A stretch of 64,000 nucleotides of DNA from Saccopteryx bilineata (lineage: Eukaryota > Chordata > Mammalia > Chiroptera > Emballonuridae), in assembly GCF_036850765.1 (NCBI RefSeq), contig NC_089501.1, positions 14,980,997 to 15,044,996 on the forward strand, given 5' to 3'. The notes under the pieces were generated by a model that saw only the letters and a list, made by a program, of their open reading frames with translations, did no database searches and had not been told where the DNA came from. This document shows, one piece after another, positions 1 through 64,000 of the stretch (position 1 is its first letter; each line of letters opens with the position of its first letter). Both the position numbers and the translations under genes were made by a program.

Positions 1-769
1 TGGTGGGCAGCGCCACCTTTAACAAAGTGAGCATAATATATTTTATCTGTCCAATAGTCTGAGATTCTGGGTGGACATGAATTTGGGGAAAATACTATTA
101 AACCTAGAACAGTGGCTATACCTCCTTTCAGCTCTATTTGCTATACCTAACATTCTAAATATGAAATATTATGAAGTTAAAAACAGGACTTCTTGCAGCT
201 TGGATTAGTAGACAGAATTTTTTAATTTATTTTTTAAGTATGTCTTTTTACCAGATGAGGTCATTCAAGGTCAAAGGTTACCATGTATGAGGTTGAAACC
301 CACTATCTATCTTGTATAATACAGTGTTGCCAGCATTCATAGTATAGGCAAGAAAATAGTTAGAAACAGACTTTTCCCACAAATCTCTTTGGATGTTCCT
401 TTCAGCAAGTTTTCTCTAGAATGTCATAATTTGCATCCATCTTCCCTCCCCAGCTTCAACCTCCTTCTTGTTGACAATAAATAATCGCTGGGACTATGGA
501 AATTAAAAGCAGCAAATACGTGCCCAAGTATTGCTGACATCTTTCTGCAGGCTTCCTTAGGTAAGGAAGGAAGCCCTCCTGAACCAGGCCAAATAAGTTT
601 GTAAAATACAATGTTTATGTTCGCGTGCTTGTGGTTTACAATGGGACCTGGGCAACACCAGCTAAAAGTGGTCAATGAAGCTGCAAATTACCTTCCTGCT
701 TGGGAAAGGCTATTATTTTGCTAATGGAGTGGTTTCCATACTAGAAAGTTTTAAAGGAAGAAGCAAGGA
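1..769. other. Intergenic sequence, nothing recognised
   Basis: AT-rich DNA without splice-like coding signals or a repeat I can name. The open frame at 424-675 has no recognisable protein content. Confidence 0.5.
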
Positions 770-1115
770 GGAATGCAGGGCAAAGGGAGCCCATGGGGCA
801 TTATCTGAAAAACCCCTTCCTCTCTCCCTTTTTTAAACGTTTTTAAGACCTTAATGGGTGATTTCCAATGCTTATTCTTGACCTCACCTAAACCTTCTCC
901 CATCCTGAAGTTGTGTGATTGATGTGTACCTCTAGATAGAGGGGTCATGAGCCCTTTGCATGTAAACCTGTGTTCTGTAAAGGGTATATAAGATGTAAGA
1001 AATCTAACTTTGAGGAGCATGTGTTTGACTTGTCTCTTTAGGACGTCATGCTTCTCCACTGGCTAAATAAATACTACTTCTTTCATCAAGTTGTCTGGGC
1101 ATTTTGTCCTCCTTT
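770..1115 (+). mobile_element. Probable solo LTR-like relic
   Basis: A TATA box (TATATAAG, 985-992) is followed about 75 bases later by AATAAA (1066-1071) and a short T-rich tail. This is the compact promoter / poly(A) layout of a retroviral LTR (U3-R-U5). The ends are not fixed and I cannot name a family. An isolated promoter by chance is the alternative. Confidence 0.35.
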
Positions 1116-2814
1116 GATTTCTGCAATATAGGGATACCCTTTCTAAACATCTAGACCTGTAAGAAGAAAGAATCCAACCAAATAACAATTACCAGTTAAT
1201 ATATTGATAAGAAAGTATTCATCAAAATATAGAGCACTATTACAAACTCATTGCCTAAGTATCATATACACAATCTGAAAAAAATGGATCTTAAGCTACA
1301 AAACTATCCAGTAGATAATAAGGAGAAAAAAAATAAAGGTGCTGTGTTTCCAAATAATAGAAAATAAAGCCAAGTGACGTAAGATATTTTCTAAGTAAGC
1401 GTATTGTAATTTAACATATTTATGGCTGTGTTTTACAGATCTATCTGTCTGCTTCAGTCCTTCTTTGCTTTATCTAAGGTAGCCCAGTGAGGAAAAGGCA
1501 CATTGCCTAGATCGGGTTCAAGAAGAATTTATAAAAGTTGCTTATCCCCATAAGCCTTAATAACTTTTGAAGTGATACAAATGTCCTATAATCTAAGGAA
1601 AAATAGGAGCACAAAGAAGTTGTAGAGAAATTTGGAATAAGCAAAAGTGGTAATTGAATATCTTTAAGAGAAAACTATGCATCACTTAGAGCAGTCTCCC
1701 AGGTTATCTGACTCAAGCCGGACAATTGGAGCTATTTTATAACTCTTATAAGGTGTAGGTAACTAATAATAAGGCAAAGTAATTGTCTATTGACAATTCT
1801 TATCTATCACTATGCAATAAATTCTGACTAGCGCAGGCTCAATTGATTTCCCTTCCCTAGGATGGAAAAGAATTTTGCAATCACTTGCAAATTCATTTCA
1901 ATATTCCTGATTTATAAATGTCCTTTTTCTCTGGATTCTCTTTTGAATTCGTTTTAACAGCTTGTCCAGTTCCCTCATTTAATTAATGAGTTAAATAAAA
2001 TCTTTGACACATGTTCATTTTATATTCATGAATCATGTTACTTTTTTTGAAAATTATCCTTTAATAGATTTATGAAACAAAATATTCCACCATTGCAGAC
2101 TGAAAAGAAGCCTTCAACTTTTAATGAAAATTAAATCTAGCCCTTAGATTAAACATAAGTGAATTTATATATTTCTGGACTAGCAATCTTGTATTAAAGC
2201 ATTAATCCATGCATAGATGGAGTAATAGTTCAAGGTTATTAGAGGCACTATTTTTCTATAGAGTCTTCATTTTTCTGACTTCTGCTTGGAAAATTTTCAG
2301 ACCAACTCTGCTCCATGGCTAAGGAATAACTGGGATATAGCCATAAAAATGTGGATTCACTTGGTATGCCTTGTGAATTACCACATCAAAGTTGAGGTCG
2401 ACAGCAATGTAATTCTAAAAATAATGTATTACTTGATGACAATGCAATGACTATTACATTTGAATAATAAATTCACAATGTACAATACGTGTCACAGAGT
2501 AAGTGAAGAAGGAGCAGGAAAGGGAATATATCCTCCCATCCAGTCCTCTACATTGGGGGTAAGGGACATAGGGACCCACCTGAACTAAAACTCTTAGTTC
2601 AAGATAACCTCACTCCCACACACTCAAGCCCCAGGCAAAATTAAGAATAAATACATTAGAGAGTATGTCTTTGGCATATGTTAGCTGTCAATTTATGTCA
2701 ATCCTTCATGACTATCTCTAACTCAGTCCCTTCTGTCAATAGATTTTGAATAATTCTTTCAAACTATTAATAACTTTCAATGTTGCCTTTCCCAGGAACA
2801 GCTTTATTTTAAAA
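1116..2814. other. Intergenic AT-rich sequence, nothing recognised
   Basis: No coding, RNA or clear repeat signal. Minor T-rich and A-rich runs only. Confidence 0.5.
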
Positions 2815-4240
2815 AAGAATTGCAACCCACCCATACATAGTCAACTGGTCTTTGACAAAGAGCAAAGACAATTTAATGGAGAAAAAAATACTCCTTTCAA
2901 TAAATGGTGCTTTAACAAAAGGACACCCATGTACAAAAAAATGAATCTCAATACAGACCCTAAAGCTTTCAAACAAACACAAAATGGATCATAGACCTAA
3001 ATATAAAATGCAAAACTATAAAACTCCTAGAATAACATAGTAAAAACATCTATGTGCCTTGGGTTTGGTGATGACTTTTTAGCTACTTCATCAAAAGCAT
3101 AATCGTGCAAAGCAAAAATTGAAAAGTTTACTTTATTATAATTAAAAACTTCTGTTTTGAGAAAGACACTGTTAAAAGAATAAAAAAATACGCCATAGAA
3201 TGGGAGAAAATATTGCAGAACACATATCTGACAAAGAACTTGTGTCTAAAATATATAAAAATTCTTTAAACTCAATAACAATCAAACAGCCCAACTGAAA
3301 TATTGGCAAAAGATCTGCCCACCTCACCAAAGAAGACATACAGATAGCAAATAAACATATGAAAAGGCACTCAAATCATATATCAGTAGAAAATGCAAGT
3401 TAAAACAATAATGAGATGCCACTCCATACTTATTTGAATGATTAAGATCCAAAGCACTGATGATGCCAGATGCTGAAAAGGATGTGGAGCAGAAGGAAGT
3501 CTCACTCATTGCTGGTTGGATGCAACATGGTCCAGCCACTGTGGGAGACAGTTTGGCAGTGTCTTATAAAACCAAACATGGTCTTACGACATAATCCAGC
3601 CATCACTCTCCTAGGTATTTACCCAAAGGAGTTAAAAACTTATGTCAGCACGAAAACCTGAAGATGAATTTTTATAGCATAAATTTTTATTCATAATTGC
3701 CAAAACCTGGAAACAACCAAGTGTCCTTCAATAAATGAACAGATAAACTGCGCATGGGAAGATATGGAGGAACCTTACACGCATATTGCTAACTGACAGA
3801 AGCTAATCCGAAAGGATTGCACATTGTATGATTCCAACTATCTGACATTTAGGAAAAGGCAATACTATAGAGACAGTAAAACAATCAGCGGTTGCTAGGG
3901 CTTTGGGTAGACAGAGGTATAAGTAGAGCACAGAGATTTTGAGGGGCAGTTAACCTATTCTGTATAATACAGAATCGTGGATACATGACAAAAACCCATA
4001 GAACTGTTCAAATGAAGAGTAACCTAAATGTAAACTGTAGACTTCAGTTCATAATAGTATGTCAATATTAGTTCATCAATTATGGGATATGTACCACTCA
4101 AATGCAAGCTGTTAACCGAGAAACTGAATACAGAGGTTGAGGGCGAGTAGGTCTATTTCCTGTGCCATTTTTTATAAATCTACAAATACTCTATAAACAG
4201 AATCTATTCAAAGAGAATTGCAGGGTAAGTAAGTTGTTTA
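2815..4240 (+). mobile_element. Old L1 3' end (ORF2 end and 3' UTR), sense
   Basis: Matches the 3' part of L1 ORF2 as I know it: the 'ggtctttgacaaagagc' segment, 'ataaatggtgctttaacaaa', 'agaagacata', 'ggtatttacccaaaggag' and the 3' UTR with 'gcggttgctaggg'. Reading frames are broken throughout, so this is an ancient L1M-type copy without coding capacity. Confidence 0.85.
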
Positions 4241-4439
4241 ATGCAAAAGTGTGACTCGCTAGTTGTGGAATTTTGGTAGATGTTTTGGAATACGCTCTTC
4301 CCCAAAATCTCTTCACTCACAACAAAAAGAAGTGAGTGTTCCTCCGGTCAGTCATGTGGCCTTCCTAAATACTATGCAGGGACTTTGCTTTATTCTTTCT
4401 TCTCCAGACCCACTCTTCTTGTCCACTCCTGCCCCAGAC

Positions 4440-5305
4440 TAATTGATGGGCAAATATTAGCATTGAAAAGTCTTACATCATTACACATTTTGGCACCTTC
4501 AGATGACCTTGAAATAGGGAGATTATCCTGGATTATCAGGGTGGTCCAATTGTAACCACAGGAGCCCTTAAAAGGGACAGATGGAGACAAGAGATGGCAT
4601 TGTAAGAGGGACTGTGCCTTGCATTGCTGGCTTTGAAGAGAAAATAGAACTGTGAGCCAAAGAACGCAATGACCTCTCATAGCAGAAAAAGCAAAGAAAC
4701 ATATCCTCCCATAGAACCTCCAGAAGCATATCCCTCCATTGAGCCTCCAGAAGCATATCCTCCCATAGAGCCTCCAGAAGCATATCCTCCCATTGAGCCT
4801 CCAGAAGCATATCCTCCCATTGAGCCTCCAGAAGCATATCCTCCCATAGAGCCTCCACAAGCATATCCTCCCATTGAGCCTCCAGAAGCATATCCTCCCA
4901 TAGAGCCTCCACAAGCATATCCTCCCATAGAGCCTCCACAAGCATATCCTCCCATAGAGCCTCCACAAGCACATCCTCCCATAGAGCCTCCACAAGCATA
5001 TCCTCCCATAGAGCCTCCAGAAGCATATCCTCCCATTGAGCCTCCAGAAGCATATCCTCCCATAGAGCCTCCAGAAGCATATCCTCCCATAGAACCTCCA
5101 GAAGCATATCCTCCCATAGAGCCTCCAGAAGCATATCCTCCCATAGAGCCTCCAGAAAGGGAGATAGCCCTGCCAACACCTTGATTTGAGCCTGGTAAGA
5201 CCATTTTGAACTTGTGACCTCCAGAATTCCAAGATAAGTTGTGTTATGAACTAGTAAGTTTGTGGTCATTTGTTACAAAAGCAATAGGAAACTAATATGG
5301 AGGGG
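4440..5305 (+). mobile_element. MLT1-like (ERVL-MaLR) LTR relic enlarged by a minisatellite
   Basis: Left flank ('gaccttgaaatagggagatt', 'cttgcattgctggctttgaa') and right flank ('ccctgccaacaccttgattt', 'acctccagaattccaagata', 'ggtcatttgttac', 'aataggaaactaata') match the standard layout of MLT1-type LTRs. In the usual element a single 'cctccagaa' block sits between these. Here that block is a 17-copy tandem array (4700-5157). Noncoding relic. Confidence 0.75.
4700..5157. repeat. Minisatellite, 27-bp unit, about 17 copies
   Basis: Tandem repeats whose unit runs from 'catatcctcccatagag' to 'cctccagaag', with a few single-base variants (GAA/CAA, ATA/ATT, one CAT for TAT). Because 27 is divisible by 3 and the unit has no stop in several frames, long open frames appear on both strands, for example a PPEAYPPIE repeat on the plus strand. 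These are artefacts of the array, not genes. Confidence 0.95.
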
Positions 5306-5714
5306 ATATAGGGAAGAAATCACCAGAAAAGTTTCTGGAAAAGCAGGTGTAACTTTCAGGAGTAGAGAAGCCCATGAGGAAGCAGGTTTGGGAAGGAGGA
5401 GGTATTTAATTCTGAGCACAAAACATGAGAATGTCTAGTGCAGAAATCCCAACTGGTTTTCAGCACCAGAACTTTTAAAACATGCAATACCTGGCAATTG
5501 AGTCAGGGGCACTGACCTCTTTTCCCTTAGATTGTCAAATAAAAAAATGACAACAGCCAAGATAGCAATAACCGGCTGGTGTGAACGAATCGAAATTATA
5601 TCATTTTTTTTTGTCAGATTGGCAAAAAATATATATTTTTTGTGCTGTATAATTTTAGTAATTAATTTATCTGTGGCATGAGATGAGATGAAAAACGTTG
5701 GAAAACTCAAGTCT

Positions 5715-5995
5715 AGTGAGTGGTTCAGAGTCAGGCTTTGTAGTCAAATAGGCCTGGTTCTTATTATAGCTCTGCCTCTAATAAGCTGCTGTAACTTGGT
5801 AGAGATATTAAACCTATCTGGCCCTCATCTCTGCCTGAAGTGGAGATAAACATAGCCCTCACTTCACAGAGTACTACCTAAAGAAATAAAGGGGATAATT
5901 TATGCAAGGCCCTTGTACTTGGTTGCCATGTGCACAAATGTTGGATGATGATGATGATGATATAGAAGACACTTCCTGTGCGCTGTTTTTTAGTC
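5715..5995 (+). mobile_element. MIR SINE, sense
   Basis: Degraded MIR: 'gttcagagtcaggctttgtag', 'ctctgcctctaataagctgctgtaact', 'taaacctatctggccctcat', 'aaaggggataat' align in order with the MIR consensus. It ends in a short (GAT)n run at 5943-5962. Confidence 0.75.
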
Positions 5996-6809
5996 CACAC
6001 GGGCCATTAAATAATTGTAACCACTTGTTTTATGACTAATCAGTGTAGACACAAAACATGTAAATTATATTTTCTGTTTGTTTACATTATAATTTCCCAA
6101 CCTTGTGCATATGTATGCATTTATTTTTTAAGCAGATAGTGTGCTCCTGTTTTAAGCCAGACCTTGGCTTTGCCCGTACAAAGCCTGCAGTTAGCCTAAA
6201 GCCTGATGGTGCTACGCTCTCGGAGCTCTGGGGTGGGGAAGGGCAGAAATAGCAGTCACAGGAAAGATTAACAAGAGATCCACAAGATGGAAGAAAATGG
6301 ACCTTACTTAGGTAGGAGTTGTTATCACTGCATCTCTCATCCGCTGAAAGCTCCACACCCTCCCGAGTGACCTATGCTTTCCAGACCACATTTTCTCCTT
6401 AGTGCTTCTGGGGCGAAGGACAGATTGCACCTCTCCATCTCTGGAGGAAAGTATAAACCAAGTTTAGTAAGTCAAGGTGTCTCCTCTAAAAGAGCTTAAA
6501 GTTTGGCAGGAGACCAGCACCAAAGAATGGCATAAAAAGTTTGTCCCTGGATCAGACCAAGCACTTCACCTGAATTGCGGAGACTCAAAGAACACAGGTT
6601 GCAGCATGACAAAGGAGAGTACTCCAGAGGGAGATGTAAAAGGAAAAAAAGTCTCTAGTTAACTGGAGTTCCGTTTTCCAACTCTGACTCTTCACTGCCT
6701 TGTTGTGTATTACACTTACTCCACTTTCCAAAAAAGTATGTAGAATATAAGCGACAATCACTTAGAACCCAAGATTATAGGAGAATGCTGTTTTTCAACT
6801 CTGGGTGAA
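5996..6809. other. Intergenic sequence, nothing recognised
   Basis: No convincing gene or repeat. Short open frames at 6087-6356 and 6477-6662 have no recognisable content. Confidence 0.5.
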
Positions 6810-6990
6810 TACTTACTGATAGACTATTTTCAGTTTTTTGGTTTCTATAAATAAAATGTTATATTCATGCACAAGTCTTTTTTAAGCATATGTTCATATT
6901 TGTATCAAACATCTAGAGTAGAATTTCCGGGTTATAGGGTAGATATATGTTCAGTTTCAAATTTCTGTTACCAGGAGGGCAACAGAGATC
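6810..6990 (-). mobile_element. L1 ORF2 3'-end fragment, antisense
   Basis: 'acaagtcttttttaagcata', 'tctagagtagaatttccggg' and 'ttatagggtagatatatgtt' correspond to the antisense of the L1 ORF2 terminal region (usual form: tggaattgctgggtcatatgg). Heavily diverged. Confidence 0.65.
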
Positions 6991-7410
6991 ATAAAGTGAG
7001 AGTGGTATTTAAGTTACAACAGGTTGGCTAACATGCAGATTTTTTTCTTCTTGTGAATACACTGCATTTTTTTCAGGGACAGCAATTTTATTTAAACATT
7101 CTAGAAACCTTTTATTGTGACTTCAGTCTTCAGAGCGGAATCCCCACCTAAATCAATGAGTGTCTTGACCGACATGCTGCTGGAGTGCTGTTCCCTAGCC
7201 AAGCCGGCCCCACGGTGTCCACACTCTGCCATTTAATCCATTTCTAACAACATCTTTCAAACCTCTTTTTAACCAAGTCTTTTGCTTTTCTACCTACAAT
7301 GGTTTCATCTGGTTGGGGATTTGGCATAAAAAGCTCAAAGTATTGACAAAATCACTGGGATGTATCCTATCAAAGCTCTCTGTTGACTCCCTCATCAAAA
7401 CATTTCTTTT

Positions 7411-7795
7411 GCCCTGGCCAGTTGACTCAGTGGTAGAGCGTTGGCCTGGCGTGTCGAAGTCCCGGTTTCGATTCCCGGTCATGGCACACAGGAGAAGTGC
7501 CCATCTGCATCTCCACCCCTCCCCTTTCCTTCCTATCTCTCTCTTCCCCTCCGGCAGTCAAGGCTTCATTGGAGCAAAGTTGGCCCGGGCGCTGAGGATG
7601 GCTCCATGGCCTCTGCCTCAGGCACTAGAATGGCTCTGGCCACAGCAGAGCAACGGCCCAGATGGGCAGAGCATCGCCCCTTGGTGGGCATGTTGGGTGG
7701 ATCCCAATTGGGTGCATGCGGGAGTCTGTCTGACTGCCTCCCCATTTCCAACTTCAGAAAAATACAAAAACAAACAAAAGGAAATATTTTTTTAA
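7411..7795 (+). mobile_element. Bat tRNA-derived SINE, long type
   Basis: The head is GCCCTGGCCAGTTGACTCAG with a recognisable A box and a B box (GGTTTCGATTCCC). The body has the pyrimidine-rich and 'caaggcttcattggag' modules, then 'gggagtctgtctgactgcct' and an A-rich tail. Modestly diverged from the younger copies at 24647 and 31595. Its 3' half is the source of the duplication at 35560-35887. Confidence 0.92.
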
Positions 7796-7948
7796 AACAG
7801 ACCAAAAAGATTATTTATCTTTCATTCTGGAGGAGAACTGTCTTCACTAATCATCATAGAAATACTTTAGGATTTTATCCACTCTGCTTTTATTTATTTA
7901 TAAAATTAAATTTAATGGGGTGACATTGATCAATAAGTGTACATAGGT
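7621..7948. repeat. Source copy of a 328-bp dispersed duplication
   Basis: Aligns without gaps to 35560-35887 (constant offset 27939) with seven mismatches by my count. It spans the 3' half of the SINE, the unique stretch behind it and the first about 60 bp of the adjacent antisense L1 3' end. Here the flanks continue naturally into SINE and L1, so this is the ancestral arrangement. Confidence 0.95.
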
Positions 7949-8842
7949 TTTAGGTAAACATTTCTATAGCATTTGAACTGTTGTGTTGTGTACTCATCAC
8001 TCAAAGTCGAATCACTCTCCATCACTGCATACTTGTCCTTCTTTACTCCCCTCCCCACTCTCCTCCCTCACAAACGCCTCCCCCAGTGACCACTTTTATC
8101 TATGTTCGTGAGTCTGTTTTATATCTCACCTATATGTAAAATCATACAGTTCTTAGCTTTTTGATTTATTTTGCTCACTATAATGTTCTCCAGGTCTATC
8201 CATGTTGTCATAAATAGCAAAATGTCATCATCTTATATGGCTGAGTAGCAGTCTGTTGTATATCTGTACATCTTCTTTATCCAGTCCTCTATTGAGGGAC
8301 ATTTTGGTTGTTTCCATGTCTTGGCCACTGTGAATAATGCTGTGATGAACATGGGGGTGCATGTGTCTTTACGTACCAATGTTTTCAAGTTCTTTGAGTA
8401 ACCAGTAGAGGGATTGCTCAGTCATATGGTAGTTCGTCTTAGTTTTTTGAGGAACCCCCATACTTTCTTCCATAATGGCTGTACCAGTTTACATTCCCAT
8501 CAGTAGTGAATGAGGGTTCCTTTTTCTCCACAGCCTAACACTTGTTATTACCTGTCTTGTTGGTAATAGCCATTCTAACAGGTGTGAGGTAGTATCTCAT
8601 TGTAGTTTTGATTTGAATTTCTCGAATAGCTCATGAAGATGAGCATCTGTTCATATATTTTTTGGCCATTTGTATGTCTTCTTGGGAGAAGTGTCTATTC
8701 AGGCCCTCTCCCCATTTTTAATTGGAATGTTGCCTTGTTTGTTGCTTTGTGAGTTCTTTATATATTTTGGATATTAACCCCTTATTGGAGCTGTTGTTTG
8801 CAAATATCATCTCTCATTTGGTTGGCTGCCTTCTTGTTTTCT
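7885..8842 (-). mobile_element. L1 3' end, antisense, 5'-truncated
   Basis: Reads as the reverse of the L1 3' UTR and ORF2 end: 'ggggtgacattgatcaataa', 'ggctgagtagcagtctgttg', 'ccagtcctctattgaggg', 'ggtgtgaggtagtatctcat', 'ttcttgggagaagtgtct'. The element is truncated at about 8842. Frames are interrupted, but divergence is lower than for the L1 at 2.8-4.2 kb. Confidence 0.9.
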
Positions 8843-9569
8843 AAGATGTTTGCTTGCAACCTAAAAAGTCTGTGATGCATGATTTTTCAAAGTGTTCCTT
8901 CATCTGTTAACTGAATTAGATGACTCTAGCCATGTGGGTTAGCTGGGCTGGAAACAAATAAACTGCTAATCCAAATATTAACCAACTTCCCAGAGACACT
9001 GATGCTATAGCCCATCGATGTTAGACCAAGGAGCCAGAGTGCCATCCACAAGGCATCTCTGGATTTAGGCTGGCAAACCATCCAAACTGAGATGTCAAGG
9101 TCACATTTATATATGATTCAGTAAGGTTTTTAAGGTCTGATTAGAAGGGGAAAATAAAGATTTCACTCACCAGTCCAATCTTCCAGCAATATAGAAACTA
9201 AAACAGATTTTGTCTGTTGGAAAAGTAGAAAAAACATTCTTGATATAAATATTTCAGAATCAAAAGGGGGGACACAGCACTATTAGCCAAAATTGATACA
9301 GACTTGCGTTTATAGTTACAGCAGGCACGCACCATCAGTAAAGCTCAGTGCCCTGCAGCATGGGAAGGCCATGAGGAAAGCTTTTCAGTAATGGGAAAGA
9401 AATTTCAAGACACACTTAAAGCAGAAGCTCCCACTTTCTAGTCACAGAGTCTCTGGTGTATTTATACAACTTTTACCTAAAGACCAGTCCGCATATTCTT
9501 ATCACTGAACACTCAGAAGAATTTGAAATTTCAAATACATTATTATATTAAAATTAGGCACATGAAGAC
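8843..9569. other. Repeat-free flank distal to the CEP85L end
   Basis: No recognisable repeat or gene. It may include distal 3' UTR if a later poly(A) site is used. Confidence 0.4.
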
Positions 9570-9578
9570 ATAAATCTT

Positions 9579-9596
9579 TTTATTAAAAAATTTATT
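9579..9596 (-). promoter_or_regulatory. Candidate poly(A) signals of CEP85L
   Basis: Two AATAAA hexamers on the minus strand, 12 bases apart, at the distal end of the repeat-free block downstream of the CEP85L stop codon. Transcript 3'-end data would be needed to confirm use. Confidence 0.35.
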
Positions 9597-12500
9597 TCTC
9601 TGTAAATACAAATTCCAACACCAACAAACAATAATAGTCCAGTGGAAAAATACTTAGCTATGAACATTGAAAACTTTTTCTTTTAATTTAATAAATAGAA
9701 CTTTGGCATTCAAAATCCTAGCTGTAAACCCTATTAAAAAAAAAAAACCAAAACAAAACAAAAAATAACCCCTTCACATAAAAGAGGCAAGAACGACAGA
9801 ACAGAAAGCATAAGCCAACCAGTGGCTTCCCATTCTTTTTACAATGGATGTATTTCAATTAAGTCATGACCGCTGTATTTACACATGAGGTATTCTGGGT
9901 GGTTCAAAAACTGAACCTAGTTTACAAACACCACCAGCCACAATGGCTGATTATACACTCTGCTGTGCTCTTCATGTAACCACCTAGCACCTTACCACTT
10001 CTTGTCATCACACCAATGTGACGCTGAACCTTACATCTATGTACTTAAATATTTATACATATATGTACACACATATACACACAAATGATATTCCAAAGGA
10101 GTTTCCTGCTCACCATATGGGGAAAAGGCTGGGTTCCAAAGAAATGTATCTGATACCTTCTCTCTTGTTTACTAAGTTACCTACCTAGTAATAAAAAACT
10201 GCTTTAAAAAAAATCCTTAATCATTCCACTTACAGAAGAACAAGGTGCAACAATCATCAACATCCTTATAGCTTATGTAAAACAGAAATGAATGCTCACT
10301 GCAGGCAAAAAGGCACAAACGGTCTGTGTGCAGCTGCAAGAGTGTTGTTAATGACTTACTGTTGAAACTACACTCTAAACATATTCAACACTTCTTTTAA
10401 ATAAGAAAAAATCCAAAAATTTCCCCCTTTCATGATTAAATACTATTAAATGTACAATATTACCATACAGCAATATACCACCATGGCATTTTGGGGTGAG
10501 GTTGGAAATTATACTGAATATACCAAATAAATAGTTTTTCTTGTTTTGTGAACACTAAAAGAAATTGTTGAAAATGGAACTGAAATGAAATGAACTTTGG
10601 CTCTGAGAGCTAGGTCTAAGTGAGCATGGTTATAAAATTGCTTATTTCTGTTAACTACATATCTACAATGGAAGAAACCTATTTAAGAGAATGCCAATAA
10701 TACAAACTGAAGGTCTGGCTGAGCTGTACTATCTATGCAAAAACCTAGTCCAAGTTCTCAGCTGCTATTCAATGAACTCTTACTGCTATTGAAAGAATGT
10801 TTTCGCAATAAAGTAGTTCCTTTAAAAAAATATCCTCTAAGAGATTCCCATTAATAAGTCTTGAACTATGACAACATTAATTTGTAAGCTCATTAATAAG
10901 TCAGAAATGTACAATATCCATTTTAGCAAAACTTCCCAGCCCTTGAGACTGTCTCTAACTACTAGAAAAAAATCTATTTCAGTTTAATAAATTGTCATAA
11001 ACAAAATAAATCTCACTAAAATATTGTTTACATTAAATGCTGAATATTGTTTCAAACATAAAATGGAGCCACACTTATGAAAAGAAAATTCTGGCATGAA
11101 TTATCTGGTCTATACACTTAAGCTTTGTAAAATGAGAGACCACTGAAAACTTACTAACAATTAACTAAAGTCATTCTTTTATTCTGACATCAAATGAAAA
11201 GACTACTATGTGCCTTTGAAACCACGGGTGATTTGGGTCTTTTATTGAGACAACTGTTACTGTATCCCTGTTTTCAGGTGAATGAAGCAGAATTAGCTCA
11301 ACCTCAAAACCAAGATGACTAATAATAAATGTTGATATTGCACGAGACACTTTCTTAAAAGACAAGCATTTAATTCACAAAAGCATAACTTAAAAAGTTT
11401 TTATATCTAAGGATATTTTCAAATATATTTACTTTAAAATTAGGTTATTTTTCATCTCAGACCTATATCACTGTAATAACTTCCAAGAATTCCTAGTTCA
11501 AACTAGCATAAAAGACTGTCTTGGAAAGGGGAACTTTCTGAAAAATCAAAATCAAAATTAAATACTGATGAATTAGAGTGCTACTCGTTTATCCCCCCCA
11601 AACACCCTACAAGGCTGCTTTCCTTCACTACTCCACACTCCAAGGGATTACATTTTGTAATTCAAGGTTATACTTAAACTATCATATCTTAATTCCCTTT
11701 TCTTTGGAGTATATGCATTTTGGAAAACAAAATACATCAGCAGTAGCTTGTTAATTTCTCACTAAGTTAAAAATATTTTACCTCAAGATATATGAATTAA
11801 GTGAAATTCTGTAGAAGTTTTAGAAAACTTATTTTTGAAAAAAAATATTTTATCTAAGCTAAGACACACAAAAAATATATTTATAATGGAGTAAAACAAA
11901 TGACCAAAAGTTTGTTTAAAACAATAATAATAACTATAAAATACCTAAACATATACTAAAAACCTAGGAAATATTTAAGAACCTAGAGATCCAAATAAAT
12001 CAGTGATTATTTGCTCATCAGTACTGTTATCTTAGTAGGCCTTTAGTTCTAAATTGTGGAGCTTGGGGGCAGGGGATGCCATTCAAAGAGAATGGAAAAA
12101 TGCACATTGCACTTGTGACTTCTCTAAGATGCTACTATATGCTTTACTGCAAAGGGTCATTTTTACAGATAATAGTTTTTACAGGAATTTTTTTTTGCAT
12201 CAAATTTTGGGTAGAAATTTTCTACTACCTGATTGTCTTCAACTCACCAATATTAAAAAGCAAATGAACACACATTAGAAAGCCAAGTTCTTCCCAGTGA
12301 TTAGGTCCCTGCTTACTAGTGTTGGGGGCCTTGGGATGCAGAATCACTACAGTGCACTGACTTCTTAGTGCCCAGAACCTAAGAAGTAAGAAGAGCAGGG
12401 AGGACTCAGGCACTGAACAGAGAGAAGTCTGATGTCCTCCCAACGTATTATAATTGACTGTTTTAATGTAACTATAAAAGAACTTATTGAGAGCTGTATG

Positions 12501-13680
12501 TAAGCCAAATTCTGAACTGAATGTCTTCCTGGGTAATTTTCTTGAAGGCTTTCTCCACATGATTTCACTGCTGAAAATATTTAAGAAGAATCTTTTCTAG
12601 AATCAGCTTTTATACCATACATAAACTTGGCAAGAAATAGACATGCGACCAGCTCTTACCCGACACAGTATTATCAGCTGCAATCCACACCCCTTATGCC
12701 CTCTAATTATTTAGTCTTGACTTAAATGAGAGTTGGTTTGGTTACATCAAGTAAATAAACCAACTCATAAAGGACAATGATTGCCACAAGAAGGTATATT
12801 CAAAAGAACGTAATGAATGCTCTGAAGGCAATGAAATATATAGTCCTTCCACACTACCAACTAAAACAGGGAGATATTCATTTGGAAGTTTAAATGACTG
12901 CATGTATTCTTAAATATCAGTTGCATTTTATTGTGATATCATGTACTTCAGTAGAACTAACCCAACCAAGTTTGAATTATATAAAAAACCTGTTTTTAAT
13001 GTATTTTACCTAACAAAAGGAATTCAAATATCACCTGATTTAGATTTTGTTTTATGTTAGCGGTATTCAGATATAAAGAAGACAGGCTGGCTGTTTCTTA
13101 AAGTAGTTTCAACTGTAAAACAGATACAAAACTGTTAAAAATGTAAACATTTGCGATTGTACATAAGCTATTATTCCAGAGTCACTTTGTTAATCTTTTA
13201 CAATAATGAAAGGAGGCCTTAAAATGGCTTGTACTAATTATATATGGCTTTGCTTACATTAATATATACAAGTAAAAACTGTAAATAGTAAGGGACATGT
13301 TAAAATTAGTTCAAATTACATTTAATTGCCTTGTGATATATAAATCACTATGCCAGTGAACAGATCATCACATTGAAATTTTGCACCTCTTAGGCAATCC
13401 ACAATTGCTCTGGAAAAATTGTTGACCCATCTACAGTATCAAAATCAACCCAACCCCTAACCTCATCGTCTCAGCACAGTGGTTGCTCAAATACAATGGC
13501 TCTGCCTCCTGTGCTATTATTGGAACACTTGCCTGCTAGTGGAACTCCTGTTCAGCCAGTCTTTGAAAACCCTAAAATATAAGACAAGCTTCTACATGAA
13601 AGAAAAACAAGAATAAACAGTGTGTGCCTTTCTCAGAAGCAGGGCTTTAACCCCAGAAGTTCTTATAATTTTATGAATAA

Positions 13681-13727
13681 ACACACATGCACACACACAA
13701 ACATGCACACACACACAAAAACACAGG
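13681..13727. repeat. CA-rich microsatellite in the 3' UTR
   Basis: Imperfect (CA)n with interspersed TGCA and AAAA steps, in the proximal 3' UTR of CEP85L. Likely length-polymorphic. Confidence 0.8.
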
Positions 13728-14116
13728 GCGAAAAGAAATCCTACCCCATTTATCTGAAGGGCACTCTTCACAGCTTGGTCCTACAATCAGTAGTTTGAGA
13801 ATAGAGAATTTTTTTTCTTATACACTTTATCACATTTTCAAATGGTAATTTGACTTTTTGTCCTGATTAGATAAGCCCCTTCGAGACCACCTTATGCTCT
13901 CCCCAACAAAGCAAATACACAGGAAAAAAAATCCTATGTGCAAGTCATTATGTCATTTGCAACTTTCCAACATGGCTCCTTCAGAGATCAGATGAGATCA
14001 GGAGCATTCAGGGTGGTGTGGCTGAAGACCACCCTGGCTCCTAAAAAGAAATACGAAGACCTGTAACACAGCAGCATTTCACAACAGGTCGTTATTGCTG
14101 TGGGATCAACATGTGA

Positions 14117-15014
<898 letters not shown>

Positions 15015-15030
15015 TAGAGGCTTACTCTTA

Positions 15031-15402
15031 TTATTATAATTTTTTGTGTATGTGACAGAGAGACAGAGAAAGGGACATATAGGGACAGACAGACAAGAAG
15101 GGAGAGAGATAAAAAGCATCAATTAGTTGACTGACTGTTTTCTCATATGTGCCTTGATGGGGGGGGGCTACAGCAGAGCACGTGACCCCTTGCTCAAGCC
15201 AGCGACCTTGGGCTTCAAGCCAGTGACCTTTGGGCTCAAGCCAGCGACCATGGAGTCATGTCTATGATCCCACGCTCAAGCCAGTGACCCCGTGCTCAAG
15301 CCGGGTGAGCCCACGCTCAAGCTGGCGACCTCCGGGTTTCAAACCTGGGTTCTCTATGTCCCAGTCCAATACTCTATTCATTGTTCCACCACCTGGTCAG
15401 GC
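15031..15402 (-). mobile_element. Bat tRNA-derived SINE, GCTTGAGC-repeat type, antisense
   Basis: Reads in reverse as CCTGACCAGGTGGTGGAAC..., then several GCTTGAGC / CAAGGTC blocks, 'aaggcacatatgaga' and a CTCTGTCTCTGTCAC tail. It is flanked by a perfect 16-bp target duplication TAGAGGCTTACTCTTA (15015-15030 and 15403-15418). Confidence 0.92.
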
Positions 15403-15652
15403 TAGAGGCTTACTCTTAATAATTTACATATACTTTCATAAACAAGTAAGCCCTATCAGGCATTGATGATGACCTACTACTACACATAGGCTACAGAGGC
15501 ATAAGCAAGAGAGCAACTGACTGGAGACGAGACAGGTCCACTGGATTGACCAAGCAAGCAGACTAAGCAAAGGTATAGCAGAAAACCAAAGAGTCTGAAA
15601 GAAGTTGAGAAACTTCAAGAAAATCAGTAATCAGCTCTAAAATGATAGTGCA

Positions 15653-16001
15653 GCCCTGGCCGGTTGGCACACTGGTAGATTGTCAGCCTAGCATGTAAAT
15701 GTCCTGGGTTTGATTCCTGGCCAGGGCACACAGGAGAAGCAACCATCTACTTCTCCACTCTTCCCCCTCTCCTTTTTCTCTATCTCTCTCTTCCCCACCC
15801 ACAGCCAAGGCTCCATTGGAGCAAAATTAGCCCAGGCACTGAGGATGGCTCCATGGCCTCCACCTCAGGTGCTAGAATGGCTCCTGTTGCAACAGAATAA
15901 CAGCCCAGATGGGCAGAGCATCACATGGGTGGATTCTGGTTGGGTGCATGCAAGAGTTTGTCTCACTGCCTCCCCACTTCTCACTTCAGAAAAATACAAA
16001 A

Positions 16002-16036
<35 letters not shown>

Positions 16037-16037
16037 A
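15653..16037 (+). mobile_element. Bat tRNA-derived SINE, long type
   Basis: Head GCCCTGGCCGGTTGGCACAC, B box GGTTTGATTCC, and the 'caaggctccattggagca' module with CTTCAGAAAAATACAAA end. The tail has expanded into (AAAT)n at about 15997-16036. The flanks 'aatgatagtgca' and 'aaggatagcaca' look like a decayed target duplication. Confidence 0.9.
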
Positions 16038-16089
16038 AGGATAGCACACCAGAGAGGAGAGTGCCAAGAAATAAGGCTAAAGGGATAGA

Positions 16090-16960
16090 TGTGAGCCACC
16101 TATCCTCACTTTTGGTGAGTGTAACGTGATAGAAAGTCAGCTTCAGTTTCAGAGAGATGGACGAGGGGAGAGGGAAATGGATGACAGAGACCAGTCCAGA
16201 GGAAAGCATGAATTAAGGCAATAATGCAATGAAGATGTAACAGTAGGAATAAATGCTAGAAGCAGGATGGCACTATAGAAATGATAGAGCCCAGTCATCC
16301 TCAACTTTCATAGGGTCAGAAATAGAGTATAGAGCACATGATAAAGAGGATAAAATCTGGGTTGGGGTGCTATGTGAATGGTGGTGCTACTCACAGAGTG
16401 GAAGAGTAGGTTTGCAGAGGGAAGAAAAGTTGGCTCTGTTTTGGACATACAGAGTCTGGGACGCCTATGAAATAATTGGTTCTAATAAGTAGGTCAATAT
16501 AATCAGGAGCCTAGAAGGGATATTCTAGGCAGACTGAGAAAAATGTCTGTATGGGTCAAAAGTACAGGGATAAAAGAACACAACAACAGGACATGGATAA
16601 GATTACTAAGAAAATATATCAAAAGAGAAACAAAAAACCAACAACAAAAGGTTTCTGGGGCACACCAATATTGAAGTGGCCGAGAATATCACAAAAGTCT
16701 GAGACTGAGCCATCATAAAGGCAGTAGCAGAACATAGAAAATGATGTCATGGAAAGCATGGTAGCAGAGAGGTTAAGGAGGATGGGTTAACAGTGCCAAC
16801 AAATAATCTATAGAGTAATGAGATAAGGATTCAAAAGAATCGATTGGTTTTTGACCATTTAGCTGGCTGAACTATAAGGTAAGAATTCTGGGGTTAAATT
16901 TTAAAGACTGGAGTGGGTATTCATTGGGAGGTGAATGTGGCAAGGGTCTTAAATCTCCCT
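16090..16960 (-). mobile_element. L2 LINE fragment, antisense
   Basis: Blocks such as 'ctgttttggacatacagagt', 'tctggggcacaccaatattg' and 'atcataaaggcagtagc' follow the order of the reverse complement of the L2 reverse transcriptase region. Heavily diverged. Confidence 0.55.
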
Positions 16961-17129
16961 TTTATTTATATTAAGGTAACTCTCATTACTAAAGAAGTTC
17001 ACAAATATTATATATAGGAGTGTGCAAATGCAGGTTACAAAATAATTGAAAGAGAAACTACCTCTGAAATGTTGGAGAAAGTGAGTCTTTTGAGAGTTAA
17101 CTTTTGCTTGTTCCAAGAGATCCTTGCTA

Positions 17130-17400
17130 AACCATCCATATTCACCTGGCAAACTTCTTTGAGATTTAAGCCAACACCAGCTACTCCATGGAGCCTGCAT
17201 AGCCCTTACCAGATAGATATAACTGTTTTCCCTTCTGCTCCCAGTGTCCCTGTCCACATCTCAATTATAGTATTTATCATAATGTCCTAATAATTTGGTT
17301 AATGTGTGAGCAAGGGATGTATTCAAAGTGTTTGCATTATCAGTACCTCAGTCAGTGCCCGGACTCTGGAAAGCATTTAATGAACATGTACTGAGAGAAC
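17130..17400 (+). mobile_element. Possible L2 3'-end fragment
   Basis: 'ccagtgtccctgtccacatc', 'agtatttatcataatgtcct' and 'tcagtgcccggactctgg' resemble a worn L2 3' end. Weak. Confidence 0.3.
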
Positions 17401-17612
17401 ACACTTAACCTTCAAAGTGTCTTTTACAAACCCATACTCATATACATGAACACATATCTATGTGCAGACATCTCTGTCCACAACTACATTTTCATTTAAC
17501 AAGCAATATGCTTTCAGATCAGACTATTACGCATTTGGCTTGACAGAATAACTATTATAATGCAAGATGGCAGAATATTTTTGATAAAACTGGAAAAAAA
17601 ATAACTAGTCCC

Positions 17613-17694
17613 CTGTCTAGGTACATAGTTACTAAACTATATTATTAGGTAATTATCTGTCTAGTACATAGTTACTATATTATTAGGTAATTAT
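17613..17694. repeat. Imperfect tandem duplication, two units
   Basis: Unit 1 (17613-17656, 44 bp) and unit 2 (17657-17694, 38 bp) both run from CTGTCTAG to GGTAATTAT and differ by two short deletions. Confidence 0.85.
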
Positions 17695-18430
17695 TTAATA
17701 CATGTTGGTGCATAGCTCTTGTCATCTTACTCTATTTATATCTCCTAACCTAACTGAAGTCCAATTCTTCTGTATTAAAGAGACCACATGCCAATATTAT
17801 AATTCAGACACACAGCAGAGATGAGTGTTGCTGCAACAGGAGCACGAAAGGGAAGTGATACTAGGATATTCCTGGGACAGCTCTCACTACTAGGAGTGCA
17901 GGAAGGTGGAACTCAGGCAAAATGCGTGGATGTCACAATGAGAGGGATAAAGCCAGAAGTGGGCACGACCAGAGAGCAATAGATCTGTAGACCATAAAAA
18001 CTGCCACAGAACAAACACTACATAGGAAAGCAAGTGAGTAATTTTTCTCTGATATTTTACCATTGGACAGATGGCTGAGATACTAATTTAACAATTACCA
18101 CATGAAAGCAAACAGAATGATTATTTTGAGAAGAGAAATCAGGAAATCAGACCCATGACCACTCCCATCACACAGTAACAGGTTCAGCCCTGCTCATGCA
18201 CACAGGCAGGTTCACAGGCGTTCTGACCAGTGCCATTCCATATCAGCCACGAGCCAGCTTATTTCTGTAACTAGAATGAGGTAAGTTCTAGCAATGAAGT
18301 AATAACAAGTAGTCACACATCTAAGATCAAATCAGAGATTTATAAATCTGCGTAGAAAAGGAGATTAAAAACAAATAGGGAAAATGCAATCAGAAGTTCC
18401 TAATTCATGAAGACAAGTTTCTAACTATTA

Positions 18431-18796
<366 letters not shown>

Positions 18797-18956
18797 TTAA
18801 CTATATACAGAGTAGTGAAAAAAAAAATTTAATCGTGTAAATAGTTCCCCTGTATTATTTCATGCCCTAGAGAAGAAACATAAATCCACAGTCTCAGTTT
18901 CTAGGAGTCTCTCATGTTCTCATACAATGAGCATCTTCATTTTCTACATATATCTT

Positions 18957-19144
18957 TTAAAATTTTATTTATAGATTTTAGAGAGAGGAAAGAGAGTAAA
19001 GGGGTGGGTTGGGGGAGAGAGCAGGAAGCATCAACTCCTAGTTGCTTCTCATATGTTCCTTGACATGGCAAGCCCAGGGATTTGAACCCGCAACCTCAGC
19101 ATTCCAAGTTGACACCTCACCCACTGCACAACCACAGGTCAGGC
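18957..19144 (-). mobile_element. Bat tRNA-derived SINE, short type, antisense
   Basis: Reads in reverse as CCTGACCTGTGGTTGTGCAG, then 'aatgctgaggtt', 'ggttcaaatccctgggcttg', 'aaggaacatatgagaagc', a polypurine/pyrimidine stretch and the 'tctataaataaaat' end. Confidence 0.85.
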
Positions 19145-19198
19145 TCTACATATTTTTCTATAAAAAGAGTTATCCTAAAAACAAACCAAAAAAACCTG

Positions 19199-19490
19199 TC
19201 CCTGGCCAGTTGGCTCAGTGGATAGAGCACTGGCCCTGTGTGTGGATGTATGTCCCAGGTTTGATCCCCAGTCAAGGCACACAAGAGAAGCAACCATCTG
19301 CTTCCCTCCTCCCTCTCCCCCTTTGCTCGTGTGGTCCAAGTGCTGGCCTCAGGCACTGAGGATAGCTCCGTGGATTTGAGCACTGGCCCCAGACGGGGGT
19401 TGCTGGGTGGATCTCTGTCAGAGTTCATGTGGGAGTCTGTGTCACTATCTCCTTTGGTCTCACTTATAGAAAAAACAAAACAACAAAAAA
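19199..19490 (+). mobile_element. Bat tRNA-derived SINE, long type, shortened and diverged
   Basis: Head TCCCTGGCCAGTTGGCTCAG with B box GGTTTGATCCCC, then a contracted middle and the 'gggagtctgtgtcactatct' end with an A-rich tail. It lacks part of the central module present in other copies. Confidence 0.85.
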
Positions 19491-20261
19491 ACTACAAAGA
19501 AACTTTACACTGCATCCTGTAGTTTTTATTATTAACAGCAATAATGATTTAGTTACTTTGAATACATATTTTATAAAGAAAAAAGTACGTAATGGTATTA
19601 TATTAACAGGAATAAAAATTTTCAGTGTAAGAGAAAAATACAACCAAAAAGATCATGGAAGGAAAAAAGTGCCCTGGACAATTGTAGGCTGTTCAATTTA
19701 ATTAGCTTTTCAACTGGGACGGTATTTCAGAATAACCAAATAGGCTGTGTTGATGAAGAAAAGATGGTTTTTAAACAGATGAGTGCCAGCTATTAAATAT
19801 AAAAAGAATGATATAATTAGAAAAAAAATACCATTCTTTTAATCATCTAATTATTCAGACAATGGTCACTGGTGTGTACTAAAACCATCAAGGCAAAGGG
19901 TGCTGGCAAACTACATGTTCTCACCGTTGCCTAAGTATCACCCCACAGATTAGCTGCTGTTTGCAGAGGCTCTAACATTACAGTGGAAAAACATCAGTCT
20001 GTCATCACCTTAACCAATGAGATGAGCACTGATGTCACTTACGGTGGAGTTACAAAACATATATAATTTAATGCTGTGAATAACACCAGGTATTCAAGCC
20101 AAAAAATGTTTGACCTGATTCTAATGACATCTTTAGCTCTAACTTCTAGCTTACAAGAAAATAGAGGGGACAGAGAACAAGGCACAAGGCAAATGAGGAA
20201 GCATGCAGACAAATCAAGAAGCCTGACAATCTATAAGCCTACAAAAGCCTAAAATCCTATT
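19491..20261. other. Intronic sequence, nothing recognised
   Basis: AT-rich intron DNA without a repeat or gene that I can name. Confidence 0.5.
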
Positions 20262-20612
20262 TTTTTGTTTTTATTGAGAGAAAGAGATATAGAGAGGGGA
20301 AAGGAGAGAGATGAGAAGCTCAACTCATAGTTGCGGCACTATAGTTGTTCATTGATTGCTTCCCATATGTGCCTTGATCAGGGAGCTCAAGCAAAGCCAG
20401 TGACCCCTTGCTCAAGCCAGTGACCTTGGGCTTCAAGCCCATGACCTTTTGGATCAAACTAGTAACCATAAGATGATTAATGTTTTTCTACATTAATGAT
20501 CCCACACTCAAGCCGGCGACCCTGTGCTCAAACCAGAGATCTCAGGGTTTTGAACCTGGGACCTCAGCATCCCAGGTCAATGCTGTATCCACTGTGCAAC
20601 CACTAGTCAGGC
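20262..20612 (-). mobile_element. Bat tRNA-derived SINE, GCTTGAGC-repeat type, antisense
   Basis: Reverse reading shows GCCTGACTAGTGGTTGCACAG, an A/B-box head, repeated GCTTGAG / CAAGGTCACTGGCTT blocks and a TCTCTATATCTCTTTC tail. Diverged, with a small internal insertion around 20470-20500. Confidence 0.88.
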
Positions 20613-20757
20613 AGACAATAGGCCCAACTTTGTCAACAGGTCACTAATATGAGAGAAGGGAACTTTAGGTTTACAAGACAAAATGTAACTCATAGCCTTT
20701 ATTGAATGCCGGTTTCAAGTCACCATAAAAAACATTTGTAAAGAAGTTAAAATTCTC

Positions 20758-21095
20758 GTCAGCCCAGCATGTGGATGTCCCGGTTCAGTTTCCAATCAGG
20801 TCACACAGGAGAAGCGATCATATGCTTCTCCACCCACTCCCTTCTCTCTCTTTTTCTCTACGCCTCCCACAGCCATGGCTTGATTGATTCAGGCACACTG
20901 GCCTCAGGCACTGAGGATAGCTCTATGGAGCCTAAGCCACAAGCACTAAAAATAGCTCTGTTGCAAGCATGACCCCAGAGGGGCAGAGCATCGATAGGCC
21001 CCAGATGGGGGTTGCCAGGTGGATCCTGGTCAGAATGCATGCAGGAGTCTATCTCTCTATCCCCCCCCCATCACTTGGAAAAGAAAAAAAAAAAA
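20758..21095 (+). mobile_element. Bat tRNA-derived SINE, long type, 5'-truncated
   Basis: Starts inside the tRNA part ('cagcccagcatgtggatgtc') and lacks the A box. The B box is present but altered. The remainder is the standard long body and A tail. Not expected to be transcribed by pol III. Confidence 0.85.
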
Positions 21096-21670
21096 GTAGA
21101 AAATTTTTAATATAGACTGGGTATTATCAAATATCAAGAAATATTATTCTTAATTGGGTGTGACAATGAGAATATGGCTCTATAGGAAAATGTCCCTAAT
21201 TTTTGGAGATACATTCTGAAGTATTTAAGTGGCAAATGTCATGATGAAAATTAAAAAACTAAAATATGTATTCTTTGTGTAACATGCCCTTAAATACAGC
21301 CAAGTGTTTCATAACTAAATGAAGAAAGTGTAATCTGTTCCAATGACAGTGTCAACACTGCACATTCCTAATGGACTGTCTAGGGTAATTTTGTTTACAT
21401 TCTATTTATGCTATTTGATGGTGTTGAGGCCTAAACTCTAACATTTTTCTTTGCTATAGTCTGTGAAATTGTATCCTAAAACATAAAAAAATAAGTATGT
21501 CTTTTTATTATAATTGTAGTAAGAAACCTAATATATTTATTTAACTGGCACACCAAAATCAAGTTTTCCATTTAAAAATGTTTTTTGAATATGTACAAAA
21601 TACGTATTTGCTTTAACTTAAAGAGGTACTGAATCATCCTTTCAAAGTAATATGAATTTCTTCTACTTGC

Positions 21671-21778
21671 CTCAAGCAATGTTTTTGTCAATCTCTGTAG
21701 GTTTCTTTCTTTCTTTTCTAGCTCTTCTATCATCTTCTGAGTGGTCAGTTTTTCTTCAGAAAGTTTTCCTTGCAAAGA
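21671..21778 (-). CDS. CEP85L: CEP85L coding exon H, followed by a GC donor
   Basis: Exon of 108 nt, phase 0 at both ends, with acceptor TTTTTTCTAG. It encodes 36 residues, [16 protein letters not shown] to RLTKTLLE, coiled coil. The donor is GAG|GCAAGT, a GC donor with an otherwise perfect match to U1. The nearby GT (GCAA|GTAGAA) would leave a one-base overhang that does not fit the phase-0 start of the next exon, so the GC site is chosen. Confidence 0.88.
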
Positions 21779-22689
21779 CTAGAAAAAAGAAAATTGGAAG
21801 GCAAAGCATGTTAACACTGAAAGCAAATTACAGACCGGTAGGTAACAAGGAATCCTGGTTCTGAATACTTCAGATCTACTGTCTCCCCCCCAGTCCACTT
21901 GGGAGATGTCGCATTCATGTTTCAGTTAGCCCCATTAATCTCGAGTAGATGACTGTAACAGGGAAAAAAATACCATCTTTTTCGCAAAATTTTTTAAACT
22001 GGGTAAAACAAGTTAAATGTAAACTTGCTGTTTAATGCTGTATTACAAACATTCTTACTTTGTTAACTGAACTTTATCTATGTATTGGAAGTATATTAGC
22101 CAATTTATACTTTCTACATTTTTTTCTTATGATTAATAAGCTATAAAAAATAAGATCATAAGACCATCTCCTATTTCCTATCATTTGAAACACAGTTAAC
22201 CACCCTTCTCAGTGGCTAACATTCCAAATGAATATGACGTTGAATTCAGGGCAAAGGCCTATTATTATGGGGCTTTGATAAACTAATTTCTTTCTTAACT
22301 CTATTATAAAATTACAAATTATCCAGATACAAGCAGCATAGAGGATATTTTAGGAGTACTTGGGTCATTTCAGTTTATATATCTGATGTTCAGCTCCACA
22401 TCAAAGAAAAATTTGCCTTAATCCCTATAGTTACCAGTGGAGTCTAGGTGTTTCTATCAACATTCTTTTGTTAAACTACGAGATCAGTACACATATGAAC
22501 AGAGAAAAGACTTCATCTTTTTCTTCAAGATTATATGTAGTCTCAACTCTGAAAATACTTCAGAATGTGACCCTTGTGAAACTTCGCTAGGAGGAAAAAA
22601 AGACCAAAGAAAATAACCATAGTAAATATGTAAGTTACATAGAATTATACATTAGAATTTGACTAGCACTCTGGAGAACAAATAGAACA

Positions 22690-23460
22690 TGGTATGGGGG
22701 GGGGTGAAATCTCAACTGGGGTAGAGTAAGGGATCATGGAAAAGATGACATTTAAGCAATGGCTTGAAAGAGGTGAAAGATTATGTCCAATAGATATCCA
22801 GAGAGTGTTTCAGTCAGTGCAAAGGTTCTGAGGCAGATAGGACCTTCTATGTTTGAGAAAAAGCTAGGGACTTAGTATAGCAGAAAATGGTAAAAAATAA
22901 AGTCAGAGAAGGAAGATGATACAGGAAACTTATGTAAGGCCATGTAGAAACTTTGATTTTTACTCTGGAGAAAATGAGGAACTATTGAAGGGTTCTGTGA
23001 AAACATATAATGTGATCTAATCTTTGTTTATAATTCATTCAGGTTGACAGCAGACTTCAGGCAAACAAGGTGGAATCAGGAAGAAATAATCCAGATAAAG
23101 GATGAAGACAGCCTGCACCAGGGGGGCAATAGTAAATGCTGGGAGAAGGGGCTAAACGTTAGGTGTATTTTGAAGGTCATAGGATTTGCTCATAAATGTG
23201 AGAAAGGAGAAAAGTCAAAGATAAATCTAAGGTTGCCGGACTAAGCACATGAAGGGCATATCTGCCATTAATATAGATGAAACATATGAAAGGTAAAGGA
23301 AGTTTATTAATTTTTGGTTAGAGAGGGATAAGAAATTCAGTTTGGGACGTTTTATTTCTGATATGTTAAATAGTAATGCCAAGGAGGCAACTGGGCATAC
23401 AAGTTGTAAGGTCAGGGGAGAATTTTGAGCTGGAGATAAAAATTAGGAAGTAATGAGCAC
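22690..23460 (-). mobile_element. L2 LINE fragment, antisense
   Basis: Ordered blocks 'gacatttaagcaatggctt', 'gcaaaggttctgaggcag', 'gtaaggccatgtagaaactt', 'tttgaaggtcataggatttg', 'gagctggagataaaaatt' match the reverse complement of the L2 reverse transcriptase and C-terminal region. Confidence 0.65.
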
Positions 23461-24646
23461 ACATATTATATTTAAAACCTTAAGCCTGAGTAAGATCACA
23501 AAGTACAGACAGAGAATTCAAGAAACAGGCCCCTTTTTTGAAATAATACCATATTTTAAAAAACAATCGATGTATCTTTAAAATAAACCTTAACATAAAT
23601 AACACAAATAAAATTAACTTATCCCAGGTTAAAAATGTAAAAAAAAATTATTTCTATTTAATAAGGTATTTTTTCTAATTGTTATATATTTATACCAGTC
23701 TACTAACTTGACAGTATCTTTATTATAATAGGATTTATGCTACCGGCCTTAAATTTATCATCTAAATAACTACAATAACAACAAAAACTTAAAAAAGCAA
23801 GTTCCTCTGAGATTTTTTTGATTTAAATTTCTAAACATTTTAATTATCTAGAAACAAAATATGTCAGTCACTCAAAGACAAGGCAGTAGAATTCATCCAA
23901 TCAGACTAGCAAAAAGAAAAAGAATGAAAAAGAGTAAAGAGAGCTCATGGACAGACAATATTTGAGCTCAAGCAAGCAGACCAATATTTGCATTATCGGG
24001 ATCCTAAAAGGAGAAAAGAGGTGGGGCATAAAACTCATTTGAGGAAATAATGGCCTAAAACTACCCTAACCTGGGGAAGGAAACAGATATCCAGATCCAA
24101 GAGAGTTCTAAATAAGAGGAACCCAAAGAAACCCACACCCAGTCACATTATAATTAAACTGCCAAAAGTGAAAGACAAAGAGAGAGAATCCTAAAAGCAG
24201 CAAGAGAAAACAACTTGTTATATATATACTACCATAAGACTACCAGTAGATTTTTTAGCAGAAACTTTTTGCAGGCCAGGATAGTGTGGCATGATATATT
24301 CAAAACACTGGGGAAAAAATACCCGCTAACCAAGAATACTCTACCCAGCAAAGCTGTCCTTCACGATTAAAGTTTTCCATACAAGCAAAAGCAGAAGAAA
24401 TACATCACCACTAAAATGATCTTACAAGATATGTTAAAGAGACTTCTTTAAGATGAAATGAAAGGATGCTCATTAATAACAGAAAAACATGGAAGTATAT
24501 TTCACTAGTAGAATTAAATATATAATAAAATTCAGACTAATCTTATGTCAAGGTAGTGGAAAGCAATGAAAACTAAAGACAAAAGTAGTAGAAATAACTA
24601 ACTACAATATTTTATTAATGGATTTACAGTAAAAAAAATAAATTGT

Positions 24647-25050
24647 GCCCTGGCCGGTTGGCTCAGCGGTAGAGCGTCGGCCTAGCATGCAGAGGACCCA
24701 GGTTCGATTCCCGGCCAGGGCACACAGGAGAAGCGCCCATTTGCTTCTCCACCCCTCCGCTGCGCTTTCCTCTCTGTCTCTCTCTTCCCCTCCCGCAGCC
24801 AAGGCTCCATTGGAGCAAACATGGCCCGGGCGCTGGGGATGGCTCTGTGGCCTCTGCCCCAGGCGCTAGAGTGGCTCTGGTCGCAACATGGCGACGCCCA
24901 GGATGGGCAGAGCACCGCCCCCTGGTGGGCAGAGCGTCGCCCCATGGTGGGCGTGCCGGGTGGATCCCGGTCGGGCGCATGCGGGAGTCTGTCTGACTGT
25001 CTCTCCCTGTTTCCAGCTTATCAAAATAAAGAAAATAAATAAATAAATAA
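24647..25050 (+). mobile_element. Young bat tRNA-derived SINE, long type
   Basis: Near-consensus copy with intact A box (TGGCTCAGCGG) and B box (GGTTCGATTCC), full long body including the duplicated 'gtgggcagagcgtcgcccca' module, and an AAAT-type tail. Flanked by AAATAAATTGTG on both sides, so a recent insertion. Confidence 0.93.
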
Positions 25051-26135
25051 ATAAATTGTGGAATCAAAAATAAAAAAAGTGGGGGCACTTCATTAAATTA
25101 AAAAGCTTCAGCAAAGCAAAAGAAAACAAAGTGAAAAGGCAACCTAACAAATGGGAGAAAATATTTGCAATCATGTATCTAATAAGGGGATAATATCTAA
25201 AATATGAAGAACTCATACAACAATAGCAAAAATACCAAACAGTATGATAAAAAATGGGCAGAGGTTCTGAATAACTATTCAAAGAAATGTTTCTTTTTCA
25301 AAGAAAACATGCAGATGGACAATGGGTACAAGCAAAGGTGCTCAACATCATTAATCATCAGGGAAATGCAAATCAAAACTACAATAAGATTATCACCTCA
25401 CATCTGTTAGGGTGCTATTATCAAAAAGATAAGAGATAACAAGTGTTAATAAGAATGTGGAAAAAAGGAAACCCTGGTTTCACTGTTAGAAAAGAGGCAA
25501 AATGGTGTAGGCACTATGGAAAAATAGAATCATGGTTCCTCAAAAAAATTAAAATAGAACCATCAGATGATCCAGCTACTCTACTTTTGAATATTTACCC
25601 AAAGGAAACAAAAACACTACCCCCAAATGATCTATGCACCCATGTTCACTGCAGCAGTATTTACAATAGCCAAGACATGGAAACAACCTAAGTTTCCATT
25701 GACGGATGAACAAATAAAGAAAATATGGTGTATATATATACAATGGAATATTACTCACCCATAAAAAGAAAATCTAACCATTTGCAAGAACATTGATAGA
25801 CCTTGAAAGCATTATGCTAAGTAAAATACCTAATAGTATTATACATATCAGAAAACAGAATGATAGTTGTCAGAAACAAGAGGTTGGGGTGGTTTAATCA
25901 GTGAAGGGGTAAAGAGGTATAAACTTCCAGTTATAAAATAAGTCCTGGAGATGTAATCTACAATACAGTGACTATAATTAATAATACTGGATTGTATATT
26001 TGAAAATTGCTAATAGGCGATCTTAAAAGTTCTCATTATAAGGTACAACAACGGTGATGGTTATAAATTAGCCTTATTGTGGTAAACAATTCACAATATA
26101 TAAAAATATAAAATCATTGTTGTACTCCTAAAACT

Positions 26136-26205
26136 AATGTCATATGTCAGTTGTATATCAATAATAAACAAATGTCATATGTCAGTTGTATATCAATAAT
26201 AAACA
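26136..26205. repeat. Perfect 35-bp tandem duplication in an L1 tail
   Basis: Two identical copies (26136-26170, 26171-26205) beginning AATGTCATATGTCAG, at the 3' end of the L1, followed by (CAAA)n. Confidence 0.95.
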
Positions 26206-26264
26206 AACAAACAAAACAAATAAATAAAGTTCACAGTGGGAAAAAAAAGAGGAAGAAAGTAAAG

Positions 26265-26400
26265 TTAATGGAAACAGCATAAGATTTTGGAGTCATAAGA
26301 TTCTGGGTCCACAGCTAATGCTGTGCCATGATGGGTAAAATATTCATGCTTTCTACACTCCAAAGTCATCACAATTTCTAATCTTGTAATGTACTGTGAA
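26265..26400 (+). mobile_element. MIR fragment, sense
   Basis: 'aacagcataagattttggag', 'tcataagattctgggtccac' and 'gggtaaaatattcatg' follow the MIR order. Short and diverged. Confidence 0.5.
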
Positions 26401-26708
26401 AATTATGCAGTGTATATGCCAACAATACCTTAGGTGTCTGCCTATTCACAAATCCCAGGAGTCATAAGTAGTCATATTTGCACAAGCTCAAATTCCTTTC
26501 TTAACTATCATCTTGCTCCCAGATATAACTTTAAAAACAATCCATTTGAGAATTCTCTTTTCCATCAAGACCGCATGAGGCGCTCATGTGAAAACTATAA
26601 AAAAAACATGTAAAATTTCTGGAAATGATCCTAAGGGCATACAGCAAATGAAGAACCATATATTCAAGAAATCTATTAAAACTCAGTAAGAATAGTATAA
26701 GTCTAAGT

Positions 26709-27051
26709 TATTTATTTATTCATTTTTCTTTTCCAAGTGAGAAGAGAGGAGATAGAAAGACAGACTCCCACATGTGCCCCAACCAGGATCCACCTGGCAG
26801 CCCCTATCTTGGGGCTGATGCTCTGCCCATCTTGGGCCATCCACAGAGCCATCCTCAGAACCTGGGACCAATGTACTGGAAATAAGCCATGGCTGCGGAA
26901 GAAGAGAGGGAGAGAGAAGGAGGAAGGGAAGGGGGAGGTGGAGGGTTGGAGAAGCAGATGGGCGCTTCTCCTGTGTGCCCTGACCAAGAATCAAACCTGG
27001 GACATCCACACACTGGGCTAATGCTCTACCACTGAGCCAACCAGCCAGGGC
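26709..27051 (-). mobile_element. Bat tRNA-derived SINE, long type, antisense
   Basis: Reverse reading starts GCCCTGGCTGGTTGGCTCAG with good A and B boxes and ends in an A-rich tail at 26709. The flanks 'agtctaag' (26699 side) and 'tagtctaag' (27053 side) form a target duplication. Confidence 0.9.
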
Positions 27052-27054
27052 CTA

Positions 27055-27884
27055 GTCTAAGATATTTTAAACAAGATCTACTCCATCCCCATTCTCTCAT
27101 AGCTCAGCGAGATGAAAATTCCACTCCAGACTAAACCAATAACACAGGGCTCCCTTTCTCCTTAGCTCCCAGTTGAAGAGCTGTCTTCCCAGGAGAGACA
27201 GGACAACAGCATTTCTTATCCTGCCCTCAGCTAAGTTCCAGGCAAGTACAGCCAAAGGTGGGACTCTCTTCGTCTGCCCAAGCTCCCTCATGTGATGGAA
27301 GCTTTATATTACTTAGGTGCAGAACCACTGAGAATACTGGGTCCCTGTCTGCCCTTGCTTTGGTGTCTGGGGCAGGGTTTCCCACTGGGAGAGACAAGCC
27401 CAAACTCAGAGCTGCTGCCTACTCTCCCTCCACTGAGCACTCATCTCCTAGAGACTCACTCACAGAGGAGCTTTACATCGTCCACAACTTCTGACCTGGC
27501 ACAGAGACTGTGCCTGGAGAAAGCTCTGAATGTCCCCTAAAACAACTGAATTCATTTGCAAGAGAATGGAAGTGCAAGCCTAAGGCAGTTCAAAACCAGT
27601 AGAGGCCCTGGTGAAAGGCAGTTAGAAGGATACTGTTAGATTCATCAGAGGTATATAAGCTCAGTTGTAGGCTGGCTAGATTCTCAGAGAGAAACAGTGA
27701 AAGAGAGCTCAGAAGAACACTCTGGGAACAGACTAAATCTCAAACATTAACCTAAGGAATGATTCTTTCCAAGAAGCCAGAAAGGATCAGTCCGTGAAGC
27801 AGTCAGTGTATGCCACAGGGCACTGCTGAAACGGCAGAGTGATCGGCTGGCATTAATGGAGCTTAACAGTGTCGTGAGGGAAAG
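27055..27884. other. Intronic sequence, nothing firmly recognised
   Basis: Relatively GC-richer stretch. It could be a worn internal L1 segment belonging to the L1 tail that follows, but I cannot support this. The open frames here (27097-27291, 27258-27540) have no recognisable content. Confidence 0.4.
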
Positions 27885-28180
27885 AGACTCAAAAGACCAC
27901 ATTATATTTATGTAAAATGTCTAGAAATGGCAATTCTAGAAAGCTGTAAAGTAGATTAATAATTGCTTATGGCTGGGGAGGGGATAGGTTTTAACGGAGT
28001 AAAAGCTGAAGTGTAAGGGGTTTTCTTTGGGGGGGGGGTGAAAAAATGTTCTAATACTGACTGTGGTCTTGGTTCCACATAGCAACACAATGACCAGGTT
28101 AAAAATTACTGAAATTTACTCTTCAAATGAGTGAGCTGAAGGTTATGTGAAATATATTTCAATAAAGCTGTTATTAACAA
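27885..28180 (+). mobile_element. L1 3' UTR fragment, sense
   Basis: 'agaccacattatatttatgt', 'gcttatggctggggagg', 'ttctaatactgactgtggtc', 'ggttaaaaattactg' and the final 'ttcaataaagctgttatt' match an old L1ME-type 3' UTR. Confidence 0.6.
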
Positions 28181-28423
28181 GTCAGCACAATATGAAGAAA
28201 ACCACACCACCCCCCGCCTGGTTCCTTTTCCTCTAGTTCCTGATCTGTTCTCAGGCTTGTAAGGAAGAGCTACCAAACTAGTTTAAATATGTCAAGATCA
28301 CACCCAGGCATCTCAGAACCATACTTTTTATTTTTAAACTTAAACTTAGTCTTCCTTGTCAATTCCCACTTTGGGTCCAATGAACACACTACAATGCAGG
28401 TTGTTAAAATACCTCCTACAGAG

Positions 28424-28656
28424 GGAAAGGGGATGTGGGGATGGGATCAGAGCAGGGAAAGAGAGTGGTGAAATTATATACATACAACATAGCGTTACAG
28501 AGAGCAGGAAAGAGATCCTGGAGGGAAGGGGGAGGGCACTGAGGGGAGAGAGGCAATGGGGATGTTGACGGGAACACGAGGGTGAGGGGGATGTATTCTG
28601 TGGTACACTTGAATCTATATAAACACAATAAATTAAAAAAACAACAACAAAAAAAA
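28424..28656 (+). mobile_element. Short 5'-truncated L1 3' end with target duplication
   Basis: G-rich 3' UTR ('ggagggaagggggagggcac') followed by 'gtggtacacttgaatctat', AATAAA and an A-rich tail. It is bounded by ACCTCCTACA at both sides (left copy ends 28421, right copy starts about 28657). A typical 3'-end-only retrotransposition. Confidence 0.8.
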
Positions 28657-28689
28657 CCTCCTACAAGCTCAGGGAGGCTCAGGGCTGCC

Positions 28690-31579
28690 ACCAGGCTGAG
28701 AGAAAGAACAGCCTGGGGAACTTGTTAATAATACATATTTCAAGCTTCCCCCAGAGAGACTGACTCATTAAGTTCCAATGGGACCCAGAAATGTATATTT
28801 TAAAAACATCCCAAGTAATCTAAATATTCATACATGTTTAGTGGTTCACTCATAACTTATCAAGGACATTCTTTCATTATTCAATCAATCTCTCTTCTTA
28901 CGACTCTAACTCAGACACAAAGAATCGATATTTTAAAAGTTAAATCCTCATTTTACAGATTTTTTCTAATATTTTAAGTAAGAACTACAATGTACATACA
29001 ACAGGCATATGTGTACATTAAGCATTGTACTCTTCGTAAGTACAAACACTGGAGATAGCCTAGTTTTTACAAAGCTACTTTTCTTTTGAGAAAAGACCTT
29101 ATTTGGGCTGCCAGGTTTTTCAAAAATTAGTATTTTTGATAAGAATATTTTTAGCTTTTTATGCATTATAAAGCGATTTCATGTAGGTAAAACTTTAAAA
29201 ATTAAAAAACTTTAGAGAAAATGAACCATGTCAAAACACATCACAAAATTAAGATAATATAAAATAGATTAAACATCACACAAATGGAAAACACTATTAT
29301 CAATCAATATCTATTTAGGTTAAAGAAAAGTTACATTCTACCTATTCTATATTAATTATATTGACTTATGATCAATCCATTTTCCCACCATTTTTATTGA
29401 AGAAACCTGCTAGATGAAGGCTGTAAGAGAGGTTTACTAAAACCTGGAATAAAATCTGAGTTTGTGTAAACATGTTAAGTATTATAAACAGGACAGACTG
29501 TCAGTTTTGAGATTGGTGTTTCTGACCATGCCTTTCAGAGTGAACAGTGTGAATGACCTTTAAAAGCATCATTCTGTCTTCTGTGATATTATGATCACTC
29601 ATTGATAGCTGTCAATTCAGAAAGGTCATTTTCAATGCATAAGTTTTGTCAATGAGAAAACATTTTAATAAGTTAGAGAAAGCAAGTAAACAAACTTTTA
29701 CTCTGTATTGCCTCTGCCAAAAGATGACAATGGTAGCAGTTCACAGGCTTACGCAGGAGAAAGTGCTTTTAAGCAATAAATAGGAAGGAAGGTGAAGCCC
29801 AATGAAGAGCTCATTCAGATTCTGACTGCGGCCTCCTTTATGAAAATGATGGGAAACACTCTACTGCAAAATGTCTTTTTCTATTGCATACTGGCAGAGG
29901 ACAATCCTGCAGGAGAAGCCAGTTTAGCTATACTAGTTTCATGGATGTAAAGAAAGGCAATTATTTCGGAAGAATCAACAAGTAAACAAGATTTTCATGC
30001 CAGTTATCAATATAATCTTGACAGTTGGACAAAATTGTAGATAAATATGCATTTTTATAGCATTCAGCTCAATTTCAAAATCAGCACATACTTTTACATG
30101 AAGTACTGCTTCTTCTACATTCAACAATAAATGCAATCAGTAGAAGACTGATTTCTCCCCACTTTCAAAATTGTGAATCAATCAACTTGCCACTGACCTA
30201 AACCAGATAAATATTTCACTTTTGGTGCGAGGTGATAAACTACTAAAGGTGTGTCTTATTATACAGCATTATCACCCTGCAACTGCCTTATTTTCATGTC
30301 GTATAAGTTGGACATAAAATGGACATGGCAAGGATTTTATTTTTCTCTTGACAAAATTTAAACTGTAAGAATAACTTGCTTGTACCTAAGGCAACATAAC
30401 ATTCAAAATCAGGCAAACAATAAGTTTGATCTCAATAGTTTGCAGTGACAAAATAGCAGTAAAACATGAAATTCTAAGAATAGTACATTTGCTCTGTCTA
30501 TTCAGCTACCACTACTCTATATAGAACAACTTCCCAGCATCATGGAAGAATAATGTTCATTCAAACTATAATGGCCATGAGGTTTTAGTGTTTAATTTTA
30601 AATAAAGTTAATATGTACTGAGAGCTAATTCACTCAATGCTTAATTTATGTTAAAAAATGTTTGGGAAGCTCTCCACTATCCTTTATTATAAAGTATTTT
30701 GTGTTATTGTGGCTATGCAAAAAAAATTTTTGAAGAAATTTAAAAAACAGCTATAACATACAAAAAAAGACAATCTACATAGGTGTAAAGTTGGCCATTT
30801 TTTAATGTAAGCAGATGAGAAAAAACTAGGCAGCTTTAAAGAATTAATAACTGAAGAGAATTGCTCTATTATATGTATCAACTTGGTAATATCTCCATTA
30901 ACTTCAGTATAAAGCAAGAAGAATACTCTGTCAACCTAACTGTTCTCTTTGGGATTCACTCTGTGGTTTCCAATGCTAGAAAAATAATTAGTTCATTTTT
31001 TCCAAAAAGGCAGTATTTTCAGGTTTTTACAGAGTACTTTACATACCTTTTATGTTCATTACAAACCACCAAATAACAAACAAAAGCAGCTTTTTCAACT
31101 GCAAGGGGTCAAAAAATAACAAGTTTAAACAAGTAACATAAAGGTGAAAAATGTTCTCACTATCTGGGGCATATCTGTCTTCATCTATAATTTTCTGTCC
31201 AAATAACATCTTGATAAATATAGTTAAGTTGACCAGCTCTCAATAATTTATCTGTCCCTGAACAATTACATATTAGATCTACAGACCTAGATTGCCCAAA
31301 AGACTAAGACAAAAAAAAAATTTTTTTAAATAGAGAAAGAGGTAGCTTCATGATAGAATTAATGAGTATATTATATTTTCTGGGCCCAAATATTTGGAAA
31401 TAAATGCATTTTATTAACATGACTTCCATTCCCTATTAGTTTGAAGAAATAAAAGAATGTTTACTGAAGTATTTTAAGATTAAAGACGAGAAGGGGATAT
31501 AATCACATCTTCTTCTACATATTTGTTTACACACAGTCATGACATATTTAAATGTAACTAAAAGACCTGGTTAATGTAT
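28690..31579. other. Repeat-free intronic block of about 2.9 kb
   Basis: No recognisable transposon or exon. The absence of repeats in an intron otherwise crowded with them hints at constraint, possibly regulatory. No direct evidence of function. Confidence 0.4.
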
Positions 31580-31594
31580 AAGAATAAATTGTAG

Positions 31595-31970
31595 GCCCTG
31601 GCCGGTTGGCTCAGCGGTAGAGCGTCGACCTGGCGTGCGGGGGACCTGGGTTCGATTCCCAGCCAGGGCACATAGGAGAAGCACCCATTTGCTTCTCCAC
31701 CCCCCCCTCTCCTTCCTCTCTGTCTCTCTCTTCCCCTCCCGCAGCCAAGGCTCCATTGGAGCAAAGATGGCCCGGGCGCTGGGGATGGCTCCTTGGCCTC
31801 TGCCCCAGGCGCTAGAGTGGCTCTGGTCGCGGCAGAGCGATGCCCCGGAGGGGCAGAGCATCGCCCCCTGGTGGGCGTGCCGGGTGGATCCCAGTCGGGC
31901 GCATGCGGGAGTCTGTCTGACTGTCTCTCCCCGTTTCCAGCTTCAGAAAAATACAAAAAAAAAAAAAAAA
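31595..31970 (+). mobile_element. Young bat tRNA-derived SINE, long type
   Basis: Near-consensus copy with GCCCTGGCCGGTTGGCTCAG head, perfect B box GGTTCGATTCC and a pure A17 tail. A perfect 14-bp target duplication AAGAATAAATTGTA lies at 31580-31593 and 31971-31984. One of the youngest insertions in the window. Confidence 0.95.
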
Positions 31971-32507
31971 AAGAATAAATTGTATTAAGATGCCTCAACA
32001 CATGGGACAAACACACATTTCAACTAATACAAATACACTGAACATCTACAATGTGATAAATAAAATCTTACAAGTCTTACCCACAAAAATTTCAATGCCA
32101 AAGGACATTGTCAACTGTCCTTAACTTGGACTGAGATAACTTTTCCTAGATTTACTTCAATGAAAACATAACCAAATGAAACAAATTTCTTTCATTATGA
32201 TCTAGATGTCAAATAATAATGGCTGAGGAAACCTACCCATGTTGTGATCCGAATGGCTTGTAGAAGAACTAAAAAGAGGACAGAGTAAGGAATAGACAAT
32301 CTCTACAATTTTTTGAAGAACTGATTTAGTGAATAACACTTTCATTCTAAAAAACTGAAAGATTAATATTAAAGGATTTGCAACTCATGTTAGGTGCTAT
32401 TAATCCTTTTATACAAATACATATATGTTTTAATACTTTTTAGGTTGTGTAATTGTTAAGAGTAAACTGACATACTTAAATTAAATTAAGCAAAAAACAT
32501 TCCTTAC

Positions 32508-32558
32508 CTGAATTTCTAAAATCATTCTGTCGATCTCATCTTGTTGGCTGTCTATTAT
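32508..32558 (-). CDS. CEP85L: CEP85L coding micro-exon G (51 nt)
   Basis: Short 51-nt exon, phase 0 at both ends, with acceptor TATGTTTTAG and donor GTAAGG. It encodes 17 residues, IIDSQQDEIDRMILEIQ, a helical segment with a heptad pattern. Because it is in phase, skipping it would shorten the coiled coil without a frameshift. It is too short to be found as an open frame and was recognised from its splice sites and from the required join of its neighbours. Confidence 0.87.
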
Positions 32559-33068
32559 CTAAAACATAGAAAATATATGTCTGAATCAAATTTTTTCCAT
32601 TGCTTTTTTAAGGGTATCAGTATATAAAGAAAGTAAAGAAAATCATAGGGATTATAAATTTAATTTTTTTTAATCACGGTGTAATTTTTAAAATAAAAGT
32701 ACTCATACCAAGTATCCTTTGAATAGCCACACATATGTAAAACTGCAAAAGTCTTCCCCTATTTCTTGATAAAAAATTTTCTCTAATGCAATTTATACAA
32801 ATAACTTTGAAGCAGAATTTGATTAATTTAGAAGGAAAAGGCTATCCTTTCGTTTTTGCTAAGAAGTAATATAATTTCCCGAGTCTGGTTTTTATTTAAA
32901 TTTACTTAAATTACTTTTTTCTTTTGAAATAAAAACATTCAAACTAAAAATTCTACAAGCTATTAAATATTAGCAAAAATATAAATCAAACAACTATAAA
33001 TTATGTATCTAGATACACATATCCACATAGCATAGATTTTGTGTCTATTATCAAAGACATGTACTGAC

Positions 33069-33186
33069 CTTACTAGCATTCTCATTTTGTTCTCTCAGGT
33101 TATCATTTTCATTCTGAAGCTGTTTTGCATCTAACATAGGAAGGCGAATCCCATCTTCAAGGCATCTTTCTACCTTTTGCTGCAAA
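33069..33186 (-). CDS. CEP85L: CEP85L coding exon F
   Basis: Exon of 118 nt whose first base completes the AGT Ser codon split from the preceding exon. It ends in phase 0 at a GTCAGT donor. It encodes visible residues 243-282: [18 protein letters not shown], then [17 protein letters not shown], then NASK. The GIRLP turn separates two coiled-coil segments. The codon split fixes the acceptor at TTAAACAG rather than the internal TTTGCAG. Confidence 0.9.
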
Positions 33187-35242
33187 CTGTTTAAGACAAT
33201 TATACAAAGAAAATAAACTCTATATGCTGAATTTGGTAGACTTAACATAAATCAAGGCCCTTCAAAGGGTCTATAACATGTTTTAATCAAGAAATAATCA
33301 AGACCTACAGACAATATATGAGTAAATCTTGAGTACCAATATTTCATGCAAGTAAGAAATAAATTGAACATAGATCATCTTTTCAGAAATGAGACCAGAG
33401 TTAAGAGTGCTTGGTATGCAATATCCTTACGCCCCCATTATCCCAACCTGAGCCTTTGTAATCTAAGCCTTTTTCTTTCCCTCTCCCCCACAAAAGCAGA
33501 GGTACTTGGTTAAGATGATTGTGGGAGGGAGCCTAAGAATATGAATATACACCTTTTGCCCTTAACTCTGAGTTCAGAAAAAGTTTCTAAAATAGTTTTT
33601 GCCTAAGCCAACAGAACTACATTTCTCCTTCATTAATAAGAACATTGATCTAAGGTATTTATTACTTGACCTGATAGTTTCTCATGCTATCCATGGAACA
33701 GAGTTGCATTTTAGAAAAGGAAACAACAAAAGATTCTCTGGTATACTGAGGATAAAAGATAAAGGGAGAGCTGGTATTAGCCTTGAGAAGGAGGAAATAG
33801 TCATGTTTGGGTTAAAAGGAACTATATCATTTACAATAATGACCAAAACCAAAATATAGCTGCAAGACACCTAGGAACAGCTCTACTTCAGCTTGCGATC
33901 ACACTCATGAGTTGCAGAATACTAAAAGAAATAGATTTCATCTTCTTTGGGTTTTGGTATTTTCATTATTTTTCTTCTTTCAAGTATTATGGCTAACCTG
34001 TGCCTTCTTTGTCTTCAAAAAAGGAGGGAGGCAGTGAGCATTTGAGATTTTGCTTCCTGACACTGTCCTCAGTTTGGCTTAAATGTTTAGATTTTTTTTA
34101 AAAAGAAAAAGAAATACCGTTTCCAGATTGTGGACAAAGAACTGACAGTCATAATGATACATTAAGGACTTCAGTTGTATTTTGGTAAATAACGGTACCA
34201 GAAAAGTTTTTATGTATTACCAATGTAGTAAAATATTACTTGTCATATATTACTTATTGTAACATATTACTTATATAAAATATTTGCTTTTTCAGTCTAA
34301 AAGTGAAATATAAATTATTTCTATTTCAGAACATGTTTTTTCCCAGTTCAGTGACAATACACAACTATGTATTTACAACACTCCAAAAGAAATAAAAATT
34401 TTAAGGTCTTTCATATTAAAATAAAATTAGCCAACTATGAGGAGGAAAAAATGTATTCTGTCACAGAAAAATACCAAGTCTTCTTTCATGTAGTGGTCTT
34501 ACTTTCTTCATGTTGTAAAGCATGATCATGTAGAAAAGTAATAAATCTCTTGATCAGCAAAAGTACCAACTATTGCATTACTGAAGACCCCACCCACACA
34601 TTTACTTACATTTTCATTTCTAATAGAAAACTTGTATTTCTTTTTGAAATCTCAAAAGTTCTTACATACTCATAAAGCAGACAATGAAGAAATATTATAC
34701 AGAACAGAAACTGTAATTATGTGACTCAAAGTCACATACACATCTGTAGTTCTTCTGGAGCTTAAGGAATACTGACATAAACTCCTGCCCCCCAAGTCAA
34801 GTGATACCAGAGCCATACAAATATTCGAAAACTTATAGAAGACCTTCTTTGTTCCACTGCATCTATTTGAAATTGAGAGGGATTTTCTGGGATAATATTG
34901 CCTCAGAGACTATCGAGATAATTAAGAAATGGAAAATGCGTTCTGAAATGCACTGTACAAAGTTTTTCCAAATAAACGAATACTAGACTCGATGTTCTCC
35001 AAAACCTAGTAAAAGACAGAATCTAACTAAAAGAGAAGATATAAAATCATACTAAATACAGAAAAGCACACAATATAACAAAACAAACATTTAAATTATT
35101 TTCAGGTATTCCTAATTCTGTATTTATGAAACAACACAGCTTGAGTTTATAGTCATAATGCTCTATAAAACAGAATCAATACATTACCTCTTTTCATTTT
35201 ACCAGTAAGATAAAAGAAAATGATACATGGCGAAATTAGTGA
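33187..35242. other. Intronic sequence, nothing recognised
   Basis: AT-rich intron between exons E and F. No named repeat or further exon seen. Confidence 0.5.
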
Positions 35243-35323
35243 AAGTCAGAAAGCTATTTTGAGACAACAGATAGGATATAAGAAGTCAGAAAGCTATTTT
35301 GAGACAACAGATAGGATATAAGA
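35243..35323. repeat. Perfect 40-bp tandem duplication
   Basis: Two identical copies with period 40 (AGTCAGAAAGCTATTTTGAG ...), lying 28 bp before a SINE that itself carries a pasted-in 328-bp segment. Confidence 0.97.
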
Positions 35324-35350
35324 GATGGAGTTTTAAAAAGGTTCCTTAGA

Positions 35351-36066
35351 CCCTGGCCAATTGGCTCAGCAGCAGAGCCTGATGTGTAGAAGTCCTGGGT
35401 TCGATTCCCGGCCAAGGCACACAGGAGAAGCACCCATCTGCTTCTCCACCCCTCCCCCTCTCCTTTCTCACTATCTCTCTCTTCCCCTCCTGCAGCCAAG
35501 GCTCCAATGGAGCAAAAGTTGGCCCAGGCTCTGAGGATGGCTTTCTGGCCTCCACCTCAGGCAATAGAATGGCTCTGGCCACAGCAGAGCAACGGCCCAG
35601 ATGGGCAGAGCATTGCCCCTTGGTGGGCATGTTGGGTGGATCCCAATTGGGTGCATGCGGGAGTCTGTCTGACTGCCTCCCCATTTCCAACTTCAGAAAA
35701 ATACAAAAACAAACAAAAGGAAATATTTTTTTAAACCAGACCAAAAAAATTGTTTATCTTTCATTCTGGAGGAGAACTGTCTTCACTAATCATCATAGAA
35801 ATACTTTAGGGTTTTATCCACTCTGCTTTTATTTATTTATAAAATTAAATTTAATGGGGTGACATTGATCAATAAGTATACATAGGTACAAGCGCTAGGC
35901 TCTGGTTGCAAGGGAGCAACGCCCCAGGTGGGCAGAGCATCACCACGCACTCTGGTGGGCATGCCAGGAGGATCCTGGACAGGCACATGCGGGAGTCTGT
36001 CTCTCTGCCTCCCTGCTTCTCACTTCAGAAAAATACAAACAAACAAAAACAAAAAACACAAAAAAA
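35351..36066 (+). mobile_element. Bat tRNA-derived SINE split by a templated insertion
   Basis: The 5' half runs from CCCTGGCCAATTGGCTCAGC to 'cctccacctcaggc' at about 35562. The 3' half resumes at about 35888 ('aagcgctaggctctgg') and ends with 'gggagtctgtctctctgcct' and an A-rich tail. Together they make one SINE. The flanks 'ggttccttaga' and 'agttcccctaaaga' look like its decayed target duplication. Between the halves lies a foreign copy of 7621-7948. Confidence 0.85.
35560..35887. repeat. Pasted copy of 7621-7948 (328 bp, about 98 percent identical)
   Basis: Gap-free match to 7621-7948 with seven mismatches. Similarity falls to ordinary SINE divergence immediately 5' of 35560, and stops abruptly at 35887, where a second SINE 3' half begins. 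It carries SINE 3' half, unique flank and an L1 3'-end stub that is not continued here. Confidence 0.95.
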
Positions 36067-36069
36067 GTT

Positions 36070-37152
<1,083 letters not shown>

Positions 37153-37389
37153 CTAAAAAGAAATTTTTTAAAGTTCATAAAACATGAAATACTGAATGTG
37201 TTTCCACTAGGAACTGTTTCTGCGTTCTCAAGGATGAATACATTACGGTGAAATCACACTGGCTTCCTTTCATCTACTTAATAACACTGTATCTCCTCTT
37301 TTGTGTAAAGAGAGCTGGGAGAATGGAATTATGGAGAATGGAGTAAAAATTTTTTAGAAGATACAGAAGAAGAAAGATCTCAATTGTGG

Positions 37390-38110
37390 GATTTATAAAA
37401 ATTATACAACTATGGCAAAATATACATAACAAAAATTTTACCATCTTAACCATTTATCAGTGTATATCTCAACAGTGTTAAGTACATTCACATACTGTAC
37501 AACTAATCATCAGAGCTCTTTTCATCTTGCAAAACAAACTTTATACCAATTAACAACTCCCCATCCACTTCTCCCCTAAACCTCTAGTAACCATACTTTG
37601 ACTTTCTGTCTCTCTGAATTTTCCTACTCCAAGGAAATCTTACAGCATTTATATTTTTGTGACTGGCTTATTTCTCTTAGGAAGCTGTCCTCAAGTTCAT
37701 CCATCTTAGAGCATGTGTCAGAATTTCCTTCCTTTTTAAGGCTGAAGTGTGTGTATACCACATTTTGTTTATTCATTCATCTGTTGGTAGACACTGGGTT
37801 GCCTCCATGTTTTGGCTGTTGCAAATAACGCTGTTATGAACATACATCATGTACAATCATCTGTGTGAAACCTTGATCTTCATTCTTTTCAGTATATACA
37901 CAGAACAGGAACTGACGGATTGTATGGAAATTATATTTTTAATTTTTTGATGAACTACCATTATTTCCCACAGTGGCTACAGCATTTTACACTCTGACCA
38001 ACAATGCATAAGGCATCTAACTCTTCACATCACTGTCTTGTTACTTTGTTTTTAGTTTTTTATTTTTTAATAGTAGCCATCCTAATCGGGTATGTAACAC
38101 ATGCTTTTAA
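37390..38110 (-). mobile_element. Old L1 3' end, antisense
   Basis: Reverse of the L1 ORF2 end and 3' UTR: 'aagttcatccatcttagagc', 'ttcattcatctgttggtaga', 'ggctgttgcaaataacgct', 'cccacagtggctacagcatt', 'tagtagccatcctaatcggg'. Highly diverged. Confidence 0.8.
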
Positions 38111-38265
38111 ATCTATATTTCTTGTTGTTCTTGCTCATACAAACATCTGTTGTCCTCGTTTAGTTACCTTCTCTTAGTTTTACAAATTAACTTACAAATT
38201 ATAAGTTAATTTAAACAGAGAATGTGTTGCAGGTCTAGAATTAGCAGAATAATGACACTCCATTA

Positions 38266-38481
38266 GATCAATGATTTCAAATGGGAGCAATTTTCCCTCC
38301 CAAGGACACTGAACATTTGAATTTGGTTTGGTATGGGGGTGATGGAAGAGCAGTGTGATTGACATCTAGCCGGTAGAGGCCAGAATGTTGTCAAGTATAC
38401 TTTAATGCACAGAATGGAATTCTACAACAAAAAATTATCTGCTCCCAAATGTCAATAGTACTAAGGCTGAACATCCCATAG
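38266..38481 (+). mobile_element. MER5A-like (hAT-Charlie) nonautonomous DNA transposon
   Basis: 'gggagcaattttccctccca', 'gacatctagccggtagagg', 'ccagaatgttgtcaagtata', 'atgcacagaatggaattcta', 'caacaaaaaattatctgctc' and 'aatgtcaatagtactaaggc' follow the MER5A order over nearly its full length. Terminal repeats are degraded. Confidence 0.8.
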
Positions 38482-39027
38482 TGAGAACGACTTTGAGAAA
38501 AGACTGAAGAGTAGGTAGTTTATTAACAAGGTTCAAAAGGACAGGCCCCAGAATTGGTAGAAAGACTTTGGACGGGGTATCATTAGGAAAAGAAAATGGT
38601 CAGAAAAGAAGTCAGAGAAGTAAATGGAGATTACAGAGTAAAGTATAAGAAAGAATTTGTGGAAAAATTAAGAAGAATGAAGAAAACAAATCAAATATCT
38701 GGAAAGACAGTCAACAAAGATCTTGTTGAATCTTGGGGGATTGCAGAGCATATCGGGAAAAGTCAGACTGTGGTACATGCATGTGTGAGTAGGGGTAGGT
38801 GTGCAGTCTGCTTTAGAAACTGCCTTTTAGAGTAGAATGTTACGTGAGAGAGCCAACACACAGGTTTGCTGGAAAGATAATATTAACAAGAAAGATCTAT
38901 TCATGATTAGATGAACAGTTTCTAATTAAAGTTAACCTTAAAAGCAGCAATTAAACAGATTTAACTTATAGACAGATATGTAATGAAAATTTTAAATTGT
39001 AAAAATTATGAAATTTCTGAAACATTA

Positions 39028-39228
<201 letters not shown>

Positions 39229-40789
39229 CTATGAAAAGGATTATGAGTCATCATGGGTTTTGTGTCATCCAAAAAAAATAGCAAAACAAACATTCTAATC
39301 TTAGGCATCATGAATTCTCCAACAGTTCTAGGTTATAGTTAATATCACCATCAATTATTTACTTTATTTCATTAGTTCTAATATTCATGTTTTGAAATTT
39401 TTATATCACTGAAATCAAGTTTTTGTAATTTTTGTTTTCTTTTACAACTGATGACATCCTATAAACTGCAGTCAGCTAGGTAGCAGTAATGATGTTTTCA
39501 TTGTAGTTATTTCATATATATTTTTAATGCCTGCAAATGTGCAGATTTGGTCAAGGCTATTCATATCTTCGGCATTTCAACAGTGTTATATGCGTGTTGA
39601 AAGTATGTGTTGAGTTTAAATGTTTAAAATCTTTTAAAATGTTATATTATAATTTGGCACTGAAAAAGTTATTGGGTACTCAGCAAGACACAGAAACAGA
39701 GTTATGGGATATAATTTTCAAATCAGGGAAGCAAGTCATTCTCTGGAGAGATGAGTCCAATTCTTATTTCTGGCAAAACTATATCCAAATGTTTTATGTG
39801 AATTAAGAAATGAAGATACTTACAAGTAATTTAAGCTGTTCTGTTACTGACAAACTTGCAAAGGAATTGTTTACCATGTACTAAAGCAATGCAATCAAAG
39901 CTAAAAGTACTTAATTAAAATTATCAAATACTTAGGAACTGATAAGGGGACTAGCCAGACCAATCCACACCTGAAGGAAGACTATTGTTAAGGTATTATG
40001 TCATAATTAAGCTTGCAGCATATGTTCTAAAAACTATACTACATAAAATAACGGTTTGCCTTACCACTAATGTCATTTTAGGGTTGCTGAAATATGTTAA
40101 TGGAACACCTACTATAGAACACACACTAGTAAATCCCAATTTGTGTAGGCTAAAAAGCCAATTCTATGTATTTTTTTCTCAGCTTTCTACATGAAATACA
40201 ATGTCTTTAAATTTCACATCTTATATTCAAAGCTCTTTCATACGTAAGATCAATTTAAAAAGATATGCATATACAGTTGCCTAAAAAGTGAACTCTAGAC
40301 TTACATTTACCTTAAATTACCAGTCTTACAAACATTTAACATTCTTTTGGAAATTTACAGGGTTCTAAAATATATTTATAGCTTTTTCCCATGTTCACCA
40401 GGGAAATAAATGCCAGTAATTAGTGGTATAATGGAGCAGTCCTTTCAAATTTTATTAAAGCTAACACTTGTTTGCAATCTAGTTTCTTAAGTGCCTTATC
40501 TAATTTCTTTCAGGTCCAATGTATAAAAACTTCCATTAAAACAACTTCAATTGGAAAAATAAATCACATCTCACTTATTCCATAGTAACATCAGAAACAA
40601 TTTATTACCTTGGGTAAGAAGCAAAACTGGTGAAACACAAACCCTATTATTTACAGGGCTTTCTCAGGATTAAAAGCAAGTACTCGGGTATGACAATTTA
40701 GCTTGTGACCTACTGGCACTCACAGACTGCTGCCACTCTGGCGATGACCTGATAGACCATACGTAATACAACTCCCTTTTTGAATGGGA
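39229..40789. other. Intronic sequence, nothing recognised
   Basis: AT-rich intron. No named repeat or exon. Confidence 0.5.
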
Positions 40790-40910
40790 GGCCTCAAGAT
40801 CTTGAGTAACTTAACTACAAGTCACAGGGAAAGAGTTGGGGTTTAAACATAGATTGTCTGACCAAATATTAACGTCAATGTTCTGTCAGTTCTGTACTAC
40901 TTATAATCAG
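40790..40910 (-). mobile_element. MIR fragment, antisense
   Basis: 'gagtaacttaactacaagtc', 'acagggaaagagttggggtt' and 'taaacatagattgtctgacc' match the reverse complement of the MIR core. Confidence 0.6.
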
Positions 40911-41167
40911 ATTCCCATAAATTCCCTAACAGCCAGCTGCACCTGGACTGCGCAACAACAAAGCCTGATCTTGCCTTAATAAATAACCCTGTGAGCTAGA
41001 GAAGTACACATAATTAACCAGCTCATTTTTACTAAATGTTCCCTAGTTCACACTAAATTGTTGAAATGTCTTAAATGTGAAACAATGATGTCCTCAAAAG
41101 CAGCCACTGGCATCAGTCTGTCATGTTGTCTTCTACTAACAAAGATATCCTAGTTTTCTTCTTCTTT

Positions 41168-41355
41168 TTTTTTTTTTTAAAAAAAGACTTTATTTATTCA
41201 TTATAGAGAGAAGAGAGGAGAGAGAGAGAGAAGGGGGAGGAGCAGGAGGCATTAACTCCCATACGTGTCTTGACCAGGCAAGCCCAGGGTTTCAAACTGG
41301 CGACCTCAGCGTTTCCAGGTCGAGGCTTTATCCACTGCCCCACCACAGGTCAGGT
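41168..41355 (-). mobile_element. Bat tRNA-derived SINE, short type, antisense
   Basis: Reverse reading: ACCTGACCTGTGGTGGGGCAG, 'gataaagcctcgacctgg', 'gaaacgctgaggtcgccag', 'ccctgggcttgcctggtcaa', a (CT)n stretch and 'ataaataaagtc' with an A-rich tail. Close to the copy at 48938. Confidence 0.9.
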
Positions 41356-41984
41356 CTAGTTTTTTTTCTTTTTCTTTGGTTGGTCAACTGCCTTCTTCAC
41401 TATTATGCAAAGCTTGTTGCCCTTGTTCACAAATCTCTGCCAGCATTCTCCAACTAAAAACCATTTCTGTTATTTGTTGACCACTAGATGATAACCCATA
41501 ACACTGGGTCTTGGGTTTTCCTCAGCCCTGCTCAACAATGAGGAAAGCTCTTTGATTTGTTTTCTTCTTTATTAACCTCAAAGTTTTGTGTTGTTTCAGA
41601 CTAATAAAGGCTATTGAAGTCTGATTTCCAGTAATTACCTCCAGGCAAATGAGGCATCACTAATAAATCTTTTCAATTTTACTTATAAAAAGGTAAGTTT
41701 TTCCTTTCCAGAAGGTACTACTAAACACTTCATTTTTAGAAGGCAACAGGACAGTCCTGTTTTAGAAGAGATTAACAAATATTTTTTCTTTATTTTAAAT
41801 ATAATAATTAAAAGAAAATAGATTAGTAAGAAAATATTTTTCTCTAAATTTTTTATATATCATTATCAGAACCAAAGCATTCGATGTATAGTTAAATTAT
41901 CTTGAATTTCACTCCTAGCTTTCTAACATTTTCTATCCACATGCAAGTAGACAAAATATTCAAATTACTTTTCTCAAAGCTTCA

Positions 41985-42125
41985 GTTACCTAATTTTTTA
42001 AAATGGGGGGATAATATATGTCTTATAGGGTTTTCTGAAGATTAGGATTAAATAAGAAAATTATTAAATGCACATTACATGCTATCTGGCACAGACAAGA
42101 AAGAACTCATTAAAAAGTAACCTCT
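41985..42125 (+). mobile_element. MIR 3' fragment, sense
   Basis: 'agttacctaattttttaaaa', 'tatagggttttctgaagatt', 'aggattaaataagaaaatta' and 'gctatctggcacag' follow the 3' half of MIR. Confidence 0.6.
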
Positions 42126-42619
42126 ATTATTATTTTTATGCTTACTATTATCACATTAAATGATTTTCTGTCCAAAAAATAAGTCTAGATAAGCATTACA
42201 GAGAATAAATGTGGAAGGAAACAATGCAATCCAATCTCATGTGGATCCAAAGTACTGTTTATTTGATGCATTATCAATGAGTCTATTTTGTGGCTTCTAC
42301 ACTCCCTTCAGAATTCAAGCCACCTCCATGCTGTCTGACACAAACTCTACACTCCACATTCTCCGCTGCTCCTCCAGTTTCCCTAGAAGAGCCACTTCCA
42401 CTCCTAACTGGTTCACTCCAGAGAGGCACTTCCTCTTCCTTTCCAAGAGGACCTCTTCCATCTTGGTGTCTGTTATCAGTCTTCCCCTATTTCTTTTAGG
42501 AACTTGCTCCATCATGCATCCACTCTGACATCTTTGATATCTCTAATTATTCTTTTCCTAGTCTTCTGTTGTTATCTCACTTCCTTCCCTTCTCTCTTGG
42601 CAATAATCACTTGAAAACA

Positions 42620-44000
42620 TTCATTAGTTCATTCTTTGACTGAGTGATTGCTTGAGTCATTCATTCACTCCATATTCCAGGCAGCATGTGGTATTGCCTT
42701 CCTGGAGCTTACAGAGAAATTTACAAAAATAATGATTACTCAAAATCGTGTTAGGCACTGGGAAAAAAGAACAAAATGCTCTAAGCATATGTATCGCAAA
42801 GGAAGCGCTAAGGAAAGGGAGACTTGACAAAATAAATAGGTGACTGGCAAATGGAAAAAGAGCCAAGTATTTAGCAGGCCAAAAGGATACTTTGTGTAAA
42901 GACCCTGATACCAGAAGCAAAGCTGTGTGGCACCTGTAGGACACTGGACCAATGACACAGTGTACTAGAGGCAGATGTAGAGCCTACGTCTATATAATTG
43001 GGCAGGGTCTTTCAGGTCATGGGATGAATTTGATTCTTATTTTAAAGACAATGAGATGGCATGAATAGGTTTTAACCAAGTAAGTGAAATAACTAGATGT
43101 TCTTTTAAAAGGTACAGTACTCTACACTATCAAGAATGGTTTTGGAAGGATGTAGAGCAACTAGAACTTTCACACATTGGTAGTAGAAGTGCTAAATTGT
43201 ACAAATACTCAGAAGAATATAGGGAGTTGCTTGTAAGTTAAATATTGACTCAATGAATGACATTGAGCACTTCCACTCTTAGGAATTTATTCAAGAGAAA
43301 TGAAAACATGTACACAAAAAGTCTGGTATAAGAATATTTACAGCAGCCTCATTCATAATTTCCCCAAACTGCAAACAATCCAAATATCCATGAACAAGAG
43401 AGTACAGACACGGTAGGCTATCTATACATACTGAAAGGCAATTCAGCAATTGATAAGAACAAACTACCAATACATGTAACAATATGAATAAATCTCAAAG
43501 ACATGGAGTGAAAAAAAAAGACACAAAAGAATACACTGTATGACTCTATTTATATGAAGTTCAATAAGACTCAAAACTAATCTATTGTGTTACAAAAGTG
43601 TTTCCAGGAGGGAAAGGAGACTGACTAGAAAGAAGCACAAGGAGCTTCTTGGGTGATTCAAGGCTTTGTGTTTCATTTTAGATATGGGTAGAGACTGTTA
43701 GCAATACTCATCAAACTGCACACCTGAAATCTGTATACAGTATTTGACTATATATAAAATGTACTTCAAATTTTAAAAAACATATAAATACATAGAATTA
43801 CAACAAAAAAAAAAGTAGAAGGAGGGAAAGAGCACATAGGCAGGACCAGAGTGGACTCAGAGACACCAATGAAGAGGCGGTTGCAAAAGCTCTGCCAAGA
43901 GATGACAACCCAGACCAGGCTGGCAGTCCATAACACAAGGGGGGCAGCATGCAGTTGTTGTATGGAAAGAGACATGCATGTTATGATTGGACAATAGCTT
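42620..44000 (-). mobile_element. L2 LINE fragment, antisense, interrupted by an L1
   Basis: Two L2-antisense parts (42620-43120 and about 43800-44000): 'tgtgtaaagaccctgatacc', 'ggtcatgggatgaatttgat', 'gcatgaataggttttaacc', then 'gaagaggcggttgcaaaag' and 'tctgccaagagatgacaacc' continue the same consensus across a sense L1 at 43125-43790. Confidence 0.6.
43125..43790 (+). mobile_element. L1 3' end, sense, inside an L2
   Basis: 'tttggaaggatgtagagcaa', 'cacacattggtagtagaagt', 'cactcttaggaatttattca', 'tttacagcagcctcattcat' and 'atgtacttcaaattttaaa' match an L1M ORF2 end and 3' UTR. Since it splits the L2, it is younger than it. Confidence 0.8.
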
Positions 44001-44653
44001 TATTAACTCTGTGTTTCACATATTCACAACTGTAAGCCTACTTTTGCCCACTCTCTATATAAGAGTCAGTCTTGATTAGGCTTAGTAAAGTTTCTAGCAT
44101 GAGTAACAATATATAACAATGAACACTGAAGAAAATTTGTTTCACTTGAGAATAGGGTAGTCAGAGACAAATTCAGAATTGTGTTTTGGATTTGAAAGTT
44201 TGAAAGAATTTTAAGACATCCATGAAGAAGCTGTCAAATATGTAGATAGTGTATAAATCAATTTTTATTACTGGTTAAGTACTGGACACCAAAAGTAATA
44301 AAAGATAAACCCTATGTGATCTTATGGAACAATGTCACCCCATTAAATTTATTTTCTAAATTAAAATATATAAAAATGTTTAAAAATTGTATCCACTGAA
44401 TCATCACACTTTTCACACACCTTTTAACTAAGAAGTCTTCAGTAAGAAATATTTTAATCCCACCTAAGTCTGTACAACCAGTATTTCCTTAGCTCCTTAC
44501 AAACTGTCATATTGTACAAAGCTCCAAAAATACAGAAAAGAAACAATAAACAGATACTTAACCAAGTTAGCCAAGATAAAATAGATTATAAAACTAGGAA
44601 GAAAAACCATGTAAAATTTTTGTCAGATTTTGGAAGATAAAAATTTTAACTCA

Positions 44654-44798
44654 AAATGATGATGGAAGTAGATTTGACTTTGGGAGGTGAACACACAATA
44701 CAATATACAGACAATGTGTTACAGAATTGTACACCTGCAACCTATATAATTTTATTAACCAAATTCACCCCAATAAATTCAATAAAAATTTAAAAACA
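44654..44798 (+). mobile_element. Short 5'-truncated L1 3' end with target duplication
   Basis: Ends 'ggtgaacacacaatacaata', 'gttacagaattgtacacctg', 'caacctatataattttatta' and 'ccccaataaattcaataaa'. AAATTTTAACTCA is present on both sides, marking the target duplication. Confidence 0.85.
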
Positions 44799-44799
44799 A

Positions 44800-45571
44800 A
44801 TTTTAACTCATACATACATACATCACAAATATATATATACACACACACACTCACATAAAAATGTCAGTTTTTAGTTCTTTATTAATAGCTTCAACCTCCT
44901 TGAAGAAATCATGGAGACCTGCTTCAAGTTCACTTGAGGGTTCAGTTAATAAAATAATAAGCTGGGTATATCAAAAGAGGAATCTAAAACCAGTTATGTC
45001 ACTAAGTAGCAGCTTAAGGATCTATGCCTCTTCAATAAATTAGAGTGAGCATGTATCCTACTTAATCTTTAATATTATAAAGGAATGAGATAAAATACGT
45101 AAAAATATTTTAATATAAACAGAAAAGTCAAATAAATGCATTGTATATTTATAGGTATTTGACTTTTAGCTACTTATTCTGAACCAGATGCTTCAACTTA
45201 ATAACTTGAAGTCATTTGCTAATAAAAAAAGACCACTTTAATTTGAGCTACCAATTCTTCATGCCTAACATGACAAAGAAACAGGACCCATAAAGAAAGA
45301 AAAAAAACAACAAGTATTAGTTTCATATCTCAGTGTAAAAACTTTACAAAGTTTTCACTATTAGAAAGATATAATACAGAGTGGCATTGTTATCCCTCCA
45401 GACAATCCCTGGATAGTTGTAGACAGGGTTTCTCCATAGTTACCACAAAACAAATCACTCCAATATAAATTTACAGCCTGGTATGACACCTGGACTAGAG
45501 CAGCTGATAGACAAATAAGTATATGATGAAGAATGTTACTGATCTAATTTAACTTTATCAAAGATACCTAC
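44800..45571. other. Intronic sequence with a short (AC)n, nothing else recognised
   Basis: TA/CA-rich run at 44826-44852, otherwise unremarkable intron up to exon C. Confidence 0.5.
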
Positions 45572-45751
45572 CTTTTCCTCTAGTTTCTTCTTCTCTTCAC
45601 TAAACTGGCTTATTCTTTGTTTGAGAAACTGATTAAGTTGTAAAACCTCTTTCTCTGTAGATGCCAGCTTTTGCTCCAGCTCCTCTTGCTGGGGTCCGGA
45701 CACTGCCTGGTCTGAAAACGCAGCCTGGAGAGACGTTTTCTCATACTGTGG
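45572..45751 (-). CDS. CEP85L: CEP85L coding exon C
   Basis: Exon of 180 nt, phase 0 at both ends, with acceptor TTTCCCAATAG and donor GTAGGT. It encodes visible residues 81-140, [18 protein letters not shown] to [11 protein letters not shown] less helical start is followed by a long heptad-rich helix. A second AG six bases into the exon (CCACAG) could trim two residues without changing the frame. I chose the upstream AG because it follows the pyrimidine tract directly. Confidence 0.88.
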
Positions 45752-45973
45752 CTATTGGGAAAGAAAACAGGTAAGACTTTAAAAGTTCACTTGTCTTGAA
45801 CAACTGAAATTGGAAATGAGGTATAATACAAAGACTACATGTAGACTCTAGTAGCAAACAACTTGGCATAAATCCCAGCTCACTACCAGTTTAATAAAGT
45901 GTCACAAAAACCACAATGAAACCATCCAAGTGCTAAGACAGTTGTACGCAGTAGCTACAGAAAGGCTTTAGAG

Positions 45974-46000
45974 GCATGCACGCACGCACGCACGCACACG
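45974..46000. repeat. (GCAC)n microsatellite
   Basis: Five to six GCAC units following GCATGCAC. CpG-containing and probably length-variable. Confidence 0.85.
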
Positions 46001-46334
46001 TAATTTGAATGATGCCTTGAAGAACTCAGATTGTACCAAAGGTGAAGATAGAATTCAAAAATCAAATAAATAGCATTTATCGTGTTCAGGGTATGTCAGA
46101 GATGACAGAGTTGGGCACTCCTTTTATAAACTCAAATTATAATTACAGGCAAAAGAGAAATCCTTATATATATAATAATTAGACATAAAACACAAAATAA
46201 TCTGATGGCCAAAGAAAAGCCATCTTAAGTGCAAAGTGTCAGAGGAGTGAGAATAAGTGATGATGGCATTGGGAAGAAGAGAAAAAGGCTTTCCTGGGGA
46301 GGTGGCTTTTGAGATAGATTTGGAAAGTAGGTAA

Positions 46335-46620
46335 GCCTGACCAGGCGGTGGCACAGTGGATAGAGTGTCAGACTGGGATGTGGAGGACGCATCTGGTTTG
46401 AACAAGGCTCACCAGTTTGAGCCCAAGGTCACTGGCTTGAGCAAGGGGTCACTTGGTCTGTTGTAGCCTCCTAGTCAAGGCACATATGAGAAAGCAATCA
46501 ATGAACAACTAAGGTGCTGCAACAAAGAATTAATGCTTCTCATCTCTCTCCCTTCCTGTCTGTCTGTCCCTCTCTCTGTCTCTGTCACACGCACGCGCGT
46601 ACACACAAACACACACAGAA
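46335..46620 (+). mobile_element. Bat tRNA-derived SINE, GCTTGAGC-repeat type
   Basis: Head GCCTGACCAGGCGGTGGCAC, then 'ctggcttgagcaaggggtca', 'caaggcacatatgagaaagc', 'aatcaatgaacaactaaggt' and a CTGTCTCTGTCAC tail. The flanks 'aagtaggtaa' and 'aaataggtaa' form the target duplication. Confidence 0.92.
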
Positions 46621-46841
46621 AAAATAGGTAAGATTCTAGCAGGAATGGATAAAAGGAAGAAAGGAACATTTTTAAAAAGGAAAGATGAAATATATGCTGA
46701 GAGTACCTGTGTTTGCATTATGTATTGGTTAAAAGAGGGCAGAGTATAAAGGAAAATTTTAAAATCTAAGGGGATCATATTGTTGAATCACAAGGTTCTG
46801 AGTTTAGCCTTAATTCACAGAAAATGGAAAGCCAGTGATGG

Positions 46842-47005
46842 TTTTAGAACAAAAAGGTAACATGATTTCAGAAGACTGTGAACTATGTTTTGTAAATTTC
46901 CTGTTATTTTTTTTGTAACATTCTGGCATTTTATAAATTCTCTGGTATTTATCCTGGTGCATAGACTCTTAACATTTGATTAAAAGGAAAAGATAAAAAG
47001 GGAAA
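46842..47005 (+). repeat. Inverted duplication, arm 1 (source)
   Basis: Reverse complement of 47812-47981 with three substitutions and two A/T-run length differences by my count. The left part continues an L2 fragment beyond the arm, so this is the ancestral copy. Confidence 0.95.
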
Positions 47006-47191
47006 AAGACAAGAAGAGTGCTACACACCTAGCAGCAGTGGCCAGGATGATTAAAGGATACTGGGACTAGATATCAATATATCACTTTAATAACTTATTC
47101 TAACTTAGCTAGAAAAAAATGAGGAGGATCTAACAGTACTCTGGAAGCAGAACTAAAAGGATTTAGAAAAAAATGTTTAGATGCAAATGGA

Positions 47192-47463
47192 CACCTGACT
47201 GGTGGTAGCACAGTGGAAAGAACATTGACCTGGGACACTGAGGTCCCTGGTTGAAACCCCAAGGTCACCAGCTTGAGTGTGGGCTCATCTAGCTTGAGCA
47301 TGGGATCATCAACACAATCCTGAGGTCAACAGCTTGAGCCCTCCTCTCATTGCCCCATCAAGGCGTGTATGAGAAGCAATCAATTAACAACTAAAGTGAC
47401 ACAACTACGAGTTGATGCTTCTCATCTCTCTCCCTTCCTTTCTCTCTCTCAAAAAGATAAAAA
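47192..47463 (+). mobile_element. Bat tRNA-derived SINE, GCTTGAGC-repeat type, diverged
   Basis: Head CACCTGACTGGTGGTAGCAC, then 'ggtcaccagcttgagtgtgg', 'aatcaattaacaactaaagt', 'gatgcttctcatctctctcc'. It lies in the spacer of the inverted duplication. Confidence 0.88.
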
Positions 47464-47811
47464 GGATGCAAATGGAAAGAAATATTAAAGATAACCAAGG
47501 TCTGAGATTTTGAGTTTAAGTAACAGAGAAGATATATAGGACAACAGGTCTAAGCAGATGCACTTAATAATAATTAAAGCCTATTGACTTTATAATGCCA
47601 GTTGAACACACGGGTACAGATAAACATCAGGAGTTAGAGAAGTAAGTTTAGAACTCAGGAAAATGGCTAGGCTATGCTGAAAGACTGTAAGAAGTTAATA
47701 CAGATAGTTTCCAACCTGGCATGTAATGAGCTTAGAAACTGCCACTCTGTCCACTGAACAAGAGCTGAACAAACTGAAAAATCAACAACTCTTCTTACAT
47801 CTCTTCTTACA

Positions 47812-47981
47812 TTTCCCTTTTTATCTTTTCCTTTTAATCAAATGTTAAGAGTCTATGCACCAGGATAAATACCAGAGAATTTATAAAATGCCAGAATGTT
47901 ACAAAAAAAAAAAAAGAACAGGACATTTATAAAACATAGTTCACAGTCTTCTGAAATCATGTTACCTTTTTTGTTCTAAAA
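47812..47981 (-). repeat. Inverted duplication, arm 2 (copy)
   Basis: 170 bp copy of arm 1 in opposite orientation, about 800 bp away. Flanks on both sides are unrelated to the flanks of arm 1, so a discrete segment was copied. An A13 run here corresponds to T8 in arm 1. Confidence 0.95.
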
Positions 47982-48155
47982 GAACTGAAGTCATAGCGCA
48001 AACTGTTGTCTCCAAAACTGGAGAAACAGGTGACTAGAGAGAATCACACTTACTGGAACTGACTCCTCCATGGGAACCAGTGTTGCGGTGGGAAAACAAG
48101 ATTATAACTGACAAAGTGCTGGAGGCTCAGCCTAGACAAGTCTCCACGGGGACCC

Positions 48156-48195
48156 AATCACAGAGGACACTCAGTAATCACAGAGGACACTCAGT
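48156..48195. repeat. Perfect 20-bp tandem duplication
   Basis: Two adjacent copies of AATCACAGAGGACACTCAGT. Confidence 0.97.
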
Positions 48196-48937
48196 ATTTT
48201 TGAGTATTATTCCAGGAGCTCTACCAGATCCTCACAGTGAATATCAGAGGAAAATCCCCTCATGCTTCCAGCAGGAGGAAGAGAAAAGGAACCATTTAGA
48301 ATATGCCAGAACACTCTGTTGTTTTTATCAACACCTGCCCTAAGGAGGAAGTATTTCACCAGAGACGTTATAACCTACCTAAGAAGATTAGCAAGAAGGA
48401 GACTAACCTACCTAGAAAAAAAATACCTAACTCCAGCTATCTCAAGCCTTCCACATCAGGGAGGGAAATACCATCCTGTCCCACCTAAGAGTAGGAAAGA
48501 AAAAAACTGAAGATCACTAGTGCGCTTCCCAGTCCCGGAGTTCAAGCCCACGAAAAGACTCGGACCTAACCAAAGGAGCACAGAATGCTTTCCCTCCAGC
48601 ACCTTACCGCTGTATTTCTAAAAACCTATCTCCCACATTTCATTTCACCCAGCACATTAGGTCCACTCTACAAAATTTACATGACACGCTAAAATGGAAA
48701 AAGAACACACGTGGAAAGATGCACAAGCATCAGAACCAGAGTCAGGGAAGTCAGGCATGTTGGAATTATCAGAAAAGAAAAATTTTAAACTCTGATGAAT
48801 ATATTAAAAACTTTAATGCTAAGGTAGGCTAAATGCAAGAACAGATAAATAATTTGAACATAGAGAAATAAATTCTAAAAAAGAATCAAAACTAAATTCT
48901 ATAAATCAAAAACACTGTAATAAAAATGAAGAATGTC

Positions 48938-49055
48938 GCCTGACCTGTGGTGGTGCAGTGGATAAAGCGTCGACCTGGAATGCTGAGGTCGCCGGTTCAA
49001 AACCCTGGGCTTGCCTGGTCAAGGCACATATGGGAGTTGATGCTTCCTGCTCCTC

Positions 49056-49093
<38 letters not shown>

Positions 49094-49194
49094 TCTCTCT
49101 CTCTCCTCCTTCTCTCCTCTCTAAAATGAATAAATAAAGTCTTAAAAAAAAAAAAAGAAGCCTCAACTCTTAGTTGCAGCATCTTAAAAAAAAA
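48938..49194 (+). mobile_element. Bat tRNA-derived SINE, short type, with a double tail
   Basis: Head GCCTGACCTGTGGTGGTGCAG, B box GGTTCAAAACCC, a (CT)n stretch and an A13 tail (49144-49156). A 29-bp extra segment ('gaagcctcaactcttagttg...') and a second A13 follow, and only then the target duplication AAAATGAAGAATGTC (48923-48937 and 49195-49209). Confidence 0.9.
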
Positions 49195-49498
49195 AAAATG
49201 AAGAATGTCTTTGATTCATCAGTAGACTGGATATGGCTCAGAAAATAATCTCTAAGCTTGAGGATATCACAAGAGTAACTTCCAAAACTGAAGAACAAAA
49301 AGAAAAAAAACTAGAAAGAGTAGAATAGAATACCCATGAACTGTGAGATAACTACAAAAGGTGTTATAGGAACACAACAAGGAGAAGAAAGAGAGAAAGG
49401 AACAGAAGCAATATCTGAAACAATAATGATTGAGAATTTCCCCAAATTGTCAGAGGCCACACCTCAGATCCAGGAAGCTAAGAGAACGCCAAGTAGAG

Positions 49499-49864
49499 GC
49501 CCTGGCTGGTTGGGACAGTGGTAGAGTGTTGGCCTGGCGTGTGGAGGTCCCAGGTTTGATTCCCGGTCAGGGTACACAGGAGAAGCACCCATCTGCTTCT
49601 CCACCCTCCTCTTCTTGCTTCTCTCTCTCTGTCTCTTTCTCTCTCTTTCTCCTTCCCACAGCCATGCCTCTATTGGAGAGAGTTGGCCTCAGGACCTGAG
49701 GATGGCTCCATGGCCTCAGGTGCTAAGAAGAGCTCAGTTGCTGAGCAGTGGAGCAATGCCCCAGATGGGCAGAGCATTGCACCCTAGTGGGCTTGCCAGA
49801 TGGATGCCAGTTGGGATGAATGCAAGAATCTGTCTATCCTGCCTCCTCTCAAAAAAAAAAAACA
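49499..49864 (+). mobile_element. Bat tRNA-derived SINE, long type, older
   Basis: Head GCCCTGGCTGGTTGGGACAG, B box GGTTTGATTCCC, long body with diverged 3' half and A-rich tail, followed by a C14 run at 49876-49889. Confidence 0.9.
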
Positions 49865-49984
49865 AAAAAAACACAACCCCCCCCCCCCCAGCAAATAGAA
49901 TGCCTAAAAAATCCATACATAGTTATATCATATTTAAATTTCTGAAAATCAAAGATTAAAAAGTCTTAAAACAAACCAGAGGGA

Positions 49985-50321
49985 GCCTGACCAGGCTGTG
50001 GTGCAGTGGATAGAGCATCAGACTGGGATGTGGAGGACCCAGGTTCAAAACCCTGAGATTACCAGCTTGAGCATAGGCTCATCTGGCTTGAGCAAGGCTC
50101 ACCAGCTTGAGCTCAAGGTTGCTGGCTTGAGCAAGGGGTCACTAGGTCTGCTGTAGCTCCCTGGTCTGGGTACATATGAGAAATCAATCAATGAACAACT
50201 AAGGTGCCACAAAGAAGAATTGATACTTCTTATCTTTCACCCTTCCTATTTGTCCCTATCTGTCACTCACTCTGTCTCTGTCACAAAAAAAAAAAGAAAA
50301 AAAAAAAGAAAAAGAAAAAAG
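49985..50321 (+). mobile_element. Bat tRNA-derived SINE, GCTTGAGC-repeat type
   Basis: Head GCCTGACCAGGCTGTGGTGC, repeated GCTTGAGC blocks, CTGTCTCTGTCAC and an A/G-rich tail. A perfect 12-bp target duplication AAACCAGAGGGA lies at 49973-49984 and 50322-50333. Confidence 0.94.
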
Positions 50322-51590
50322 AAACCAGAGGGATAAACAAACACCTCACATATGGACAGGCAAAGATAAGTGATATCCAACTTCTCAGAAACCATGCTAG
50401 CAAGAAGAGAGTAGAGTGAAATACTTAATGTGTTGTAAAACCCACCAACTAGAATTCTATACCCTACAAAAATAATCTTCGAAAGTGAAGGAGAAATATT
50501 GTCTTAGACAAATAAAAATTGAAGGAATTTGCTGCCAGTAGACTTTGCATGGCAAGAAATGTTAAAAGAAGTTCTTCAGACAGAAAGAAAACAATACATA
50601 GAAAGGAAGTGCATTACAGAAGAAATAAGGTAAAATAAAATAAAGCTTTTATTTTTCTCACCTAACAGATAACAGCTTATTCAAAATAATAATGGCAATA
50701 ATGCATTCAATTATGTGTGTTTGCTTATATAGTAATGAAATAAATGATAGCAATGATATGAAACAGAGGAAGGAAGACTTAATTTAGGAATAGTTACTAC
50801 AAGGTACTTGCATTACCCATGAAAGGTACTGAACTTGGGTTAGTTCTAAATGCACAGTGCAAATTCTAGGGCAACCTCTAAGAAAAGGTTTTTAAAAAGT
50901 ATAATATATATGTTAAGAAAGGAGAGAAAATGGAATGTATAAAGTGCTCAATTAAAATTTCAAAAGACAGAGTAAGTGTGGTACACAAAAATAGGAACAA
51001 AAAACAAAAGCAACAAAATAGCAACAAACATGGTAGATGCTAACCAACTATGTCCATAACCACTTTAAACCTGAACAGTCTTAAATGCATGACTGAATGA
51101 CAGAAACTGTCAGAGTGAATACAAAAACAAGATCTGACGATATGTTGTTTACAAGAACCCACCTTAAATATAAGGACACATATAATTAAAAGGGATGGAA
51201 AAAGACACATGCTGGCTCTAATCAAAGGAAACCTGGAGTACGTATATTAATTTCAGACAAAGTAGACTCTAGAGCAAAGAAAGTTATTAAGGACCAAGAG
51301 GCACATTACATAATGATAAAAGGACCCTAAGACACAACAATCTTTAATGTGTACATGCCTAAAAACAGAGCATCAAAATAGGACCCTGGATACAGCAGTG
51401 ACTTGGATATACTACCAAAGGCACGATCCATTTGAAAAAAAATACAAAAAACAATTGATAACCTGGACTTAAAATATTTCTGCTCTGCAAAAGACAATTA
51501 TCAAGATGAGAAAACAAGCTACATAGCAGAAGAAAATATTTGCAAAAGACACATCTGACAAAGGAATTGCATCCAAACCAGTAAAAAAAA

Positions 51591-52039
51591 AGCAGCACAT
51601 CTGTCAAGGAAGTCAAGGGACACATGATTTTCTTTAAATGAAGTACAGACGCTTCTGTTGCCAATGCTGTAGGTGAGCCGAGGTCTTTTCTGCAGCTGCC
51701 AAAATCTTAATTTTACTCCCGCGACTTTAACTCTCCTTGCCTTTGTGTGTGTTTGGGGGGGGGGGGGCATATGAACCAATGAGACTTTAACACTATACTG
51801 ACCTCATTCTCCTATTTTCATTTGTGTACGAGCAATTTCACACCATACAAATGTGTTTTGTAGCAAGAGAAGTTAGGTTGATCCTTTACATAAAAGTAAA
51901 TAAAATTCTTAAGTCAAAATGCTTTCATTTCAAATTTTAATAATATTTTTTCAGCTTTTACCTACTCTTTCTGAGTGTCACACAACTCCCCTTACCCATG
52001 CTCGTCCAGAAGTTGTTCTCTTCTACTACCTTCTAAAGT
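51591..52039. other. Intronic sequence, nothing recognised
   Basis: Contains a G13 run at about 51755-51767. No named repeat or exon. Confidence 0.5.
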
Positions 52040-53010
52040 ATGCTGTTCTGTCCTTATTTCTGGGCCTCTGCAACATCTGATCATGCCCAAGGCCTCAACA
52101 ACCACCCAGGGAGACTGACAACTGCTAAATCTCTAATCTCTCCTTCAGTGCTGTACCCGAGTATCAGCCTCATTCATCTCCATTTCAAATCTACAATATA
52201 TAGGCTTAACTCACTTTTCTGCTCTAAAGCTATTCCTGATCAATGTCTCCCATCTGAAACTACGCAATCATCCTCTCTCATCACATTAAAGTCACTAAAT
52301 CTAGCCCATTCTTAGTTACACAAATGTCTCCCTCATTCCAACATTTTTAAAATTCAGATGTTCATTTAACTTTTTAGACTACTGAGATAGCCTATGCCTG
52401 CCTCTGATACCATCCACTTTAAGTCCAGTCTCTATTATGCCACTAGAGCAAACAAACTAGGATACTTTGTGGTAAGTGAAAGTATAATTATGCTAATACA
52501 ACAGGCATTAACGAAATGGTCCCTAAATGTTGGACATATGAATCCTTTAGTTGTCAAGCCTTTGAAACAAGCTGGTCCTGCTTACCACTTCACCCACATT
52601 TCTTGCCACTACCCTTCTGATTTGCACTTCATCCGTACAGAATAACTTGCATTTTTCTAAATGCATGATCTCCTCCTCTCGCCTTTGGGCCTCCTCACAT
52701 GCAGTACACTATGCCTCACACACTATTCCTCCATCTCCTCCACCTGGCTGGATTCTTGTAGTTCATCAAGTTCTCAGATTAGATATCCCTTCCGATAGGG
52801 ATATCTGACTCTGGAAGACTGGTTTCTATGTTCTTAGCGGGCATTCCCATAGCACTTCATATACATTCCTTTTGGGTACCTCCAGAACACTGCAGCTGTC
52901 TGTGTTTCTCATTAGACTGTACACTCTCTGAGGAAGAAACCAACTTCATTTGCATTTATGTTACTAGAGCATAAATGGTGCCTTATCCATAGTAAATGTA
53001 AATAATTTTT
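52040..53010 (+). mobile_element. L2 LINE 3' end, sense
   Basis: The left part ('tctaatctctccttcagtgc', 'cctcattcatctccatttc') resembles the L2 coding region. The right part is a clear L2 3' end: 'tttctcattagactgtacac', 'tctctgaggaagaaacca', then 'tgccttatccatagtaaatg'. Confidence 0.6.
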
Positions 53011-53232
53011 AAAGAAATGGATAACATGTTTTGTATAGCCTCCCTCTGTGGGCTTCAAGATCCATGAAGACCAAGACTATCTGCTTATGTGGCCCCAGCA
53101 TTTCACTCACTACATGTCTATGTTTAGTTAGATGGGCTGACCTGTAAAGATGGTACTCATTTATAAAATGCTCATTTGAACCCAAGGACTTGGTAGCAGG
53201 GGAAAAAAGCTGAAAATAAAAGAAATAGAAAT

Positions 53233-53260
53233 ACACACACACACACACACACACACACAT
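53233..53260. repeat. (AC)14 microsatellite
   Basis: Uninterrupted dinucleotide run, 28 bp. Confidence 0.97.
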
Positions 53261-54369
53261 AAATGGAAAGAAATATAATAAAATGGAAATAAAAGGAGGG
53301 ATGGTGTATCAATGAAGTGTAATAGATATTACTGAGTTGGTCTTCCCAAGGTTCACATGTATGCATATGGAAAAAAGAAAGCTCGCTCTTCTTCAGTCTA
53401 AAAAAAGAAAAAAGAGTACTTCACATTTGATTTTTTCCCATGAAGTCCTGTTAACTACAGGTTAAAATTTTGGTATGTCACTATAAGCACAAATCACTCT
53501 TCAATTCTAAAATTTCTACCACTAAAACAATCTAGGAAGTTTGAATTTTATGATAAAGACGTAGTTCTCTTTATCTATCTATAAGAATTGATGATGTCTA
53601 TGTCCCAGGCCATCATAATTGTGAGGTTATTCAAAGTTTTTAACAAGCAAAAAGAAGTTACTTCTTAATAACATGTTTTTCATCTATAAATTCATAAAAG
53701 AATTTTATTTCAAAAATTTGCTTTATCTAACCTAGAATATTCAGAATATTAAAGGTATTACTTTGTTTACTGTGTTATATGATTAGGATAAACAAGCAAT
53801 GAACCCTACAATGTGCACAGAAAAAAATATGCTGTACACTGAAATTAGTGTTGTTCATATAGATTCAAGGTAAAATTTTTCTTGCTAAAGAAATGTTTTA
53901 TCAGCATATTTGTTGTTTCTTCTAAACTCTGCCATTCAGTCAGCCCTCTATATCTAATGAAAAAGTTTCTTATGTATTTATCATATCCATTTAATAATTC
54001 AGGTACCCCCTTTTATTAACTGCCCTAATCTTTTAAAATCAATTCACAACAATATTTTAATTCTCCACATAATTTAAAATCCTTCTAATATTTTTAGTAG
54101 CCTAGCCCCTTTTCCATACCCTTCCAGATATTTGTATCTGTCTTTGCTGACTGACTTGGAGAGCCCTCTACTGGCTCAATGCTGTGGCAAAAAGCATTTT
54201 CTTCAGCTTTTGGACACGTTAAATTTACATGCTATTGCTAAAATAATAATAATTGAGTAATTCAAGTAAAACTCTTATTCAGAATAATAAAATTCCAAGG
54301 AGAAACTGCATGGTTCTATTACAATACTGTTATCAGAAATAAACCTCTGCATATATGGTCAAAAAATTG
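53261..54369. other. Intronic sequence, nothing recognised
   Basis: AT-rich intron without repeats or exons that I can name. Confidence 0.5.
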
Positions 54370-54883
54370 TTGACAAGGTGCCAAGACCAGTCAACGGGGA
54401 AGTGACAGTCTTTTCAACAAATGGTTCTGGAAAAACTGGTTTATACACATGCAAAAATAAATAAATAAATGATGTTGAACTCTTACCAAACATAATACAT
54501 AAAAATTAATTTGAAATGTGTCAAAGATCTAAATGTAAAATCTAAACTGTAAAACTCTTAGAAGAAAACATAAGGCAAAAAAGCTTCATGACATTGGCTT
54601 TGGCAATAATTTCCTAAATATATATAACACCAAAGGCAGAGGCCAAAAAAAAAAAGTAGACAAACTGGAATTCATAAAAATTAAAATATTTTGTACATGA
54701 AAAGACACTATCAACAGAGTAAACAGGCAACTCAGAATAAAAAAAAATTTGTAAATCGTATCTGATAAATGATTAATATCCAGAATACATAAAGAACTTC
54801 TAAAACTGAGTAACAACAAAATCCCAACAACTGAATTCAGAAATGAGAAGAGGCCTTGAATAGACATTTCTCCAAAAAAGATA

Positions 54884-55549
54884 AAGGCATACTTCATTCT
54901 GTTGTGCTTCTCAGTACTGCAGTTGACAGTTACTGCATTTCTTAAAAAATAAATGAAGGTTTGTGGCAACCCTACATGAAGCAAGTCTACTCGTGCCATT
55001 TTTTCATCAGGCTCATATGATGGTTAGCAGTTTTCAGCACTTAAGTTTTTTGTTTTATTTTGTTTTTAATAGATAGAAAAGGGGGAGAGAGCGAGAAAAT
55101 CAATTTGTTGTTCTATTCAGTAGTGTCACTGATTGCTTCTCATATGTGCCCTGACTGGGGCTCGAACCAGTGATGTTGGGGGTCAAGCCGGCGACCCGGA
55201 ACTCAGGATCAAGCTGGTGACCTCGAACCAGTGACCTTGACTCAAGCCATTGACTCCAGGATCAGATGGTGACGCTGGGCTTCAGCTGGTGAGCCCAGGC
55301 TGGAACCAGCCACCTTGGCACTCTGGGCTGACACTATCCACTGTGCCATTGGCCAGAGCAATAAAGTACTTTTTTAAAGTATGGCATTGTTTTTGTAGAC
55401 ATAATGCTATTGCACATTTAACAGACTACAATATGGCATAAACATAGCTTTTAAATTCAATGGGAAAACAAAAAACTCATGTAATTTGCTTTATTGCCGT
55501 ATTCACTTTATTGCAATGGTCTTTAACCAAACTTGTAATATCTCATCTT
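54884..55549 (+). mobile_element. Tigger1-like DNA transposon, internally deleted, hosting a SINE
   Basis: 5' end 'ggcatacttcattctgttgt', 'aatgaaggtttgtggcaacc', 'gcaagtctactcgtgccatt'. 3' end 'aataaagtactttttt', 'tagacataatgctattgcac', 'atttgctttattgccgtatt', 'tgcaatggtctttaacc'. These match the two ends of Tigger1 with the transposase region missing, so it is a nonautonomous derivative. A SINE lies at the deletion. Confidence 0.85.
55049..55359 (-). mobile_element. Bat tRNA-derived SINE, GCTTGAGC-repeat type, antisense
   Basis: Reverse reading: GCTCTGGCCAATGGCACAGTG, 'gatagtgtcagcccagag', several GGTC / CTTGA blocks, 'gggcacatatgagaagcaat' and a tail. Located inside the Tigger-like element. 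Confidence 0.8.
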
Positions 55550-55572
55550 AATGACCAATAAGTACATGAAAA

Positions 55573-55590
55573 GATAACACTGGGGAACAA
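55573..55590 (+). repeat. 5' terminal motif of the unusual element, copy 1
   Basis: GATAACACTGGGGAACAA directly at the junction with L1. An identical 18-bp copy lies exactly 400 bp further in (55973-55990). Confidence 0.9.
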
Positions 55591-55972
55591 TTTAATGATG
55601 AACTGAATTTAATGTTTAATATCAGTAAACAGGTTATGTGGTTGATAGATTTCATTCCTTTTACACATTGTTATTACAAATCTAATTTAACAGTCTTATT
55701 TTATATAGTGGTCTTTTGTAATAGTAAAATCCTTTTGGAAGCTGGCAGGGGTATAAGTTACATATGAGGATACATAATGAGTTCTATAATTTTTTTATTG
55801 CAAATTATTCCCTTTAAGTGCAACAGGAGGTGGTATAAAACAGGAAGAGAGCAAATAACTCCTAACATTTCTCTTGATCTAAACTTATTATTATGATTGG
55901 GATTTTAAACAATTATATCTAACTTTTCTATTAGAACAATGAAAATTGGTTTTATTTTAAATTAGTAGTTTG

Positions 55973-55990
55973 GATAACACTGGGGAACAA
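55973..55990 (+). repeat. 5' terminal motif of the unusual element, copy 2
   Basis: Second copy of GATAACACTGGGGAACAA. The sequence beyond it (T-rich, then TGTTGCATGAGG) resembles the inverted 3' end better than copy 1 does, so this may be the original end of the full-length element. Confidence 0.9.
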
Positions 55991-56303
55991 ATTTTTTTTC
56001 ATTTTCTGTTGCATGAGGTTTTAGAACGGTTTTTATATATTTCTGCATCGCTGATTCCAAATCTGAAATTTGTTTTTTTGGTGTATGCTCTAGTTTTTAT
56101 GCTATTTTAATTTTTTTTGTTGTTGTTACAGTTAATGGCATGCATTGGTTTTTAAATTGGAGTTAAAGGGCAACAACTCTTGGATTGAACATAACCACAA
56201 AGCAATTAATGTTTTACAAACATCACTTTTACATAATTGTAGTTGGTTTTAAATGTAAAAAATTATTATCGGATAAAAACATCCTCTTATTTAAGATTAA
56301 ATC

Positions 56304-57960
56304 ATGGCTTCTTCGAGTAGGTGTAAATGTAAGAATAGTCCTGGCACCTTCTGTTACATATGTGGCTGTTACACACTTCAATGTCAAAGGCGCAATATTT
56401 CATCATTTGTGACACGTGCATATATTGCCTATTTTCAAGTTCCCTTTGGCGATCAAGACAAGAATTGGACTCCTCATATTGTATGTCATAATTGTGAGGA
56501 AATGCTTAGTGACTGGACAAAAGGAAAACGCAAAGGAATGCCTTTTGGTACTCCCATGGTTTGGCGTGAACCTAAGAACCACAGCAGCAGTGACTGTTAT
56601 TTCTGTCTGATCCATACAAAGGGCATCAGCAAGAAAAAACGGCATATGATCGCATATCCTAATATTCCTTCAGCAATACGACCTATCCCACACTCTGAGA
56701 CACTCCGGTTCTAGTTTTCAATGGTTTTATTTCTTCTAAGGACGAAGAAAGTGAACATGGTGATCAAGTATATTTTGATAAGATGCATAAGGAACTGGTT
56801 GTAGAATCTGAAGGGTCTTTTTCTGATGCCAAGCAGTCATTAACCCCTCAGCAGTTTAGCCAACCCAAATTGAATGACCTAGTAAGAGATTTGGGCCTAT
56901 CAAAGAAAGCAGCTGAGTTATTAGCCTCCAGGCTTCAAGAAAAGAATGTACTTCACCGGTCAGCTAAAGTATCCCATTTCAGGAAGCATGAACAAATTTT
57001 TGTGGACTTTTTTCCAAAGACAAACACTTTGTTTACTGTCATGATATCAGTAGTCTTCTCAGCCAGCTAGGTGTTACCACTCACAGTCCATCAGAATGGC
57101 AGCTATTTCTTGACACCGAAACGGTGTCAAATGACAGCTCTAAATGGAGTCTGAAATGTGTTCTCCTACACAACGGTAATGTTTATGCAGTAGTTCCAAT
57201 TGGTTATTCAACTCATCTGCGAGAAGATTATAATGACATAAAAACTGTCCTCGACTTTCTGAAGTATGAGGAGCATAACTGGATCATTTGTGTGGATCTT
57301 AAAATGGTAAATTTCCTGCTAGGACAACAGAGAGGTTTCATGAAATATCCTTGCTTTCTGAGTTTGTGGGACAGCTGAGCTCAGGAGAAATACTGGACAC
57401 AGAAGAGTGGCTGAAACGTGAAGCTCTGGAAGTAGGGATGCAAAATATTGTGAATGAACCTGTAGGTAATCGAGACAGGATCATTTTCCCCCCACTTCAC
57501 ATCAAACTTGGCTTAATGAAGCAGTTTGTTCAGGCTTTGAATAGAGAAAATGAATGCTTTCATCATATTATTTCTGCTTTTCCTGGCTTGTCTTTTGAGA
57601 AGATAAAAGCAGGTGTATTCGATGGACCTCAAATTCGAACCCTCATACGTGACGAAGAATTTGCCAGGAAGATGAATAAGGCAGTCTTTTGTGGCAATTA
57701 CAAAGAACTTGCTTGGCAACAAAAAAGCAGAAAACTATGAACTTCTGGTTCAAAGGATGCTGTTGGCTTTCCGCGACATTGGATGTAATATGAGCGTTAA
57801 GATTCACTTCCTGAACAGTCAGTCACCTTGATAAGTTTCCCAAAAATCTTGGAGCTGTTAGTGATGAGCAGACTACTGCTGGAGCATCAAACGACATTGT
57901 CCTCAACAAGTACACAAATGCAAGAGCTACAAATGCAAATTTTTGCCTGAATAGACTTTA
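56304..57960 (+). pseudogene. Decayed transposase-like gene of the unusual element
   Basis: The first 136 codons from ATG 56304 are open and encode a Cys-rich N-terminal domain with CYIC, HIVCHNC and DCYFC pairs, a likely zinc-binding region, followed by the conserved-looking FGTPMVWREPKNH and YPNIPSAIRPIPHS. Coding similarity then continues in other frames after shifts near 56703-56712, 57030-57045, a stop/shift near 57376, a shift near 57700 and one near 57820: FLKYEEHNWIICVDLK, GQQRGFMKYPCFLSLWDS, FPPLHIKLGLMKQFVQAL, CNMSVKIHFLNS, NLGAVSDE. The C-terminal part is lost or scrambled. I recall this protein type as uncharacterised proteins repeated in arthropod and cnidarian genomes. A transposase fold is inferred from conserved D, H and E positions, not shown. 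No functional product is expected. Confidence 0.7.
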
Positions 57961-58269
57961 AATAAGTTTTGCGCAAATTTTATGATTAAAATAAATATTT
58001 GAATATGTTCTATTTTGAAATTGTAGACAAATTCTGATGCAATCATATCTTTTAGTGTATTAGTGTATTATTAGCCACTGCATTATATAAATTATCATAT
58101 TTTCACAAAGATGATGCCCAAGAAGACATTCTACTTCATTATGTTAAAATGTTGAAAATTTTACAAGATGAAAACATAAAATCTTGAATTGCAAAAAAAC
58201 TGTAGCTTACAGAGAAAAATTAATGTCAGATTTGATATCAGTACACTCGAATTAGCTAAGAACAAGTGT

Positions 58270-58305
58270 TTCTGTGCATGCAACAAAAATTTTATTTTCC
58301 AGTGT
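58270..58305 (-). repeat. 3' terminal inverted repeat of the unusual element
   Basis: Reverse complement starts ACACTGGAAAATAAAATTTT and contains GTTGCATG. It pairs imperfectly with the 5' motif. L1 sequence resumes immediately after it. Confidence 0.6.
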
Positions 58306-59129
58306 AATCAATGTCACTATTATCAGAGAAATGAAAATCAAAACTACAATCAGATACCACCTCATGTTCACTAGGATGGACTTCACCAAAAGACAAGAAA
58401 TAAGAAGTGTTGGCAACAACATGGAGAAATGAGCCCTGTACACTGTTGGTGGAAATGTAAAACGATATAGCCACTGCGGAAAACATTATAGCAGTTTCTC
58501 AAAAGATTAAAAATAGAATTACTATATGATCTATCAATTCCACTTCTGGCTACACACTCAAAAGAATTGAAAGCAGGGTCTAAAAGAGACAGTTGTATAA
58601 CCATGTTCAAATAAATAATATAAAATATGTTCATGGCAACATTATTCACTGTAGCTAAAATATGAAATCAACCCAAGTATCCATTGACATGAAGGGATAA
58701 GCAAAATGTTGTATACATACAATAGAATATTATTCAGCCTTAAAAAAATCCTTATGCATGCTTAAACATGAGTGAATTGTAAAGACATTACACTAAGTGA
58801 AATAAGCCAGTAACAATAAAACAAATACTACATGATTCCACTTACATGAGACACTTAAAATCACAGAAGCAGAAAGTAGACGATGATTGTCAGGGATTGG
58901 GGAGACGAATAAGGAGGTATTGTTTCATGGACCGAGTTTCAGCTTTTATTAGACTAAAGTGCTATAGAGATGGATTAGTGGTACACAGTATTATGAATGT
59001 TTTTAACATCCTAAACTGTACACTTAAAAATAGTTCAGATGGAAGATGGTAAATCTTGTTACATGTATTCTGCACACACACAAAAATATAAACATGGAGA
59101 TAACTCCTCCACTCCACACTTTATGTAAA

Positions 59130-59990
59130 CCTATTACAAGGGCGAAATCTCAACATTTGATAACACTGTTAACATAGGTATGAGTTTGGAGGGAGGAGTC
59201 TTATATGTGCTGGTAAGAGCTCAAAATTACAACAAACTTTCTGGATAGCAATTTGACAATAAAAACTACTAATTCATACAACATGTAGAAATTTCACTTC
59301 TGAGAATTTAACTTAAAAAATACTTTAATATGAGCAAAACAATGTTTATAAATTATTATTCTTCACATTATATTTTTAAGATTTTTATTTATTCATTTTA
59401 GAGAGGAGAGACAGAGAAGGAAGAGAGAAGAGGGAGGAGGAACAGGAAGCATCAACTCCCATATGAGCCTTGACCAGGCAAACCCAGGGTTTTGAACCAA
59501 CCTCAGTGTTCCAGGTCGACGTTTTATCTACTGTGCCACCACAGACCAGGCCACAACATTATTTATAATAGCCCTATACTGGTAACTACACAAATTTTGA
59601 TGAGTAGAAACAGGTTGAATAAATTATGCTATCTCCATAAAATAAGAAATCAAGCAGGTGTCTAACAAAAAAAAATAGAGGGGATACTCTGTAATGATAT
59701 GGAAATAATTACTGTTTTTTATATAACCTATTTATATAAAATATATATTTTTGTATATATTTTTTACATATATATTTTATATAAAATAAAGAAAAAAGCA
59801 AGGTGCCAAATAATGTGCGTGTTTTGATACTTTTTGGTAAAATTGGGGAATAAAATATGTTTCTATCTGCCAGTGATATACAGCAACTCTGGAAGGATAT
59901 ACTAGAAGTTGATAACCACAGTTACTTTGTACATGGGAGTGTGAACTGAAGACAGTACTTGTATATCTTTTCCTGTATATATAAATATGA
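59130..59990 (+). mobile_element. Old L1 3' end, sense, interrupted by a SINE
   Basis: 'aatttcacttctgagaattt', 'cattatttataatagcccta', 'caggttgaataaattatgct', 'tctggaaggatatactagaa' follow an old L1 ORF2 end / 3' UTR across the SINE. A TA-rich run lies at 59725-59785. Confidence 0.65.
59372..59552 (-). mobile_element. Bat tRNA-derived SINE, short type, antisense
   Basis: Reverse reading: GGCCTGGTCTGTGGTGGCAC, 'gtagataaaacgtcgacctg', 'ccctgggtttgcctggtcaa', 'catatgggagttgatgcttc', polypyrimidine stretch and 'aaataaaaatc' end. Confidence 0.88.
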
Positions 59991-60091
59991 ATGTGAAAGT
60001 AATTAATTCAAAAATGTCCATCTTCAAGTTAAGTATAAAATTAACACATGCTTTAATAATAAAACAACTATAAAATCTTCTATAATCTTAC

Positions 60092-60209
60092 CTGTAAACT
60101 AGACATATAAGAATCCCCACAATTTACATAGTGTCCTAACATGGCATGTTGTGCCCGTAATTCATTATCCCTTATCCACTCATGTAGATGGGTAATTTGT
60201 TGCTTCTGT
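60092..60209 (-). CDS. CEP85L: CEP85L coding exon B
   Basis: Exon of 118 nt with acceptor GTTTTCAG and donor GTAAGA. Its first base completes the split Arg codon of the preceding exon. It encodes visible residues 42-80: [16 protein letters not shown], then [16 protein letters not shown], then SYMSSLQ. The predicted structure is coiled coil with a short Cys/His-containing loop. It ends in phase 0. The following intron is the largest in the window (14.3 kb) and holds the nested transposon block. Confidence 0.9.
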
Positions 60210-60464
60210 CTGAAAACATAAATTGAAGTCACATTATAAAAAAAATCTACTTTTCTAAGAAGAGATAGTTAAAAGCAGAATGTCTGGTATTCTAATAATT
60301 TCACATAAGAATTAAAAATATTATCAATCTTAAATTCATAACAGGAAACTGAGCAACTTGAATAACTTTGGATTATTTCCTTGGTATCCTTCTACAATAT
60401 ACAAAATTGAGAAACATGTACATATTTTAAGAGAGTATGTCAACAATAATTATCTGCATTTCCC

Positions 60465-60840
60465 ACTGCCATAAACTGAATTTATATATCCCTAAAATTC
60501 ATCTATTAAATCCTAATACTCAATGTGCTGGTATATGGAGGTATGAGCCTTTGGGAAGTGATTAGATCATAAGGGCAGAAGCTTCAAGAATGCAGTTAGT
60601 ATCCTTATAAAAAGAGGCCCCAAAGAGCTTCCTGCTTTCTTTCACGATGAAAGGTTACAGGAAGAAGATGGCCATCTATGAACCAGAAAGTTGGCTCTCA
60701 CCAGACACAATCTGCTGGTGACCTGATCTTAGAATTCTCAGGGTTCATAACTGGGGGAAATAAAATTCTGTTGTTTTTATAAGCCACCCAGTCTATGGTA
60801 TTTTGTTAGCAGCCCAAATGGACTAAAATACCTATTAACT
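60465..60840 (+). mobile_element. MLT1 (ERVL-MaLR) solo LTR, sense
   Basis: 'aaattcatctattaaatcct', 'tatggaggtatgagcctttg', 'ggaagtgattagatcataag', 'tccttataaaaagaggcc', 'ctcaccagacacaatctgct', 'aagccacccagtctatggta' follow the MLT1 LTR order over its whole length. Noncoding. Confidence 0.88.
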
Positions 60841-60929
60841 TACTCTCAATAAAATGATAATTATAATGGCATTTAAAAAATAATACAAGTCAATTATTTC
60901 TGGTTGAGAAAAAGTATATCTATATTAAT

Positions 60930-61140
60930 AAAAGCCTGAATTTTGATCTGTTTTTTAAAAAGTGCAGTACAGAAAATATAGTCAATAATGTTGTAATAAA
61001 CACATATGGTGCCAGACTGGTACTAGACTTATCAGAGTGATCACTTTGTAAAGTATATAAATGTGTAATCACTATGCTATACTCCTGACACTATTGAAAT
61101 ATTATATAAACTATAATTGAATAAATTAAAAAAATAAAAA
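60930..61140 (+). mobile_element. Short L1 3' end, sense
   Basis: 'gtgatcactttgtaaagtat', 'aatcactatgctatactcct', 'actataattgaataaatt' plus an A-rich tail match a common mammalian L1 3' terminus. 5'-truncated. Confidence 0.6.
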
Positions 61141-62245
61141 GTATTAATTTCAAGAATGTACAACAGCTAAATTATAAGTGTTTAAAATATAAACCCAACA
61201 AGGTCTGTAAGCATTCATATATAAAATTCACTTGTATTAAAAATATCAAATATTTTTAAAAGCTTTTTCATAAAATCAAACTATTTTCTACTATCTTAAT
61301 TCATTTATAAGTATGGCACTATCAAGCATTTAAGCATATAGTATATGTCAGGCTCTGTTCAAGATAGTAAAGAAAGTAAAAAACAAAAAATTCTATATAT
61401 CTATGTTCTAGTTCATATTCCAGTAACTCTTTACTTTCTAAGCAAAATCTTTTGAAATTTCAACCCTTAAATATATTTAAAAGTTTGATTTAGGGTTTAA
61501 TTTTAAGGCTAAAAAATCTACTAATTTTATCCCTTATAAACACATGAAAATAAGTGTAACTAGCATTGATTAAATACCTCCCTCAAATTATTTCCCAATT
61601 ACCATGATACAGAACATGTTTAGCTCAAAAGTATGCATAAATGACAAAGAACAATATATATCATAGGTAATATAATTAAGCAACATTAAGCTTGTTGCTC
61701 AAAATCATCAGAAAACAGTTAAGTATAGTAGAATTCTTTTTTCATAGCTTTGGTATCCAAACATGCAAAATCTTTGGAGTATCCCTTCAAATATCCAAAA
61801 TTTTATCTGTATATCATTTAATTTTAAACATTCATGACTCATAGTTTCTTGCCTTCATATCTAACATAAATTAGTTAAAGGAAATTATTTTAAAGCAGCT
61901 TTCCAATTTGACATTTCCTAAGTATAAAATACAGACATCATCTTCTAGCTTTTATAGCTCATTAGCACCACAGCTAACTTGCTTCTTGTACAAAGATGAA
62001 AAGTAGCTTCCAAATAATGAATTACTCTAATGTAAATAGGAAAATGGTAGAAGGCAGGCAGACTGACCCACCAACCACCTCTCACTTCTGCCTGTGTTCT
62101 AAAGGGACTGCAACTAGGAAAGGACAGATATGAGACATCAATGTATTTGTAAGGCTTTATTTTTAAAACTCTACAGAGTGAATACAAAGGTATCTACATT
62201 TCTTTATGCCTGAAATATTTAGTAATTAAACAAAAATAGACTCAC
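61141..62245. other. Intronic sequence, nothing recognised
   Basis: AT-rich intron between exons A and B. No named repeat. Confidence 0.5.
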
Positions 62246-62367
62246 CGATCAATTACAAGTTCTTTCTGCCTTAGTAGTCCTTCTTTTATTTTCAGCACGG
62301 ATTCCCACTTTGTGAAGTCCTGATAGCCAGAAGGTGAGTAACTCTGATGGGATGAGCCCGTGGAGAC
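62246..62367 (-). CDS. CEP85L: CEP85L coding exon A (most 5' in window)
   Basis: Exon of 122 nt with acceptor TTTGTGCAG and donor GTGAGT. It begins on a full codon and ends with two bases of an Arg codon. It encodes [18 protein letters not shown], then [22 protein letters not shown]. The Ser-rich start is the end of the disordered N-terminal half of the protein. The [17 protein letters not shown] stretch opens the coiled-coil half and is strongly conserved in the CEP85/CEP85L family. The protein continues from an exon outside the window, so this entry is partial at the gene level. Confidence 0.9.
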
Positions 62368-63062
62368 CTGCACAAACATGTTCACACAGTTAGTATTCTA
62401 AAAGTGTCTAAGGAAATATTTATATATCACTTAGTATTTTCCCAATGATTTTCATTAAAAAAAGAAGAGAGAATTCTGCCTTTGATTATTTTTTAAAAGT
62501 CTGACTGAAATTACATTTGTGAATACAACATAACTTGAAAAACCTCAAGGAAGATCCAAAGTAAATGCAGGAGTCTAATGTGACACCAGAACATTTAATC
62601 TGGATTACAGTACTAAATATAAGATCTTGTTCTCATTATCTTGGGGAAACTTTCTGAAAATAAGAGATTCATCATTTCCTAAAGAAGGAGTACAATAAAA
62701 GAATGTACAAGAGATAAGACTAGACAAAAATTACCAGAAGAGTTTCTAAAAAGAAATAAAAACAGTTAACTGTAGCATTCAGATTTCAAATTGTCATTGA
62801 TCACATCATCATTTAATCATTAAATTTTCAAAAGCTACCATGTTTGCATGAAGTAGTAAATATATATATATCCATAGAAAATATAGCTCTTAAGCAGATA
62901 ATCTAGATACCTACTGGTTTCCAGTATAAATGACACCATTTAGAAAAAAAATGTTCTTAGAATTTAAGAAAATTTTAAGATATTTAAAACAAATCAACAA
63001 TGAAGACTAATACAACAGATATCCTCAAACTTCTATCACTGAAACAAAAAATTTAATATTGG
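62368..63062. other. Intronic sequence, nothing recognised
   Basis: Upstream intron of exon A. No repeat or exon recognised. Confidence 0.5.
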
Positions 63063-63526
63063 CGCTATGGGTTGAACTGTGTCTTCTCAAAAGTATATGT
63101 TATATGTTGAAGTCCTAACCCTCAGTACTTCAGAATGTGACCTTATGTGGAAATAAGGTCTTTGCAGATATAGTCAAGGTAACATGAAGTCATTAAGGCG
63201 GATCCCAATTCAATATGACTAATGTTCCATGAAAAGAAGATATCTGAACACAGAAATGCCCAGTAGGGAAAGACATTTTCATCATGAAAAGATGAAAGCA
63301 GAAGTTGGAGTGATGCACCTAAAAAACAAGGAAAATAAGGCTTCCAGAAAAGCGCCAGAAACTTGGCCTGGAACAGTCTTCCTTCACAGCCCTCAGCAGG
63401 AACCAACGCTGCTGACACCAGGAGTCTGAACTTCAAACCTCCAGAACTGTGAGACAATAAATTTCTGTTGTTTAAGTTACCTAGTTTGTGTTCTTTGTTA
63501 TGGCAACTCCAGGAAACTAACACAGT
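63063..63526 (+). mobile_element. MLT1 (ERVL-MaLR) solo LTR, sense
   Basis: 'gggttgaactgtgtcttctc', 'ttgaagtcctaaccctcagt', 'cagaatgtgaccttatgtgg', 'aaataaggtctttgcagata', 'gcagaagttggagtgatgca', 'aaacctccagaactgtgaga', 'caataaatttctgttgttta', 'ggaaactaacacag' follow the LTR from end to end. Noncoding. Confidence 0.88.
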
Positions 63527-64000
63527 AGTAAATCAAACAGAAACATAAATTCCTTGACAAGCTAAATGATGCAATATAAACACCACAAAGCAATTTTAAA
63601 AGAATTCAAGTGTGCAGTGATATTTTTATCCTTTGTTTTTCCAAAGATGCTATTGACAAAACCTGGTTCAGAATAAACCACTAATTGCGTGACATCAACG
63701 AGTCAGAGATTAACCCTTTAAATTAAGATGATTGTCAAGTAGTACTAGGACAGGATGTTTCAAGCAGGAGAAAGACAGGGCAAGATGAACAGACTAAGAA
63801 GAAAAGAGACTAGATGATACAGTACAGAACTGTCAGGTGGAAAGATATTTGAAATATAAGCAACACATAGTGGTATAGAGGCAGGATAATCAGATACCTT
63901 CCCCTGAATTTCATTATTTCCCTTGCCTAGCATACACCAACCAGACTTATATTCAGCCAGTATGTACTAACACAGATATGTTAGTTGTTAACATACTGAA
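63527..64000. other. Intronic sequence, nothing recognised
   Basis: Right edge of the window, within CEP85L. No further exon seen. Confidence 0.5.

Follow-up and report, generated by a model that had tools for sequence, protein, structure and literature searches.

A fossil Chapaev3-type DNA transposon in the bat Saccopteryx bilineata, with probable horizontal gain and spread of an internally deleted derivative

One locus in the window, a stretch of 64,000 nucleotides of the Saccopteryx bilineata genome, raises the question of how a DNA transposon of a type unusual for mammals came to lie inside an L1, to which family it belongs, and how it acquired its present form. The sequence-only reading had described a discrete 2.73-kb element with inverted ends and a single decayed gene, younger than the L1 that it interrupts. 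Joining the flanks revealed that the host repeat, which we take to be an L1, was broken at 55577/58305 by a single insertion, and that the discrete insertion unit (55578-58304, 2,727 bp) has a 3-bp TAA duplication on each side. As the insertion splits the L1, its younger age was upheld, and the inverted pair of ends and the gene with the quoted sequence blocks were both recovered, the latter spread over several frames. Just upstream of the insertion the same L1 is presumably interrupted by a Tigger1-like fragment (~54885-55546), which we take to be split in turn at ~55050-55355 by a bat tRNA-type SINE-like piece.

The length of 2.73 kb did not hold for the element itself. A second, internal left end was found at 55978, and a search of the host genome for the coding part, in which 40 of 3364 first-look candidates were scored, found 48 matches. 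In a comparison with the 20 best-scoring places besides the window's own, the alignment with the window started at 55968-55992 in 18 of the 20, and none extended further out; L026 aligned from 55973, weakly there (81% over 183 bases), and L028 only from 56327. In most copies the left end reads CACTGGGGAACA immediately after the target duplication. Because the other genomic copies begin there, the start of the element was put at 55978, which leaves 2,327 bp as the transposon proper (Table 1).

Table 1. Coordinates of the features of the insertion in the window
Feature	Position	Strand	Remark
Left target-site duplication TAA (in A[TAA])	55575-55577		
Outer left-end stub CACTGGGGAACAATTT	55578-55593	+	Same sequence as bp 1-16 of the family consensus
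AA between stub and copied flank	55594-55595		
DNA from the flank of another family member (C12:18,822,696-18,823,080)	55596-55977	+	
TAA target duplication of that other member	55975-55977		Within the copied flank
Chapaev3-type DNA transposon copy, 2,327 bp	55978-58304	+	
Left terminal inverted repeat CACTGGGGAACAAATTTTTT	55978-55997	+	
Decayed transposase gene, M at 56304	56304-57961	+	Split by frameshifts and stops
Junction of shared 76-bp deletion, GAGCAG/ACTACTGC	57871-57872	+	
Right terminal inverted repeat ...CCAGTG	58285-58304	+	
Right target-site duplication TAA (in [TAA]T)	58305-58307		

The DNA outside this internal end begins with a 16-bp copy of the element's left end. The ~382 bp that follow had one other match in the 2.61 Gb searched (very common words skipped), on C12, immediately 5' of a further full copy of the family and including that copy's TAA; the copy bearing the matching flank lies 3.8 Mb away. 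The simplest reading of the extra 5' piece is a gap-repair footprint. The window copy would have inserted at A[TAA]T in the L1, its left end would have broken later, and repair templated by another family member would have run on into the template's flank, adding ~382 bp and leaving the 16-bp stub outside. Alternatively, the whole 2.73-kb unit may have moved by macrotransposition, as a composite, from C12:18.82 Mb with the stub as its left end, and the outer stub, the right end and the TAA on both sides do resemble the outcome of a single transposition event. However, no stub is present at the C12 donor site today, and outside CpG the flank common to the window and C12 is less diverged (13/383, 3.4%) than the element (131/2193, 6.0%; p = 0.04). 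The window and C12 elements have 13 derived changes in common, which is the top of, and not above, the range of 4-13 found for 20 other copies, so that a clear excess is absent. We consider a composite origin unlikely, while taking it seriously, and favor gap repair, for which the support is the one marginal test of divergence (p = 0.04).

The consensus of 21 copies has a single open frame of 549 codons containing CFLC, PPLH and HFLNSH. The ends of the family (CACTGGGG...) are terminal inverted repeats that begin CAC and finish GTG, and its target sites are A[TWA]T. Both ends were readable in 48 of 56 loci (L010 and L043, counted as two loci, are one copy). Identical 3-bp flanks were present in 23 of these 48, being TAA or TTA in 23 of 23 and standing in an A..T context in 16 of 23. 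The flanks were non-identical in 25; the reading takes the longest pair of ends, and in at least L011 of this group the ends were wrongly paired, its true flanks being TAA on both sides, while others are mutated or unexplained. Across 40 relatives C354, C357, L402 and H403 are invariant, H511 and H516 are conserved in at least 90%, and D281, D335 and E530/E533/E543 (P0002 numbering) are also conserved. In the window copy, the second C of C(2)C and the last H of H(4)H are mutated or out of frame.

These properties agree with the account of Chapaev3 in excerpts of PMC4079192, where the ends are CAC...GTG, the motifs are C(2)C, LH and H(4)H, and TWA is duplicated with A before it and T after it. 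The element was assigned to Chapaev3 (CMC/Transib superfamily) by comparing its ends, target sites and motifs with that published description. The suspicion of a transposon type unusual for mammals was thereby borne out. The sequence-only reading knew of no mammalian family, but there is a precedent: the excerpts of PMC4079192 (2014) place Chapaev3 in a single mammal, the tenrec (Conan). Transposon names were absent from the listed homologues (120 of 2037 listed), no Pfam domain passed the cut-off in the six frame pieces or in four full-length relatives, the best E-value in a profile search of solved structures was an unconvincing 0.64, and no sequence match was obtained to solved RAG1 or Transib chains. 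The available text of PMC4411706 puts Chapaev3 in one group with Transib and RAG1 and describes for them a complex zinc finger (Chapa), to which the N-terminal cysteine pairs of the bat protein probably correspond. From conservation and analogy, we propose that the transposase combined N-terminal zinc-binding cysteines with a DDE, RNase H-like core in which the catalytic D residues would be those of LFxDSSK and CVDLKM and the third residue would probably lie inside the GERFHQD segment. Such an enzyme would cut the CACTG ends and insert into A[TWA]T, duplicating TWA.

The GERFHQD segment is missing from most copies read. In the relatives and in P0001 of Saccopteryx leptura the sequence is VSDEQGExFHQDLKTMEERYQGRWDxNMMADYCW or nearly so; in the window copy and its sisters VSDEQ is followed directly, out of frame, by the DYCW codons. 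The cause is a 76-bp deletion, bounded by two GCAG repeats that are visible in the undeleted copies, which takes out the GERFHQD...MEERYQGRW...MM segment and shifts the frame. The 76-bp segment was absent from 44 of 51 loci (42 scored together, plus L014 and L016 read individually, with L010 and L043 again the same copy), present in six (L033, L034, L037, L046, L051 and L062) and unread in L039. Since 30 of the 51 loci were picked by likeness to the undeleted P0001, the share of undeleted copies is probably inflated. Of the glutamates, E533 and E543, each conserved in at least 90% of the 40 relatives, are inside the lost segment, and E530 is outside it (P0002 numbering).

For 33 deleted copies N/S was 0.94 of expected, the observed S being reached in 28 of 300 simulations. 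The six undeleted copies gave 0.74 (1/300 simulations), or 0.87 (48/300) minus L033 and L034. The deleted copies evolve close to neutrally, with little sign of protein-level selection, a pattern consistent with a derivative mobilised in trans by the scarcer complete copies. We suggest that, early on, one copy lost the 76 bp between the GCAG repeats and probably with it the catalytic glutamate, and that undeleted copies then moved this derivative in trans until it became the bulk of the family, the window copy included; most copies would thus probably have spread on borrowed transposase. If instead the deleted form were not parasitic, its 549-residue product would have been active itself or would have acted on the family as a self-repressor, in the manner of KP in Drosophila P elements. 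The consensus does stay open for 549 codons despite the deletion and retains the N-terminal cysteines, both conserved D residues and one E (SDEQ), but the removal of both E533 and E543 and the absence of clear purifying selection in the deleted copies make an active or repressing product improbable. Among the undeleted copies, L034 (C4:288,233,833-288,235,521) has an uninterrupted 572-codon frame and is ~3% diverged; its domestication was considered and is not favored, its LH motif being LY and its N/S signal weak.

An exact 24-base left end, TWACACTGGGGAACAANTTTTTTT, occurred 586 times, and its reversed control 0 times. The count gives an order of magnitude and not a census: changed ends are missed by the exact pattern, and one pair of the 100 listed places, C1:141,435,000 and 141,437,345, may belong to a single copy as its two ends. 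Divergence from the consensus outside CpG averaged 3.7% (range, 2.4-10.1%) in 21 copies, a value biased low because these were the best-scoring ones. Four of the 586, taken in order along C1 and skipping one copy already in the sample, were 4-6% from the consensus; two were complete, one was internally deleted in the gene and one was interrupted. The copies read were therefore mostly 3-6% from the consensus, with 1 of 25 at 10%. With a bat neutral rate of ~2.5e-9 per site and year, the age of the family would be roughly 15-20 million years, which would place the gain after the bat families had diverged, as far as this approximate rate holds. Activity began before the split of S. bilineata and S. 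leptura, because the insertion L033 is common to both.

Two observations on individual copies may be added. L014 and L016 (C1:6.18 Mb and 5.82 Mb, on opposite strands) have 90 derived changes in common, the next pair having 20, which suggests that an inverted segmental duplication, and not separate insertions, produced them. L044, L051 and L061 are all broken at consensus 1828-1842 (TTAAGATTCACTTCCTGAA). A retroelement insertion shared in the family was considered and rejected, since the three inserts differ from one another, two of them being SINE-like with A-rich tails; the site appears as a target hot spot.

The sequence-only reading had described such proteins as abundant in insects and cnidarians and had proposed horizontal transfer into a bat ancestor. 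A protein search returned 2037 relatives, of which 120 were listed and seven of these organism-named. The top match listed was an S. leptura protein (95% identity), and listed proteins without a host name reached 78%. Both groups were present among the 120 listed, as the stick insect Bacillus rossius (P0039; 74% identity over 75% of the query) and Hydra (55%), along with the frog Ranitomeya (59%) and the worm lizard Rhineura and snake Erythrolamprus (57%). A Chapaev3-like protein (P0019, 66%) came from a bin labelled Pseudomonadota and is probably from a eukaryotic contig mislabelled or binned with a bacterium. The only mammal in the seven organism-named rows of the 120 listed was Saccopteryx. 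In a tree of 40 proteins, the bat protein was joined to the partial stick insect sequence with support of 98/94, the frog and snake grouped together elsewhere and the lizard fell with Hydra; the protein phylogeny differs from the host phylogeny.

The young copies and an insect as the closest named relative outside Saccopteryx make horizontal gain the best reading of these sequence comparisons. Chapaev3 would have entered the Saccopteryx lineage (Emballonuridae) horizontally and then multiplied to at least several hundred copies. Gain by a bat lineage is thus most likely, as had been proposed, though the age of the copies points away from a general bat ancestor. No donor is named, because the nearest named relative outside Saccopteryx among the 120 listed reaches only 74% protein identity, and no vector is suggested, because a scan of IMG/VR with two peptide patterns and alignment gave 99 pattern matches and no confirmed relative. 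Transfers of transposons in bats have reportedly been treated by Paulat et al. in 2023. Old DNA transposons are present in mammals, as in the nearby piece that we take to be Tigger1-like, but vertical descent of an old repeat from a placental ancestor is strongly disfavored, to the point of being nearly negligible, given that the copies are mostly 3-6% from a consensus whose frame is still open, that a family of placental age would be many times more diverged, and that Saccopteryx is the lone mammal in the seven named rows of the 120 listed. The explanation as a whole, a fossil cut-and-paste Chapaev3 that entered Saccopteryx horizontally, spread, gave rise to a deletion derivative and left a repaired copy in the window, is in our judgment very probably correct.

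One undeleted copy may have had a different fate. P0001 is a predicted S. leptura transposase-DLGAP5-like fusion protein, whose residues 566-681 match 76 proteins (P0001 included) with mammalian DLGAP5 as the informative names. In S. bilineata the matching undeleted copy is L033, with L063 (C4:45,175,781-45,179,789), and the exons downstream of L033 on the same strand are 89-91% identical to P0121 (S. bilineata DLGAP5); they seem to be a duplicated DLGAP5 segment and not the P0121 gene. In L033, AAGAGCTAC has become AAGAG/GTAC, a splice donor, by a C-to-G change, and this donor with the acceptor TTTTTTCCAG/GAGCAGC gives the exact KRSSIVED junction of P0001, in frame. L033 differs from P0001 at 14 of 565 residues, one of these being a stop at codon 105 in place of the lysine of P0001. 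Among 41 copies it had the lowest N/S (p = 0.002, uncorrected), but it was found through its likeness to P0001. A conserved open frame under selection was not found for the fusion, the stop at codon 105 interrupting it in S. bilineata. We regard the fusion as a candidate, a gene prediction in S. leptura that is broken in S. bilineata and known from DNA alone. We consider it improbable that a Chapaev3 transposase captured as an exon of a new gene gave a lineage-specific DNA-binding fusion protein while the family itself was overrun by a catalytically dead derivative; if true, this protein may act on the family's ends, which number in the hundreds in that genome. The fusion is a directly testable candidate for mammalian capture of a RAG1-related transposase.

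In the literature searched, no Chapaev3 has been described in bats, and as far as that literature goes this is the second mammalian case after the tenrec. New here are the 76-bp deletion in most copies read and the DLGAP5-like fusion candidate. The dominance of an internally deleted, frame-keeping copy offers a clean case in which to ask how deletion derivatives end invasions. Among known systems, Transib and RAG1 have CACTG-type ends and a similar H(4)H spacing, with a target-site duplication of 5 bp and not the 3 bp found here. The available text of PMC4411706 assigns them to the same superfamily as Chapaev3. The Chapaev3 group itself (Conan, Merrow and Garfield, as excerpted from PMC4079192) has the same CAC...GTG ends, the same C(2)C, LH and H(4)H motifs and the same TWA duplication flanked by A and T, and Garfield (2,289 bp, 556-aa transposase) is alike in size to the ~2.3-kb bat element. 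Repeated horizontal transfer is documented there for the group, and the host of Conan, the tenrec, is likewise a mammal. The differences are the bat host and the transposase deletion common to most copies read here, and, in a likeness drawn by description only, the single frame in place of the two exons of Merrow and Garfield. Comparable too are the hAT and piggyBac elements of vespertilionid bats, which in the excerpts of PMC4298943 also represent recent horizontal gain of DNA transposons by bats, at a similar divergence (2.16-4.81%), but in other superfamilies and another bat family. The bat transposon invasions in the literature searched are vespertilionid and of other superfamilies, and Chapaev3 adds the sheath-tailed bats to them.
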